Assembly (NCBI GenBank): GCA_027623995.1 | Contig: JAQBUF010000015.1 | Span: 1 to 57,448, forward strand | Source of the DNA: Nitrospirota bacterium | GTDB lineage: Bacteria > Nitrospirota > Nitrospiria > Nitrospirales > UBA8639 | DNA: 57,448 bases | Direction: 5' to 3' | Translations under genes and position numbers: made by a program | Notes under the pieces: model-generated | Database searches by the model: none | What the model was told of the DNA's origin: nothing | What the model saw: only the letters and a program-made list of their open reading frames with translations | Shown here: positions 1-57,448 of the stretch, one piece after another | Position numbering within the stretch: the first letter of the stretch is position 1 | Layout: each line of letters begins with the position of its first letter

Positions 1-103
1 CCTATGCCGAGCTTTACTCCGAAAAATCAAGAGCCACTACATTTAGTAGGCGGGTGTGACAACCGGATAAGCACGGCTCATACTTTTAAACACCTGCAGG
101 AAG

Positions 104-463
104 CTATCGGTCTGGTGGAGGCTCGTGAACAATTAGTCCCCGTTCCCGTTCTCGAGTTTGAGTCTCCTCGAGAGTGATGGCGGTAGGTAGTGGATCTTGC
201 TTTTTTTTAATCAAAACACCCGACTTGAATAATTCTTTATTACGTTCGATCCAAATTTCATACGGATCAGGTACTTCCTCATCACGATAAATGGCATTGA
301 CCGGGCAGGTCGTTTCACAAAGTGAACAATCAATACAGGTATCTGGATCAATAACAACCATCTTATAAGGCTGATCAATAGTGTAAAAACAGTCGACAGG
401 ACACACATCGACACAATCAGTATATCGAGAATTATCGCAACGTTCGGTGACCACCCAAGTCAT
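104..463 (-). CDS. 7Fe/8Fe ferredoxin family protein
   Basis: Small soluble electron carrier of 119 residues. The N-terminal half carries C9-x7-C17-x3-C21-P and C25, the FdxA-like arrangement usually tied to a [3Fe-4S] plus [4Fe-4S] pair. The second cluster motif is C43-x2-C46-x2-C49-x3-C53-P. The roughly 65-residue tail after the second motif has no cysteines and is rich in charged residues. The ATG at 463 has an AGGA about 8 nt upstream. The gene lies 82 bp downstream of a radical SAM gene on the same strand, so it may supply electrons to that enzyme; this is an inference from position only. Family assignment is secure, partner assignment is not. Confidence 0.9.
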   Translation of the reverse strand: MTWVVTERCDNSRYTDCVDVCPVDCFYTIDQPYKMVVIDPDTCIDCSLCETTCPVNAIYRDEEVPDPYEIWIERNKELFKSGVLIKKKQDPLPTAITLEETQTRERERGLIVHEPPPDR

Positions 464-545
464 GGATTATCCTATTGGTTAAATTAACGACGAAGTAATA
501 TTTTTGAACACGGGAATGGGATCCCTACCTTAACTACCTAACCGA

Positions 546-2057
546 TTACCAATCTTTCAAAACAGGGGAAATATTATTTTCAGAATAAATCCGTTCAACA
601 TATTCTACCCTTGGATCGGAAACGCCATAAAGTTCGCGGGCATACCCCAGATAACCAGTAGGATAAATGAATCCGTTTCGATCTTTAAATTCATACCAAT
701 TATTATCTTCGACCATCCGATACCAATCACTTTTAGGAATACCCAGATAAATAAACGCATCAATGGTGGTAGGTTTAATGATTTCAATCAGACTATCGGT
801 TTCGCGACGATCTTCAGGAGTTTCAGTGGGTGCTCCATAAATCCAAGTTGTGTAGGTGCTTATTCCATTAGAATGCAAAATCGGAAATTTTTCCAAGAAA
901 TCTGCGCGAGACTCAAGTTTCTGCATAAATTGCAAAACTCTATCACTTCCGCTTTCCACCCCGATATACAACCCCACGCATCCTGATTTTGCCATTTTCT
1001 CAATCATTTGAGGGCTTAATTTGTTAACTCGACTTTCACAAGCCCACTGGATCTTTACACCATTCTCAATGATGAGATCACAAAACTCTTCGACTCGTTG
1101 CAGACTGACAGTAAAGTTGTCTTCACGAAAATAGATTCCTTGAGCACCATATTTTTCTTGAAGCCAAACAACATGCTCAAATATCCGCCTGGCAGAAACA
1201 TGCCGAAATCGACCACCAGAAACATCCTGAACTCCACAAAATTTACAAGGGAATGGACATCCTCGACTAGTATTCAGGGAAACCGTAGGAGTAATTTCTC
1301 CATGACCAAACAACTTCAAACCCCAATTATATGGGTACTCCCAAAAATGGTCGATATTGGGCCAAGGTAAAAAGTCCATTGCGTCTTCCGCAATCTGAAC
1401 CCCTTTAATTATTCGATTTTTCTCTCGGCCTTCCACAATGCCTAATGCACTCTCTTCCCCTTCACCCATAACCACAAAGTCAAAAGATTCAGGTAGCGTT
1501 TCTGGCATGACCGAGGGATGAGGCCCTCCGCACATCTGTGGAGTTTCAGGATAATATTTCTTCAGGGCAGCGCTGAGCTCTACAGCCGTATCAAAAGACA
1601 TGGTATGGATATACATGCCAATAAAGTCTGGTTTAAAGTCGTCAATCACGGCTTCAAGATCGGTACCCAAATCAATCGTTCCATCTGAATTGTTTTGATT
1701 AAATCCTCCACGAGAATGATCCTCGACAGTATTGAGGTCTCCATCCATCGTTCGCTGCCAATTAAGTCCAGACTTATCCTGTTTTTTTCGCCAGGGAGAT
1801 TTGACTTCTGTCACCACACCTTTAAATTTCCAAGTAAAGGCATAAAGATCGACAATTTTGCATATGTGTCCGAAACGTTCCAAGTAGGCAGCAACATACC
1901 CTAGTCCCTGAGGGGCACGATTATCACCAAAATGCAGGGGTGTATAGTCAGGCCGAGGTCTTGGTGCAGTAAAAAGGAGTATCTTTTTCGTTTCCCCAGC
2001 TCCCTTTGTGGAGATCCTCCCTGGATTGAGTATTGTTAGGCCCTTGTGTTCAGTCAT
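546..2057 (-). CDS. B12-binding-domain radical SAM protein
   Basis: Protein of 503 residues. The N-terminal part (about 25-225) resembles the Rossmann-like cobalamin-binding domain of class B radical SAM enzymes, but I see no DxHxxG motif for base-off cobalamin. The radical SAM core follows, with the cluster motif RGCPFPCKFCGVQ (C-x3-C-x2-C) near residue 268 and an IGVESGSDRVL segment typical of the later barrel strands. Substrate unknown: the family includes methyltransferases and ring-forming enzymes of lipid and sugar pathways. It is followed on the same strand by a ferredoxin gene and is divergent from the Ldh-family gene. At the edge of a surface-glycan region, a role in modifying a glycan or lipid is plausible but unproven. 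Confidence 0.85.
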   Translation of the reverse strand: MTEHKGLTILNPGRISTKGAGETKKILLFTAPRPRPDYTPLHFGDNRAPQGLGYVAAYLERFGHICKIVDLYAFTWKFKGVVTEVKSPWRKKQDKSGLNWQRTMDGDLNTVEDHSRGGFNQNNSDGTIDLGTDLEAVIDDFKPDFIGMYIHTMSFDTAVELSAALKKYYPETPQMCGGPHPSVMPETLPESFDFVVMGEGEESALGIVEGREKNRIIKGVQIAEDAMDFLPWPNIDHFWEYPYNWGLKLFGHGEITPTVSLNTSRGCPFPCKFCGVQDVSGGRFRHVSARRIFEHVVWLQEKYGAQGIYFREDNFTVSLQRVEEFCDLIIENGVKIQWACESRVNKLSPQMIEKMAKSGCVGLYIGVESGSDRVLQFMQKLESRADFLEKFPILHSNGISTYTTWIYGAPTETPEDRRETDSLIEIIKPTTIDAFIYLGIPKSDWYRMVEDNNWYEFKDRNGFIYPTGYLGYARELYGVSDPRVEYVERIYSENNISPVLKDW

Positions 2058-2388
2058 TATATATATAACCTCATAATCATAAATGGTCCTATTAAAAAAG
2101 TTCAGTGGCGCCTATTAACAAGGTGTACTTTAAACGTATTCTTTGAATTTGGGAAGCACCATGCCATTTTAACTATGAATATGGCGATTTTAAAATTACG
2201 AACCCCTCAAAAGCTTATGATAAACACTTAACTTCATTCCTTCAAAAGTTTCAGTTGGAGAAAGAAATTATTACCATTAATCCATTCTGCCAATCAATCA
2301 ATTCCCCTATTTCCTACTTTTTTGCAATTTGGAATTCAATTAGACACGATCTCCATTGCGAATTAACCTGATAACCCAGCGAGGGACT
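2058..2388. other. AT-rich divergent intergenic region
   Basis: About 330 bp between two divergently transcribed genes, markedly AT-rich compared with both. It must hold promoters for both directions. I see no -35/-10 pair convincing enough to mark and no coding potential. The ribosome-binding site GAGGGA at 2381-2386 belongs to the downstream gene. Confidence 0.5.
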
Positions 2389-3432
2389 ATGACGAAAACC
2401 TATACAACAATTCCAATCCCAGAAATCCAAAAGACCTGTCAATCGATTTTACTAAACCTAACCACTCCGCGAACCATCGCCACACGGGTCGTGCAATCCC
2501 TTCTGGACAATGAGTTCAATGGATATCCATCCCATGGGATTCTTCGCATGGTGGAAATTGTCTCTCAAATACGGGGAAAAACCCTTCACCCCAGAAATCG
2601 ACCTTCCCTAACCAGGCACAGCCAAATCTCAAGGATAATTGATGGTAGATACGGATTTGGGACGTTGTCCGCAGAAAAAGTCTCATCCGCCCTAATCCAG
2701 GTCTTAGCCGAAGAATCCATAGCAGTCATTGGGCTTAAAAACAGCCATAACCTGGGACGACTTGCAAACATTATCCGCTCTCCCGCAGAGAAGGGCTATA
2801 TTATCCTTGCATTCGCAAATTATCAGGGAGCAGGAAAGAACGTCCTGCCTTGGCGCGGCACCCATGGACGACTTAGTCCTAACCCCCTAGCAATTGGCAT
2901 TCCTCGGCCAAAGAATTGTCCCCTTCTCGTTGATTTGACTACAAGTAACGTTCCAGAGGGAAAAATACGCTTGGCTGCATTACAACAACAGCGAGTCCCT
3001 AAAGGATGGCTTGTGGATAAAAATTGGTTGCCAATTTATGATCCCAAAAAGTTATACACAAACCCACAAAAAGCCTTTCTTCCTCCCTTAGGGGGAGCCT
3101 TTGGCCATAAAGGGTTTGCTCTAGGATTGGCAGTTGAGGTCCTCGCCGGGATTGTAACTGGAGCAGGCTATTCCCAGAACAAACCTTCCCGTGGAGGAAA
3201 TGGTGCACTGTTTATCGGATTTCGCCCAAATATTCTTGGTCAAGAATCCCAAAAAGTTCTTTCCGATATAGAAAAATTTATCAAGTATTGTCGTAGTTCC
3301 CCCTCCTACAAAAAGGAATCGACCATTCGTATTCCCGGGGAGATTAACCATTCAAAAAATCAAATGGATCATTCCCTTGGCTCACTTAAGATTCATCGCC
3401 AAATTTGGGAGCAAATAATCAACCTTGGGTAA
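2389..3432 (+). CDS. Ldh-family (malate/L-lactate dehydrogenase-like) oxidoreductase
   Basis: NAD(P)-dependent oxidoreductase of the Ldh_2 family (YlbC/ComC/AllD type), about 347 residues from the chosen start. Family signs are the N-terminal helical part with NEFNGYPSHGILRM (containing the conserved SHG), the central segment LKNSHNLGRLANI with its conserved SHxxxG-type His, and the C-terminal GGAFGHKGFALGLAVEVLAG segment. I chose ATG 2389 over the in-frame TTG 2356 because GAGGGA sits 3 nt before the ATG and inside the longer frame. Members reduce or oxidise 2-hydroxy acids; the substrate here is unknown. It is convergent with the SpsF-like gene (76 bp apart). Confidence 0.8.
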   Translation: MTKTYTTIPIPEIQKTCQSILLNLTTPRTIATRVVQSLLDNEFNGYPSHGILRMVEIVSQIRGKTLHPRNRPSLTRHSQISRIIDGRYGFGTLSAEKVSSALIQVLAEESIAVIGLKNSHNLGRLANIIRSPAEKGYIILAFANYQGAGKNVLPWRGTHGRLSPNPLAIGIPRPKNCPLLVDLTTSNVPEGKIRLAALQQQRVPKGWLVDKNWLPIYDPKKLYTNPQKAFLPPLGGAFGHKGFALGLAVEVLAGIVTGAGYSQNKPSRGGNGALFIGFRPNILGQESQKVLSDIEKFIKYCRSSPSYKKESTIRIPGEINHSKNQMDHSLGSLKIHRQIWEQIINLG

Positions 3433-3508
3433 CTTTTCACATGGCAACTTGTATAGAAGCCAAGAACCCAAAACTTTCTAGATGAGGGCAGTCCTAGGGG
3501 ACGATACA

Positions 3509-4270
3509 TCACACATTCTCATCATTTCCCATCAGAGACACTAACCGCTTATCAGAATCAATGGTCTCAAGAACCTCAAACAAAGAAAAGTTTTTATTTT
3601 GGGGATATAATTTTGAAAATACCGCAGAAATAAGGTCTACATTCTTTGGAATATTGACTGCAAACGTCAGATCGGGACGCGCCAACTTGGCCCAGTCTCC
3701 ACAGGCTTCAAAATATCCGATCTTAAACAGGTCAGGTTTTTCAGCAATAAAAGCCGTAGAATTTTCCCGGTAATAGGCGTCTTCCACCAACTGTTCGCAC
3801 CGAATAATCGTCTCTGGAGAAAACACCTGGACTCGAATCCCAAGTGGGAACTTTTGGATATCTTTGGCCGCGAATGGATATTCGGTCGTCACACTTGCGG
3901 CATATTCAACCTTGGAGTCAAGGTAAAATTTAATGACATCATCAATCATCGAAGAATGAACGAGCGGATTGTCTCCTAATAGTTCAACAATAAGATCAGG
4001 CTTGTGGTATTGAGCGGCACCCACAATTCGCCCAAGAACATCCGCCTCGGACCCCCGAAATGACAAAATACCCAATCGTGTTGCCACGGTTTCCAACTCA
4101 TCATCAATTGGAAGATCGGTGGTTGCCAGGCAAATTTTCTGGATGTGTCGTGAACAAGCGACGCGCTCAACCATTCTTTCAATCATTGGTTTCCCAAAGA
4201 TCGGGGTCATAGTTTTCCCTGGAAATCTGCTTGACCCCATCCTACAAGCAATAATGGCGATAATGTTCAT
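3509..4270 (-). CDS. SpsF/NeuA-type sugar nucleotidyltransferase
   Basis: Cytidylyltransferase-like protein of 253 residues. The N-terminus IIACRMGSSRFPGKTM matches the NTP-binding signature of SpsF and CMP-sialate synthetases. LLGDNPLVHSSMIDDVI (about 97-113) matches the usual metal-binding (G)D(x)P(x)(V)(x)(x)(x)(x)(D) segment. In Bacillus the SpsF/SpsE pair resembles CMP-nonulosonate synthetase with a NeuB-like synthase, so a role in activating a keto sugar acid is plausible. The ATG overlaps the stop of the upstream gene by 4 bp (ATGA), showing translational coupling with the GT-B-like protein. It could complement the absent pseF of the pse cluster some 45 kb away; this is speculative. 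Confidence 0.8.
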   Translation of the reverse strand: MNIIAIIACRMGSSRFPGKTMTPIFGKPMIERMVERVACSRHIQKICLATTDLPIDDELETVATRLGILSFRGSEADVLGRIVGAAQYHKPDLIVELLGDNPLVHSSMIDDVIKFYLDSKVEYAASVTTEYPFAAKDIQKFPLGIRVQVFSPETIIRCEQLVEDAYYRENSTAFIAEKPDLFKIGYFEACGDWAKLARPDLTFAVNIPKNVDLISAVFSKLYPQNKNFSLFEVLETIDSDKRLVSLMGNDENV

Positions 4271-5382
4271 CCTGAATCCTTATCAAATTCCTTGATCAGA
4301 TTAAGAATCCGCTCAATCTCTTGGCCATCTTTCAAATCCCAATCAAAATCATGAGAAGGAGGAGAAGTGCTTCCTGACAGAGCCTCCACGAGACAGTCAA
4401 CAAGGCGACCGGCATCCCTGATTGTAGTAATGCAACCGGCTCGAGAAAGCACACTCTGATCATAACCATGAAGATTGGGTTGAATGCTCAAGACGGGTTT
4501 ACCATGTAAAAATGCCTTGACTAACATGCCGCTAGTCATTGAAACCACCGCGTCTGCAGCCATAGCCAACCAATCAGGATCGATATGATTTACGACATAA
4601 ACATTGGGAACTTTAATATGAAAAAAATTTTCAATGGGTTCCTTGGGATGAGGTTTAACAAGAAGAATGACTCTTTCTGGTAATCGTAAAATCGCCTGCA
4701 TCAATCCATTCAAGACATCCGTCTCGGAATATCCTGGATCCGAGCTAGGGGCTCTCATTTGGTTATACACTTCAATTGGCTGAGAAAAAAACACGACTAT
4801 TGAAATTTTCCCATCAAGATTTAAGGTCCTCCGAATATGGTTTTGGGCCTCTTCCTGTTGTCCTTTTGCCCTTCTTAAAAATTCGTTAATGCCAGGATGA
4901 CCAACGACCCTAAGAATGTGAGGAGGAAATCCTAGGGCCTCCATTTCAGCAAGGCCAAATTGATTCGCAACCCCTATGTAGGAGGGCAAGTACCCATCGC
5001 ATAATTGCGTCTCCCCAGGTTCAAGAAAACGATCTCGGTAATTAGTCCAAGAATCCAAAATACTGATAGAAGGTAGACCTAACTTCTTGGATGCGCGAAT
5101 GAACAAACGCTCGGGACTCGGAACAGAACTTGTGGCTGTGAACACGATATCATATCGCTTTTGATGTAAAATTTGTTCGGCATATTGGGACCATTTTTTT
5201 TGGTGAGAATCACCTTCAAATCTTGAAAAAGAGATTCCCGACGATTCAAAAACCCGAACCGCTTCACCTCGGGCTATTACCTCAAGATCATAATCATCTT
5301 TATGGCATTTCTTTAGTGCCACCAAGGCCGGAGCGATGACTTCCGCACCACCTGGATCTTGAGCCACGCCTAATATTTTCAT
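4267..5382 (-). CDS. GT-B-fold-like protein in glycan cluster, function unknown
   Basis: Protein of 371 residues with no motif I can tie to one enzyme. The N-terminus MKILGVAQDPGGAEVIAPAL looks like the nucleotide-sugar end of a Rossmann domain. The C-terminal half contains VILLVKPHPKEP and a later DAVVSMTSGMLVKAFLHGKPVL, which resembles the acceptor/donor loops of CDP-glycerol glycerophosphotransferases and UDP-GlcNAc 2-epimerases. It sits between the DegT aminotransferase (11-bp gap) and the SpsF-type gene (4-bp overlap) and is clearly part of one operon with them. A glycosyltransferase or an NDP-sugar hydrolase/epimerase would both fit. Confidence 0.65.
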   Translation of the reverse strand: MKILGVAQDPGGAEVIAPALVALKKCHKDDYDLEVIARGEAVRVFESSGISFSRFEGDSHQKKWSQYAEQILHQKRYDIVFTATSSVPSPERLFIRASKKLGLPSISILDSWTNYRDRFLEPGETQLCDGYLPSYIGVANQFGLAEMEALGFPPHILRVVGHPGINEFLRRAKGQQEEAQNHIRRTLNLDGKISIVVFFSQPIEVYNQMRAPSSDPGYSETDVLNGLMQAILRLPERVILLVKPHPKEPIENFFHIKVPNVYVVNHIDPDWLAMAADAVVSMTSGMLVKAFLHGKPVLSIQPNLHGYDQSVLSRAGCITTIRDAGRLVDCLVEALSGSTSPPSHDFDWDLKDGQEIERILNLIKEFDKDSG

Positions 5383-5393
5383 CAGAACAAAAA

Positions 5394-6689
5394 TTAACAG
5401 GTTGCTTTTGTTAGTTCTTCCTTGCCTTCAAATACCTTCTCGAAAGCTAACGCGACTTGATCGATGTGCTGCTTAGTAAGAGGCCATCTACAAAATTTTC
5501 CAAACACCAATGTTTGTTCGTGGACCATTTCAGCAACGGGACATAAACCCTTAGCGTAGTTCATGTCCCCAGTATTCTCCTTTGACGTAAAAGGGATGCC
5601 GCCTTTAAATGCCATTTTTTGTTGATACATGGGCTCAAGATAAATTGGGCGAACATAACCATCTCTCAGTTCAATCCCCTCCGCGTTTATGGCCTTAACA
5701 AATAATTCTCTTGAAATTCCCCAATGCTTAGCATCGTAACCCATCGCGTAAACATAGTAGACATGCCGACTTTCGGGCCCTGGTACAACCGGAAGACTTA
5801 GGCCAGGAATCCCCTTTAACCTTTCCGTTAAATACCCAGCTAGTTCAATCCGAGCCTCTGTGAGCCAACCCAATTTTTTCAATTGTTCCCCAGCAATCGC
5901 GGCCTCAAGTTCAGTCATTCGATAATTACCCCCAAAGGCATTCACTAAATTCGAAATCTCCCTATCCTGTACGACCGCTTCTCCATGATTCCGAATAAGT
6001 TGAAGCCTTATGGCGAGATCATCATCATTGGTCACCACGATTCCTCCCTCTCCACAATGAATCGTTTTATGGTAATTCAGACTAAACCCGCCCATGTGAC
6101 CAAAGGTTCCCACTGGTTGTCCTTTAAACGTGGCCGACGGAGCTTGAGCACAATCTTCAATGACGAAAAGACCATGTTCGGCAGCCAGGTTCATGATCTC
6201 ATCCATATTTACCGGGAATCCAAACAGATGAACCACAAGGATAGCTTTGGTTCGAGGGGAAATTTTTGGTTCAATAGTGCGCCGAGAAATGCAATAGTTT
6301 AAAGGGTCAATATCAGCAAAAACGGGAATGGCTCCATACGCAATAATACATGTAGCCGAGGCAATCATTGTTGTAGGAGTAACGACCACTTCGTCCCCAG
6401 ATCCAATTCCAGCTGCCCCAATACATGCGAAAAGGCCGGATGTTAGGGAATTCATACTGACACTATGTTTCACCTGAAAATATTGGGACCATTCTGCTTC
6501 TAACCGATTCACAACGGGGCCACCCAAAAAATCTTTCCCATGGGAAGCCCTAAATTGCGAAAGATTTCCTGAATCTAATACCTTGCAGACCGATTTTTTT
6601 TCTTCTTCTCCGATGGTATTGGATGTCGGCCAGGGTTCTATCGTGACTGGATTTCCACCTAACAAGGCAAGTTTAGTTGAGGAAGCCAT
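5394..6689 (-). CDS. DegT/DnrJ/EryC1/StrS-family aminotransferase
   Basis: PLP-dependent sugar aminotransferase of 431 residues. The PLP lysine is K208 in LNYHKTIHCGEGG, and the family's D-x-A-Q-A segment is visible as IEDCAQAPSA (about 177-186). These enzymes transfer an amino group to a 3- or 4-keto NDP-sugar in surface polysaccharide or nonulosonate pathways. It is longer than PseC-like members (about 380) and has a C-terminal extension. ATG 6689 has GGAG 8 nt upstream. First gene of an operon with the GT-B-like and SpsF-type genes. The decayed IS256 element lies directly upstream, so its promoter region may have been altered by the insertion. Confidence 0.88.
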   Translation of the reverse strand: MASSTKLALLGGNPVTIEPWPTSNTIGEEEKKSVCKVLDSGNLSQFRASHGKDFLGGPVVNRLEAEWSQYFQVKHSVSMNSLTSGLFACIGAAGIGSGDEVVVTPTTMIASATCIIAYGAIPVFADIDPLNYCISRRTIEPKISPRTKAILVVHLFGFPVNMDEIMNLAAEHGLFVIEDCAQAPSATFKGQPVGTFGHMGGFSLNYHKTIHCGEGGIVVTNDDDLAIRLQLIRNHGEAVVQDREISNLVNAFGGNYRMTELEAAIAGEQLKKLGWLTEARIELAGYLTERLKGIPGLSLPVVPGPESRHVYYVYAMGYDAKHWGISRELFVKAINAEGIELRDGYVRPIYLEPMYQQKMAFKGGIPFTSKENTGDMNYAKGLCPVAEMVHEQTLVFGKFCRWPLTKQHIDQVALAFEKVFEGKEELTKATC

Positions 6690-6823
6690 TCATTATCTCC
6701 AAAAAAATAAAACTTTGGTCCAGGTGTCATTAGTCAAAACCAGAAAATGTTTAATTCTAGGCAGATCCGGGCTAACTAAAGAAGTGAAGATCAACATAGC
6801 CCAGATTGAGCTATTGTCAAATC

Positions 6824-8180
6824 TAGTGTCTGAAGCGTTGCTCACGCGGCGACTGAGTCCGTGGTTCTTTCTTCGCTCCCATCAGTAAATTGAATGCCGG
6901 CGATGACTTTGGGCAACTCTCGGAATCCTCGCAATCGTCTCCACGTTTTCTCCGCACACTGTCCCAACTTAAACATCATGTGCAACATGCCATCTCGTGT
7001 GAGACATCCCTTTGTGCGGACCGTCCGATGCCGAATCGTTCCAAAAGTCGATTCGATAGGATTGGTCGTCCGCAGACTCGGCCAATGGGCAGCCGGAAAC
7101 GCCTAGAACATCAGCAACTCCTCTCGATCTTTCTGCAAACAGGCCGTGGCCTTGGGATATTTGAGCTCATAGGTGTTGAGAAACAGGTCAACGGCTTGCT
7201 CCGCTAGTCCTTTGGTCTCAGACTGCCAGATTTCTTGTAAGGCTTGCTTGGCTTTCGAGGGCACACTTTTCGGCAGCGCATTTAGGACATTCTGTGTCTT
7301 GTGGCACCAACAGCGTTGGTGGCGCGTACCGGGGAAGATTTCCTCCAACGCGGCCCAGAATCCTAGAGCCCCATCGCCAATGGCCAAGGCCGGCGCGTTC
7401 AGGCCGCGGGCTTTCAGATGCAACAGGACTTCCCGCCAACTTTGGGTGGACTCACGAATCCCATCTTCCATCGCTAAGAGATGTTTCTCTCCGGAGGCAT
7501 TCATGCCGATCACGACCAATGCACACAAGCGCTGTTGCTCCGCTCGTACGCCACTGTAGAGGCCATCGACCCAGATATAAACCCACTGGTCGGCATCGAG
7601 TCGACGTTGTCGTCAGATGGTATACTCCTCCCGCCAGCTCTGCTTGAGCCGCGCCACCGTACTCGCGGACAGCCCCTTGGCCTCTGGGCCCACGAGGGCT
7701 TCCAGGGCCGGCTGCATCTCCCCGGTGGAGATCCCTTTCAAGTACAACCACGGGATCGCCGCTTCCAGGCTGGCCGTCTTGCGCACATACGGGGGGACCA
7801 GCGCCGACTGAAACGTCACTGGGTCGCCCTGGCGACTCCGGACTTTGGGCACCTGCACGGTCACCGGCCCAATGCCCGTTTGAATGTGGCGCTTCGGATG
7901 ATGGCCGCTGAGGACAACCCTCGCATGTCCCTGCTCCGTTGACTGGTCCGCATAAGTCGCCAAGAGGTCGGCCACCTCCGCTTTCAGGGCTTGCGCGAGA
8001 AGCTGTTGGGCGCCACTCCGAATCAACTCTGTCAGCGCATCAGTCCTTCCTCGATCTTCTTGCTCTGGTTTGGTACATTCCTGCATCGTGGCGTCTCTCC
8101 TATGTGGTTGAGTTGGGGATGTTTTGCAACACCCATTTCAACCCGAGACGCCGCGTGTTTTCAACTGATCCTAGACACTA
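6824..8180 (-). mobile_element. Decayed IS256-family insertion sequence
   Basis: Element of about 1.36 kb, GC-richer than its flanks. Ends are marked by an inverted TAGTGTCT (6824-6831) and AGACACTA (8173-8180). Inside both ends a second inverted block ACGCGGCG recurs (6844-6851 and its complement near 8149-8156), spaced 12 nt from the outer block on the left and 16 nt on the right. I see no clean 8-9 bp target duplication. The length fits the IS256 family. The transposase frame inside is broken by two stop codons. Confidence 0.75.
6842..8086 (-). pseudogene. IS256-family transposase with two in-frame stop codons
   Basis: One continuous reading frame of 415 codons from ATG 8086 to TGA 6842-6844, interrupted by TGA at 7613-7615 and TAG at 7103-7105. 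Reading through gives a complete mutator-type DDE transposase. The first acidic residue is in WVYIWVDGLYSGVR, the second in ALAIGDGALGFW, and the glutamate in TTNPIESTFGTIRHRT; the motif CWCHKTQNVLNALP is also present. By family comparison the TGA replaces a Trp or similar residue after REEYTI, and the TAG replaces a residue, commonly Tyr, after ELLMF. There is no frameshift, so decay looks recent. Inactive unless stops are read through. Confidence 0.9.
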
Positions 8181-8486
8181 CTTTCAATTATAACTCCCCA
8201 GATTTTCAAGAAGAAAGGATCGTTGCGCGGTAGACATATAGGCCCAACACCTCAATCTTAACCACACCAGATAGCAGCGCTAACGACATATGCTATGGGA
8301 ATGAGTTGGTGGCAATCTATTTATAAAATGGAATTTACCGATTCATCCTTGATAAGAACTTGCCCTTTTCATGGCATTTAGCAAAGAATAACCGCCAGGG
8401 AGACATAAATCATTTTGCCTATATCACAGAGAAGGAAGACTAACAATATTCGACATTAATTATTACAAACTTCTTTATTAGCCAGT
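8181..8486. other. Non-coding gap beside IS256 element
   Basis: About 306 bp between the IS right end and the GNAT gene stop. Translation in both directions gives only short frames with frequent stops. No hairpin followed by a T-run, no tRNA-like fold and no clear promoter was seen. It may be what is left of sequence disrupted by the insertion. Confidence 0.4.
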
Positions 8487-9014
8487 TTAAGGACTCCAAT
8501 TATTTCTTAATAATCCCATAACCCATTCATCCACATACTGGTCTTTGTAAAAATAATTTCCTTTTAATGTCCCTTCCAACCGAAATCCATTTCTTTCGAA
8601 ACTTTTCTTTGCTGCCAAATTTGAACTCCACATTCCAGCCGTCAATCGATTGAGATTTAACTTGGTAAATGCATGACGAACAGTTAGACCAATAACTTCT
8701 GAGGCAATTCCTCTCCCCCAGTACACTTTATCACCGATCATGAGACTAACCGATCCATGTCGATGAATCCAATCAATTTTATGGATACCGACAGTTCCAA
8801 TAATTGTGTTTTCTTCCTGTAAAGCAATGGCAAATTGGACATCCGTACGACTCTCACTCATGGCTAGAAAAAAACTAGATTGCTGTTCATCAGTATTTGG
8901 AAAGGCGCCCTTATTCATATGTTCGACAACGGCCAAGTCATTAAACCATTTTGACCAAATGGGAATATCATCAGAACTGAACGGCCGAAGATAAACCTTT
9001 TTCCCTTGAGTCAA
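8487..9014 (-). CDS. GNAT-family N-acetyltransferase (RimJ/RimL type)
   Basis: Acetyl-CoA-dependent N-acyltransferase of 175 residues. The N-terminal KVYLRPFSSDDIPIWSKWFND is typical of the RimL/SpeG-like branch, and the acetyl-CoA loop is seen in YWGRGIASEVI (about 98-108), a variant of the Q/RxxGxG/A signature. FERNGFRLEGTLKG is the usual strand before the C-terminus. PseH-like sugar acetyltransferases have this length and fold, and the glycan setting would fit acetylation of a 4-amino sugar. A protein or small-amine substrate is equally possible from sequence alone. It starts with TTG preceded by AAAGGGA at a good spacing. The gap to the next gene upstream is about 200 bp. Confidence 0.8.
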   Translation of the reverse strand: MTQGKKVYLRPFSSDDIPIWSKWFNDLAVVEHMNKGAFPNTDEQQSSFFLAMSESRTDVQFAIALQEENTIIGTVGIHKIDWIHRHGSVSLMIGDKVYWGRGIASEVIGLTVRHAFTKLNLNRLTAGMWSSNLAAKKSFERNGFRLEGTLKGNYFYKDQYVDEWVMGLLRNNWSP

Positions 9015-9215
9015 TGATAGTCCCTTTGTTTTTCCGGAAAAGGATTATATGGAATACCGCTAAAAATTGAGCTGCCCATTCCTGTAGACATAAGAAATCC
9101 TAGCCAAAATAAACAGGAGCAGTTCCGACAAAAGTCAGAAACTTTTACTTGGTACCGAACAAATGAATTGATGACCAAACCCTTTCTTTCATCCTAGCCA
9201 TTGACTATCTAGGCA

Positions 9216-11066
9216 TTAATTTCCATTTTTATAGAAAGAGTCAATTTTAGCTTCAGATGAGGAGGTGGGTCGGGGAATATTCACGAACATCCCCATGCTT
9301 TGTAACTTTGGCATAACTTTTACCATAAGCCCAGTGGCTTGACATTCTTTAATTATCTTTCCAAGACGGTGTGGTAGGGCGGAAGGTATGGCCACAAGAA
9401 TTTCTTCTATCTGCCATTTTTTTAATACTTTGGGAAGCTCTTCCCTTGTCCCCAGAACTGGAATACCATGAATTCTCCTACCTATCTTTTCAGGGTTGTC
9501 GTCAATAAACCCAATGGGAGCATATTCAAATTGTTGATTATTCCTAATTTCTCGAAGGGCCACTTCTCCGGCATCACCAGCCCCAATGATCAACAACCTT
9601 TTTCCAGTCATCGTGATCCAACCACCCAGATACTCTTTTATTACTCTAATCGCCACTCGAACCCCACCAACCCCAAGCAATAATATCATCCAGTCTATAA
9701 AAAATACGGCTCGGGAGTAATTTTCAAATCGGTATGCCATGGTAATGGCCACAACGCTAATCAAAGAACTCAAGGTGACGGCTTTAGCAATGTTAAGTAA
9801 ATCTTGAATTCCAACGTATTGCCATAATCCCCTGTACAGGCCAAAGTAATATAAAATTCCTAATTTTATAGGGATTAAAAGTGGGAGAGACTGCGCAACG
9901 ACATGATCATAAGGAACCGGAAGTCCATCAAAACGAATAAGGAACGCCAAGGTAAAAGAGAGGCCGATAAGAAGGGCATCAAGAAAAACCTCACCGATTC
10001 GTTTTTTTTCCAATAAAAACAGATTTAGTATGACGTTGGACGATTTACCTTCAGCCCCTTTTGCCTTTTCTCCATACGATACGATTCCACTTAGGAAAAT
10101 TCCTAAATATAACAACACAATGACCACTATGGCAGCCATGATAGACGAATACAACCAATCCGTTTTTAGACCCACCACAGCTAAAAGCCCGCACATCATG
10201 CTCATCGCATAAAAAAGCAAAACCGTCGTCCGTTCGGGAAGTCCAAAAGCTACCAACCGATGAGAGGTATGATCCCGACCACCTTGCGTTATAGGCTGCC
10301 CATTAAAAAACCGTACAAGGGAAACGAATGTAGTATCGAATATAGGAACGGCTAAAACCAAAACGGGGATTAAGAGAGCAAACAGAACATTGGTTACATT
10401 TCCCCACTGTCCTGTCACGGCTATAGCCGACAAAGAGAAACCTAGAAATAAGCTTCCGGAGTCTCCCATAAATATTTTTGCTGGATAAAAATTAAACCAT
10501 AAAAATCCCAAAGTTGCCCCAACTAAGCTGGCACAAGCCAACACAATCAGTGAATTACCCGTACTTGCCCCTGCCAACATCAAATAAAAGGCAGCAATAC
10601 AGGCTGTTCCTGCGGAAAGACCATCCATATTATCAAGAAGATTAAAAGCATTAGTGACCACGACGATCCAAACCAAGACCAAGGCCAGCACGAAAATAGA
10701 CCAATCGAACATTCCAAGGAATTGCCCGCCTGCAACAAATAAACAGGCAACCACTATTTGTCCGATCAACTTGGTATAGGGCTGAAGATGAAGAAAATCA
10801 TCGGCTAATCCCATCCCACAGATTAGAAAGGCCCCAAAAAGAATTAGCTGAAGAGCTGGATATTCTCCAATAAAAAACAGAAGGGGTAAAAAGTATGCCA
10901 AAAATATGCCCACCCCGCCAAGGAGGGCCGTTGGAGTTTTGTGCCATCGATCATTTTGCGGATGGGCGACATACCCAAACCGAATTGCGAACTTTCGAAC
11001 ACACACAGTCATAACAAGAGAAATGACTAGGGAAACTACTAGCACCAAAAATGCCGTAATTAGCAA
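9216..11066 (-). CDS. Fusion: WecA/MraY-like GT4 plus CapD-type N-terminal region
   Basis: Integral membrane protein of 616 residues made of two parts. Residues 1-330 are a polyprenyl-phosphate sugar-1-phosphate transferase of the WecA/MraY superfamily. They show the DD pair at 89-90, NLLDNMDGL at 142-150, IFMGDSGS around 198-205 and GGRDHTSHR at 262-270. Residues 345-616 match the membrane plus nucleotide-binding N-terminal half of CapD/PglF/WbpM-type proteins, with TM helices, GAGDAGEVALREI at 495-507 and IGFIDDNPEKIG. The protein stops where those enzymes would begin their SDR dehydratase domain, so the dehydratase is absent. It starts with TTG and overlaps the upstream epimerase gene by 7 bp. 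Confidence 0.85.
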   Translation of the reverse strand: MLITAFLVLVVSLVISLVMTVCVRKFAIRFGYVAHPQNDRWHKTPTALLGGVGIFLAYFLPLLFFIGEYPALQLILFGAFLICGMGLADDFLHLQPYTKLIGQIVVACLFVAGGQFLGMFDWSIFVLALVLVWIVVVTNAFNLLDNMDGLSAGTACIAAFYLMLAGASTGNSLIVLACASLVGATLGFLWFNFYPAKIFMGDSGSLFLGFSLSAIAVTGQWGNVTNVLFALLIPVLVLAVPIFDTTFVSLVRFFNGQPITQGGRDHTSHRLVAFGLPERTTVLLFYAMSMMCGLLAVVGLKTDWLYSSIMAAIVVIVLLYLGIFLSGIVSYGEKAKGAEGKSSNVILNLFLLEKKRIGEVFLDALLIGLSFTLAFLIRFDGLPVPYDHVVAQSLPLLIPIKLGILYYFGLYRGLWQYVGIQDLLNIAKAVTLSSLISVVAITMAYRFENYSRAVFFIDWMILLLGVGGVRVAIRVIKEYLGGWITMTGKRLLIIGAGDAGEVALREIRNNQQFEYAPIGFIDDNPEKIGRRIHGIPVLGTREELPKVLKKWQIEEILVAIPSALPHRLGKIIKECQATGLMVKVMPKLQSMGMFVNIPRPTSSSEAKIDSFYKNGN

Positions 11067-12037
11067 GATTCGACCCCATTTTTTTGGAAGTAATCTTTTA
11101 CCTTAGAAACAATTCCTACAATATCTAAAGTTGGCTTGAACCCAATCAATTTCTGAATTTTGTCAATGGAAGGAACTCGGCGCTGCATATCCTCAAAACC
11201 TTCTTCATAGGCTTGCTCATAAGGAATAAATTTCACTTCAGATTGTGAATCCGTAATATCTTTCACCAGAAATGCCAGATCCCGAATGGTAATTTCCTCC
11301 GTCCCGCCAATATTAAAAATTTCTCCAACTGCTTGCGGATGTGTAGCCAGTTGCATCACAGCTTGTACGACATCTCCCACCCAGGTCAAACAGCGTGATT
11401 GCTCTCCAGTTCCATACACCGTAATAGGTTCTCCGGCTAACGCTTGAGAAACAAACCGAGGAAGCACCATTCCATATTGACCGGTCTGCCTTGGCCCAAC
11501 GGTATTAAAAAATCGAACGACGATGGTCGGACAACCCTTTTCTTTCCAATACGCCAAAGCCAGAAATTCATCGAGTGCCTTGGAGCAGGCATAACTCCAC
11601 CGCCCAATATTTGTAGGGCCCAAGACCAAGTCATCCACTTCCCGAAACGGAATTTGCCTAGACTTCCCATAGACTTCGCTGGAAGAAGCAATTACAACGA
11701 TTTTATTCTTCTTAGAGGCAAGCTCCAACACATGCTCCGTTCCTTTCACATTAGTCTCAATTGTTCGAACGGGGCTTTCAACAATTAAACGCACTCCCAC
11801 CGCTGCAGCAAGGTGAAAGACGATATCAGCCCGATCAATGAGCTCGGCCAACAAAAACCGATTCATGATGGTATCGAAAAAATAATGAAATTGGGGATTT
11901 TGTTGAAGGTGTTCGATATTTTCTACCCGGCCAGTGGAAAGGTCATCAATAATATAGACCTCCTCCCCATCGTTAAGTAGCTTTTCTGCTAGATGAGAAC
12001 CAATAAAACCAGCGCCCCCAGTAATCAGAACTTTCAT
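11060..12037 (-). CDS. NAD-dependent sugar-nucleotide epimerase/dehydratase
   Basis: Extended SDR enzyme, 325 residues from the chosen start. The N-terminus MKVLITGGAGFIGSHLAEKL carries the GxxGxxG NAD-binding motif. The active-site Tyr-Lys pair is in WSYACSKALDEF, and the sugar-binding RFFNTVGPRQTGQYG segment follows. It looks closest to UDP-glucose 4-epimerase/UDP-glucuronate decarboxylase-type proteins; the exact reaction is uncertain. I chose ATG 12037 rather than the frame's upstream start at 12142, because GGAG lies 8 nt before it and the family fold begins there. It overlaps the WecA-CapD fusion downstream, so its product may be that protein's donor sugar. Confidence 0.85.
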   Translation of the reverse strand: MKVLITGGAGFIGSHLAEKLLNDGEEVYIIDDLSTGRVENIEHLQQNPQFHYFFDTIMNRFLLAELIDRADIVFHLAAAVGVRLIVESPVRTIETNVKGTEHVLELASKKNKIVVIASSSEVYGKSRQIPFREVDDLVLGPTNIGRWSYACSKALDEFLALAYWKEKGCPTIVVRFFNTVGPRQTGQYGMVLPRFVSQALAGEPITVYGTGEQSRCLTWVGDVVQAVMQLATHPQAVGEIFNIGGTEEITIRDLAFLVKDITDSQSEVKFIPYEQAYEEGFEDMQRRVPSIDKIQKLIGFKPTLDIVGIVSKVKDYFQKNGVESC

Positions 12038-12467
12038 ACATTCTCCAAGATTTAAATCAATAGACGAAATTTCAATAGTAGTTTTCCCTCGGATGCCTAA
12101 ATAATTTGTCCGGACTAATTCAACAATTGCGTTAACAGCCACTTCATAAAGATTCTCGATATCTTCTCATAAACACGCAATGGGCAAAATTTCCCTTCGA
12201 GAATTCTCCCCCTGTTTCCCGCCTTCCACACCTTTTTCTTTAAGCAGTTTCCTAGAATTCAAATGAATTAACTAACGCATACACATTTTTGGATAGAACA
12301 AGACTCTAACTTTCATAAACGTTAAACTGCCAACCAGCTCGACCACTATAGTCATGAATCATTTTCAAAAATTAAGTTTCTTGCACCTCCAAACCTCAGT
12401 TGGTTGATGAACAGATTACCTGAGGCCATAAATTCGATTCGAAACACAGTATTTTCCAATCCGTAAA
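12038..12467. other. Leader of epimerase operon, next to IS left end
   Basis: About 430 bp, AT-rich, between the epimerase start and the left end of the rve-type IS. It must contain the epimerase promoter on the minus strand. I cannot mark a convincing -35/-10 pair. A minus-strand frame runs out of the IS to a stop at 12352 but has no recognisable product. No RNA gene was seen. Confidence 0.4.
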
Positions 12468-13796
12468 TGAGTCTGAACTCTGGGTCGGTAATGAGTGAGT
12501 TAACCGGTGTTCTGAGTCCGGTCATGGATCGTGGTGAATAATTGCTGACGGGCCTTCTGAAGAAGGGCCGCCGCTTGATTGTCACTGAGCCGATGCGCGG
12601 TCGCATCCAGTATTTCAAATGTGATCCCAGGTTTCAAGTAATCCTCGGCCTTCGGGAGCGCTTTCAGCTTCTCATAGGGCGTCCTCATCGTCTCATAGTG
12701 GTACACCTTGCGTTCTGTGCCCTTCCGATCTGTCCGGATCTCCGGAAAGAAGCAGGGCCGGTGGAAGTTCAGAGAGGGTGTGAGATGTTCCTGATTGAAG
12801 GCATTCATGAGCGGGGCCCAACATTGGGGAATGTGGCCATGGCCAAAGAGTTTCCGGACCACCGCCCCATTCTTACTTTCGACGAGGGCATTATCGTTGG
12901 TCTGGCGGGCGCGGGATTTGGTGAATTCGATGAAGAGCTTGCCCAGGAGAGCAGCCACCCGCCCATTGATGTATTCCGAGCCATTGTCAGAATGGAATCC
13001 CCGGATGAGGAACGGAAACGCGGCCAGCAGCTGTTCCAGAGCGGGAATCAGATACGCTTCACTGATTTTCTCCACCGTACAGACCACTTGAAATTGCGTG
13101 ACCTCATCCACTGCATTGATGTGATACACGCCCTTCTGTTTGTCCCCATCGCCTTGATGGACCGTCTCGATACGGAGAAAGCCGGGTTGCCCCGCCGGAT
13201 GCGGTTTCCGACGCTCGCCGATGGGGGAGCGAGTGGGCCGGGTCTTCTCCACGGATCGCCGCTGACGCCGATAGCCCTGGGAGTTCCGCAAGTTGTACAG
13301 ATGGCCGATGGAGATGGTCGCCAGACGCTCATACTCGGCCTCGCCAAAGAGCTGACAGGCCCGCTCACAGAGTTTCTTGATGGCGGGCCCACTGGGGGTG
13401 TCATGGCGTTCATCCATGGCGGCCAGCACGCGAATATCCTCCGGAGTGTACCGGCGAGTAAAGCCCTGCACGGTGCGCTGGCGGCGCGTCACCCGTCCCG
13501 TCTGGCGATACTGCTGAATCAGGCGCGTGAGCTGCTGCCGAGACTACCCGCTGATCTTCAACAGATAGCGAATGACCAGGCCTTTATGGGGCTTGGAGAG
13601 GGTCAGATACTCAAACGTGACCAAGCTCGTTTGAATCCACTGATAACAGTCATCCTTGGTACTGAGCACAGAAAACGTGACGGGCTGGGTCCCCGCCAGG
13701 AAGTCTTCCCGTTGAGGCAGGGTCGTCAGCGCATGGAGAGTCATGATGGTTTTCATCCTCCCATCATGCCCGAAACTCAGCCTGGGTTCAGACTCA
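12468..13796 (-). mobile_element. Insertion sequence with rve-type DDE transposase
   Basis: Element of about 1.33 kb, clearly GC-richer than its AT-rich flanks. The ends carry an 11-bp perfect inverted repeat, TGAGTCTGAAC at 12468-12478 and its complement at 13786-13796, with partial matching beyond it. The family is not certain; the single long transposase with an integrase core and short terminal repeats would fit the ISNCY-like or IS481-like groups. No target duplication could be identified. A further copy of the right-end sequence sits 35 bp outside the element. Confidence 0.75.
12500..13756 (-). pseudogene. rve-domain DDE transposase with one internal amber stop
   Basis: Continuous frame of 419 codons from ATG 13756 to TAA 12500-12502 with one TAG at 13544-13546 (codon 71). 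The N-terminal part is a helix-turn-helix-like region. It continues after the stop as SRQQLTRLIQQYRQTG, so the TAG probably replaced a residue in KISG-x-SRQQL. The integrase core shows an Asp in INAVDEVTQF, the second in GFHSDNGSEYING and the Glu in NALVESKNGAV. A shorter start at 13492 (GTG) would keep the catalytic core but lose the DNA-binding end. Probably inactive. Confidence 0.88.
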
Positions 13797-14163
13797 CTTC
13801 ATGTTAGAAATACGCCCAGCGTTTAGACTCATTTCATAGTGGAAGAGACTGAAACTCTCAATATCAGACAAAGGAAACACAATCAAGTTATGCCGATCAA
13901 CTATACCCACAACCAAAGACAAACGCCATCCAAGCATGATGGTATTGTGTTCACCCAACTGTCTGAACAATAGGTCATGACAGGGGGGGAGATTGGGCGT
14001 TGGCATTGAATTTCATACGGCCCAATTGACGAAACGGAAACTTTAGAACAAAGAATGCCACGCTCGTCACTCCATCAAAAATGATATACAGCCACGCATT
14101 CCCATCGAAGCCTATTGGAGTGAATTTTCATCACGCCTGAATCGAGGATCAAGAAAGCATACA
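13797..14163. other. Gap with duplicated IS-end sequence
   Basis: About 367 bp between the IS and the next plus-strand gene. At 13822-13837 there is a near copy (14 of 16) of the IS right-end sequence at 13787-13802. A minus-strand frame at 13794-14006 (70 codons) and another open stretch above it have protein-like composition, but I recognise no family and no start signal. They may be debris of a gene broken by the insertion. Confidence 0.4.
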
Positions 14164-15282
14164 ATGAAAATTCTTTTCATCACACTCCCAGAGTATGACC
14201 ATCAAACCGACCAAATGTATACCGGGTTGTGTTCAATTCTGGGGACCCATAACGTGGTTGATTTTCCTCCAAAATCTACCTATCACGATCCTTCGAAAAA
14301 AGTGTGGTTTGTTCCTCAATCACTGTCTTCCTCCTCGTCTTCATCCAAAGAAGATATTCTTGAAGGACTATGCCAACATCAATTTTCCTGTATTTGCTTT
14401 GCACCCCGACCCGTAGCACTCACCACCTTGGACTTCTTACAAAAATCCAAAGCTCCACTCCCCCCATTGATTCTATTTGATGGAGAAGAAGATACCCGCA
14501 TTCGGCATGAACTTTTGGCACGCTACCCTATTCGGCTTTATTTTAAACGTGATTACGCGTGGGGAACTCGAAACCGGGTGTGGGACTTTATCGATGCGGC
14601 TCGATCCTTTCACTGGGATCGAAGCCTCTTCAACCATACCTATCCGCTTCCTTTGGGAGTAGCCCTTCAAACCATTCCTCCCCCTCCCAACGTAGAACGG
14701 ACAATTGATATCTCCTATACCGGACGGTCATCCCATCCCTGCCGTCCCAAAGTAGTCGCCAAATTAAAACAGGCTGCAACATTTCAATTCGATGGAGGTT
14801 TGTACCGAGATCCCGATGATCAACCATATAAAATGAAAGGGCCATGGATGGAACGCCTGAGGGACAAACATTTCCCCTCAACCGCGACCCCTCCCAATTA
14901 TGAAGTTTCCAGGCTTTCTCCTGATGCAGACGGCCAGGGAAATAATCCATATTTTAATCAAATTTTCCAATCAAAAATTGCGGTATCCCTTCGCGGAGGA
15001 GGGCTGACCCCTCCCATTCGCTACTATGAAATTGTCGCCTGCAAAACACTACTCTTATCAGATATCCCCTACTCCATCATCCCGAATAATTTCATCAACA
15101 AAGTCCATGCGATATTTTTCAAACGCAACCTAACCGACCTCGTGGAGTTAGCCGAATACTATCTTCGGCACGACGCAGAACGGCAAGAAATCATTGAACA
15201 AGGGTATCAACACCTCGTCAATTATCATACCTGTGAAAAAAGGGCGGAATACTTCCTTGATATTTGCCGAAAAGCTCTGTAA
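14164..15282 (+). CDS. Putative glycosyltransferase (CgeB-like C-terminal domain)
   Basis: Protein of 372 residues. The C-terminal third resembles the Glyco_trans_1_2 domain of CgeB-type proteins: IAVSLRGGGLTPPIRYYEIVACKTLLLS, shown here only in part as LTPPIRYYEIVACKTLL, followed by an asparagine/phenylalanine-rich stretch and EIIEQGYQHLVNYHTCEKRA. The middle holds ISYTGRSSHPCRPKVV, the usual start of the second Rossmann domain. A run of seven serines (about residues 55-61) sits in the N-terminal domain. Donor and acceptor unknown. It is followed 68 bp later by a radical SAM gene on the same strand; the pair probably forms an operon isolated from the minus-strand LPS genes. Confidence 0.7.
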   Translation: MKILFITLPEYDHQTDQMYTGLCSILGTHNVVDFPPKSTYHDPSKKVWFVPQSLSSSSSSSKEDILEGLCQHQFSCICFAPRPVALTTLDFLQKSKAPLPPLILFDGEEDTRIRHELLARYPIRLYFKRDYAWGTRNRVWDFIDAARSFHWDRSLFNHTYPLPLGVALQTIPPPPNVERTIDISYTGRSSHPCRPKVVAKLKQAATFQFDGGLYRDPDDQPYKMKGPWMERLRDKHFPSTATPPNYEVSRLSPDADGQGNNPYFNQIFQSKIAVSLRGGGLTPPIRYYEIVACKTLLLSDIPYSIIPNNFINKVHAIFFKRNLTDLVELAEYYLRHDAERQEIIEQGYQHLVNYHTCEKRAEYFLDICRKAL

Positions 15283-15350
15283 ACATTAGACAGCACTCTG
15301 GATACCTCCCATAGCAATATTTTTAACCAACGACCCTACCATACTGACTC

Positions 15351-16847
15351 ATGGCTCAATCCATCTGCCTTATCATTCCCCCGTCAATTTTTCTTTTAGA
15401 CGAGCGCGTCTTCATGTCTCTTGGGATTCTACGCATTGCTGCGGTCCTGGAAAATGCAGGATATTCAGTGGATGTGTTAGATTTATCTGGAGTCGAAAAC
15501 TACGAAGAAGTCGTTCGAGATTATGCAACCGCCACTTCAATTCGAATATTCGGCCTCACCGCCACCACGCCCCAAATCCCAGCAGCCGGAAAGGTTCAAG
15601 CTGTGATTCGAGCCCACCTTCCCCATGCTCGCATCATATTGGGAGGTCCTCATACCACGCTCGTGCATTCTGCAGCCAAAAAAGAATCTAAACGCGGGAC
15701 CATGGGGAGAGCCACCGAGGCTCTTCAGCAACTCCAACAACTTTACGATGTCTTGGTGGCCGGCGATGGTGAGCTCGCGATTTTTGAAGCATTGGGCGAA
15801 CATCCACCTAAAATTGTCGATGGAGACAATCCTCAATCTGAAATATTCTTAACCAATGCAATGCTCAACGATCTTCCTTTACCCGCCAGACATTTAGTGG
15901 ACGTGGATTCCTACCATTACACCATCGACAATGTCCCTGCACTTTCCATGATCGCCCAATTGGGATGCCCTTTTGGATGCGGATTTTGTGGCGGACGAAG
16001 TAGCCCATCTCTTCGACGTATTCGTACTCGAACCAGCGATAGTGTGGTCAAAGAAATTGTCCATCTTTATGACCAATATGGCGTACGAGGCTTCATGCTT
16101 TACGATGATGAATTAAACGTCAATCCCAAAATGGTCGAATTAATGACCCTTATCTCAAAAGCACAACAAGATCGTGGGGTCGAATTCAGGCTTCGAGGAT
16201 TCATCAAAGCGGAATTATTCACAGACGAACAAGCCGAAGCCATGTATCAAGCGGGATTTCGTTGGTTGCTCATTGGATTCGAATCTGGATCTGAGCGGAT
16301 TCTGACCAATATTCAGAAAAGGGCCAGCTTAGCGGATAATACCCGATGTATGGATATCGCCAAGCGACATGGCCTCAAAGTCAAAGCCCTCATGTCCGTT
16401 GGACACCCAGGGGAGACGGAAGACACCATCAAAGAAACCAGAGACTGGCTCAAGTTGGTGAAACCTGACGACTTCGATTCTACCGTCATCACCACCTACC
16501 CAGGAACACCCTATTTCGACGAAGCTGAAGAAACCTCTCCTGGGATCTGGACCTATACCTATCATAAAACTGGAGATCGACTTCATAGCGTAGAAGTAAA
16601 CTACAATGAAACCGCTGAGTACTACAAAGGAATACCGGGAGAGTATACGTCTTTTGTCTACACGGACTTTCTTTCTGCGAATGATCTCGTTCGGTTACGT
16701 GATGAGCTAGAAGCCGACGTCCGAAGTTTTTTGCACATACCCTATCCTGAGGCTTCAGCAGGAGTTAGCTACGAACACTCCATGGGACAGGGCTCTATCC
16801 CAGAGCACTTCCTCCGATCTTCCTCCCAACAAACAACAGTCAATTAA
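15351..16847 (+). CDS. B12-binding-domain radical SAM protein (second copy type)
   Basis: Protein of 498 residues. The N-terminal cobalamin-domain-like part contains IILGGPHTTLVHS but no DxHxxG motif. The radical SAM cluster motif is QLGCPFGCGFCGGR (C-x3-C-x2-C, near residue 205). The core also shows GFMLYDDELNVNP and LLIGFESGSERIL. The overall plan resembles that of the radical SAM protein at 546-2057, but the two are diverged. A role in methylating or otherwise altering a lipid or glycan is plausible from the neighbourhood only. Convergent with the GT4 gene at 16887, with 39 bp between the stops and no clear terminator. Confidence 0.85.
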   Translation: MAQSICLIIPPSIFLLDERVFMSLGILRIAAVLENAGYSVDVLDLSGVENYEEVVRDYATATSIRIFGLTATTPQIPAAGKVQAVIRAHLPHARIILGGPHTTLVHSAAKKESKRGTMGRATEALQQLQQLYDVLVAGDGELAIFEALGEHPPKIVDGDNPQSEIFLTNAMLNDLPLPARHLVDVDSYHYTIDNVPALSMIAQLGCPFGCGFCGGRSSPSLRRIRTRTSDSVVKEIVHLYDQYGVRGFMLYDDELNVNPKMVELMTLISKAQQDRGVEFRLRGFIKAELFTDEQAEAMYQAGFRWLLIGFESGSERILTNIQKRASLADNTRCMDIAKRHGLKVKALMSVGHPGETEDTIKETRDWLKLVKPDDFDSTVITTYPGTPYFDEAEETSPGIWTYTYHKTGDRLHSVEVNYNETAEYYKGIPGEYTSFVYTDFLSANDLVRLRDELEADVRSFLHIPYPEASAGVSYEHSMGQGSIPEHFLRSSSQQTTVN

Positions 16848-16886
16848 CTCCCTTAATTTTCAAATTTCCCTCTCGGCCAAAGTTCT

Positions 16887-18053
16887 TCACTTTAAGGCAT
16901 AACTTGAGGCATCAACCGAGTTCGCACCAACATCTTTCTTGCGTTCTCTCAGAACGTCAATATAGAAATGTTGAATCCTTTTCATGGCAGCCTCACGGGT
17001 AAACTGGGTCTCCACGATTTTCCTTGCGGCCAAACCCAGCCTGATTTTTGTCGGATCATCCTTGAGGATTTTAAGTAACGCGGTTGCCAGGCTCTTCGAA
17101 TCTTTTGGTGGGACTAACATTCCCGTCACTCCATCCTTAATGACCTCTGGAACCCCTCCAACCTTACAGGCCACAATTGGCTTACTCATAGACATCGCCT
17201 CCAATAACGCTATCCCAAACCCCTCCATAAGAGAGGGCAAGACAAAAACATCAAATGCATTGAGAAACTCAAATACATTTTCCTGAAATCCTACAAACAT
17301 AACATTGGACTCTAGCCTCTTTTCCTTGACTAGCCGGACAAGTTGTTCTTGGTATGATGTAGGCCCCTCCCCAACAATAACATAGCAAATATCAGGATAA
17401 ACCTCTTTTACCGTGACCAAGGCTTCAATCAAATACTCATAGCCTTTCCTAGGAAAAAGATTGGCAACGGTCCCGATGATTGGTTGGTCCTCTTTCACAC
17501 AGTAATGCTTTCGAAAAGCATCTCGTTTTTCAGTGCCACAAAAATGATTGACATCTATACCACTATAGGCCACCTGAACCCGACTTGGCTCAACCGCCAT
17601 AGCATGCAAGACGTTCTCAATATCCTTGGATACAGGAAAAAGACAATCTGGTTTGTCTAACCAATATTGTTTTATTCGAACTGGCTCAATCTGCTGCCGA
17701 ATATGTACGACCACCGGAATGTGACATTTCTTGGCCGCCAGATAGGCAAGAGGAGCCCACCAATAATCATTCACATGCACGATATCAATATTCCATTGAC
17801 GGAAAATATTAGCTAATTTCCAAACAGCCCAAGGATGTTGGATCTTATGTCTCAATTTTCTCCAGGGTGGCAAAGGACTACTCACCACAGGGACATGAAA
17901 TTTTTCAACTTCTGACTTTAAGGTTCCGGTGTCTGGACACACCACATGTGGACAAAACTCAGTTCGGTCCAACAAATCCAAATAGGATAATAAATCCTTT
18001 TCGGCTCCACCGATTTCACCAATTCCATGGACATACACAACATTGATCGCCAT
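16887..18053 (-). CDS. GT4-family glycosyltransferase
   Basis: Retaining GT-B glycosyltransferase of 388 residues. The N-terminal domain begins with VYVHGIGEIGGAEKDLLSYL, including the glycine-rich acceptor loop. The C-terminal domain shows IIGTVANLFPRKGYEYLIEA and the donor-binding FVLPSLMEGFGIALLEAM with the E-x7-E pattern, followed by KPIVACKVGGVPEVI. It probably adds a sugar to the LPS core or a related glycan on the cytoplasmic face. Last gene of the long minus-strand LPS block; 16 bp behind the WaaE-like gene. GAGGG lies just before ATG 18053. Confidence 0.87.
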   Translation of the reverse strand: MAINVVYVHGIGEIGGAEKDLLSYLDLLDRTEFCPHVVCPDTGTLKSEVEKFHVPVVSSPLPPWRKLRHKIQHPWAVWKLANIFRQWNIDIVHVNDYWWAPLAYLAAKKCHIPVVVHIRQQIEPVRIKQYWLDKPDCLFPVSKDIENVLHAMAVEPSRVQVAYSGIDVNHFCGTEKRDAFRKHYCVKEDQPIIGTVANLFPRKGYEYLIEALVTVKEVYPDICYVIVGEGPTSYQEQLVRLVKEKRLESNVMFVGFQENVFEFLNAFDVFVLPSLMEGFGIALLEAMSMSKPIVACKVGGVPEVIKDGVTGMLVPPKDSKSLATALLKILKDDPTKIRLGLAARKIVETQFTREAAMKRIQHFYIDVLRERKKDVGANSVDASSYALK

Positions 18054-18069
18054 AACCCTCAGTCACTTC

Positions 18070-18864
18070 TCACTTCAATGGTGGATCCTGGTTAACGGGA
18101 GCACCAAAGGTTTGAAATTTTTCATACAACTTCACATATTTGACAAAGGTATACATGCTGGCAAAACCACTCACGACAAATCCATGCATGCCATCGCAAA
18201 ACCCTTTTCGGGCCACAAAGTATTTATAAAAGGTAAACAACGGACGAACAATCAAATCCGTCCAATACACCCGCCGCTTACTTCGAGAGCGCTCCTGCGC
18301 AGCCAATGTCGTAAAGTTTCTAAACTTTCGAAAATGATCATTAATTGTTCGTTCAGTAAAATGCTCAAGCGGCTCGGCTAAATCGCCTCGTGGGCCTTCG
18401 AAGATAAACTTATTATGGGGCTCTTCATCATCAAGCTGCCCGACTCCATTTTTGAACAATCGTAACTGTCGATCAGGGTAACAGCCAGCATGTTTAATCC
18501 ATTTCCCATAATAATAATTTCGCCTTGGGACGGAATAGGCCACAGGCCCTTCGGGATTAGGTGACCTGAGAATGGCTTCCATTTCTTGACGCAACTCCGG
18601 TGTAATCCGCTCATCCGCATCAAGGATAAACACCCAATCCGACGTCGCCTGATGAATGGAAAAATTCTTTTGCTCCCCGAATCCTTTCCACGGACGTTGA
18701 AAAATTTTATGGGTAAATTGTTGACAAATTTCCATGGTGCGATCGGTGCTAAACGCATCAACGACAACAATTTCGTCCATCCATTTCGCGGTATCCAAAC
18801 ATTCCTGAATATTTTGCTCTTCGTTAAATACCACGATCGCACAGGATACCGTCTGCCTAGCCAT
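18070..18864 (-). CDS. WaaE/KdtX-like GT2 glycosyltransferase
   Basis: Inverting GT2 enzyme of about 264 residues, similar to the WaaE (KdtX) group that adds beta-1,4-glucose to the inner core heptose. Key points are AIVVFNEEQNIQECLDTAKW at the N-terminus, VVVDAFSTDRT, and the metal-binding DADERITPELRQEM (DxD-like). The C-terminal KYFVARKGFCDGMHGFVVS is a conserved end of this family. ATG 18864 is preferred over the frame's start at 18873 because family members begin close to it. Paralogue of the gene at 23172-23951. Confidence 0.85.
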   Translation of the reverse strand: MARQTVSCAIVVFNEEQNIQECLDTAKWMDEIVVVDAFSTDRTMEICQQFTHKIFQRPWKGFGEQKNFSIHQATSDWVFILDADERITPELRQEMEAILRSPNPEGPVAYSVPRRNYYYGKWIKHAGCYPDRQLRLFKNGVGQLDDEEPHNKFIFEGPRGDLAEPLEHFTERTINDHFRKFRNFTTLAAQERSRSKRRVYWTDLIVRPLFTFYKYFVARKGFCDGMHGFVVSGFASMYTFVKYVKLYEKFQTFGAPVNQDPPLK

Positions 18865-18927
18865 TCCGTTCACTCATCACCTTTATGATCTCCCCTGAAC
18901 CCCACATCGGATAGGAGGCCTTTTGCG

Positions 18928-20619
18928 TTATACATGTGAAAGGATGTCTTGTGAATTTTTCATCCCTGATCCAAGCGCTTTCCATTCGGAGCGGAGTAAC
19001 CGGCCGAGTGTTCGGCCTCGCCATTCCCGTTTTGCCGCAAAACGGAGAATATCGCGGCCATCACGTTCGTACCCTTCTTTCACCAACCTCCACCCAAGAT
19101 CCTCAAGTTCATTAGGACGTTCAAAACTTTCCCACCGCAACCAACGGTCATACAAGGAACGTTTCAACCATACAAGTTCTTTGCCCCAAGGTACTTCCAG
19201 TAGGACATCATGACAATCACTTTCTTTGGGTGAAACCGTGACGACAAAAGACTGTATCGACCCTTCACCTCCAACACCCACTCTCCCCTGGCTCCGAACC
19301 ATATGCCAGCCAAGAACAGTAAACAGATGCGCAACGGCATCCCAACTCCACCACAGCTCTCGATTCGTCCGGTCTAACAACATGGTATCAAAAGACGTTT
19401 CCCGAGAGATCCAATGCTCAAAAGAATAGGTAAGCAAGGTATCGGGTTGATCCGACGATTGCCAATTTTTGTCCAGCTGCAATTGCTTCTTCAGGAGAAT
19501 GAGCCCTTGAATAGTGATTGGAAGCATAGCTTCCTCGCCTCCCATCTGAAAAGGGATGGCCCCGTCCTCCTGACCATGCGTAAAACGAAAGAGAAGTCCA
19601 CACCGACAAAGATAGGCGGATTTGTCCTCATGCGAACCCAGCACATAAGGGATCTCTTCACACAACGGACATAAAGGAGGTGACGAAACGTGCAGCGCTT
19701 CTTCCACCAATGTTTGCACGGATTCCGCGGGGATCAAGGCCGTCCCATACACAAAAGGAGTCAAGTGAATGCGCCGAAACGGAGAATGCGGTTCCACCAG
19801 AAAAGGCGGGAACTTCCCCTGGGCCTGTAATCCAATAAGCGGCACATCAAAACAAGCCGCCACATGAGTTAATCCAGAATCTAATCCCACAAAACATTGA
19901 GCATGGGCGATGAGTGCCGCAACCAGGGGCAACGGTAAATCAAGCGCTTGGTAAATTCCAGGCCCCCCCAACGTGGCACACCCTGAGACACCCAATACCA
20001 AAATCGGCAGATTCAGTTTCTGCGTCAGATTCTGCCAGCAAGAAAGCTCCCAAGCTTTGTCGGCCCACGTCTGAGGTGCAATGGCGATATAATGGCCAGA
20101 TGGCAACCCCTGCGAGAGTAAGAATTGTTGCGCTTCCTTCATGACTGAAACAGGCAAAGGAAGAAATGGACGACATTGCTCCTTGGAAAGCTGAAGTCCA
20201 ATAGATCGTGCTTTGGTCGCTAGCCCTAGCTCTTTTCGAGCTAATTGATCCAGACACGTAAACCCTCCGATGGCCACAAAACCGGAGGACGCCTTAAGTT
20301 CAATCTGAATCTCCCGCATAACCCCACGGAACGTTTCCGAATATGATTGCTCTTTTTTCTTGGCCACCAACTCTCCTGAAGGCGCCGCCACATGGTACCG
20401 CCAGTCACACCGAGGCATCTCGGGAAGCAATACATACAACGACTTCCAGCGAGGATCGGCATACACAATCGGTTTTGCATGCGGGTACTGAAGTAGCACT
20501 TCATGCAAGAGTCGAAAATCATTCACCGTATCCCCCAACCCGGGACCAAGGATGAAATACAGATTCCCCTCGTACGATGGAGGCACATCAGGAATAGATA
20601 ATTTGAACGCTTCTAACAT
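18928..20619 (-). CDS. GT9-like glycosyltransferase with zinc-ribbon C-terminal extension
   Basis: Protein of 563 residues. Residues 1-310 are a GT9 (heptosyltransferase-type) domain, with LYFILGPGLGDTVNDFRLLH at the N-terminus and FVGLDSGLTHVAACFDVPLIG (cited in part: GLDSGLTHVAA, about 245-255) in the donor domain. After it comes a cysteine cluster, C317-x2-C320 and C338-x-C340, then about 220 residues I cannot assign. Normal GT9 enzymes end at about 340-390 residues, so this is a fusion or an extended form. Cysteine clusters like this are common at the N-terminus of SAM methyltransferases, but no SAM-binding glycine motif is visible. No good ribosome-binding site precedes ATG 20619. Confidence 0.75.
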   Translation of the reverse strand: MLEAFKLSIPDVPPSYEGNLYFILGPGLGDTVNDFRLLHEVLLQYPHAKPIVYADPRWKSLYVLLPEMPRCDWRYHVAAPSGELVAKKKEQSYSETFRGVMREIQIELKASSGFVAIGGFTCLDQLARKELGLATKARSIGLQLSKEQCRPFLPLPVSVMKEAQQFLLSQGLPSGHYIAIAPQTWADKAWELSCWQNLTQKLNLPILVLGVSGCATLGGPGIYQALDLPLPLVAALIAHAQCFVGLDSGLTHVAACFDVPLIGLQAQGKFPPFLVEPHSPFRRIHLTPFVYGTALIPAESVQTLVEEALHVSSPPLCPLCEEIPYVLGSHEDKSAYLCRCGLLFRFTHGQEDGAIPFQMGGEEAMLPITIQGLILLKKQLQLDKNWQSSDQPDTLLTYSFEHWISRETSFDTMLLDRTNRELWWSWDAVAHLFTVLGWHMVRSQGRVGVGGEGSIQSFVVTVSPKESDCHDVLLEVPWGKELVWLKRSLYDRWLRWESFERPNELEDLGWRLVKEGYERDGRDILRFAAKREWRGRTLGRLLRSEWKALGSGMKNSQDILSHV

Positions 20620-21036
20620 GAATGTCTTGCGTATGGAATTAACTCAACTGAGATATGAATATCTATAAGGCAGCTAAGGCCTGGGCAGCTTCAATTATGA
20701 CCATACCGAAAACATGGTTCTACCCCCTACCGCCATCCATTATGGATACAGGTAATTTTTTGCCCAGGCCTCTCTTTCCGGTAAGGGGCCTCCTCTTGTG
20801 TAGCTGCACGATCTTACCTGCCTTCGCCGAAGCGGCTTCGCGCAGGCAGGTCGTGCCCTTCCCACGCACCATGGCCCCATGATGCCCGAAAGAGGCAGCA
20901 TGAGATGCTGCAGCTACGAAACGAACCAATTCGCTCAAAAAGAGATGCGCCATTACCCACAAGGCGTGTGCCACGAAATTATTTGTACCTAATCGTATTG
21001 TGCTGCCAGAACCCAAAATTCTGTATGATCCTTCAA
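20620..21036. other. Intergenic region packed with inverted repeats
   Basis: 417 bp between two minus-strand glycosyltransferase genes with no believable gene. It contains at least four inverted repeats, listed separately. It may act as a terminator for the upstream gene and hold a promoter for the GT9 gene, or be an inserted miniature element. The open frames in it on both strands arise from the GC-rich repeat content. Confidence 0.6.
20677..20917. repeat. Nested inverted repeats, possible miniature element
   Basis: Pairs seen: AGGCCTGGGCA (20677-20687) with TGCCCAGGCCT (20761-20771); GTAGCTGC (20800-20807) with GCAGCTAC (20910-20917); ACCTGCCT (20816-20823) with AGGCAGGT (20844-20851), which encloses CGAAGC-G-GCTTCG (20828-20840); and GCAGCAT-GAG-ATGCTGC (20895-20911). 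Such density is far above the surroundings. It could be a REP/MITE-like insertion or a structured RNA. Confidence 0.7.
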
Positions 21037-21876
21037 TTATCCCCTAAACCCATGCCTCAACACTTCCTGATAAAACTTGGGATTGAGCCAACGATTCCTT
21101 CTGGAACGCAATCGAATGCCCGACTGCACCCGTGCCTGCATCACCCCTGGATGAGTCCCTCGATAGTCTTTGAGCACATCATAATTGGGGAACTCCGCCC
21201 GTATCGCCGCCATGACATCCATTTCTTCATCGGATAATCGCTCGCCATCATGCTTACTATATTGAAAACGCAGTTTTTCTCGCAGCACGTTTGGATCCTT
21301 GACCCATCCGTAATGAAACATTCGAGCCTTAATCAATCGACTACTCTTCTCACTTTTTAGCATTTTGGGGTTGCCTGGAGCCAAGAAATCACAACAATCT
21401 GTCGTCGAATGAATACCACGGTGATTCCGAACAATCCGCGTCGCCTTGCGATACATCCAAGGGTCCACAGTCCAATAGTCACCTTTAAAATGAACCATTC
21501 GAAATACCAGCCCAAGAATCTCGGGATTCTCATGGTGTGTACGCAGCGCCTCCTGGATGACGGGATAATCATCTTCATGAAGAACTTCATCCCCCTGGAC
21601 TAGCAAGGCCCAATCTCCTGTGCAATGCGACAAGGCCACATCCTGTTGAATGCCAAAAATGCGTCCATCCTTGCGGAGACTATCATCCCACACGGACTCA
21701 ACGATTCGGATCTTCTCCGACCCAATCGATTGAATCACACCCAGGGTATCATCCTCCGAGCGTCCGACGTTGACGACAAACTCATCTACGATTGGCAAGA
21801 CAGACGTAATCGCTTCCACAATCGGAAAATCATACTGAACCGCATTTCTAATAAATGTAAAACCGCTAACTTTCAT
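21037..21876 (-). CDS. GT2-like glycosyltransferase
   Basis: Protein of 279 residues with a GT-A fold outline. The N-terminus MKVSGFTFIRNAVQYDFPIV and FVVNVGRSEDDTLGVIQSI resemble GT2 enzymes that lack a classic start. A variant metal site may be QGDEVLHEDD (about residues 94-103) in place of DxD. The C-terminal half includes DYWTVDPWMYRKATRIVRN and HYGWVKDP, seen in family-2-like proteins that act on LPS or glycans. The sugar is unknown. 34 bp downstream of the GT4 gene on the same strand, so likely cotranscribed with it. Confidence 0.75.
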   Translation of the reverse strand: MKVSGFTFIRNAVQYDFPIVEAITSVLPIVDEFVVNVGRSEDDTLGVIQSIGSEKIRIVESVWDDSLRKDGRIFGIQQDVALSHCTGDWALLVQGDEVLHEDDYPVIQEALRTHHENPEILGLVFRMVHFKGDYWTVDPWMYRKATRIVRNHRGIHSTTDCCDFLAPGNPKMLKSEKSSRLIKARMFHYGWVKDPNVLREKLRFQYSKHDGERLSDEEMDVMAAIRAEFPNYDVLKDYRGTHPGVMQARVQSGIRLRSRRNRWLNPKFYQEVLRHGFRG

Positions 21877-21910
21877 CCTAGTATCCCATGATCAGAACCA
21901 TTCATGAACA

Positions 21911-23050
21911 TTACAGACGCCCACGTTTTTCGTGAAGGAGATCCTGATACAATGCCTCATTCTTCACCACCGTACTCTGTGAACTAAACGAATTCAGCAC
22001 CAGTGCTCGACCTTCACACGCCATGGTGGCTCCTCGTTCTGGATCTTCAACCAATTTCAAAATATAACTGGCCAATGCCTGAGGATCACCAGGAGAGACA
22101 AGAAACCCTGTCTCCTCATGATGAATGATATCCGGAATGCTGCCAATATTCGTGGCCACCACCGGCGTTTCCATGGCTAAGGCTTGCGGAATGGTTTGCG
22201 TTAATGTTTCCCCATCTGTTGAAGAAACCACAAAGATATCCAGAGCTGCCATGACTTCCGGCACATCCTCCCGATGCCCAGTCAAGATGAACCGTCCTTG
22301 CAGTTCCCATTGAGCAATCTTTGCTTCTAGGCGTTCTTGTTCAGGCCCATCGCCAACAATCACAAATCGACAGCTCGGAGATTCCGTGAGCACAATAGCG
22401 GCAGCTTCAATAAAATGGTCAAGGCCCTTGTAGCTCCGCAAAAAACACACGGCCCCAATCAAGCACTCCTCTTTTGTCACTCCCCATTCCTTTCGAAAGG
22501 AATCGCCTTCGATATTGGGAGAAAATCGTTCTACGTCAGCTCCTGTCGGGATGGCCACCACGTGGTGTTCAGGAAACTGGTGTTCTGCTAACAAATGCTT
22601 CCGAATCAACTCCCCGCCTGTTGTCACGATCCGATCCACCAGACGATGGTATAACACACGATTGATCGCATGCTTAGCAATGGGAGTGGATTTATGTCTC
22701 GACAATACCACCACAGGTTTTAGCGAAGAAAACCACGCGGCGAAGCTCCCAATCCAACTATCTCGGGATCCATGAGTATGAACCACCTCAATCTGATGTT
22801 TCTGAATAAGGGCACACATCCTAAAGATAGCCCATGGGTACAAGGCTTTGTGCATCGTCAGGGTATGACATAGCACCCCCCGTTCTTCGGCAGCCGTTTG
22901 CAACTGACTTCCAGCTTGGACAAGCAACACCACCACATGCCCACGCTTCTGAAGGCCTTCTACCAAAGCGAGCGTCGCATATTCCTGTCCGCCCAAGCCC
23001 ATGGAAGATTCCGTATGAAGAATGCGTAGGGCCTTCTCTTGGGACGTCAT
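21911..23050 (-). CDS. GT4-family glycosyltransferase
   Basis: Retaining GT-B enzyme of 379 residues. The acceptor loop is SSMGLGGQEYATLALVEGL near residue 15. VVHTHGSRDSWIG follows in the first domain. The donor domain shows LIGAVCFLRSYKGLDHFIEA, then IFVVSSTDGETLTQTIPQAL with the E-x7-like pattern, and VVATNIGSIPDIIHHEETGF. WaaG- or PimB-like function is possible; the specific sugar cannot be read from sequence. The start codon lies directly beside a CGTGAAG repeat block (23051-23077). Part of the LPS core block. Confidence 0.86.
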   Translation of the reverse strand: MTSQEKALRILHTESSMGLGGQEYATLALVEGLQKRGHVVVLLVQAGSQLQTAAEERGVLCHTLTMHKALYPWAIFRMCALIQKHQIEVVHTHGSRDSWIGSFAAWFSSLKPVVVLSRHKSTPIAKHAINRVLYHRLVDRIVTTGGELIRKHLLAEHQFPEHHVVAIPTGADVERFSPNIEGDSFRKEWGVTKEECLIGAVCFLRSYKGLDHFIEAAAIVLTESPSCRFVIVGDGPEQERLEAKIAQWELQGRFILTGHREDVPEVMAALDIFVVSSTDGETLTQTIPQALAMETPVVATNIGSIPDIIHHEETGFLVSPGDPQALASYILKLVEDPERGATMACEGRALVLNSFSSQSTVVKNEALYQDLLHEKRGRL

Positions 23051-23120
23051 GCGTGAAGCGTGATCCGTGAAGCGTGGAAGAAAGTAGGAAGTTTTATGTT
23101 CATCAACACTTCACGCTTCA
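23051..23120. repeat. CGTGAAG-type repeats with inverted copy
   Basis: The segment 23051-23077 contains two spaced copies of GTGAAGCGTG. An inverted copy, TCACGCTTCA at 23111-23120, pairs with TGAAGCGTGA at 23054-23063 (10 bp). It lies between two glycosyltransferase genes. The same motif recurs at 24004-24029 and 33860-33887. Confidence 0.75.
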
Positions 23121-23171
23121 TTACCATTGCCTGTTATCGGGAAAAGGCTGAACGATTCGGCAAACTTTTTC

Positions 23172-23951
23172 TCAATCCGTAGACTCCAACGGCTTCCGCG
23201 CAATTTCCCACAATTTTGCGTATTTCACAAAGGTATAATAGGCATACAAACCCGCCAAGATTAATCCGGGCTTTCGATCCAAAAATCCTTTTCGAAGAAT
23301 AAACATTTTAAAAAAGGTGAAGACGGGGTGAGTCACAAGTTGATGCCAATGAAATGGCTTATTTTGCTTGACCATTTCCATCGCTCGCAGGGACGAGTAC
23401 CGATCCATCTTCATCAAATACTGGTCAATATTCCGAAAGGGATATTGATCGACATGCTCCCGAAGATAGCCGATCGTTCCATCAAGGATATAGGTCTCGT
23501 GTACGAGATCCTCTCGGTACCGCATGCGGCCCGTGTGAAACAATTGCGGTTGCCGGTAATCCGGGTACCAGCCACTTCGACGAATCCACCGGCCAAGGAA
23601 ATAGTTCCGCCTTGGCACAAAATACGCATCAGCCTTTGGGCCCTGCTCAAGCGTTCTCCGAATTTCATCACGGATTTCAGGAGTGGCACGCTCATCTGTA
23701 TCCAAACTAAACACCCAGTCATGGGTGGCGTAGGCGGTCGCTTCATTCCGGAGTTTCCCGAAACCTACAAAATCGTTTTGGTAGACTTGATCCGTAAACT
23801 CTCGACTGATTTCCGCCGTCATATCCGTGCTATGAGAATCCACGACAATCAGTTCATCTGCCCAGGACAGACTCTCCAAACATGCGCGCATGTTGGGTTC
23901 ATCATTATAGGCAATCACGACAGCCGAAACTTTTATAGAAGACTCATTCAT
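23172..23951 (-). CDS. WaaE/KdtX-like GT2 glycosyltransferase (paralogue)
   Basis: GT2 enzyme of 259 residues, closely parallel in layout to the gene at 18070-18864. It has SAVVIAYNDEPNMRACLESL at the N-terminus, LIVVDSHSTDMTAEI, and the acid-rich LDTDERATPEIRDEI. The tail KMFILRKGFLDRKPGLILAG parallels the paralogue's ARKGFCDGMHGF. The pair probably glycosylates different positions of the inner core. The gap of 57 bp to the upstream waaC-like gene contains the CGTGAAG repeat. Confidence 0.85.
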   Translation of the reverse strand: MNESSIKVSAVVIAYNDEPNMRACLESLSWADELIVVDSHSTDMTAEISREFTDQVYQNDFVGFGKLRNEATAYATHDWVFSLDTDERATPEIRDEIRRTLEQGPKADAYFVPRRNYFLGRWIRRSGWYPDYRQPQLFHTGRMRYREDLVHETYILDGTIGYLREHVDQYPFRNIDQYLMKMDRYSSLRAMEMVKQNKPFHWHQLVTHPVFTFFKMFILRKGFLDRKPGLILAGLYAYYTFVKYAKLWEIARKPLESTD

Positions 23952-24003
23952 TCAAGATTAATCCATTTTCATGATAGGGAAAAAACCCAATGTCTTGTTC
24001 CCT

Positions 24004-24029
24004 ACGCTTCACGAATCACGCTTCACGCA
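24004..24029. repeat. CGTGAAG-type repeat at the 3' end of waaC-like gene
   Basis: On the minus strand this reads TGCGTGAAGCGTGATTCGTG and then AAGCGTAG, nearly the same as 23050-23077 in the opposite orientation. The repeat supplies the last codons (CVKRDS) and the TGA stop of the GT9 gene. Confidence 0.75.
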
Positions 24030-25133
24030 GGACATCCTCAAAAGACTCTCAGCTTGGGCCACAACATCCTCTACCAAAATTGACGTCAAGCATTCCAACT
24101 GTAGTTCATTCCGACACGTTCGCTGTCCACAAGGCCGGCACGCAAGAGGATGCATCAGAAGATGAGGCCCGGGTTGCCTACCATAGGGCCCCGTGGCCTC
24201 TGGATTCGTAGGGCCAAAAATCGTTAAGATTGGGGTTCTCCGAGCAGCGGCAATATGTAACGGTGCCGAATCATTCGTGATTAACAGCTGCACTTTATCA
24301 AAAATCACACTAAGCTGGCGAACGCGAGTTTTTCCCATGAAATTCACTAATCGAGAGCCCAATGCTGATTCAAATAACTGACTGACCGCTTGATCTTCCG
24401 TTCCAAGGAGAAGAATCTTGACATTGTCCATTTCCACTAAAGCTTGAGCGACTTGGACAAATCGATTTAAGGGCCAATTTTTAATGATTTGTCGAGTCAG
24501 TGGGGCAATCGCGACTAAGCGATCAACGTCCGTCACACCACTGGACTGCAACCAGCCGTCAACAATCTTGCGATCATCGTCATCGCTGGGCAAGTAAAAC
24601 TCCGGGGCATCACATTCTGCCCCAAGATATTTGGCGATAGCGAGATTTCGGTCCACCGCATGCATGTTCCACAATCGCCAAGACTGCCCTTTTGGTAGGG
24701 GCAGTTCCACGGGATGCGTATACAACCAAGGACTGCCTTCACGGCCTTGGGCAAATCCCACCACAACCGAAGCGCCAGACAATTTGGCAATGACGGCTGA
24801 TCGAAACAGTCCCTGCAAATCCACGACAAGATCAAATTTTTTGAGTCTGAGGAGTCGAATAATTCCCCACCACTTCGAGACTTCAAAATTTACGCGTACG
24901 ACCTCATTCAAGCATGGGTGACCGTCAAGAATTTCAGCCCACTGTTCTTTCACCAACCATGCGATCCAAGCCTTAGGGAATCTTGCTCGTAACGCAGCAA
25001 GCGTGGGCAAGGCATGAATGATGTCACCCAAGGAACTCGGTTTGATGATGAGGATTCGTTCAGGGTTGATATTCAACACCGCTCTGCACCAATCGCACTT
25101 GAGGACATCCAACGACCCTTCAGGAAGATCCAA
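24009..25133 (-). CDS. waaC: Lipopolysaccharide heptosyltransferase I-like (GT9)
   Basis: GT9 enzyme of up to 374 residues. It transfers the first L-glycero-D-manno-heptose to KDO of the inner core. ILIIKPSSLGDIIHALPTLA (from about residue 27) is the WaaC-type N-terminus. The donor domain contains IAPLTRQIIKNWPLNRF, LLITNDSAPLHIAAA and ILTIFGPTNPEATGPYG. The frame opens with TTG at 25133, 3 nt after the gmhB stop. Family alignment suggests a later start near residues 19-20 (GTG or TTG, 25079-25076), and the true start is unsettled. The last residues and stop codon come from an intergenic repeat, so the natural C-terminus may have been extended or cut there. Confidence 0.82.
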   Translation of the reverse strand: MDLPEGSLDVLKCDWCRAVLNINPERILIIKPSSLGDIIHALPTLAALRARFPKAWIAWLVKEQWAEILDGHPCLNEVVRVNFEVSKWWGIIRLLRLKKFDLVVDLQGLFRSAVIAKLSGASVVVGFAQGREGSPWLYTHPVELPLPKGQSWRLWNMHAVDRNLAIAKYLGAECDAPEFYLPSDDDDRKIVDGWLQSSGVTDVDRLVAIAPLTRQIIKNWPLNRFVQVAQALVEMDNVKILLLGTEDQAVSQLFESALGSRLVNFMGKTRVRQLSVIFDKVQLLITNDSAPLHIAAARRTPILTIFGPTNPEATGPYGRQPGPHLLMHPLACRPCGQRTCRNELQLECLTSILVEDVVAQAESLLRMSCVKRDS

Positions 25134-25136
25134 CCG

Positions 25137-25718
25137 TTAGGCAACTTCAGCCCCTTTGACATCATGAAGAATCCAATTCACCGCATCCAACAAACATTCA
25201 GCGACACATGCCACGGGAAGATGATTTGCTTGGATCATACGAAGCGCTTCTTCACAAGAGGGTCCTGTTTTCACCAGCAGTCCTTTAAGCTTCGCCTTAG
25301 CCGCAAGTTCAACATCGATATATTTATCACCCACCACATAGCTCTTTGCGAGACTGATGGGATATCGGGCGGATGCCTGCTCAATCATTCCAGGATTGGG
25401 TTTTCGACACCAACACGCATCATCGGGATGATGCGGGCAGACAAAAAAGTCATCGATCCAAGCCCCACCTTCACCCAGTTGGTCGCGCAAGTATTGATGA
25501 ATGGACTCTACGTCCGTCAGTGAAAAATACCCTCGCGCCAACCCGGACTGATTCGACACCACCATCACTCGTATTCCGGCATCATTGCATAGCTTAATCG
25601 CTGTGAGGGTATCAGGAAACAACACAAGTTCCTCTGGTGTTTTGATATAGCTCGTATCATGATTCAACGTACCATCGCGATCAAAAAATACCGTCGCCGT
25701 ATTTTGGTCTTTCGACAT
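25137..25718 (-). CDS. gmhB: D-glycero-D-manno-heptose 1,7-bisphosphate 7-phosphatase
   Basis: HAD-superfamily phosphatase of 193 residues acting in ADP-heptose synthesis. The nucleophile motif is VFFDRDGTLNHDTSY (DxDGT, residues about 12-16). The second motif is VVSNQSGLARGYF. The zinc-binding Cys/His loop typical of GmhB is CPHHPDDACWCRKPNPGM, containing three cysteines and two histidines. The last HAD motif is SYVVGDKYIDVELAAKA. The gene overlaps the waaF-like stop by 1 bp and precedes the waaC-like gene directly, as expected for a heptose-core operon. No other ADP-heptose gene (gmhA, hldE) is in the window. Confidence 0.93.
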   Translation of the reverse strand: MSKDQNTATVFFDRDGTLNHDTSYIKTPEELVLFPDTLTAIKLCNDAGIRVMVVSNQSGLARGYFSLTDVESIHQYLRDQLGEGGAWIDDFFVCPHHPDDACWCRKPNPGMIEQASARYPISLAKSYVVGDKYIDVELAAKAKLKGLLVKTGPSCEEALRMIQANHLPVACVAECLLDAVNWILHDVKGAEVA

Positions 25719-26809
25719 TAGGACTCCACCTGCAACGTGTTAGCAGGGGGAACGTCACGATCCTTCAGGACCTGTTGTGTAGCATGAACTACCTGCTCAA
25801 CCGTCACACCTGTCATGCAGCGATGATCGATGGGGCATTCCCGAAGTAAGCAGGGAGAACAATCCACAGGAGTTCTCACCACAACCGACCCAGATGCAAA
25901 GGGCGAGGTCGTGGTGTGATCAGTCGGCCCGAACACCGCAATCACGGGAAGACCCAACGCATTCGCGATATGCATGGGACCGGTATCATTGGTCAGAAAT
26001 ACCCGACATCGTTTGATCACGGCTTTTAATACACCAAGGGATGTTTTTCCTGAAAGGACTACAGGATGAGTCCGCATCAAACCTGCAATGTCATGACCTA
26101 AGGCTTCTTCCCCTGGTGCGCCAACAATGACACATTTCACTTCCCCAGCAACCTTACCTTCGGCTGTAAAATTTTCGATCACCTGATCGGCAGCCTCGGC
26201 AAAACGCTCGGGCAACCAACGCTTGGCTCCACCATACATCGAGCCAGGATTCAACCCGAGTAATTGGCAATTAGACGAAACCGCATGATCGGCTAGAAGC
26301 TGAACGGCTTGCGCCTCATCCTCTTTCGCAATATGTAATGTCGGAGGTTGCGAAGAGTACGTCGGACACAACGGACGAATCAATTCCTCATAATACCGAA
26401 CTTGGTGCAGTTTTTTCGTTTCAGGAGAAAGAGGAACCGTATGCGTCAATAACAACGATCTCCCATCGGTGGCATATCCATGCCGACATGGGATCCGTGC
26501 AAGCCATGCCACAAACGCGGCATCAAAGGAATTGGGAAACAACACCACCAGATCAAAACCCTTTAATTTGAGAGTCCTGGCAAGTCGCCACCTACCCATA
26601 ATCCCGGCATGCTGATTCTGAGATTCATCCACCATCGTGTCGTCTAGGCTGACATGGTCCCTCAACAGATTGGCCACAGCTGGACGGGCAAGGAAGGTGA
26701 TCTTCGCCGCAGGAAACGCCTCGCGAAGACCCTGCAATGCAGGAGTACACATCACCGCATCGCCAACCCAATTTGGTCCTCGAACGAGAATCCGTCGAAC
26801 GTGATCCAT
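25718..26809 (-). CDS. waaF: Lipopolysaccharide heptosyltransferase II-like (GT9)
   Basis: GT9 enzyme of about 363 residues that adds the second heptose of the inner core. The N-terminus reads RRILVRGPNWVGDAVMCTPA, the WaaF signature. The donor side shows LGLNPGSMYGGAKRWLPERF, VFLTNDTGPMHIANALG and VIAVFGPTDHTTTSPF, and the C-terminus has a cysteine cluster CSPCLLRECPIDHRCM like other WaaF proteins. The frame opens at 26884 inside lpxK, but ATG 26809 fits the family. A GTG at 26827, with AGGGG upstream, is an alternative and gives a better ribosome-binding site. Confidence 0.9.
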   Translation of the reverse strand: MDHVRRILVRGPNWVGDAVMCTPALQGLREAFPAAKITFLARPAVANLLRDHVSLDDTMVDESQNQHAGIMGRWRLARTLKLKGFDLVVLFPNSFDAAFVAWLARIPCRHGYATDGRSLLLTHTVPLSPETKKLHQVRYYEELIRPLCPTYSSQPPTLHIAKEDEAQAVQLLADHAVSSNCQLLGLNPGSMYGGAKRWLPERFAEAADQVIENFTAEGKVAGEVKCVIVGAPGEEALGHDIAGLMRTHPVVLSGKTSLGVLKAVIKRCRVFLTNDTGPMHIANALGLPVIAVFGPTDHTTTSPFASGSVVVRTPVDCSPCLLRECPIDHRCMTGVTVEQVVHATQQVLKDRDVPPANTLQVES

Positions 26810-26840
26810 CTGTATTTTTCTAGACACCTTGCCCCTTGAA

Positions 26841-27863
26841 CTAAATGCTGAGTAACTGAGCTTCAAGCCTATCCTGTCCCTCAAGAAATTGAATACCCAC
26901 AGAGAGCGCCCATACCGGATCAGGGTATGTCCACAAGGGTTTGACTTTCACGAGGTCTTTTTCAGTGGTGAGAAGAACTTGAGCATTGACCTTTGCAGCC
27001 CGCTCATGAATTTGGCTAAGAGTCTCAAGTGAATAGGTCGTATGGTCAGAGAAAATACGCTCATCAACTACCTGCGCCCCAAGCCGCTCCACTAATCGCC
27101 GAAACGAAGGGGCATTTGCCACGCCACTAAATATAAATACTCGTTTCCCACGCAACCAGGAGAGATCCTTCGTCAGGTCCCCATTGCCGCACATAAGACC
27201 TTCAGCTTCCATGCGCGTGGCAATCGGATCAATAGATCTCCCCACGGCCATTTCCAAGCGTTGTCCCATAGGTTCCATGTCTTGAAGATTCTCAACGCGA
27301 GTAAAAATTACCTTCGTCGCTCGTTGCGCTTCGGAGAGTGGTTCACGAAGCCGCCCAAATGGCAAGAGGGCCTGCATGCCAGCAGTATCAGAAACATCGA
27401 CCAGCAAAAGATTCAGGTCGCGGTGAAGATTCACATGTTGAAACCCATCATCCAACACAAAGCAATCGACAGCCAGTTGTTCCAACACCCAACACCCTAA
27501 TTGGTAACGATTGGCACCGACGGCGACGATCACACCAGGACAACGGCTCGCCATTAAAAAAGGTTCATCCCCCGCTTCGCCTGGACTCACTAAAATATCC
27601 TTGCCATTCGAGACGACAAGAAACTTCTCTTGGGAATGGCGTCGATACCCGCGACTTAATATCGCCACCTTCTTTCCTCTTGCCGTCAAATATTGCGCCA
27701 CCCACATGGTCATTGGAGTTTTTCCGGTTCCACCGACAGTGAGGTTTCCTACACTCACCACGGGACGCGGTAATCGATGGGATGTCATCCACCCGCGCTT
27801 GTACAACCAAAGTCGCAAGCACACCACAAGCTGATAGGGAAGGGTCAATAGATTGGTCAGCAC
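26841..27863 (-). CDS. lpxK: Tetraacyldisaccharide 4'-kinase
   Basis: Inner-membrane-associated kinase of 340 residues that phosphorylates the 4' position of the lipid A precursor. The Walker A site is in SVGNLTVGGTGKTPMTMWVA (about residues 36-55). A second motif, FVLDDGFQHVNLHRDLNLLL, is the conserved D-D-G-F-Q-H segment. The N-terminal hydrophobic helix LTLPYQLVVCLRLWLYKRG would anchor it. It lies between waaA and waaF, a common arrangement in diderm bacteria. Length and motifs look complete. Confidence 0.94.
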   Translation of the reverse strand: MLTNLLTLPYQLVVCLRLWLYKRGWMTSHRLPRPVVSVGNLTVGGTGKTPMTMWVAQYLTARGKKVAILSRGYRRHSQEKFLVVSNGKDILVSPGEAGDEPFLMASRCPGVIVAVGANRYQLGCWVLEQLAVDCFVLDDGFQHVNLHRDLNLLLVDVSDTAGMQALLPFGRLREPLSEAQRATKVIFTRVENLQDMEPMGQRLEMAVGRSIDPIATRMEAEGLMCGNGDLTKDLSWLRGKRVFIFSGVANAPSFRRLVERLGAQVVDERIFSDHTTYSLETLSQIHERAAKVNAQVLLTTEKDLVKVKPLWTYPDPVWALSVGIQFLEGQDRLEAQLLSI

Positions 27864-27893
27864 TCAGAGCCCTCATGACTCGTAGAAATCTAA

Positions 27894-29189
27894 TTACGTG
27901 GGAAACTCTAACAACGGACGCAGAAGTTCCACGTTTCGTTTGACAACACCCTGGTTTTCTAGAACAACCTGGTAAGCGGCTTTTCCCATCCGATCTGCTA
28001 ACGAATGATCATTGAGGATATTCACGACTACGGATGCCATCTCGCTTCCATCGTGGACTTGACGACCACCACCGCTTTCCAGAAGAAGATCGGCAATTTC
28101 CTGACAATGATCAGTAAAGGGACCAAAGAGCACAGGCTTACTCCAAGATGCTGGTTCAAGAAGGTTATGACCACCCACCGGCACGAAGGTGCCTCCCACC
28201 AAGGTCACGCTGGCTAAGCCATAGACATGGGCCAACTCACCACGAGTATCGAGCACAATGACCCGTGGCCCAGTTTGGTCTAAAGGACCCTTTTCATTCA
28301 CCCCGAGCTGGCTTCGTCTGACAACGTGAAATCCAAACGCTCGAATCGTCGCTTCAAGTTGGTCACTCCGTTCAATATGCCGAGGGGCCAGCAACAAGAT
28401 CAGATGAGGATGGTCCTTGAGCACTTCTTGATAACACGATAACAGCACCTCTTCTTCCTTGGGATGCGTGCTTCCCGCCACCATCAGCACTTCGCCCTCT
28501 TGTAGTTCAAGAAGTTGCGTACTCATTCTATTCGAATGACTATCTAATCCTGGGAGCTCCACGTCAAACTTCATATTACCAGTATAATGAACCCGCTCTG
28601 GAGTTGCCCCCAAGGCCAGGAAACGTTGTGCATCACGCTCGGATTGCACCAGACAAACATTGAAGGAAGAAAGTACATCCTTCATGAAAGATTTCACTCG
28701 AAGATACCGTGGAAACGACCTGGTGGAAAGCCGTCCATTCACTAACCCACAGGGCACGCCCTGAGCGTGAAGCTCCTTGAGCAGATTAGGCCACAATTCC
28801 GTTTCCACCACCATAAAGACTTTTGGCCGAAGATGCCGAATGAACCGTCGAACAGTCCAAGCCCAATCTAGTGGCAAATAACAATGTCTGGCGATACCGG
28901 CTAATCGCTGCTCCACCGCTTCACGACCCGTATCGGTCACCGTCGAAATCGTGATGGCGAGATGAGGAAACGCCTTGTGAATGGCGGTGACCAGAGGCAC
29001 TGCAGCAATAACCTCACCCATCGAGACCGCATGAATCCACAAAACTTCGTCCTGAGAGTTCAATCCTTGGGGCAAGGTGAAACCGAGCCGTTGCCCTAAC
29101 CCACGACGACACCGTTTTTTAAGCAATAAGATCAGAACAATGACAGGAGCACTGACGAGAAGAAGAATATTATAAAGGAGATACCACAT
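27894..29189 (-). CDS. waaA: 3-deoxy-D-manno-octulosonic acid (KDO) transferase
   Basis: GT30 enzyme of 431 residues that adds KDO to lipid IVA. The N-terminal membrane anchor is LLYNILLLVSAPVIVLILLL. WIHAVSMGEVIAAVPLV is the glycine-rich acceptor region with the family's conserved Ser-x-Gly-Glu. The donor domain contains VMVAGSTHPKEEEVLL and GTFVPVGGHNLLEPASWSKP, the most diagnostic segment. Whether it adds one or two KDO residues cannot be told. No clear Shine-Dalgarno is visible before ATG 29189. The gap of about 100 bp upstream ends with the frameshifted tail of the DUF374 gene. Confidence 0.94.
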   Translation of the reverse strand: MWYLLYNILLLVSAPVIVLILLLKKRCRRGLGQRLGFTLPQGLNSQDEVLWIHAVSMGEVIAAVPLVTAIHKAFPHLAITISTVTDTGREAVEQRLAGIARHCYLPLDWAWTVRRFIRHLRPKVFMVVETELWPNLLKELHAQGVPCGLVNGRLSTRSFPRYLRVKSFMKDVLSSFNVCLVQSERDAQRFLALGATPERVHYTGNMKFDVELPGLDSHSNRMSTQLLELQEGEVLMVAGSTHPKEEEVLLSCYQEVLKDHPHLILLLAPRHIERSDQLEATIRAFGFHVVRRSQLGVNEKGPLDQTGPRVIVLDTRGELAHVYGLASVTLVGGTFVPVGGHNLLEPASWSKPVLFGPFTDHCQEIADLLLESGGGRQVHDGSEMASVVVNILNDHSLADRMGKAAYQVVLENQGVVKRNVELLRPLLEFPT

Positions 29190-29292
29190 TGGGGAAGAGG
29201 CCTAGTACAAACAAGAACTGGCACACGAGCAGCTCACAATTCTTCATCCATGAGGGAAGGTATTCTACAGCAGGGGCACACCCCTGTCTCTT

Positions 29293-29945
29293 TTATTTCC
29301 GACTCACCGCTTCTGTGGCCTCAGCCAGCATAGCACAGAGTACCGTTTCCAATTGTTGGCGATGGTGTTCTACACTTATGTCGTCAGCGGTTCGGTCAAC
29401 CCAAAGAGGCGCGCCCCAAAGAAAGCGTCCTTTGGCAAAAGGGAAGGGCACGATGAACTGGTCCCAACTGGAGAAGACTTTTTTTTTGAGCAGGCAAAGG
29501 TCAAAGGAACAATCGGCAAGCCTGTGGCTTGGGCAAGTTGGATCACACCTTTTTGAACGATATGTCGAGGACCTTTCGGTCCATCTGGAGTCACCACCAA
29601 ATCAACACCCGATCGACCAAGCCGAATCAACTGCCGCAAGGCCACGCCTCCCCCTCTAGTACTCGAACCACGAACTGCACCGAATCCAAAGCGCTTCACA
29701 ATGCGGCAAATCATTTCTCCATCACGATGTTGACTAATCAGGATATGCGCGTCCTTGCCACGATAAGCCAAGGGCATCATCAACTGTTGGCCATGCCAAA
29801 AGGCAATGATCATCCGCTTCCCTTGAACATAGAGTCGATCAACAGGCTCTGCGCCCTCAACAGACCAGCTCATGGACTTGCTGAGTCCGCGGATCAACCA
29901 ATCCCCCATTCTAGGAACGACTGTCTGTGCCAACCATGGATTCAT
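29293..29945 (-). CDS. DUF374 lysophospholipid acyltransferase-like protein, frameshifted at A9
   Basis: Acyltransferase-like protein of the DUF374 family (LPLAT superfamily), found with lipid A genes. The visible part shows IIAFWHGQQLMMPLAYRG (the H-x4-type catalytic region is degenerate here, as in this family), FGAVRGSSTRGG and VVTPDGPKGPRHIV. In the annotated frame the protein ends at 29376 (189 residues) with a tail rich in serine and leucine that looks wrong. At a run of nine A (minus strand, 29479-29487), a one-base shift restores the conserved end: VFSSWDQFIVPFPFAKGRF, then WGAPLWV, down to TAA 29293-29295, giving about 217 residues. The shift is either slippage, a sequencing error or a real mutation. 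Confidence 0.8.
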
Positions 29946-29968
29946 GTAGAAATACCTTACACGTTAAA

Positions 29969-31726
29969 TTAATTGAGGGTTGATTCCACAGGTACATCAT
30001 AAAACTGTGTCTGATACAACCGCTTATATGCACCATTGTGACCAAGGAGTTCCGCATGTGTGCCAACTTCCAAAATACGCCCCTCATTTAAGACAACAAT
30101 ACGATTGGCATGCTGAACGGTAGAAAGCCGATGGGCAATCACCAGAGTCGTCCGATTTTTCATGAGCACCGTCAATGCGGCTTGAACCATGCGTTCGGAT
30201 TCTGTATCGAGTGAAGACGTGGCTTCGTCAAGAATGAGCAATGGGGGGTCACGCAAAATCGCTCGGGCAATCGCCAATCGCTGCCGTTGGCCTCCCGACA
30301 ATTTCACCCCATTTTCACCAATAAGCGTATTCAGCCCTTCGGGCAATTGCTCAATGAACTCCCACGCATAGGCAGATTTGACTGCTGCAATCACTTCGGC
30401 TTCACTGGCATCCACACGGCCATACAAAATATTGGCCCGAATGGTTTCATCGAATAGGATTGTATCTTGTGACACCACGGCAATTTGTGATCGCAACGAT
30501 TCGAGCCTCACCTGTTGAATATCCTGACCATCGATATAGATGGTCCCATCCGTAGGATGATAAAAGCGTGCGACCAGACTGATTAAAGTAGACTTTCCAC
30601 TTCCGCTTCGTCCCACCAGAGCGATCACTTCCCCTGCCTGAATGGTTAAGTTGATATTGACCAATGCTGGCTGTTCACTTGCTTCATACGAAAAGTTTAC
30701 ATTACGAAATTCAAGCGCATGGGCAACCTTTGGTAACACCAGATGCCCGAGATCTTGGTCATACTCATTCTGTCGATCGAGCATATCAAAAACACGATAC
30801 CCAGCCGCTAACGCCCGCTGAATCGAAGCGTTCGCCCCAGCTAATTTTCGTACCGGGCCGTAGGCCATCGCTAAGGCCAGCAGGAAGGAAAAAAATTCTC
30901 CAGGTTTCATTTGACTATCAATGACCTGAGAGCCACCATACCAAATAATGGCCGCAATCCCTCCAACGCCAATAATTTCCAAAATCGGAGAGGCCAAGGC
31001 CGACACCTGTGCCGACTTAATATTGGCGCGCATAAAGGCATGATTGCTTTGGCTGAACCGTTGCTCCTCAACATCCTCAGCTCCATAGGCCTTGACAATG
31101 CGAATGCCTTTGAATGCCTCACTGACTGACGAGGACATATCTCCCATCGACTCTTGTCCCTTGGTCGCGAATTTCCTAATCCGTTTTCCAATCTGTATGA
31201 TGGCATACCCAGAAATGGGGAACACGAGAATGACCAACGTGGCCAATTTCCAATTCTGATAAAACGCCACCCCTAACATCGCCACGAAGGTGAGCCCCTG
31301 CTGAAAAATGTCTTTGACCACACTAGGAATCGCATTGCCCATTTCATTAACATCATTGACCACCCGAGCTAAAAGACGCCCTGAGGTGTTCGCATGATGA
31401 AACGGCATGGGCAGGCGAAGAAATTGACCGAACAATTGGTGACGCACACCCGCAACCAATCGATGCCCCACATAACTCATGAGATAGGCTTGACCATAAC
31501 CGCAGAGGCCTTTAATCACTGACACGCCCAATATCACAACGGGCAACGCCAGCAACAATGCCTCATCTTTTGCAATGAACAAATCATCCAGCACCGGTTG
31601 CATGAGCCAGGCATAGGCTGCGGTTGCTCCGGCTACTCCAGCGGCGCAGAGCATTGCAGCCAACAGGCGACCATAATGTCCACGAAGGTATTTGAGAATT
31701 CTTAGAAAAACGTCTACGCCTGACAT
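29969..31726 (-). CDS. msbA: Lipid A export ABC transporter, MsbA-like
   Basis: Type IV ABC exporter half-transporter of 585 residues that probably flips lipid A-core across the inner membrane. The N-terminal membrane domain has about six hydrophobic helices (residues 15-300). The ATPase domain shows Walker A VALVGRSGSGKSTLISLV (near 380), the signature LSGGQRQRLAIARAIL, Walker B PPLLILDEATSSLD and the H-loop VIAHRLSTVQHA. It overlaps lpxB by 13 bp, so translation is coupled. Membership in the lipid A operon makes lipid A the likely substrate rather than a drug or peptide. Confidence 0.92.
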   Translation of the reverse strand: MSGVDVFLRILKYLRGHYGRLLAAMLCAAGVAGATAAYAWLMQPVLDDLFIAKDEALLLALPVVILGVSVIKGLCGYGQAYLMSYVGHRLVAGVRHQLFGQFLRLPMPFHHANTSGRLLARVVNDVNEMGNAIPSVVKDIFQQGLTFVAMLGVAFYQNWKLATLVILVFPISGYAIIQIGKRIRKFATKGQESMGDMSSSVSEAFKGIRIVKAYGAEDVEEQRFSQSNHAFMRANIKSAQVSALASPILEIIGVGGIAAIIWYGGSQVIDSQMKPGEFFSFLLALAMAYGPVRKLAGANASIQRALAAGYRVFDMLDRQNEYDQDLGHLVLPKVAHALEFRNVNFSYEASEQPALVNINLTIQAGEVIALVGRSGSGKSTLISLVARFYHPTDGTIYIDGQDIQQVRLESLRSQIAVVSQDTILFDETIRANILYGRVDASEAEVIAAVKSAYAWEFIEQLPEGLNTLIGENGVKLSGGQRQRLAIARAILRDPPLLILDEATSSLDTESERMVQAALTVLMKNRTTLVIAHRLSTVQHANRIVVLNEGRILEVGTHAELLGHNGAYKRLYQTQFYDVPVESTLN

Positions 31727-32850
31727 TCTGTTAGCACCACCCGAGCCGCACGGTCTGAGGCACCAGGCGTGCCCATTTGCTCACGAAGAGATTGAAATGT
31801 TTTCTGCATGTGATCGTACCGATCCCGATCTTTTAAGAGATTCACCGCTTCTTCATATAATCGTTGGGCAGTGGCCTCCTCTTGGAGCAACTCTGGAACA
31901 ATGCCACGCCCGGCGACCAAATTTACTAAGCCTAGATACTTGACCGAAGCAATGCGTTTGGCAATGTGATAGGTCAGCCAAGATAACCGATAGGTGATAA
32001 TCATGGGCGTCCCCACCAATGCCGCCTGAAGGGTAGCCGTGCCTGACGCAACAAATAACAAGTCGGCAGCGGCCATGACCTCATTGGTCTGATTCGCGAT
32101 AATGGTCACCGGTAACCCCTCACGATCAATCAACCCTTCAAGGCATTCACTCGTAATCGACGGAGCCTGTCCAACAACGCACTGCACCTCAGGATCAAAC
32201 TCTCGTATTTTTTTGACCGCTTGAATCATCTCCGGCAACAAGGGTTCGACCTCTGAAGGACGACTACCCGGCAAGGCACCGATAATCAAACCTGCCTCAG
32301 GCAGCCCTAATTGTTTTCGTACTTCTTGACGATCATAGTGCGCCGAGAGAGTATCGAGTAACGGATGCCCCACAAAATCACATGGCACACCAGCATCACG
32401 GTAGATGGCTTCCTCAAACGGTAAAATGACGATCATGCGACGGACCACTCGTTTAATCAAATGTATTCGATGGCGTCCCCAGGCCCAAATTTGCGGGGCA
32501 ATATAATAGATGACCCGATGTCCTAGGCTCGCGGCGATTTTGGCCAATCTCAGATTAATGGAGGGGTGATCAATGAAGACCACACCATTCAAGGCCTGTG
32601 CCTTTAAAAACCGTTTTATGGTGAAAATATTTGAAATCCCTTTCGCAATGTTTACTGGCCCAGGCACCCCAACAGCATCCAATCGTTTTAGACCTTGCAG
32701 CAATTCAACCCCGGCTTCGCGCAGGTGCTGCCCTCCAACTCCAAACAGCTTGACGTTCGGCTCAAGTCGCCTCAACGATTTGGCCAAATTTGCCCCATGC
32801 AAATCTCCCGAGGCTTCGCCTGTAACAATCAAAATAGTCGGAGCAGACAT
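31714..32850 (-). CDS. lpxB: Lipid-A-disaccharide synthase
   Basis: GT19 enzyme of about 378 residues that joins UDP-2,3-diacylglucosamine and lipid X. The N-terminus ILIVTGEASGDLHGANLAKS is diagnostic. ALPGSRPSEVEPLLPEMIQA and LFVASGTATLQAALVGTPMI in the donor half are also typical, and YYIAPQIWAWGRHRI is the usual central segment. The frame opens with TTG at 32862; I prefer ATG 32850, which begins MSAPTILIVTGE and matches the family start. It follows the Gfo/Idh gene by 15 bp and overlaps msbA. Confidence 0.95.
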   Translation of the reverse strand: MSAPTILIVTGEASGDLHGANLAKSLRRLEPNVKLFGVGGQHLREAGVELLQGLKRLDAVGVPGPVNIAKGISNIFTIKRFLKAQALNGVVFIDHPSINLRLAKIAASLGHRVIYYIAPQIWAWGRHRIHLIKRVVRRMIVILPFEEAIYRDAGVPCDFVGHPLLDTLSAHYDRQEVRKQLGLPEAGLIIGALPGSRPSEVEPLLPEMIQAVKKIREFDPEVQCVVGQAPSITSECLEGLIDREGLPVTIIANQTNEVMAAADLLFVASGTATLQAALVGTPMIITYRLSWLTYHIAKRIASVKYLGLVNLVAGRGIVPELLQEEATAQRLYEEAVNLLKDRDRYDHMQKTFQSLREQMGTPGASDRAARVVLTECQA

Positions 32851-32865
32851 GATCGCAGTCAATCG

Positions 32866-33840
32866 TTAGGAAGAAGAACCCATACTCTGAGAGAACGGCT
32901 CTGGAGAACCAGACTTATGGATTGAATCAATAATGGCATGGGCTAATTCCAAGGCACGGAGTCCTTCTTCCCCGGAAACTCCATGAGACATTCCTGATTG
33001 AACCGACCGCACGAAGGCTTGCAACTCACGCTTCAGTGGCTCTTCATCAGTTCCCTGAATGGATTCCTCCACCACAGAGGACATATCATTGACATGATCA
33101 GCGCGGCGGTACACGATTCCTTGTCGTGTCTGAAAGTCCACAGACAGGTACAAGTCCGATTGAAATAATCGCATTTTCCGAAGACGACCGGTCGACATTC
33201 GACTCGCGGTAAAGTTGACAATGCTACCGCCAGAAAACTCAACTCGGGCATTGGCAAAGTCAACCTGAGAGGACAGCACCGCAACTCCCACGGCTTCGAC
33301 TTGTGTGATGTCACCGAGATTGAGGGATAAAATAAGATCCAAATCATGAATCATCAGATCCAAGACCACATCAACATCTGTCCCACGCGGTTGATAAGAA
33401 GCCAGACGATGGCATTCAATAAATCCCGGGGTATGCACAATACCTCGGACCACATCCATGACTGGATTGAAGCGCTCAACATGCCCGACCTGCAATATGA
33501 GGCCATGTTGTTTGGCGCATGCCACCATGTCGCGGGCGTCATCAAGAGTTGAAGCGAGAGGCTTTTCCACGAGAACATGCACGCCAGCGTTCAAACAGGA
33601 AAGAACGACGTCTCGATGATGAGTCGTCGGCACAGCCACGCTCACCGCATCCACCGCACCGAGCAACTCATGAATATTGGAAAACACTGGGGCATCATGC
33701 TGTTGACCAATGGCTTCGGCACGATCACGATCAAGGTCCGCAATGCCCACGAGCTTCGTGTCCGGCAATTGACCATAGAGTCGGGCATGGTGTTGCCCTA
33801 AGTGCCCCACTCCGATGACGCCGACGTTGAGTTGATCCAT
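32866..33840 (-). CDS. Gfo/Idh/MocA-family oxidoreductase
   Basis: NAD(P)-dependent sugar oxidoreductase of 324 residues. The N-terminus NVGVIGVGHLGQHHARLYGQ is the dinucleotide-binding GxGxxG motif. The central HVLVEKPLASTLDDARDMV holds the family's conserved E-K-P, with lysine as the likely catalytic residue. VGHVERFNPVMD follows. It lies between lpxI and lpxB, a position often seen for such proteins in lipid A operons. GnnA-type oxidation of UDP-GlcNAc (for 2,3-diamino sugar lipid A) is one option, but its partner transaminase GnnB is not next to it. The reaction stays unassigned. Confidence 0.88.
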   Translation of the reverse strand: MDQLNVGVIGVGHLGQHHARLYGQLPDTKLVGIADLDRDRAEAIGQQHDAPVFSNIHELLGAVDAVSVAVPTTHHRDVVLSCLNAGVHVLVEKPLASTLDDARDMVACAKQHGLILQVGHVERFNPVMDVVRGIVHTPGFIECHRLASYQPRGTDVDVVLDLMIHDLDLILSLNLGDITQVEAVGVAVLSSQVDFANARVEFSGGSIVNFTASRMSTGRLRKMRLFQSDLYLSVDFQTRQGIVYRRADHVNDMSSVVEESIQGTDEEPLKRELQAFVRSVQSGMSHGVSGEEGLRALELAHAIIDSIHKSGSPEPFSQSMGSSS

Positions 33841-33859
33841 AGTTTAAAGCCTTGGGGTT

Positions 33860-33887
33860 CGTGAAGCGTGAAGCGTGAAGCGTGAAG
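33860..33887. repeat. CGTGAAG heptamer, four tandem copies
   Basis: Four perfect tandem copies of CGTGAAG followed by CGG, between lpxI and the Gfo/Idh gene. Same motif as the degenerate blocks at 23051-23077 and 24004-24029. It is a short tandem repeat and could vary in copy number. Confidence 0.9.
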
Positions 33888-33908
33888 CGGAAAAAATTTC
33901 TTTGCAGC

Positions 33909-34778
33909 TCACACTCTTGCTATCCCCACGATGGCGATTCCTGCACGATTGGCAAGTTCCATCATTTCTTCTCGGTCAAGAAAAATCGTTCGCTCTGCCT
34001 CGACGGCAAGGACCATGGCCTTCACTTCCTGCATAACCTCGATAGTCTTAGGGCCAACCGCAGGCAAGTCAAACCGAAGATCCTGCTGGGGTTTCGATCG
34101 TTTCACGACGACCGCACCTTTTCGTGCCAGAGCTCCACCTCGACGAATCGCCTCATCCGTTCCTTCGACAGCCTCTACCGCCACCACCACCCGATCCTTC
34201 ACGACCACACATTGCCCAATATCCAGCTGACCAATTTCCTTTGCCATGATCCAGCCGAACTCGATATCTTCTTGCTCCTTCCCGGTGGGTCGACGCTTCG
34301 ACAAGGGTCCTTCTGGGACGAGGATATTGTGTAATCCAAAGGTTGATTCACAAATTTGAATGCCTTCGCTTTCAATTTCGTTGGCAATGGCTCGCAAGAT
34401 CCCATCGTCCTTCCACAACTTAAGACGGGAAAACAAGGCGATGGCACGGAGGTCAGGACGAACATCTGAAAACAGGTGTGTTTTTTTGATCCCTCCCAGC
34501 ATGACGGCTTGACGAATACCATCATCCTTGAGGGCTTTGATTAATTTATTAAATTGCCCGATTCGAATCCAATGAATACGATCCACTGCTTGTTCAAGCT
34601 CGGGAGCCGTCTCCCCGATATGCGCCACAGCCGACACCGTATATCCAAGTTTTTTGGCATTTTCCGCAAAGATAATGGGGAAGCGACCATTCCCCGCAAT
34701 CAACCCAATCGACTCGCCGGGTGAGGCCAGTTTCACAGAGAAGGAAGGTCCATTCGAAGAATGGGAATCTGAGGACAA
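33909..34778 (-). CDS. lpxI: UDP-2,3-diacylglucosamine pyrophosphatase LpxI
   Basis: DUF1009 family protein of 289 residues that hydrolyses UDP-2,3-diacylglucosamine to lipid X, replacing LpxH. The N-terminus IGLIAGNGRFPIIFAENAKK is typical. Further family segments are AVMLGGIKKTHLF and DRVVVAVEAVEGTDEAIRRG with its conserved EGTDE. The gene starts with TTG immediately after the lpxA stop, using the GAGGA near the lpxA 3' end as ribosome-binding site, which points to translational coupling. No lpxH is seen in the window. Confidence 0.94.
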   Translation of the reverse strand: MSSDSHSSNGPSFSVKLASPGESIGLIAGNGRFPIIFAENAKKLGYTVSAVAHIGETAPELEQAVDRIHWIRIGQFNKLIKALKDDGIRQAVMLGGIKKTHLFSDVRPDLRAIALFSRLKLWKDDGILRAIANEIESEGIQICESTFGLHNILVPEGPLSKRRPTGKEQEDIEFGWIMAKEIGQLDIGQCVVVKDRVVVAVEAVEGTDEAIRRGGALARKGAVVVKRSKPQQDLRFDLPAVGPKTIEVMQEVKAMVLAVEAERTIFLDREEMMELANRAGIAIVGIARV

Positions 34779-35588
34779 TTAAAATTCCTCTTGATCATCT
34801 TGACCTTTTCGCGCAGGGCGACAGGCTCCTCGAGTTGAGGCCTCCAAGAAGGTCAACATCATCAACACATCTTGGCTATCTTGAAATTGATGCCTGGCAA
34901 GTTTTGTGGCTTCGGCCAACCGCTGGCCTTTTCTAAATAACAACTGATAGGCCTGTTTGAGAATGCGGATACGTGTAGTGGAAAATCCGCCACGGCGGAG
35001 GCCAATCGAATTGAGTCCGTATAATTTCGCGCGATTCCCTGCGGCTCGCATATAGGGCGGAACATCCCGAGCCACGGCTGAACATCCACCAATCATGGCA
35101 TACTCCCCAATACGAACGTATTGATGGACTCCAACCAATCCTCCGATGACTGCATAACTGCCAATACTGATATGTCCGGCCAACGTCGCGGCATTGGCCA
35201 TCACAACCGAATCGCCAACATGACAGTCATGTGCAATATGCACATACGCCATGAGAAAATTATGCTTTCCTAAGGTCGTGACGCCACCACCAAACGCCGT
35301 CCCTCGATTCACCGTGACATATTCTCGTAAGATATTTTCATCGCCAATAATGACCTTCGTGGGTTCGTCATGATACTGAAGATGCTGAGGGGGAGAGCCA
35401 ATGGACACATAAGGGAAAAATTTGCATCGTTGACCAATTTCGGTCCACCCCTCCACACAGACATGAGAATGCAATTCGGTCCCACGACCAATCTGCACAT
35501 GCTCACCGACGACACAATACGGTCCAATACTCACATCTTTATCAAGTTCTGCTTTGGGATGCACAATGGCTGTGGGGTGAATTGACAT
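34779..35588 (-). CDS. lpxA: Acyl-ACP--UDP-N-acetylglucosamine O-acyltransferase
   Basis: Left-handed beta-helix acyltransferase of 269 residues that starts lipid A synthesis. Hexapeptide repeats run through most of the first 180 residues (for example VSIGPYCVVGEHVQIG). The catalytic His is probably in LMAYVHIAHDCHVGDSVVMA, the standard HIAHDC segment. The C-terminus holds the helical domain. ATG 35588 is preceded by AAGGA and a small hairpin at 35602-35621. The upstream gene is fabZ, with a 72-bp gap. Confidence 0.96.
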   Translation of the reverse strand: MSIHPTAIVHPKAELDKDVSIGPYCVVGEHVQIGRGTELHSHVCVEGWTEIGQRCKFFPYVSIGSPPQHLQYHDEPTKVIIGDENILREYVTVNRGTAFGGGVTTLGKHNFLMAYVHIAHDCHVGDSVVMANAATLAGHISIGSYAVIGGLVGVHQYVRIGEYAMIGGCSAVARDVPPYMRAAGNRAKLYGLNSIGLRRGGFSTTRIRILKQAYQLLFRKGQRLAEATKLARHQFQDSQDVLMMLTFLEASTRGACRPARKGQDDQEEF

Positions 35589-35601
35589 ACTTCAGATCCT
35601 T

Positions 35602-35621
35602 ATACCAAAAAAAATTGGTAT
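35602..35621 (-). promoter_or_regulatory. Hairpin just upstream of lpxA ribosome-binding site
   Basis: A 7-bp perfect stem (ATACCAA/TTGGTAT) with a six-base A/T loop between fabZ and lpxA. On the transcript the stem ends just before the TAAGGA ribosome-binding site. It lacks the downstream U-run of a terminator. It could influence lpxA translation or be incidental. Confidence 0.4.
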
Positions 35622-35660
35622 CACTTAAGGGGTTATTCTTTTCCTGACATTGGGCAATGC

Positions 35661-36125
35661 TTAGGAACCAAGTTCAGTTTTCGTGGTGACCATCGCAGTA
35701 GACTCGCCTTCGCAGACCAATTCATCGCCGACAAATGCCTTCCCTTCCATTTTCCAAAAAGGCGGACGTTTCTTTTTTACCGTTACTTCGAGACGAAGCT
35801 GATCTCCCGGAACAACGGGCCTTCGGAACTTGGCTTTATCAATGCCCGTTAAATAGACCACTGGCGGAGCATCCCCTAGTGCGGAACGAATCGCAAGAAT
35901 TCCGCCAAGCTGCGCCAGGGCTTCGAGAATAAGTACCCCAGGAAATATCGGACGGCCAGGAAAGTGTCCCTGAAAAAATGGCTCATTGATCGTGACATTC
36001 TTGATTCCCACCGCCTTCTGATCAATTATCAACTCCGTCACCCGATCTACCAACAGAAAGGGATATCGGTGGGGTAAAATGGCTTGAATGTCAATGTTAT
36101 CAATAACTGGTCCGGTCTCACTCAT
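35661..36125 (-). CDS. fabZ: 3-hydroxyacyl-ACP dehydratase FabZ
   Basis: Hot-dog fold dehydratase of 154 residues in fatty acid elongation, often encoded with lpx genes. The motif HRYPFLLVDRV at about 17-27 is typical. FFQGHFPGRPIFPGVLILEA (about 49-68) contains the active-site His and the following helix Glu. The C-terminal end KKRPPFWKMEGKAFVG fits the family. GGAGG is seen upstream of ATG 36125. In many diderm bacteria lpxD lies just upstream; here it is not there. Confidence 0.96.
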   Translation of the reverse strand: MSETGPVIDNIDIQAILPHRYPFLLVDRVTELIIDQKAVGIKNVTINEPFFQGHFPGRPIFPGVLILEALAQLGGILAIRSALGDAPPVVYLTGIDKAKFRRPVVPGDQLRLEVTVKKKRPPFWKMEGKAFVGDELVCEGESTAMVTTKTELGS

Positions 36126-36351
36126 TAGGTTCCTCCGCCAGTGAATTCCACTCTTGCGACAGGCAAGGGGAAGTAGAGATTTTCACAATACAAATGGCGT
36201 ACGATGGGAAGATTATGGGGTACAATTATGGTACTCCTCACACGATGATTCCAATTCCTCATCACCCGATCTCTCCCTGAGAGCTTTATAAAATATCGTA
36301 GGAAATTCCATAGTAAAATTATAAGGCATCTTCCTTTTGATGTCACTATTC

Positions 36352-36948
36352 CTAGGGATTACGCTGATTCAATTCCGTTAACACTTCCGGAGAAATATCC
36401 AAACTCGCCTCAAAATACCGAGTGGTCGTATTGGTTCCTTTCTCCACAACAAGAAGTAGGCCGTGTTGTTTAGCAAGGGCTTCAACGACTTCATCAACAT
36501 TCTCCCGAAATTCGGAAAATAATTGCCCCTGCTTTCCCTGAACCTCTTGGTTCATATTCGCCTCTTTTTGCTGGTACTCACCCATCCGCTGCCGAAATTG
36601 ATCTTCACGCTGTTGACGAGCTGTTGGGCTCAACACACTGCCTTGTCGCAGGAGCTGACTTTGAAGGTCACGGAGCTCCTTCTGCTCCAACTCAATCAAA
36701 GTTTGCCGATCTTTCATAAACACATTAAGCGTGTCAGTGACCTGTTTTCCTAATTTTGACTCCTTCAGCAACCACTGGGTATCCACAACACCAATCGAGA
36801 TGGATGGAGTAGTTTTTTGAGGTGTGGCGGGAGAAGAAGACATACATCCACTTCCTACAAAAAAAATCCAGACCATTGACAATCCCACACCGTATCGAAC
36901 GATTTTTTTGAGACTCTGCGCAACCAAATAAACACCCCACATAATCAT
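36352..36948 (-). CDS. OmpH/Skp-family chaperone, possibly a lipoprotein
   Basis: Skp/OmpH-like protein of 198 residues. The start is followed by a hydrophobic helix and the segment VGSGCMSSS (about residues 30-38), which looks like a lipobox, though -3 is Gly. The mature part has the VVDTQWLLKESKLGKQV core and then a long charged coiled-coil region (residues 75-150) with many Glu/Gln/Lys, as expected of the Skp arms. Skp binds unfolded outer-membrane proteins in the periplasm. It sits 5 bp after bamA stop, the classical partner. Confidence 0.85.
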   Translation of the reverse strand: MIMWGVYLVAQSLKKIVRYGVGLSMVWIFFVGSGCMSSSPATPQKTTPSISIGVVDTQWLLKESKLGKQVTDTLNVFMKDRQTLIELEQKELRDLQSQLLRQGSVLSPTARQQREDQFRQRMGEYQQKEANMNQEVQGKQGQLFSEFRENVDEVVEALAKQHGLLLVVEKGTNTTTRYFEASLDISPEVLTELNQRNP

Positions 36949-36953
36949 ATCCT

Positions 36954-39275
36954 TTAGAAAACATTACCGACTGAAAATTCAAAGACTGTGGCATTCTCCT
37001 GTGCCTTGGCATCTAAATTAAGCCCCCATGCGGCTCGCAATGGACCAAATGGAGAAATCCAACGAACCTCAAGGCCTGTAGCCGGACGAAGATCAAACGA
37101 AAGATCCGTGGATTCCGCAAATCCTTTCCCATAATCAAAAAAGATCACGCCATTGAGTTTTGCATCGGGTAGCACAGGAAAAATCAATTCTGCATTCAGA
37201 ATGATCTGTTTGTTTCCGCCCTCTAATGTCCCACTAGATGTGACGGGACCTGCACGACCGAATTTAAATCCACGGACGGAGTTAATGCCACCGACAAAAA
37301 AGAGTTCTGTCAGCGGAGTCGAATCCCCTCCATAGCCTTCCGCCAGCCCAAATCGACCACGAAAGGCCATCCGAAGATCCCAGATGGGAAGGGGTACATA
37401 CTTCAGCCCATCAAGGCTCACCCTATAAAAATTATTCGTTCCCCCCAAAGCCTCGGTCCCAAATCCAAATTGAATCCCTGCACGCGAACCACTCCTCGGG
37501 TCTTGGAAATTATCCCGTGTATCCCGAAAGAGGCTGGTGCGAAACCCAGTGGTGGATTGGTCGCCGACCTGACGCAGAATAAAGGTCGGAGCATTGAATG
37601 CCGGATTGCTGATTTTAATGGCTTCTGCAACAAGGGTAATGCTCCCCACAATAAATTCCGAAAAGGCTCGACCAAATTGAAGAGTTCCACCGGTCCGCTT
37701 TTCCTCGTAGGTGAGAAAATTGGTCTGGGTACTGAATCCGTCAACCTGAAATGAGGTGGGACCGTCGAATAAGTGGGGATTTCGAAAGGTGATAACCCCT
37801 AATGTCCTCCGAATGCCGAGCTGCCCTCGAATTTGTGCTAAATATCCCATTCCGAACAGATTGCCTTCCGAGATATTCGCAATCGCGGTAAATTGATCCA
37901 GAGTGCTAAAACCACCACCGATGCTAAACGATCCTGTTGGTTTTTCCTTGATTTTAACTTCGAGATCGACTTTATCCTCTTCAACCTGGTTGGGAAGAAT
38001 TTCAACTGTTTCAAAGAAGTTCAAATTATTGAGTCGTTGAAAACTCCGTTTGATCGCCACCGAGTTAATGGCTTCCTGCTCATCGACGCGGATTTCACGG
38101 CGAATGACATTATCCCGGGTTTTATCATTTCCTGAAATGTGAATTTCGCGAACACGGATCAGCGAACCTTCCTTAATATTGAAGGTGATCTCCGTCGTTA
38201 AGGTTTGAGGATTAGGAACCAACGATGGGGTCACCTCGGCAAAAGAATAGCCTTTTTCCCCGTATTTATCTGTCACCCGTGTCACTTCTTTGCGAACTGA
38301 TGATCGTTGAAACACATCTTCGGAACGAAGAAAAGATCCCATCTCTAGCTCTTCAGTCTCAAAGATAGTATTTCCTGTAAACGCCACAGTTCCTATCGTA
38401 TAGGGCTGGCCTTCAATAATGCGAAAAGTCAGAACAAATGATTCTTTATCTTCGCTCAACTCAATACTGGGCATCCCTACTTGGACATCTAGGTACCCTC
38501 TATTCGCATAAAATTCTTTAATACGCTCGACATCGTTGGACAATTCTTCTCGTTTAAGAATACCAGCATCCGTAACCAGGGATACCAACGGCACCCATTC
38601 ACGATTAGCCGTCACGCCCAGTAAATCCCCTTTGCCAACGACCGTCATGCCTTCAAAATTAATCGACCGAATCCTCGCACGAGTGCCCTCCTGAATAAAA
38701 AACGTGATCCGATTTCGAGTATCATCCAACGCTTGCACAATCGGAATCACTTTCGCATGATGATAGCCTTCTTTTTGATATTCATCTCGAATCTTTTCAG
38801 CACTGGCTTTGACTTCTTTCCTATCCAAAAATACCTGGCTTTGGAGTGTCACGATTTCCTTCAGTTTGTCCTCAGAAAGTTCTTCATTTCCATCAAACAC
38901 AATCTCCACCGTAAAGGGTTTTTCTTTGACGAGAAATTTCACTCTCACCCCATTGGCGACAGACTCTGTCTGCACCTCCACATCATCGAAAAACCCCATG
39001 TCATAAATACGCTGAATTTGTTCACGGGCAATCACCGTGGAAATTTGATCGCCAGGCTTTAAGGTGAGTCGCCCAAGAATCGCTGATTCATCAATCCGTT
39101 GATTCCCTTGTACTCCTATGGAGTGCACCGTAAATCTGGTTGTTTGTCCAAGTGCCTGCCCTAGGGTTGAGCCGAGCAGAAACCCCACCAGGCACAGAAA
39201 GCCGACGGCACAGAGAGGCACAGCGCATCGTATAAAAGAAGGCCTACCTAAAGGCCTTTTATGTTCAAAATTCAT
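36954..39275 (-). CDS. bamA: Outer membrane protein assembly factor BamA
   Basis: 773-residue outer-membrane insertase. An N-terminal hydrophobic signal is visible (about residues 17-45). Five POTRA-like repeats follow in residues 50-440, for example RFTVHSIGVQGNQRIDESAI and FTVEIVFDGNEELSEDKL. The rest is a beta-barrel with the motif GIQFGFGTEALGG. VRGFKFG is the conserved substrate/lid (R-G-F) motif of loop 6. The C-terminus ends FEFSVGNVF with the terminal Phe of outer-membrane proteins. First gene of the long lipid A/core block. Confidence 0.95.
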   Translation of the reverse strand: MNFEHKRPLGRPSFIRCAVPLCAVGFLCLVGFLLGSTLGQALGQTTRFTVHSIGVQGNQRIDESAILGRLTLKPGDQISTVIAREQIQRIYDMGFFDDVEVQTESVANGVRVKFLVKEKPFTVEIVFDGNEELSEDKLKEIVTLQSQVFLDRKEVKASAEKIRDEYQKEGYHHAKVIPIVQALDDTRNRITFFIQEGTRARIRSINFEGMTVVGKGDLLGVTANREWVPLVSLVTDAGILKREELSNDVERIKEFYANRGYLDVQVGMPSIELSEDKESFVLTFRIIEGQPYTIGTVAFTGNTIFETEELEMGSFLRSEDVFQRSSVRKEVTRVTDKYGEKGYSFAEVTPSLVPNPQTLTTEITFNIKEGSLIRVREIHISGNDKTRDNVIRREIRVDEQEAINSVAIKRSFQRLNNLNFFETVEILPNQVEEDKVDLEVKIKEKPTGSFSIGGGFSTLDQFTAIANISEGNLFGMGYLAQIRGQLGIRRTLGVITFRNPHLFDGPTSFQVDGFSTQTNFLTYEEKRTGGTLQFGRAFSEFIVGSITLVAEAIKISNPAFNAPTFILRQVGDQSTTGFRTSLFRDTRDNFQDPRSGSRAGIQFGFGTEALGGTNNFYRVSLDGLKYVPLPIWDLRMAFRGRFGLAEGYGGDSTPLTELFFVGGINSVRGFKFGRAGPVTSSGTLEGGNKQIILNAELIFPVLPDAKLNGVIFFDYGKGFAESTDLSFDLRPATGLEVRWISPFGPLRAAWGLNLDAKAQENATVFEFSVGNVF

Positions 39276-39363
39276 TGTACAGCCTGTCTATGAACGGCTT
39301 GGGAGGCAACTAAAAAAGGAAGGAGCCAAATGACCAAACCCATGAAGTTTTGAAAATCGAAGA

Positions 39364-39483
39364 TCAGAACGTCTTTTCCATGTTGAGCAGAGTGCCCGAA
39401 TTGGCCGTGGAAATCCCCAGACCAAACCGAAGACCCTGGTAGGCCAAGGCATTATAAAGTGCCCCCCTGGAGTTGTAAAGCAT
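39364..39483 (-). CDS. Hypothetical 39-residue protein upstream of bamA
   Basis: Short frame from ATG 39483 to TGA 39364-39366, too short for a standard cutoff. The product ends in LLNMEKTF. The terminal Phe and the pattern GLRFGLGIS look like the last strand of an outer-membrane barrel. No good ribosome-binding site is seen. It could be a remnant of a barrel protein gene, or chance. Confidence 0.25.
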   Translation of the reverse strand: MLYNSRGALYNALAYQGLRFGLGISTANSGTLLNMEKTF

Positions 39484-39507
39484 TGTCATTTCAATGTTTT
39501 TCCATCC

Positions 39508-39537
39508 TTGACATTCATTTTTTCCTTCACCTAGTAT
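39508..39537 (+). promoter_or_regulatory. Sigma-70-like promoter of lon
   Basis: Perfect TTGACA (39508-39513), 18-bp spacer, then TAGTAT (39532-39537). Transcription would start near 39544, leaving a 5' leader of about 240 nt before the lon ATG. No HrcA (CIRCE) repeat or sigma-32-like promoter was seen here. Confidence 0.55.
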
Positions 39538-39782
39538 CGAACTTCCGCATGGTCACCTCCCAATTCACCCTGATGTTGGAACAATCAACAGATTCATCCA
39601 TGACACCAAGAATTGGTCATCATCGATGATTGGATGGAATATCGTCAATCGGTATCAATCACCACAACCAACTTGATCGCCTTCCCCAAAAATCTCTCGA
39701 AGGATCTGGATGTGAGCTGACGACATGACACACCAACATTACATACTCACAAGGTTATTCGAATCAGAAGGTTAATACATTT

Positions 39783-42320
39783 ATGTCTGAAGAAATACTC
39801 CCAGATCCTCAAAATGCCACGATCCCCGATACCCTACCGCTCATCCCGGTCAGGGATATCGTCGTGTTTCCCTACATGGTCCTTCCCTTATTTGTTGGAC
39901 GCGAGATGTCGATTAAAGCGATCGAAGCCGCTCTTGCTGGGGATCGAATGGTATTTCTGGCGACACAAAAATCGCACGATACTGAAACCCCCGAACCCGA
40001 AGAAATATTCTCCGTAGGCACGGTCGGGATGATCATGCGCATGCTGAAACTCCCTGATGAACGAATCAAAATTCTTGTGCAGGGAATCTCCAAAGGCCGC
40101 ATCGCTGAATACGTGCAAACCAAACCCTACTACTCCGTGCACATTGATCAACTTCCCGCCATTACCACTGACACACCGTCGCTCGAAACGGAGGCCGTGA
40201 TTCGCACGGCGAAAGAAACATTGGAACGGTTAACGAGCCTCGGCAAGATATTCATGCCAGACATCATGGTCGTCATTGAAAACCTTGAAGAACCAGGAAG
40301 GCTGGCGGATATCATCATTTCCAATCTCGGGCTCAAGGTAGAAGCCACCCAAGAAATTTTGGAAACTGAAGACCCAACCACACGATTGAAACAAGTCACG
40401 GAAATTCTTGGAAAAGAAATTGAAGTCCTGTCGATGCAACATAAAATCCAAGCCGAAGCCAAAGGGGAAATCGATAAAACACAGCGAGAATATTTCCTTC
40501 GTGAACAACTCAAAGCCATTCAAAAAGAACTCGGCGAACTCGATGAACGAGCAGAAGAGGCTGCAGAATTTCGAACTCGCATTCAAGAAGCCGCGATGCC
40601 TGAGAAGGTGCTGAAAGAAGCGGAAAAGCAACTCAAACGTTTAGAAAAAATGCACCCAGATACGGCAGAAGCCGCCACGGTTCGCACCTATTTGGAATGG
40701 ATGGTTGAAATTCCCTGGAGCAAAACCTCTGAAGATAACCTTGATATTCCTCTTGCACACAAAGTCCTCAACGAAGACCACTACGACCTGGAGAAGGTCA
40801 AAGAGCGAATTCTCGAATACCTTGCGGTTCGAAAGTTAAAGAAAAAACTCAAAGGCCCTATCTTGTGTTTTGCTGGCCCCCCAGGTGTCGGCAAAACATC
40901 GTTGGGAAAATCCATTGCTCGGGCCTTGGGCCGAGAATTTGTCAGAATTAGTCTCGGAGGGGTCCGGGATGAAGCAGAAATTCGCGGTCACCGACGCACC
41001 TATGTCGGCGCATTACCTGGACGCATTATTCAGGGCCTCAAGCAAGCCGGCACAAACAACCCAGTCTTCATGCTCGATGAAGTCGATAAGGTCGGAATGG
41101 ACTTTCGCGGAGATCCCTCTGCCGCACTCTTAGAAGTGTTGGATCCCGAACAAAACCATGCGTTCACCGACCATTATATGGGCGTGCCCATTGATATCAG
41201 TAACGTCATGTTCATTACCACCGCCAACCTTGTAGATCCCATACTTTCAGCCCTTCGCGATCGTATGGAAATCATCGAAATTCCCGGATACACCGAAGAA
41301 GAAAAATCAGGCATTGCCAAACGGTTTCTTATCCCTCGCCAACTTGAAGAACACGGGATTACCGACAAGCATTTTCGTATTCAGGACCCAGCTCTTGGAA
41401 AGATGATCAGCCACTACACACGAGAAGCTGGAGTCAGAAATCTTGAGCGCGAAATTGCCAAGGCCATGCGCAAAGTGGCAAAACAGGTGGCCGAAGGCAA
41501 GATGAAGGCACATTCAATCACCCCGGATTCACTTCAAACCTATTTAGGCGTTCCCAAATACCTTCCAGAAACCGAACAGGAAAAAGACCAGGTTGGCGTG
41601 ACCACCGGTCTGGCATGGACGGAAGCCGGTGGTGAGATTTTACATATCGAAGCCACGGCCATGAAGGGCAAAGGGAGCCTTACGCTCACAGGGCATTTAG
41701 GTGATGTCATGAAAGAGTCGGCCCAGGCGGCCCTCAGCTACGTTCGATCCCAAGCCAAGTCACTCGGGATTAAGGCGGATGCCTTTGCGAATTTGGACAT
41801 TCACATCCATGTGCCTGCTGGAGCGATTCCCAAAGATGGTCCTTCAGCCGGAGTGACCATGGCCACGGCGATCACTTCGAGTTTGACCGGGATCAAAGCC
41901 CGCCACGAGGTGGCGATGACTGGTGAAGTCACGTTGAGAGGACGCGTGCTCCCCATTGGCGGACTTAAAGAAAAAATTCTCGCCGCCAAACGCGCCAGCC
42001 TCATGAACCTGATTATTCCCAAACGCAATGAAAAGGATTTGGAGGAACTCCCCAAACACCTATTGGAGGGAGTTCACTTTACCTTTGCCGAAACGATGGA
42101 TGATGTATTTCGAGCGGCATTGCATATGCCGCGTCACTTGTTGGCAAAACTTAAACCTGTCACACCAAAACGCCTCGCCGCGAAGCCAGCCAAATCAACA
42201 TCGGCTCAAGCAAAAAAGCCCAAAGCAGCACAGGGCAGTCAAAAGAAACGCGTATCATCCACTCCCACGCGCGGGAAAAAACCCAACAAGGCTTCAGCCC
42301 CAACTAAATCCAGGCGATGA
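39783..42320 (+). CDS. lon: ATP-dependent protease Lon with basic C-terminal tail
   Basis: 845-residue cytoplasmic AAA+ serine protease. Residues 15-205 form the LAN substrate-binding domain ([20 protein letters not shown]). Walker A is [18 protein letters not shown] near 362-380. Walker B is [13 protein letters not shown]. The proteolytic dyad is Ser in [13 protein letters not shown] (about 685) and Lys in [11 protein letters not shown] (about 728). From about residue 790 there is an added tail of some 55 residues, very rich in Lys, Ala, Pro, Ser and Thr. Usual Lon proteins end near 780-820. The lon stop overlaps the thiL start by 4 bp. Confidence 0.95.
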
Positions 42321-43375
42321 CACCTGCATCACGGCCAGCCACGCTTCAGACGATCGGAGAATTTGGCCTCATCCGTGAACTCCAAAAATATTGTCAGACC
42401 CTTCACGCCGATGTCATCCAAGGCATTGGCGATGATGCAGCCATTCTTCGGACCTCGAACACACAGGCACTGATCGCCAGTACGGATCTTGCCATCGAGG
42501 GCGTCCACTTTGACTTCGCCTTTGAATCCTTCAAAGACGTCGGCCATCGCATCGCCGTGGCCAATATCAGTGATATCGCCGCCATGGGAGGCACACCAAA
42601 ATTTTTATTAGTCGCAATGGCGGTTCCGCCATCGTATGCCGTGAAGGATCTGCGAGCGTTATATCAAGGATTCAAAAAACCTTGCCAGGCCCACGGGATA
42701 TCTCTGGTGGGTGGAGACACGTCTGCCTCAAAAGCTGGACTCTTTCTTTCCCTGACGATTCTCGGCGAAGTTCCACCGAAACAGGTCTTGACTCGGCAAG
42801 GCGCCAAAGTTGGAGACAAGGTCTATGTCACTGGCACCCTGGGCGACTCCAAAGCGGGACTTCAAATTTTGCAACGCCAGGCGAAACACAAAACTCCCAA
42901 AGCACCTCAGCCATATGAAATGTTTCTCAAAAAAAGACATCTCAGACCCACCCCACGGGTGGCTATTGGACAACATCTGGCAAGCCACCATCTCGCCCAT
43001 TCCGCTATTGATGTTTCTGATGGACTGTCCGGTGATATCCACCACCTCTGTGAAGCCAGTCAGGTAGGTGTTGAATTGTGGGCGTCTCACATTCCCCTTT
43101 CCTCCCAATGTCAAGCCTATACGGCATCTCTCCGTCACAACCCCATTGACTTTGCGCTGGCAGGGGGCGAGGATTACGAGTTACTGTTTACGATCGCCCC
43201 TCGCCATCAAAGTAAAGTTTTCGATCTCTCTAAATCCTTGAGAACTCAAATGACCTGTATCGGGGAAATTAAACCAAAATCCCATGGACTCAGGCTCAAG
43301 TTGGAGGGTGGAACGAGCCGAAATATGACAAGACAGAGTTACGATCACTTTTCAGTCACAGGCATTCAATCCTAA
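42317..43375 (+). CDS. thiL: Thiamine-monophosphate kinase
   Basis: 352-residue ATP-dependent kinase forming thiamine diphosphate from the monophosphate. The N-terminal IGDDAAILRTSNTQALIAST is diagnostic, followed by GVHFDFAFESFKDVGHRIAV. ISDIAAMGGTPKFLLVAMAV and SLVGGDTSASKAGLFLSLTI hold metal-binding Asp residues, and AIDVSDGLSGDIHHLCEAS and FALAGGEDYELLFTI are the later PurM-like motifs. The start ATG overlaps the lon stop by 4 bp (ATGA). Confidence 0.95.
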   Translation: MTPASRPATLQTIGEFGLIRELQKYCQTLHADVIQGIGDDAAILRTSNTQALIASTDLAIEGVHFDFAFESFKDVGHRIAVANISDIAAMGGTPKFLLVAMAVPPSYAVKDLRALYQGFKKPCQAHGISLVGGDTSASKAGLFLSLTILGEVPPKQVLTRQGAKVGDKVYVTGTLGDSKAGLQILQRQAKHKTPKAPQPYEMFLKKRHLRPTPRVAIGQHLASHHLAHSAIDVSDGLSGDIHHLCEASQVGVELWASHIPLSSQCQAYTASLRHNPIDFALAGGEDYELLFTIAPRHQSKVFDLSKSLRTQMTCIGEIKPKSHGLRLKLEGGTSRNMTRQSYDHFSVTGIQS

Positions 43376-43388
43376 ACCTTCACACATC

Positions 43389-43874
43389 GTGATTTCACTT
43401 AAATCCATTCGCACTCAACTGACGCAAGTCTTACACTTAGAGGAGCCTCCTCATCGGACAGCCCTCGCATTTGCGGTTGGAGTATGTATCGCATTTAGCC
43501 CAGCGTATGGACTTCATACTATTTTAGCCATATTTTTGGCTTGGGCGTTTCGCTTGAATTATGCGGCGATTCTTCTGGGAAATTTTGTCAATAATCCTTG
43601 GACTACCATCCCCATTCTTGGAGCCACCATGTGGACCGGGTTTTTTATTCTCGGCATGCCTGAGGCTCCACCGTTTTCTTGGGACAATCTTTCCGCGAGA
43701 GCCATTTTTGAAGTCGCCATGCCATACCTCCTACCTTTTACTCTTGGTGCCTGCACGCTCAGTCTTCTAGGTTCAGTCATTGCCTACCCCATTGGCCTTG
43801 CCCTTATTTCCCGCTACCGAAAACGTCAAGCCCTTTCAGGGAATCCGCCAAGTTGTTCAGAAAAGCCAGCCTAA
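43389..43874 (+). CDS. DUF2062 membrane protein
   Basis: 161-residue protein with a GTG start. The core FAVGVCIAFSPAYGLHTILA and NFVNNPWTTIPILG is the DUF2062 signature. Three or four hydrophobic helices are visible, at about 30-55, 60-80, 85-95 and 120-145. Function unknown; DUF2062 proteins often sit near membrane-lipid and glycosyltransferase genes. The 13-bp gap to thiL suggests a shared transcript. Confidence 0.85.
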   Translation: MISLKSIRTQLTQVLHLEEPPHRTALAFAVGVCIAFSPAYGLHTILAIFLAWAFRLNYAAILLGNFVNNPWTTIPILGATMWTGFFILGMPEAPPFSWDNLSARAIFEVAMPYLLPFTLGACTLSLLGSVIAYPIGLALISRYRKRQALSGNPPSCSEKPA

Positions 43875-43927
43875 GTTACAATCCATTTCGTTAATATTTT
43901 TCACCGACCTCAACGGTTCTCCCTGTT

Positions 43928-45307
43928 ATGCTGCCACCGCAGACTCAACACATTTCCCTGATTGCCGATCCGATTCATCAATACATTCAGTTTACCGTGC
44001 CAGGTGAGAGCACACCGTCTCACGAAACCACGGAAAAAGATCTCATTGATTCCCCATGGCTTCAGCGCCTTCGTTATATCTATCAATTGCAAAGTGCTCG
44101 ATGGGTCTATCCCTCGGCTGAACATAGTCGCTTTCAACATTCACTGGGGGCAATGCATTTGGCTGGACGCTATGCCAAGCATATTTATCCCTCATTGGCT
44201 CAGACCGTTCGGGACGTTCCCTCACTTCCTTACATCGAAGAACTCCTGAGAGTCACGGCACTCTTGCACGATATCGGACATGGACCCTTTTGCCATTTTT
44301 TTGATCACCATTTTCTCAAACACTTCAACTTAACTCATGAACAGGTGGGACAATCGATCATTCGTGATGAACTTGGCACGATTATTCAGAAATTGAAACG
44401 CAGTCCCACAGGGGCCTTTGGCCCACATGAGGTGCTGGACCCTACGCACATCGCGTTTCTCATTTTGAAAGATCCTCACAAAAAAAGTCAGCGCTATCCT
44501 CGATGGCTTCAACTCCTGCAACCACTAATTGGGGGACTCTTCACCGCGGACAATTTTGATTATGTGTTGCGGGACTCCTATATGTGTGGGATTGCCGTCG
44601 GGCCTGTGGACATTACGCGATTGATTCACTACACCTTCATCACACCAAAAGGATTAACACTCCACAAAAACGGGCTCTCGGCTCTTCAAATGTTTCTCAA
44701 TGCTCGGTTCTACCTGTACTCCAATGTCTATTTCCATCGAACAACACGGGCCATTGACCTTCACCTCTTGGAAATTTTTCGCGAAACCATGGAATGCATT
44801 TTTCCACATAATCCTCTTGATCACCTGCAGGACTATCTGGGACTGACGGATTGGTCATTACTGGAAACCGTGCGAACCTGGGCTCAATCAACGAATCGGA
44901 AACAACGCCGGCTGGCAGGAGAATGGAAGCAGATTTTAGGACGCCAGGTAAAATGGAAAACTGCGTACAGCCAGTTACTCACCACCACAGATTACCAACG
45001 CCAAGGGCCTGCAGAAACACCAGCAAAACTTGAGGCCCGCATTCGCCGCCAATTGCCGCGAGAATTCAAACACCTCATCTTTCGGGTCGATATTGCCAGC
45101 AAGGATACTCGGCCCTTCAACGTCCTCAATATGGGACAATTTCAATTTTACATCTATGACCCTGCCACCCAATCCGTGGAAAAAGAACGACTCAAAGAAT
45201 TATTTGAATTTCTTCCATCACGAATTGTCCAGCTGAGGATTTTTGCAGAAGATCATCAGGCCGATGAGGTCTTAGCCCATGCCACGGAAATGGCCCTCAA
45301 AGGCTAA
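43928..45307 (+). CDS. HD-domain phosphohydrolase (SAMHD1/dGTPase-like)
   Basis: 459-residue HD-superfamily metal-dependent phosphohydrolase. The metal-binding set is visible as RFQHSLGAMHLA (first His), LLHDIGHGPFCHFFDHH (HD motif) and LFTADNFDYVLRDSYMCG (final Asp). The pattern is that of bacterial relatives of SAMHD1 and Dgt, so hydrolysis of dNTPs or other nucleotides is likely. The substrate is not known. It ends 24 bp from the convergent RGP-family gene. Confidence 0.85.
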   Translation: MLPPQTQHISLIADPIHQYIQFTVPGESTPSHETTEKDLIDSPWLQRLRYIYQLQSARWVYPSAEHSRFQHSLGAMHLAGRYAKHIYPSLAQTVRDVPSLPYIEELLRVTALLHDIGHGPFCHFFDHHFLKHFNLTHEQVGQSIIRDELGTIIQKLKRSPTGAFGPHEVLDPTHIAFLILKDPHKKSQRYPRWLQLLQPLIGGLFTADNFDYVLRDSYMCGIAVGPVDITRLIHYTFITPKGLTLHKNGLSALQMFLNARFYLYSNVYFHRTTRAIDLHLLEIFRETMECIFPHNPLDHLQDYLGLTDWSLLETVRTWAQSTNRKQRRLAGEWKQILGRQVKWKTAYSQLLTTTDYQRQGPAETPAKLEARIRRQLPREFKHLIFRVDIASKDTRPFNVLNMGQFQFYIYDPATQSVEKERLKELFEFLPSRIVQLRIFAEDHQADEVLAHATEMALKG

Positions 45308-45331
45308 GTCCAAAATAATCTAAGGAGTCGG

Positions 45332-46408
45332 CTAGGTGATGAGCGCTGACTTCGGAGCAGGGGATAGACAGGCATCGATGCCAACGTGCGATGGCAACTC
45401 GGAGGGAACAACATCCCGATCAAAAAGGGTTGTCCAAAGAAGCATAGCCTCTCGCAACGCAGGCCAATACTGGCCTTCCAAAGTTAAGGATTTGGCAATC
45501 TCTCGGTAACACTCAAGAATGGTTGTGCCTTCGAGACGTACCTGATCAATCACCTGCCAAAACTCTTCATTCACTTCTAGGCCAGGAGCTTCTTTCCGAA
45601 GATTCGCCCACACGTTTGATGCTCGCTTATGCGTGACAATCGGGTCACCACTTTTGATCGCATAACCAAGATGATCGCATATTTTCTTCACGATAATCCC
45701 ACTCCAAATATCACCGAAGCGATCGTACTGATAGCCCTGCCCCATAAGCAAAAAGTACAGCGCCGGAATGAGTTCTGGTCGAAACGCGATATTCATTCCA
45801 CACATAGGAAAATATTGGCCCACAGGAATCGTTTGATTCACCGCGGTAAATTGGCGAGGGAATCGAGCTTGGACTAATTGGGTCGGCGCATCAAAGTCAG
45901 GCACATGATCCCAGAGCCCATGATTCAGCAGACACGTCCATTCTCGATGCCGCTGGAAATAGGGAATCCCTCGAGTGGGAACACCTTCACCCGTCTCTTG
46001 CCACGCGTTACTTAAAGCTGGCTGAGTGAGGGCCTGCCAATGCCTGTGAATAAATTGCGCGCCATCGCCACTGGGATAACAATCATCATCCAGGGTGATG
46101 ACCATATCTGGATGGTCTTGATAGGCTTTCAAAAATCCATAGGACCGAATGCAATCGGTTCGACGAGGAATGATCCAGCTGTCTGAACCAAAATCACGAT
46201 CAATATCTTCCCAGGAAAAATGAGTGACATGAGGATAGGCGGCAAGGTCAAACGTTCGAGTCGGATTATCTTCGACAATAATCACATGGGCCGACGAAAA
46301 GGTCTTAGCCCAGGAGGCCAAAAATTCACGAATCGAGTGTTCCCGAATCGTCGGAACCACAATTGAACATGTCATCTGAGGAGTGCCATCCTCCTTGTCC
46401 ATACTCAT
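45332..46408 (-). CDS. RGP/UDP-arabinopyranose mutase-family protein
   Basis: 358-residue GT-A-type protein with striking resemblance to plant reversibly glycosylated polypeptides/UDP-L-arabinopyranose mutases. Segments that match the family as I recall it: IVVPTIREHSIREFL (16-30), ITLDDDCYPSGDG (104-116, the DDD at 107-109), LNHGLWDHVPDFDAPTQLVQ (161-180), FPMCGMNIAFRPELIPALYF (cited: FPMCGMNIAF) and KKICDHLGYAIKSGDPIVTH. Arg153 or Arg155 may be the self-glycosylated or catalytic Arg of plant UAM. In plants the enzymes interconvert UDP-Ara pyranose and furanose forms. Here it lies in a flagellin/glycan cluster and overlaps the CgeB-like gene by 4 bp. Confidence 0.85.
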   Translation of the reverse strand: MSMDKEDGTPQMTCSIVVPTIREHSIREFLASWAKTFSSAHVIIVEDNPTRTFDLAAYPHVTHFSWEDIDRDFGSDSWIIPRRTDCIRSYGFLKAYQDHPDMVITLDDDCYPSGDGAQFIHRHWQALTQPALSNAWQETGEGVPTRGIPYFQRHREWTCLLNHGLWDHVPDFDAPTQLVQARFPRQFTAVNQTIPVGQYFPMCGMNIAFRPELIPALYFLLMGQGYQYDRFGDIWSGIIVKKICDHLGYAIKSGDPIVTHKRASNVWANLRKEAPGLEVNEEFWQVIDQVRLEGTTILECYREIAKSLTLEGQYWPALREAMLLWTTLFDRDVVPSELPSHVGIDACLSPAPKSALIT

Positions 46409-47544
46409 AAGGATGGAGTCGCCAATCCAGAGGCAGCCGTGGTCATGACCTCTTCTTTTTTATCGTTGACACCGGCCCCTTGTAATAAGGCAAACAGTTC
46501 TTGCCCACGTTTGCGCCACGAATGGCTCTCACTCACAATATTATGACCAGCCTCTCCCACAACGCCCCAGTGTGAGCCATTGAGAATTAAACGAGCCAAA
46601 TCCACGGCCTCAGGAACGGAAGAAAAATACGCAAGGTGAGTACCATGCTGAAAATGTTTAGACAAATAGGGCGTGGGCATGGTCAAGGGCACCGCACCAC
46701 TCCCCATGGCGGTGAGGATCCGATCATGAGCTCCCTGGGTAAACCCACATGAAGGGCAAAGGACAATCTTGGCTCGACTCATTAACGAGGACACCTTGCT
46801 GTAGGGAATCTCTCCAATCCAACGATGATTCGGACTCATGGCTATCTCCCCCCAACCCTCCCCAGCGACGACCATGGAAAATTCAGAAAAAGCACTCACC
46901 AAATCCATGCGATGGGTCCCCCGAATAACTCGGTCAGCCACCGTCAATACAGACATAGAATCCGACACCGACATATTATTCCCAGATTGGCGTAACGCCG
47001 AAAGAAACAGTTGCAACAAATCTTGCTGTGGGAGTCCTAAGGCTTCCTGAATGAAATCTCTCGTAAAATCTTGTTGCTCCAGCGGAAGATCTTCAAGCAA
47101 CTGCCAGGCCTGATTCAGATTTGGGGCCGTCCCTGTTAATAGGACATCAATGTCTCGCTCCCTCCAAGGCCGGAACCTGTGGATATCACCCCCATGAGGG
47201 AAAAAGGTCCCGTTTCGATTTAAGAGAGAAAGCACTTTGAGATGGGCGGGATCTACGACCGCATAATTCACAGCTAAGGGCCCTAGCCAAATCCAACCAG
47301 CATGGTGAACTGGCGAATCAAGTAAATACGTCCAATATTGCGGCACATTGTCAAAAATTTCTTTTTGGATAGGAAGAGAAAGAGAGTTGAGGAGCACGAA
47401 AAAATCTAGTCCCCTGGTATCCATGACTTTCCGACAGATGACGGATGCTCCACCTGCCTCCCGAATCCCTACCATTAATTGTTTTTGAATATGTGGAATC
47501 ACGTGATAGCTCGACTGAGTCAGGGCGGAGAACCCAACTTTCAT
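46405..47544 (-). CDS. CgeB-like glycosyltransferase
   Basis: 379-residue GT-B-type protein. The C-terminal domain shows IPYSKVSSLMSRAKIVLCPS and GAHDRILTAMGSGAVPLTMP, followed by a region like Glyco_trans_1_2 of CgeB proteins. The N-terminal half contains FPHGGDIHRFRPWRERDIDV, probably the linker to the donor domain. CgeB-like enzymes often lie with flagellin or spore glycans. In this operon, next to PseI and the RGP-family gene, transfer of a nonulosonate or arabinose-type sugar to flagellin is a reasonable guess. Confidence 0.8.
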   Translation of the reverse strand: MKVGFSALTQSSYHVIPHIQKQLMVGIREAGGASVICRKVMDTRGLDFFVLLNSLSLPIQKEIFDNVPQYWTYLLDSPVHHAGWIWLGPLAVNYAVVDPAHLKVLSLLNRNGTFFPHGGDIHRFRPWRERDIDVLLTGTAPNLNQAWQLLEDLPLEQQDFTRDFIQEALGLPQQDLLQLFLSALRQSGNNMSVSDSMSVLTVADRVIRGTHRMDLVSAFSEFSMVVAGEGWGEIAMSPNHRWIGEIPYSKVSSLMSRAKIVLCPSCGFTQGAHDRILTAMGSGAVPLTMPTPYLSKHFQHGTHLAYFSSVPEAVDLARLILNGSHWGVVGEAGHNIVSESHSWRKRGQELFALLQGAGVNDKKEEVMTTAASGLATPSL

Positions 47545-47660
47545 TTGATACCTTCTTTTTTAAAATAATGACTAAATTTGGACGGTCATATAAAAAATTA
47601 ATGCTAGCTATTTAATGGCAAGTCTCATGCCAGAGATTTAAGTGAATGTACCCGACAAAC

Positions 47661-48803
47661 CTACTTGGACCGACCGAGACCAACGTGCCGTATATCCTTC
47701 ACTAATTCGAACTGGACTCGCAGCGTAAATGGTCCTGGGGGAACCTTCTTTGAAGCGGGAGACTCACAATATTGGAAGCATTCTCCCGGCAATTTCTGCA
47801 ATACATGATGCACACTTTGGGAAAATTTTTCCTCGTTATCTACTTGAACAATTTGGGTATGAGAGACCGTCCCTCCCCTCCCTGAGACCAACGCGACCCC
47901 TCGGCGGCGGTTGCCAGGAAGATACCCGGACGTAGGAATTGATTCTGCCACAGGAGGGAACCACCATTGAAGCAACCAGGTTTGCATGATCATCGCTAAT
48001 TGACTGCGAATCAAACGAGAAGCATCCACCTCATTTTGATCACCGACGACCTCAACAGAGATGGTGCGAGACTCTTCAGGGACCGGAACAATCACGGGAG
48101 CAATTTCTTCTGGGAGCCAACAATGCCCGGCTTGATATTCTTCACCCTGTTGATCTAAATCCAGATGAAATTCCACCATTGACGCCCCCCATCGATGGAC
48201 AGCTCGAAGTACCACAGCTGGATTCACGGTGTGGTCTGACCATCCAACGGCACATCGGCAACCTTCGCGAAGGGTTTCAAGACTTGAAAGGTTGCACTCA
48301 CTCGGGGCCGCAGGATATCCAGAGACACAGTGTAATACGGTCAGATCTTGGCATCCGGTATCTCGCACGATTCTTGCGGCATGAGTCACCTCTTCCAGGG
48401 TCGCCATTCCCGTGGAGAGCACCACAGGTTTTTGAGTTCGTGCGCAAGAGATTAACAAGTCATCCCACAACAATTCGTAGGAAGCTACTTTGTAAAAATC
48501 GACATAGGGTTCAAGCTCTTGAACGGCCTTTAAGTAAAAGGGCGTGCAGGAAAATTGAATGCCTTGTTGCTGACAACGTGCCGCCAGGTGAGGTAAAAAG
48601 GATACCGGCAGCTCCCATTGTTCTCGACGTAACAACGCCTCATTCTGTTCCAACGCGGCAGGGGCAAAGAGCTCACGAATCTTAAACAATTGAAATTTTA
48701 CCGCAGCACACCCGATTGCTGCACTTCGGTCGATAAACGCAAAGCACCGATCCAAATCTTGGTGATGATTACTGGAGACTTCTGCAACGAATCGAACGGC
48801 CAT
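47661..48803 (-). CDS. pseI: NeuB/PseI-family nonulosonate synthase, atypical C-terminus
   Basis: 380-residue enzyme of the NeuB TIM-barrel family that joins a hexose derivative to phosphoenolpyruvate. FVAEVSSNHHQDLDRCFAFI (N-terminus), AVKFQLFKIRELF, SYELLWDDLLISCARTQKPV and VVLSTGMATLEEVTHAARIV are typical. The metal-site region GWSDHTVNP is also present. The C-terminal 130 residues do not show the usual SAF antifreeze-like domain (no GxGI/S-T-R-SL-type start). Pseudaminic acid is inferred from PseB/PseC next door; a legionaminic- or sialic-type product cannot be ruled out. Confidence 0.82.
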   Translation of the reverse strand: MAVRFVAEVSSNHHQDLDRCFAFIDRSAAIGCAAVKFQLFKIRELFAPAALEQNEALLRREQWELPVSFLPHLAARCQQQGIQFSCTPFYLKAVQELEPYVDFYKVASYELLWDDLLISCARTQKPVVLSTGMATLEEVTHAARIVRDTGCQDLTVLHCVSGYPAAPSECNLSSLETLREGCRCAVGWSDHTVNPAVVLRAVHRWGASMVEFHLDLDQQGEEYQAGHCWLPEEIAPVIVPVPEESRTISVEVVGDQNEVDASRLIRSQLAMIMQTWLLQWWFPPVAESIPTSGYLPGNRRRGVALVSGRGGTVSHTQIVQVDNEEKFSQSVHHVLQKLPGECFQYCESPASKKVPPGPFTLRVQFELVKDIRHVGLGRSK

Positions 48804-48842
48804 GGCACCTCTGGTTTTGGTAAAACTGATTCATTTTGGTTC

Positions 48843-50006
48843 TCATGACACCGCCGTCGAGATCAAATCATGACTGGCAGCAACATCTTTGAGCGTAGCA
48901 ATCACTTCGTCCACTTCTTCATTCTTCAGCGCTGGGTAGATGGGCAAAGACAGAATGTCTTCGTAAGCAGCCTCCGCATGGGGGCAGAGTCCTGGTTCCG
49001 TGCCAAATTGCTCTCGATAAAACGGTTGCAGGTGTACGGGAATGTAATGCACCTGCACACCGACCCCTTGTTCTCGCAACAATGAGAACAAGGTGGCGCG
49101 GTCCACACCAAGCTTTTCTTGATCAACACGAATCACGTACAAGTGATAGGCATGAGACACACCAGAACCCACCGGAACTGGGTGAATCCCGGGAATCGTG
49201 TTCCACGCCTGATCATATCGTGAAGCAATGGCCTGCCGACGCGTAATCCATCCAGGAAGTTTCCGTAACTGGCTCAGCCCCAACGCGCATTGAAAATCCG
49301 TCAACCGATAATTCATGCCCAAATCGGTCATTTGGTATTCCCACGTTTGCTTCGCCAATCGCTGTTGGTGATCCGTGGTAATGCCATGATTGCGAAACAT
49401 TCGCATCCGTTTCGCATACTCGGCCTGCATGGTGACCACCATTCCACCTTCCCCCGTGGTGAGGGCCTTCACTGGATGAAAACTCAAGATGGTGAGGTCG
49501 GCCAACGAACCCACTGGTCGACCACGAAGCGAAGCTCCTAAGGCATGGCAGGCATCAGCAATAAGAACGAGCCCAAAAGCATCGGCAATGCCACGAAGCG
49601 CATCGTAGTCGCATGGTTGTCCGGCATAATCCACGGCGAGGATGGCCTTGGTTCGAGAGGTCACTTTCTCCTCAACGTCATGGGGATCGAGTAACAGGGT
49701 TTGGGGATCGACATCCGCAAACACCGGCACGCCTCCGCACATCACGACCGCATTGGCCGTGGCCACGAACGTGAGCGGCGGGAGAATGACTTCATCGCCT
49801 GCTTGCAATCCAATGGCATGCATGGCGCAATGCAGCGCGGCGGTGCCATTGGACACCGCCACGGCATCTTGGGCATGAACCATTCGAGCCATGGCCTGCT
49901 CAAATTCGAGGATTTTGGTTCCCGTGGTTAACCAATCGGAATGCAGGACATCGACCACTGCGGCAATATCATCGTCATCAATACTATGTCGTCCGTAAGG
50001 AATCAT
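48843..50006 (-). CDS. pseC: UDP-4-amino-4,6-dideoxy-N-acetyl-L-altrosamine transaminase
   Basis: PLP-dependent aminotransferase of 387 residues in the second step of pseudaminic acid synthesis. The PLP lysine is in SFHPVKALTTGEGG (about K183). ADACHALGASLRGRPVG precedes it. The N-terminus IPYGRHSIDDDDIAAVVDVL is the usual PseC start. The 5-bp gap to pseB shows they form one operon. DegT-like paralogue at 5394-6689 is more distant. Confidence 0.92.
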   Translation of the reverse strand: MIPYGRHSIDDDDIAAVVDVLHSDWLTTGTKILEFEQAMARMVHAQDAVAVSNGTAALHCAMHAIGLQAGDEVILPPLTFVATANAVVMCGGVPVFADVDPQTLLLDPHDVEEKVTSRTKAILAVDYAGQPCDYDALRGIADAFGLVLIADACHALGASLRGRPVGSLADLTILSFHPVKALTTGEGGMVVTMQAEYAKRMRMFRNHGITTDHQQRLAKQTWEYQMTDLGMNYRLTDFQCALGLSQLRKLPGWITRRQAIASRYDQAWNTIPGIHPVPVGSGVSHAYHLYVIRVDQEKLGVDRATLFSLLREQGVGVQVHYIPVHLQPFYREQFGTEPGLCPHAEAAYEDILSLPIYPALKNEEVDEVIATLKDVAASHDLISTAVS

Positions 50007-50011
50007 TGGCC

Positions 50012-51088
50012 TCAGACTTTAGACAGCACCACAAGCCCGCGAGACTTTTGGGGCTCTAGAGTTCCAGCACTAAATCCATTTTGCACTAAAAGGTTTTTCA
50101 GTTCAGGAACAGACAACCAATGAGGGTTATTCTCACTGCTATATCGAAAGCCCTCGGGAAGAGGTCGGCGTTTTCCCGCAGCCCCCTCGCGGGCTCGCCC
50201 CTTCCAAGACTGGTATTCAGGAAGCACCGTAAAGAGATCGTCATACTCCATCGCATGTCGACTCTCATCTTCAGTGAGGAGCACTTCGTGGAGCTTTTCC
50301 CCAGGACGAAGGCCGATATATTTGATTGCACATTCAGGCGCCATGGCCTTGACAATATCCAAGATCCCAATGCTGGGAATCTTTGGCACAAAAATTTCTC
50401 CCCCTCGCGTCAAGGTAAGGCACCGCAACACAAACCAGGCCGCTTGATCCAAGGTGAGCCAAAACCGGGTCATGCGCTTATCCGTCACCGTCACCTCGCC
50501 TTGGTGTCGTTGAGTCTCGAAGAGCGGCACCACACTGCCTCGGCTCCCCAACACGTTCCCATAACGCACACAGCTCATCCGTGTCGGCCCCGAGCCCACA
50601 TAACTATTCCCTTGAACAAAAATCCGTTCGGCACAGAGCTTCGTGGCGCCATACAGATTAATTGGATTCACCGCCTTATCTGTACTCAGTGCCATAATTT
50701 GTGCGACCTGTTGATCAATGGATGCATCAATAAGATTTTGAGCCCCCACCACGTTGGTCCTTACGGCCTCAAACGGGTTATACTCGCAGGTTGGCACTTG
50801 CTTCATGGCTGCGGCATGAATAATCAGATCAACTCCCTGCACCGCTCGTTGAACTCGATTGGCATCTCTCACATCACCAATTAAATACCGAATTCGATCG
50901 TCGGTGAATTGGCGAGACATATCGTGCTGCTTCAACTCGTCACGACTGAATATTCTCAGGGCTTTAAATGAGAAATGCTCGACCAAGATCTTCGTCAATC
51001 GCTTCCCAAAGGATCCCGTCCCCCCGGTAAGTAAAATGGTCTTACCCTGAAGATGTCGTTGGATGAGACTCGATAAATTTTTGGCCAT
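50012..51088 (-). CDS. pseB: UDP-N-acetylglucosamine 4,6-dehydratase (inverting)
   Basis: 358-residue SDR enzyme, first step of pseudaminic acid synthesis. TILLTGGTGSFGKRLTKILV holds the NAD(P)-binding motif. The catalytic segment is MALSTDKAVNPINLYGATK, with Tyr and Lys in YGATK. HAAAMKQVPTCEYNPFEAVR is another PseB/FlaA1 signature. It is soluble and lacks the membrane part found in PglF/WbpM. AAGGAG is 11 nt upstream of ATG 51088. Confidence 0.93.
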   Translation of the reverse strand: MAKNLSSLIQRHLQGKTILLTGGTGSFGKRLTKILVEHFSFKALRIFSRDELKQHDMSRQFTDDRIRYLIGDVRDANRVQRAVQGVDLIIHAAAMKQVPTCEYNPFEAVRTNVVGAQNLIDASIDQQVAQIMALSTDKAVNPINLYGATKLCAERIFVQGNSYVGSGPTRMSCVRYGNVLGSRGSVVPLFETQRHQGEVTVTDKRMTRFWLTLDQAAWFVLRCLTLTRGGEIFVPKIPSIGILDIVKAMAPECAIKYIGLRPGEKLHEVLLTEDESRHAMEYDDLFTVLPEYQSWKGRAREGAAGKRRPLPEGFRYSSENNPHWLSVPELKNLLVQNGFSAGTLEPQKSRGLVVLSKV

Positions 51089-51202
51089 GACAGAAAAACT
51101 CCTTCCTGAGGCTATAGACCTTCCTAGTCACTCCTTCCAATATTCATGCCATTATTAGATTAGTGGTAGATTGATGATTTTTGTCGGTTTTGACTGGGGA
51201 TG

Positions 51203-51238
51203 TGTCAGACTTCCCCACAATTGTCAGACTACCCCACA
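51203..51238. repeat. Direct repeat TGTCAGACT-N-CCCCACA, two copies
   Basis: Copies at 51203-51219 and 51222-51238, differing at one position (16 of 17). They resemble the short repeated end sequences of IS21-family elements as I recall them, but no transposase is near. May be a leftover element end or a regulator site. Confidence 0.65.
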
Positions 51239-51333
51239 TTAAAACACCAACATTGATAGTCATATTTTAAAAGTTGTGTGAAGCGCGAATGATCGGTCTT
51301 TATTCACGTAAGGAGGAAAATTCGACCGGCAGG

Positions 51334-51405
51334 CAGTTTTTATGGGGCAAAACTGGCTAGAGGTCCATCCCTTGTGACTCAAGCACCGCTCTCGATGGGA
51401 TGGAC
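51334..51405 (-). terminator. Stem-loops downstream of csrA
   Basis: GTCCATCCC (51363-51371) pairs with GGGATGGAC (51397-51405) across a 25-nt loop. CAGTTTT (51334-51340) pairs with AAAACTG (51349-51355). They lie just after the csrA stop on the minus strand. There is no strong U-run following the first stem, so a Rho-independent terminator is only possible. Confidence 0.4.
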
Positions 51406-51420
51406 TTCAATGGGGGAAGA

Positions 51421-51678
51421 TTAAAAAGAATTCGACGTATCAGAAGAAGATTCTGGCAGGATATGTTTGGTCAAACTTGGAACATTCGCTGGATCAGCAG
51501 CCATGGCCGCGAGATTTTCTTGGCGAACGGCTTGATACAATTCTTCCCGTAACACACGCATGCTGTTCGGGCATTCGATTCCAAGTCTCACCTGATTACC
51601 TTTCAACTGGACGAGTACAACTCGAATGTTTTCACCGAGTCGGATTCCTTCGCCTTCCTTGCGAGTTAATATAAGCAT
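51421..51678 (-). CDS. csrA: Carbon storage regulator CsrA
   Basis: 85-residue RNA-binding protein. The N-terminus MLILTRKEGEGIRLGENIRV is the CsrA beta-strand 1-2 region. VRLGIECPNSMRVLREELYQ follows, including the conserved Arg in the RNA-contact VLREE segment. The tail is about 20 residues longer than in E. coli, which is common outside gammaproteobacteria. A strong AAGGAGGG sits 5 nt before ATG 51678 and contains GGA, the CsrA core site, which could allow autorepression. The upstream FliW gene is its antagonist. Confidence 0.96.
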   Translation of the reverse strand: MLILTRKEGEGIRLGENIRVVLVQLKGNQVRLGIECPNSMRVLREELYQAVRQENLAAMAADPANVPSLTKHILPESSSDTSNSF

Positions 51679-51739
51679 GCTGCCCTCCTTGGCAGACCGA
51701 GATCAGTTGTAAATAAAGGTCTGTATGAGACTCATCGAG

Positions 51740-52204
51740 TTATGTATTCACCGCAGTTTGTACCGTTAGTTCTACCTCATGCTCCACATTGGAATTCTCT
51801 GAAATCAAGGCAAATCGAATAGGGTACGATTCATTAAGAATGATTTGTTTCCCTTGATTCCGCGTGGCATTAATGATCAAAGGCCCCTGTAGGTTAGCCG
51901 TGGCTTTGTTTGGTTGATCTGGGGGAATGGTCACAATGGATAACACCACCACATCATCTCCATCTTGAAACTCAATTTCATGCAGTGCATCGTCTTGAAT
52001 TTCTACGTGATAGTCAGGTTTGACGACCCCAGGCTCCACCACCACAAACGCAATGCTCCCATCATCGAGAGACTGTAACCATTGATAGCCTTCTATGGAC
52101 AGCTGGGCTTGCAACGCATCCCGCACATCACTTTCATCCTCCACAATAAGAATATGTGCCGATGATTGGGTCATGTCAGGTTGTCTTCCTTCCCTGGACG
52201 CCAT
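51740..52204 (-). CDS. fliW: FliW-like protein with response-regulator-like N-terminus
   Basis: 154-residue protein. From residue 41 it is FliW-like: QWLQSLDDGSIAFVVVEPGV, VVVLSIVTIPPDQPNKATAN and NLQGPLIINATRNQGKQIIL. The normal FliW N-terminus (F-P-x-G-L-x-G-F) is missing. Residues 17-40 instead read HILIVEDESDVRDALQAQLS, then IEGY, matching the first strand and helix of a CheY-like receiver. The start ATG 52204 has AAGGAG at the right spacing. FliW binds CsrA and flagellin, linking secretion to translation. It is 61 bp before csrA. Whether the chimera still binds CsrA is unknown. Confidence 0.8.
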   Translation of the reverse strand: MASREGRQPDMTQSSAHILIVEDESDVRDALQAQLSIEGYQWLQSLDDGSIAFVVVEPGVVKPDYHVEIQDDALHEIEFQDGDDVVVLSIVTIPPDQPNKATANLQGPLIINATRNQGKQIILNESYPIRFALISENSNVEHEVELTVQTAVNT

Positions 52205-52417
52205 CAGTCGCTCCTTTTTTCAAAATTGGGAACGCATGTCGTGTGTCTATTCATCACGTTCACCGAATGTTGACCATGTTTCATTCCAATACAGGCGATT
52301 ACACTCTCAAGTATTAGACAAAACTTCCGAACAATAAAAGATACGCGATGCACTTTTCCACTGAATAGTAAATCTCACGTCAATCATCACACGAGAAGAC
52401 AGTAAGGTTTATGAGTC

Positions 52418-52633
52418 ATGTATCCTGAAAAAAATTCAATGCCCCTGTTTATTTTGTTTGATAGCAAAACAGGATATTTATATGGCCACTTGATGGCCTC
52501 AGGCCCAGACGATCCATTTTTAAATGATATGCTCGAGTGGTGGGGTAGCCATTGCTCTGCAATCCCAATTGGATTGGACTATCCTGGATTGACCGGAACT
52601 GCTCAAGCACAAAATACCTTATCGTCTAATTAA
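52418..52633 (+). CDS. Hypothetical 71-residue protein
   Basis: Small plus-strand frame between lptD and fliW, with its own region free of overlap. The product contains FILFDSKTGYLYGHLMASGP and NDMLEWWGSHCSAIPIGLDY, and looks protein-like. I recognise no family. AAGG lies about 10 nt upstream of the ATG. It could be a genuine small gene or a chance frame. Confidence 0.35.
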   Translation: MYPEKNSMPLFILFDSKTGYLYGHLMASGPDDPFLNDMLEWWGSHCSAIPIGLDYPGLTGTAQAQNTLSSN

Positions 52634-52729
52634 CCGTTTCCCGCCTCCTTCACACATCGTTTTTGCTTTTCAAAATTCAACATGAATTGCCCCTAGTTAC
52701 GCCGAAGGCACTTTCAGTATTTTCGTCCC

Positions 52730-55027
52730 TTAATTTGGGGACCAGGGCACTCCTGGCTCATTCTCAAGTAATGGGCCCAAGATCGATTGGAGAAGAGCCG
52801 TCCCATTACCCTGTGTGGCACCGATCCCACGGAGGGTCACGACAAAATTAAACTGGTTTCGTTCCGGCAATCCACCGCCTTCACCCAACCTGATGTAATA
52901 CAACCCTAAAGACCAACACCGGCATGGGTTTTGATACAGCCCGACCACATCCCATTCCGGCGTTTGCCCTTTGGCGAAATCATGATACACCTTTGAACCG
53001 ATGGTCCACCCAAATGGAGTGCGGACTGCCCCTCCCAATGTCAGAAAGTTAATTTCTGTTTGGGGAGCCAAGACTTCGTTAAAGGAGAGAGGATTCCAGA
53101 TGTCTCCTCGTCGTGGTACGATCCCGGCACGGGTATGCCGATGTCCAACCTGTATATACGCTGTACGATTGGACTGCAAGACAATATCGGTATTGAATTG
53201 ACTGAATTCACCATCTCCCGGATCAAAAAACGCATCGAATGAGACTGAGGCGTTACTCAAAAACGGCGGCAATTGGTCCGTTGGGAGGCCCACGATAGCA
53301 CGTCCCCAGAGATCTGAAAAGATATTCGCTTGCCCTGGGGTCGATCCAAGATGATAACTCTGGGCAAAAAAGAGATCCAATAACGTGGTGGATTTCCCGC
53401 CAGAACGTTCATCTTTGAGTCTTGTGCTCAAGGAATACGTCAGTAAGTTCTTCTTTGCGAGATTATCGACGGCATCGATCTGCGCCAAATCAGCCTGTTT
53501 CGTGTTTGGAACATATTCGTAAAAAAGACTGGGTTCGATCGTATGACGAATTCTCCGGCCTTGGCTTATGGGAAACCGGCGAGACAAACTTGACATGGCC
53601 TCGAAACCTAACCAAAACGTTCCTCGATCCCGAGCGTCATCCTGAACCGACGATCGGCCGTGGGAATACAACACCTCGCGCACCTTCATTTGGGGACGAA
53701 GCCCCACAGTATTCCAAAGGTGTAATCCTTGCGCCGAAATTCCCGGCATCAGATCGAGTCGACTGACCTGAAACCCCTGCTCCCGCCAGAAATGGACAAA
53801 ATTGGAATTCATGTCCACAACAAATGTTCCATTCGCGAACACCGGACTCGTAAACCGATGGCCCAGCTCAGGTAACCGTTGAAAGGTCGTACGTCCGCCT
53901 GAATTCAACGGTTGTAAATATTGGACTTTCAAGTAGGCGCTGCCACCTGGCAAACGCTGCGTCACATTCAGAACCGATTCTTGACTCGGCAGGGAACGAA
54001 ACACACCGGAACTTGTGAGATCCTGCAAAAGAGATCGGTCCGTGGCATAGTTCACTTGCATCTGAAGCGACAGGTCTTCATTGAATTGCTGAACATGCGC
54101 CCCTGTGATTTGGGCACGAGCTTTATCCACATCCGTATCGTAGAGCGAGCTCATTAACCAATTCCCTTTGGACCGGCGATTGAGAATATACCGATAGGCC
54201 AGATCTCCCCCAAAACCACGATCTGTTAAAATTTGAGGCGTTACCAACAAGTCTTGGCTTGGAGAGATTGCCCAATAAAAATCCTGTCGATATTGAAAGC
54301 CTAAAACATTATCAAACCCCGCAGTGGGAAGAAGAAAACCTGTTTTACGCGCACCTGGCATGGGGTATTGAAGAACTGGCAAGGGCAGGAGACGCTGATT
54401 TCTGATCTGAAACCAAACATTCTTAGCAAAAATACTATCCCCCTGCTCCACATCGATATCTGCAAAGGCAAAACTCCAATCAGGGATTTGCCCATCCTCG
54501 GCATCGCAATTCGTAAACGTGCCATCTTTCGCACGAAAATGTGTTTCGGAAAACCGCTGCAACAAACGGCCACGAACCCAGGTATTTGTTTTCGATAACA
54601 GTATTTTTCCATTGGTAATGATGCCGGCCTCAGTATAGACATTGATTTCCATGTCCTCGGCCCATACTTCCATGACCTGATCATTCAAATGCACGTGACC
54701 CTTTGCATTGAGGGATCCCGAGAGTTTGTGGATGACGGCTTCATCCGCCGTTAATCGCAGAGGACCTTGTGTCACCACCACTGATCCAATGGCACGAAAA
54801 ACTTCTGTGACACGATCAAATTCAACTTTTTGAGCGGTGACATCTAAAGGGGGACGTGAAGATGATCCAGAAGATTCGGTCACTGGAGGGGAAGGGTTAG
54901 CTAACACTTGAGAGGCCGGAGACCCACAAAAAATTATAGCAAGAAGACACACGACCCTCACCGTCCAAACACCAATTGAACAGTGGGACAAAAACATGTG
55001 TTGTCGGTTATCCAACAATGGGAGCAT
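52730..55027 (-). CDS. lptD: LPS-assembly protein LptD
   Basis: 765-residue outer-membrane protein that inserts LPS into the outer leaflet. The N-terminal signal is VRVVCLLAIIFCGSPASQVLA. An OstA-like N-terminal domain follows: PLDVTAQKVEFDRVTEVFRA and GPLRLTADEAVIHKLSG. The C-terminal barrel starts near residue 210 and includes LPVLQYPMPGARKTGFLLPT, a conserved LptD segment. The start is uncertain: ATG 55027 overlaps folC by 20 bp, while ATG 54997 gives a more compact signal peptide. Its substrate is made by the genes of 16887-36125. Confidence 0.92.
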   Translation of the reverse strand: MLPLLDNRQHMFLSHCSIGVWTVRVVCLLAIIFCGSPASQVLANPSPPVTESSGSSSRPPLDVTAQKVEFDRVTEVFRAIGSVVVTQGPLRLTADEAVIHKLSGSLNAKGHVHLNDQVMEVWAEDMEINVYTEAGIITNGKILLSKTNTWVRGRLLQRFSETHFRAKDGTFTNCDAEDGQIPDWSFAFADIDVEQGDSIFAKNVWFQIRNQRLLPLPVLQYPMPGARKTGFLLPTAGFDNVLGFQYRQDFYWAISPSQDLLVTPQILTDRGFGGDLAYRYILNRRSKGNWLMSSLYDTDVDKARAQITGAHVQQFNEDLSLQMQVNYATDRSLLQDLTSSGVFRSLPSQESVLNVTQRLPGGSAYLKVQYLQPLNSGGRTTFQRLPELGHRFTSPVFANGTFVVDMNSNFVHFWREQGFQVSRLDLMPGISAQGLHLWNTVGLRPQMKVREVLYSHGRSSVQDDARDRGTFWLGFEAMSSLSRRFPISQGRRIRHTIEPSLFYEYVPNTKQADLAQIDAVDNLAKKNLLTYSLSTRLKDERSGGKSTTLLDLFFAQSYHLGSTPGQANIFSDLWGRAIVGLPTDQLPPFLSNASVSFDAFFDPGDGEFSQFNTDIVLQSNRTAYIQVGHRHTRAGIVPRRGDIWNPLSFNEVLAPQTEINFLTLGGAVRTPFGWTIGSKVYHDFAKGQTPEWDVVGLYQNPCRCWSLGLYYIRLGEGGGLPERNQFNFVVTLRGIGATQGNGTALLQSILGPLLENEPGVPWSPN

Positions 55028-56309
55028 ACCTTGATCCAGCCAACAGGCTCTTCACCGCCCCAACGAGGAATAACGACCCCGTCACGCAAATAAGGTCCTG
55101 TGGATCGGAAAGTTGAGTAGCCAACGCTACGGCATCAGATGGAGTGGCTGCCCCATGGACACACAACCCCTCCTGGTTCACTTTGTGTTGCAACATGTGA
55201 ACCGTCGCAGATCGAGCATGATCAATTTGTGTACAGATCACGATATGGGCTAAGGGAAGAAGGACAGCTAAACAGGCATCGATATTTTTGTCTTGCATCA
55301 TTGCGAGGACAAGAATCAATTTCCGCTCAAACACCTCGCCAATCATGGTTTCCAAATAATGAGCTAATATTATTGCCGCTGCCGGATTATGCGCACCATC
55401 ACCCACCATCAGCGGCTTGGTCATGAGAGTCTCCAAACGCCCCTCCCATTTCACGGAACGTAAGCCTTGAATAATAGCTTCCTCTGGAATGGCTCGACCT
55501 GGCATCACACTGCTCTCAATAAGAGCCAGTGCACAGGCCGCATTGAGGAATTGGTGAGAGCCTTTCAACGCGCAAGGGAGTTTGGAATATTCATGCGTGC
55601 CCCCTTTGTACTCAAACATTCCATCCTCATGAATCTCGATTGTGAAATCTTGGCCATATTGATAAAGGGACGCACCTTCCTCATTGGCCTTCGCCTGAAT
55701 GACTGTTTGCGCAGTCGACTCCATAGGCCCCATAACAACCGGAACACCTGACTTAATGATTCCTGCCTTTTCATAGGCGATGGCCTCAAGGGTATGACCA
55801 AGATAGGCCTCATGATCAAATGAAACGTTGGTCACCAACACACCAAGTGGGTCACACACATTGGTGGCATCAAACCTCCCTCCCATTCCTACTTCGATGA
55901 CAGCCACCTCGACCTTTTCCTCGGCGAAATATTTAAAGGCCATGGCAGTGGCAGTTTCAAAAAATGTAGGGCAGCGGGTGGAATGGGCATCGCCTCGAAA
56001 TCGATCGACAAGATCAACGACTCGAGATTCTGAAATCTGTTCCCCCTGCACTTGAATCCGCTCACGAAAATCAACCAAATGGGGAGAGGTGTAGAGCCCC
56101 ACCCGAATATTGGCGGCCCGAAGGATCGAGGCCGTCATGGCCGCTGCGGAACCCTTTCCGTTGGTACCACCGATGTGCAAAACCTGAAATTGACGCTCGG
56201 GATGATGGCATTGAGCCAATAAGGTCCGAATCGTCTCAAGCCCAAGCTTGATGCCATGCTTCTGAAGCCCGTACAGATAGGTGAGGCATGCTTGGTACGA
56301 CTCTGCCAT
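55008..56309 (-). CDS. folC: Folylpolyglutamate/dihydrofolate synthase FolC
   Basis: 433-residue Mur-ligase-like enzyme adding glutamate to folates. The ATP-binding site is HIGGTNGKGSAAAMTASILR (near residue 47). LYTSPHLVDFRERIQVQGEQ and VAVIEVGMGGRFDATNVCDP follow, both typical of FolC. ERKLILVLAMMQDKNIDACL is in the C-terminal domain. It overlaps the lptD start by 20 bp and follows accD by about 115 bp, a frequent accD-folC pairing. Confidence 0.94.
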   Translation of the reverse strand: MAESYQACLTYLYGLQKHGIKLGLETIRTLLAQCHHPERQFQVLHIGGTNGKGSAAAMTASILRAANIRVGLYTSPHLVDFRERIQVQGEQISESRVVDLVDRFRGDAHSTRCPTFFETATAMAFKYFAEEKVEVAVIEVGMGGRFDATNVCDPLGVLVTNVSFDHEAYLGHTLEAIAYEKAGIIKSGVPVVMGPMESTAQTVIQAKANEEGASLYQYGQDFTIEIHEDGMFEYKGGTHEYSKLPCALKGSHQFLNAACALALIESSVMPGRAIPEEAIIQGLRSVKWEGRLETLMTKPLMVGDGAHNPAAAIILAHYLETMIGEVFERKLILVLAMMQDKNIDACLAVLLPLAHIVICTQIDHARSATVHMLQHKVNQEGLCVHGAATPSDAVALATQLSDPQDLICVTGSLFLVGAVKSLLAGSRYAPIVG

Positions 56310-56425
56310 ATCTTAATGCTTTAGCCTTTGACCCAACATAGGACCACCGAGGCACGTTTTAACGCATCGCTATTGTTTGGGGACCTACGTGAGCATCACT
56401 ACTGGGTCACGCGATCAGAAGACGA

Positions 56426-57271
56426 CTAGTGCTTACTCGCGAGATGCTTCAAGAGTATATGGATCGTGTCTCGCAAATGAGGCCGAGACACAATCGAATC
56501 AATCATGCCATGTTCCAAGAGAAATTCCGCTCGCTGAAATCCTTCAGGCAATCGCTGCTTGATGGTCTGTTCAATAACCCGAGGGCCAGCAAACCCAATC
56601 AACGCCTTTGGTTCCGCAATGATCACATCACCCAACATGGCAATACTCGCCGTCACGCCACCAAACGTGGGATCGGTCAACAAGGAAATAAACGGGACCC
56701 GAGCTTCATGAAGACGAGCGGCAGCCGAAGCCGTCTTGGCCATCTGCATCAAAGACAAAGTACCTTCTTGCATCCGAGCGCCCCCCGAAGTCACCACCAA
56801 CAAAAAAGGATGCTGCGCCTTTAAAGCACGATCAACGGCTCGACAAATCTTTTCGCCCACGACCGACCCCATGCTTCCACCCATAAACCGAAAGTCAAAG
56901 AGGCCCACGACCAGAGGCTTCCCGAGTACGAGACCTTCCCCAATAATCATGCCGTCATTTCTACCGGTCTTCTCTTGATAGACCTTCAAACGATCAACAT
57001 AGGGCTGCGTATCCACAAAGCCTAACGGGTCCGCAGGCGCGAGGTCAGTCTCCCATTCTTGAAAGCTATCGGGATCAAGGAGAAGTTCAATACGTTCGCT
57101 GACGGATAGCGGAAAATGATATTCGCACTTTGGGCACAGTTTGAAATTCTTATCGACTTCTTTTTGATAGACAATGCCTCGACAAAAGGGACATTTGACC
57201 CACATGCCTTCGACAATATTGAGCTTCCCTTTGTCGGAAGCTTTGGCAGGAGCCTTCTTAAACCATCCCAT
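56426..57271 (-). CDS. accD: Acetyl-CoA carboxylase carboxyltransferase subunit beta
   Basis: 281-residue subunit that, with AccA, makes malonyl-CoA for fatty acid synthesis. The N-terminal zinc ribbon is WVKCPFCRGIVYQKEV and then NFKLCPKCEYHFPLS, with four Cys. The crotonase-like core shows FDFRFMGGSMGSVVGEKICR and VVTSGGARMQEGTLSLMQMA, both conserved in AccD. It starts just downstream of a 120-bp inverted-repeat element. Confidence 0.95.
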   Translation of the reverse strand: MGWFKKAPAKASDKGKLNIVEGMWVKCPFCRGIVYQKEVDKNFKLCPKCEYHFPLSVSERIELLLDPDSFQEWETDLAPADPLGFVDTQPYVDRLKVYQEKTGRNDGMIIGEGLVLGKPLVVGLFDFRFMGGSMGSVVGEKICRAVDRALKAQHPFLLVVTSGGARMQEGTLSLMQMAKTASAAARLHEARVPFISLLTDPTFGGVTASIAMLGDVIIAEPKALIGFAGPRVIEQTIKQRLPEGFQRAEFLLEHGMIDSIVSRPHLRDTIHILLKHLASKH

Positions 57272-57300
57272 GTGATCTCAACCCTTGCGGAATCTTCATT

Positions 57301-57422
57301 GGGAATGTTGAAAAAAGCCGCCAGCGGCGTTCTCGCCCTTTTGCCGTGCTCACGTACTGGGAGTACGCTCCGCGCGTCAAAACGGCTGCGGCCTTGCTGG
57401 ACGAACTTTTTTGAACATTCCC
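57301..57422. repeat. 122-bp inverted-repeat element upstream of accD
   Basis: The ends GGGAATGTTGAAAAAAG (57301-57317) and its near complement (57406-57422) match at 16 of 17 positions. The inside holds the palindrome GCCGCCAGCGGC and a central GTAC-TGGGA-GTAC hairpin. GC-rich centre, A/T-rich ends. I recall very similar sequences spread through Nitrospira genomes. It could be a MITE, a REP-like element or a bidirectional terminator between genes. Confidence 0.85.
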
Positions 57423-57448
57423 TCTCACTGATGTCGGTTGCGGTCCTA

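Follow-up and report, generated by a model that had tools for sequence, protein, structure and literature searches.

This locus raises the question of whether a bacterial gene resembling the RGPs, or UDP-arabinopyranose mutases, of plants belongs to a nonulosonate cluster with pseI, pseC and pseB and acts in flagellin glycosylation, as the original prediction had suggested. The window, that is the whole stretch of 57,448 nucleotides that was analysed (contig JAQBUF010000015.1 of the Nitrospirota assembly GCA_027623995.1, here G000), was compared with genomes of the same bacterial family, chiefly G307 (same genus) and G303 (another genus). The features around the gene are as follows.

43928..45307, plus strand: HD-domain phosphohydrolase, 86% identical in G307 and 70% in G303, where it also adjoins RGP; the synteny anchor.
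45332..46408, minus strand: RGP, a GT75 NDP-pyranose mutase homologue of 358 aa, assigned from PF03214 (167 bits), the MtdL residue map and the fold.
46405..47544, minus strand: CgeB-like glycosyltransferase (PF13524, Pfam 54.8 bits); the G307 orthologue, 67-68% identical, lies directly before RGP.
47661..48803, minus strand: chimera of a NeuB-type synthase (aa 1 to ~236) and the last ~143 aa of a CsgG-like lipoprotein, from alignments and a DNA-block break.
48843..50006, minus strand: PseC, UDP-4-amino-4,6-dideoxy-N-acetyl-beta-L-altrosamine transaminase (TIGR03588, 462.9 bits, cut-off 423.5).
50012..51088, minus strand: PseB, UDP-GlcNAc 4,6-dehydratase (inverting) (TIGR03589, 467.9 bits, cut-off 407.8).
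51421..51678, minus strand: CsrA-like protein with 83% identity to a stretch of 84 aa next to FliW in G307, the name being based on sequence and location.
51740..52204, minus strand: chimera of a response-regulator N-terminus and FliW minus its N-terminal ~47 aa; the FliW Pfam match (106 bits) runs from aa 38 only.

The RGP reading frame was located on the minus strand with the start and end first given for it, the plus strand over 45332-46408 being rich in stops, and its predicted overlap with the CgeB-like frame was found to be 4 bp. The three family segments named beforehand, LDDDCYP, LNHGLWDHVPDFDAPTQ and FPMCGMNIAF, are each present in the translation. The Pfam search that had been proposed gave PF03214 at 167.1 bits against a cut-off of 23.8 (E 8e-49, residues 14-328, profile positions 7-337 of 342), and a PDB sequence search returned OsUAM2 of rice (8cid, 95 bits) and MtdL (7xpr, 94 bits). 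No model in NCBIfam or PHROGs matched RGP or the CgeB-like protein, and promoter and terminator scans yielded no more sites than shuffled sequences. The AlphaFold model of RGP (pLDDT 90.6, pTM 0.88) has a GT-A Rossmann domain with the GT75 core and C-terminal helices. In Foldseek it matched MtdL (E 6e-25, TM about 0.70) and OsUAM2 (E 4e-22, TM 0.73), with generic GT-A folds next at 1e-6; with the Pfam score, this rules out a purely generic GT2 similarity. By sequence and predicted structure, RGP is a GT75 NDP-pyranose mutase homologue; the family call is sound, and the interesting context is that in the sister genome G307.

Active-site residues were assigned from the residue map of MtdL (PMC9937993) in an alignment that took in all homologues found. 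In MtdL, D109, R159, D195, R257 and D260 are essential by mutation, and D111 and H287 are Mn ligands (PMC9937993). The DDD of RGP, Asp107-109, aligns with MtdL 109-111, with Asp109 at the position of D111, and His260 aligns with His287; Arg146 (nucleophile), Asp171, Arg230 and Asp233 (base) are the counterparts of R159, D195, R257 and D260, and Arg262 is also kept. A loss of the DDD or of the catalytic Arg, which had been named as a point to check, was thus not observed. The catalytic Arg had been placed wrongly at Arg153 or Arg155: Arg146 is the residue aligned with MtdL R159 and OsUAM1 R158, and Arg153, seven residues further on, falls opposite the second of the two Args in RGYPFSLR of 8cid. 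All mutation-defined mutase residues of MtdL are kept in RGP except Gln229, which RGP, like most relatives not on the MtdL branch, replaces by Met. Most of the active-site set is conserved across nearly all relatives, with exceptions such as an Asp-to-Ala change in L013 and a small number of DYD variants; the rice UAM2 chain (8cid), which is of the inactive type (PMC9937993), deviates at D111, R257 and H287 in MtdL numbering.

In published mutants, base and sugar choice is governed by positions 86-87, where active plant enzymes have Asp-Ser and where either swap left the enzyme under test inactive or unable to bind (PMC9937993). RGP has Thr84-Asp85 and MtdL Ser-Asp at these positions; the plant UDP-sugar type is not present in RGP, which shares with MtdL the GDP-compatible pattern of Asp at 87 and a non-Asp residue at 86. 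By its aligned residues the switch of RGP is MtdL-like at Thr84-Asp85 and plant-like at Pro19 (MtdL position 13) and Gly204 (MtdL position 228). A GDP-type nucleotide would be somewhat favoured by positions 86-87 only, and we make no confident call; the mixed residues offer a test of the published nucleotide-selectivity rule. MtdL can use GDP-L-fucose, and GDP-mannose dehydratase (GMD) is needed to make it; GDP-fucose was set aside as the substrate in G000 and G307, GMD being below cut-off in both.

The label 'plant-type' had to be given up: RGP has its nearest known relatives in bacteria and phages, GT75 occurs also in archaea and actinobacteria, and the switch is MtdL-like. MtdL itself (Marinactinospora, GT75, a GDP-L-Gal/GDP-L-Fuc mutase; 7xpr, 7yua) shares with RGP the fold, the DDD, the catalytic Arg, the Asp base and the Mn-binding His. 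It differs in being ~26% identical, in having Thr at 13 and Ser-Gln at 228-229 where RGP has Pro and Gly-Met, and in belonging to a separate clade with an antibiotic rather than a flagellar context; G000 has no GMD over the cut-off. The plant UAM/RGP proteins (OsUAM1/3, AtRGP1-3 and OsUAM2) have in common with RGP the PF03214 domain, the fold, an RG-P-R stretch with the glycosylated Arg, and PxxGxN; active plant enzymes differ at 86-87, a comparison for which plant residues were taken from PMC9937993, the aligned plant chain being 8cid. The FAD-dependent UDP-galactopyranose mutase (UGM) also carries out a pyranose-to-furanose reaction but is an unrelated flavoenzyme, whereas GT75 uses a metal and an Arg.

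In G307 the minus-strand gene order is fliC, flaG, fliD, fliS, a small gene, PilZ, CsgG-like lipoprotein, CgeB and RGP; RGP is the last gene of this flagellin run, and the HD gene follows in the opposite orientation. NeuB, PseC, PseB, CsrA and FliW of G307 lie about 29 kb upstream of the C-terminal part of the lipoprotein gene, and among the genes in between are those for a Maf-type transferase (adjacent to fliC), a PseG-like protein, a cytidylyltransferase, an aminotransferase, a sulfotransferase and methyltransferases. G303 has the layout of G307, with RGP reduced to its C-terminal half and CgeB to scraps with stops (L019:4767-6189). Flagellin and FlhA are still present in G303 despite this decay, and RGP and CgeB are therefore dispensable for flagella. 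The CgeB-like gene was found in three of the 49 family genomes (G000, G307 and G303), the same three that carry this type of RGP; the fourth PF03214 match in the family, in G227, is a distant protein of the MtdL branch. The proposed pairing of RGP with the CgeB-like transferase is supported by this co-occurrence and by the orthologous pair in G307, which together make at most two independent cases because two of the three genomes share a genus. The CsgG-like lipoprotein of the flagellin run (579 aa, L126:11241-12980), encoded after PilZ and before CgeB, is conserved in G303.

No match to flagellin (Flagellin_N), FliD or FlhA was found in the whole genome of G000, which is 99.7% complete; all three are present in G307. 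Flagellin glycosylation is therefore excluded as a present role in the window organism. Ancestrally, a flagellar-glycan role is plausible, with the flagellar target suggested by gene order in two genomes; that the flagellin-run layout is seen in two relatives, G307 and G303, counts against its firmness. In the window organism, either another acceptor would be used or the RGP-CgeB pair would be idle. We regard it as quite possible, while leaning slightly the other way, that RGP and CgeB have been non-functional leftovers since the flagellar deletions and are bound to decay, a reading compatible with the explanation favoured below. It is consistent with the missing flagellar markers, with the truncation of NeuB and FliW in chimeras and with the visible decay of the pair in G303. 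Against it stand the intact RGP and CgeB reading frames, the complete active site and a dN/dS of 0.135 for RGP relative to G307. In three-way relative-rate tests, which are blind to very recent loss of use, neither RGP, PseB and PseC nor the NeuB remnant showed an excess of amino-acid changes along the branch leading to the window, and accelerated evolution of the remnants was dropped as an explanation. These selection results fit recent deletions and continued use alike and do not separate them.

The explanation that we favour, and consider probable though well short of certain, combines a GT75 mutase, an ancestral supply of furanose from the flagellin run to CgeB, and two deletions that left remnants. 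From the computed family, fold, active-site residues, synteny and chimeric junctions, and from the absence of the three flagellar markers, we infer the reaction, its furanose product, the transfer by CgeB and the flagellar target as follows. RGP would bind an NDP-pyranose together with Mn2+, for which Asp109 and His260 would serve as ligands, and Arg146 would attack the anomeric carbon (C1) with Asp233 as the base; the ring would open, and the sugar's own O4 would reclose it as a furanose on the nucleotide, giving an NDP-furanose. This scheme of Arg attack and O4 reclosure was called possible, not established, by its authors (PMC9937993). The ancestral RGP, as the last gene of the flagellin run, would have supplied the NDP-furanose to the adjacent CgeB-like transferase, its natural candidate user, which would have added the furanose to the flagellar glycan. 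Measured against G307, two deletions, of ~29 kb and ~77 kb, would have taken away the genes for flagellin and the hook cap along with the greater part of the flagellar cluster, and RGP, CgeB, PseB and PseC would have stayed intact beside a broken NeuB.

RGP might instead be a glycosyltransferase and not a mutase, either priming on its own self-glycosylated Arg or transferring a pyranose to another acceptor, which we consider unlikely. GT75 members do glycosylate their own conserved Arg, AtRGP2 with UDP-Glc had transferase activity only and no mutase activity, and some plant GT75 members are inactive (PMC9937993); the fold of RGP is GT-A. The retention of the MtdL mutase residues other than Gln229 argues for a mutase, as does the separate transferase gene that overlaps RGP. 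Both bacterial GT75 enzymes characterised as of the 2023 structure paper are mutases, from antibiotic pathways (PMC9937993).

For the deletions, four collinear DNA blocks were traced between the window and G307: 45017-47981 with 1242600-1245560, 48090-51152 with 1274500-1277566, 51446-52090 with 1277822-1278465, and 52082-56713 with 1355283-1359900. Stretches of about 28.9 kb and 76.8 kb are absent from the window relative to G307. At the first junction, near 48090-48098, NeuB residues 1-236 are joined in frame to lipoprotein residues 436-578, and the two parts match G307 NeuB 1-241 (C1:1274.5k) and lipoprotein 436-578 (C1:1245.2k). At the second, 52082-52090, alignment with intact FliW and the G307 regulator placed a response-regulator N-terminus in frame with FliW, and the shared 9-position near-repeat GGnTATCAA lies at this junction (microhomology). 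The simple reading is a deletion in the G000 line, because the gene forms of G307 recur in G303 and, as far as the FliW-NeuB part goes, in G306. On the same simple reading, RGP would have come to adjoin the Pse genes by deletion, as joined remnants and not as a designed nonulosonate-RGP cluster; in G307 it is ~29 kb from pseB, pseC and neuB, and the cluster first proposed is not supported in that form. The window would then record the loss of a flagellum through two large deletions with an in-frame fusion at each, and the misleading 'nonulosonate cluster' would be their result. That the junctions are artefacts of metagenome-bin assembly, with the flagellar genes merely unbinned, is unlikely: G000 is a 110-contig assembly, but the two junctions are separate and both in frame, one of them at the near-repeat, their flanks are collinear on both sides, and flagellin, FliD and FlhA are nowhere in a genome of such completeness.

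As to the pseudaminate genes themselves, the prediction stood for pseB and pseC, which exceed their NCBIfam cut-offs, and failed for 'pseI', which is the truncated NeuB-lipoprotein chimera (154.9 bits, below the cut-off of 340); the closeness of all three to RGP is secondary. The scar removes the last ~55 aa of NeuB with the WRADPxDGxRP segment, replaced by the lipoprotein tail. A second NeuB was not found in G000, and PseF, PseG and PseH were not found among the window genes scanned from RGP to AccD; a cytidylyltransferase and the PseG-like gene fall within the G307 stretch absent from the window. Loss of a SAF domain from NeuB by deletion was considered and dropped, the intact proteins of G307, G306 and G303 being of 290-294 aa without SAF. 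NeuB of this lineage thus appears naturally short (L148:544-1425, L149:6048-6917, L150:5808-6725), and that of G307 reaches only about half of the PseI/NeuB cut-offs. That RGP acts on a pseudaminic acid intermediate to give the furanose form of a nonulosonate precursor is highly improbable: both PseB and PseC are intact and lie nearby, but this closeness was apparently created by deletion, and the PseC product is an unlikely substrate because its C4 bears an amine, and the ring contraction as proposed would use a free 4-OH.

The nearest homologue of RGP is that of G307, about 75% identical; further homologues, at roughly 37-61%, were found in Chloroflexota, Acidobacteriota, Planctomycetota and Riflebacteria MAGs and on a Planctomyces plasmid. 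Phage homologues were found in a 595-kb phage (LR756511), in most of 37 IMG/VR loci and in BFVD (A0A6J5N5Z7), several viral GT75 loci having terminase, portal, head or phage DNA polymerase genes nearby. GT75 in phage had earlier been mentioned in passing (PMC12016548). In a quick tree, the window RGP and that of G307 formed a pair (99% SH-aLRT) inside a mixed bacteria-phage group, with the archaeal and MtdL branches apart from it; the deep forks were weak and the plant row was a long branch. Most phage members fall in the RGP clade at about 37-55% identity with the same catalytic set; they differ from RGP in that many have the plant-like Asp-Ser switch and in lying beside phage head genes and GT2 transferases. 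Gene neighbourhoods of L009-L024 and the phage loci hold mostly other transferases, and the survey of these neighbourhoods found no shared NDP-sugar maker. Outside the bacterial family of the window, the relatives lie in general glycosyltransferase clusters or phage genomes, none adjoining flagellar genes, and no paper tying the GT75 family to flagella was found in the literature searched.

We suggest, as a tentative proposal that may well prove wrong, that the RGP clade is a flagellum-linked GT75 branch, in which the flagellin run closes with a flavin-free, metal-dependent pyranose-furanose mutase whose product is passed to a CgeB-type transferase inherited together with it, giving flagella that carry furanose, and that mutases of this type are widely distributed among tailed and huge phages and have moved between virus and host. 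At the G307 locus, the part of furanose donors in flagellar glycosylation would be open to test; phage GT75 members offer such mutases in greater number, most of them still unstudied.

GT75 is frequent in tailed-phage contigs, including the 595-kb phage (L005, L006, L089-L123, L008), and both the Thr/Ser-Asp and the Asp-Ser switch are present among them. Near the L005 copy in phage lies a gene resembling GDP-L-fucose synthase; it was set aside as substrate evidence because L005 has UDP-like switch residues. A Maf/MptE-like protein is encoded on C32 of G000 (L170:9807-12182), 36% identical to the Maf of the G307 island, and has thus been retained where flagellin is missing; G307 has its orthologue at the same place. 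At L141 (G307 C1:1065 kb), a GHMP kinase resembling a heptose kinase, named from sequence, lies beside a GMD-like dehydratase, and this pair of neighbours suggests a GDP-heptose route in G307.
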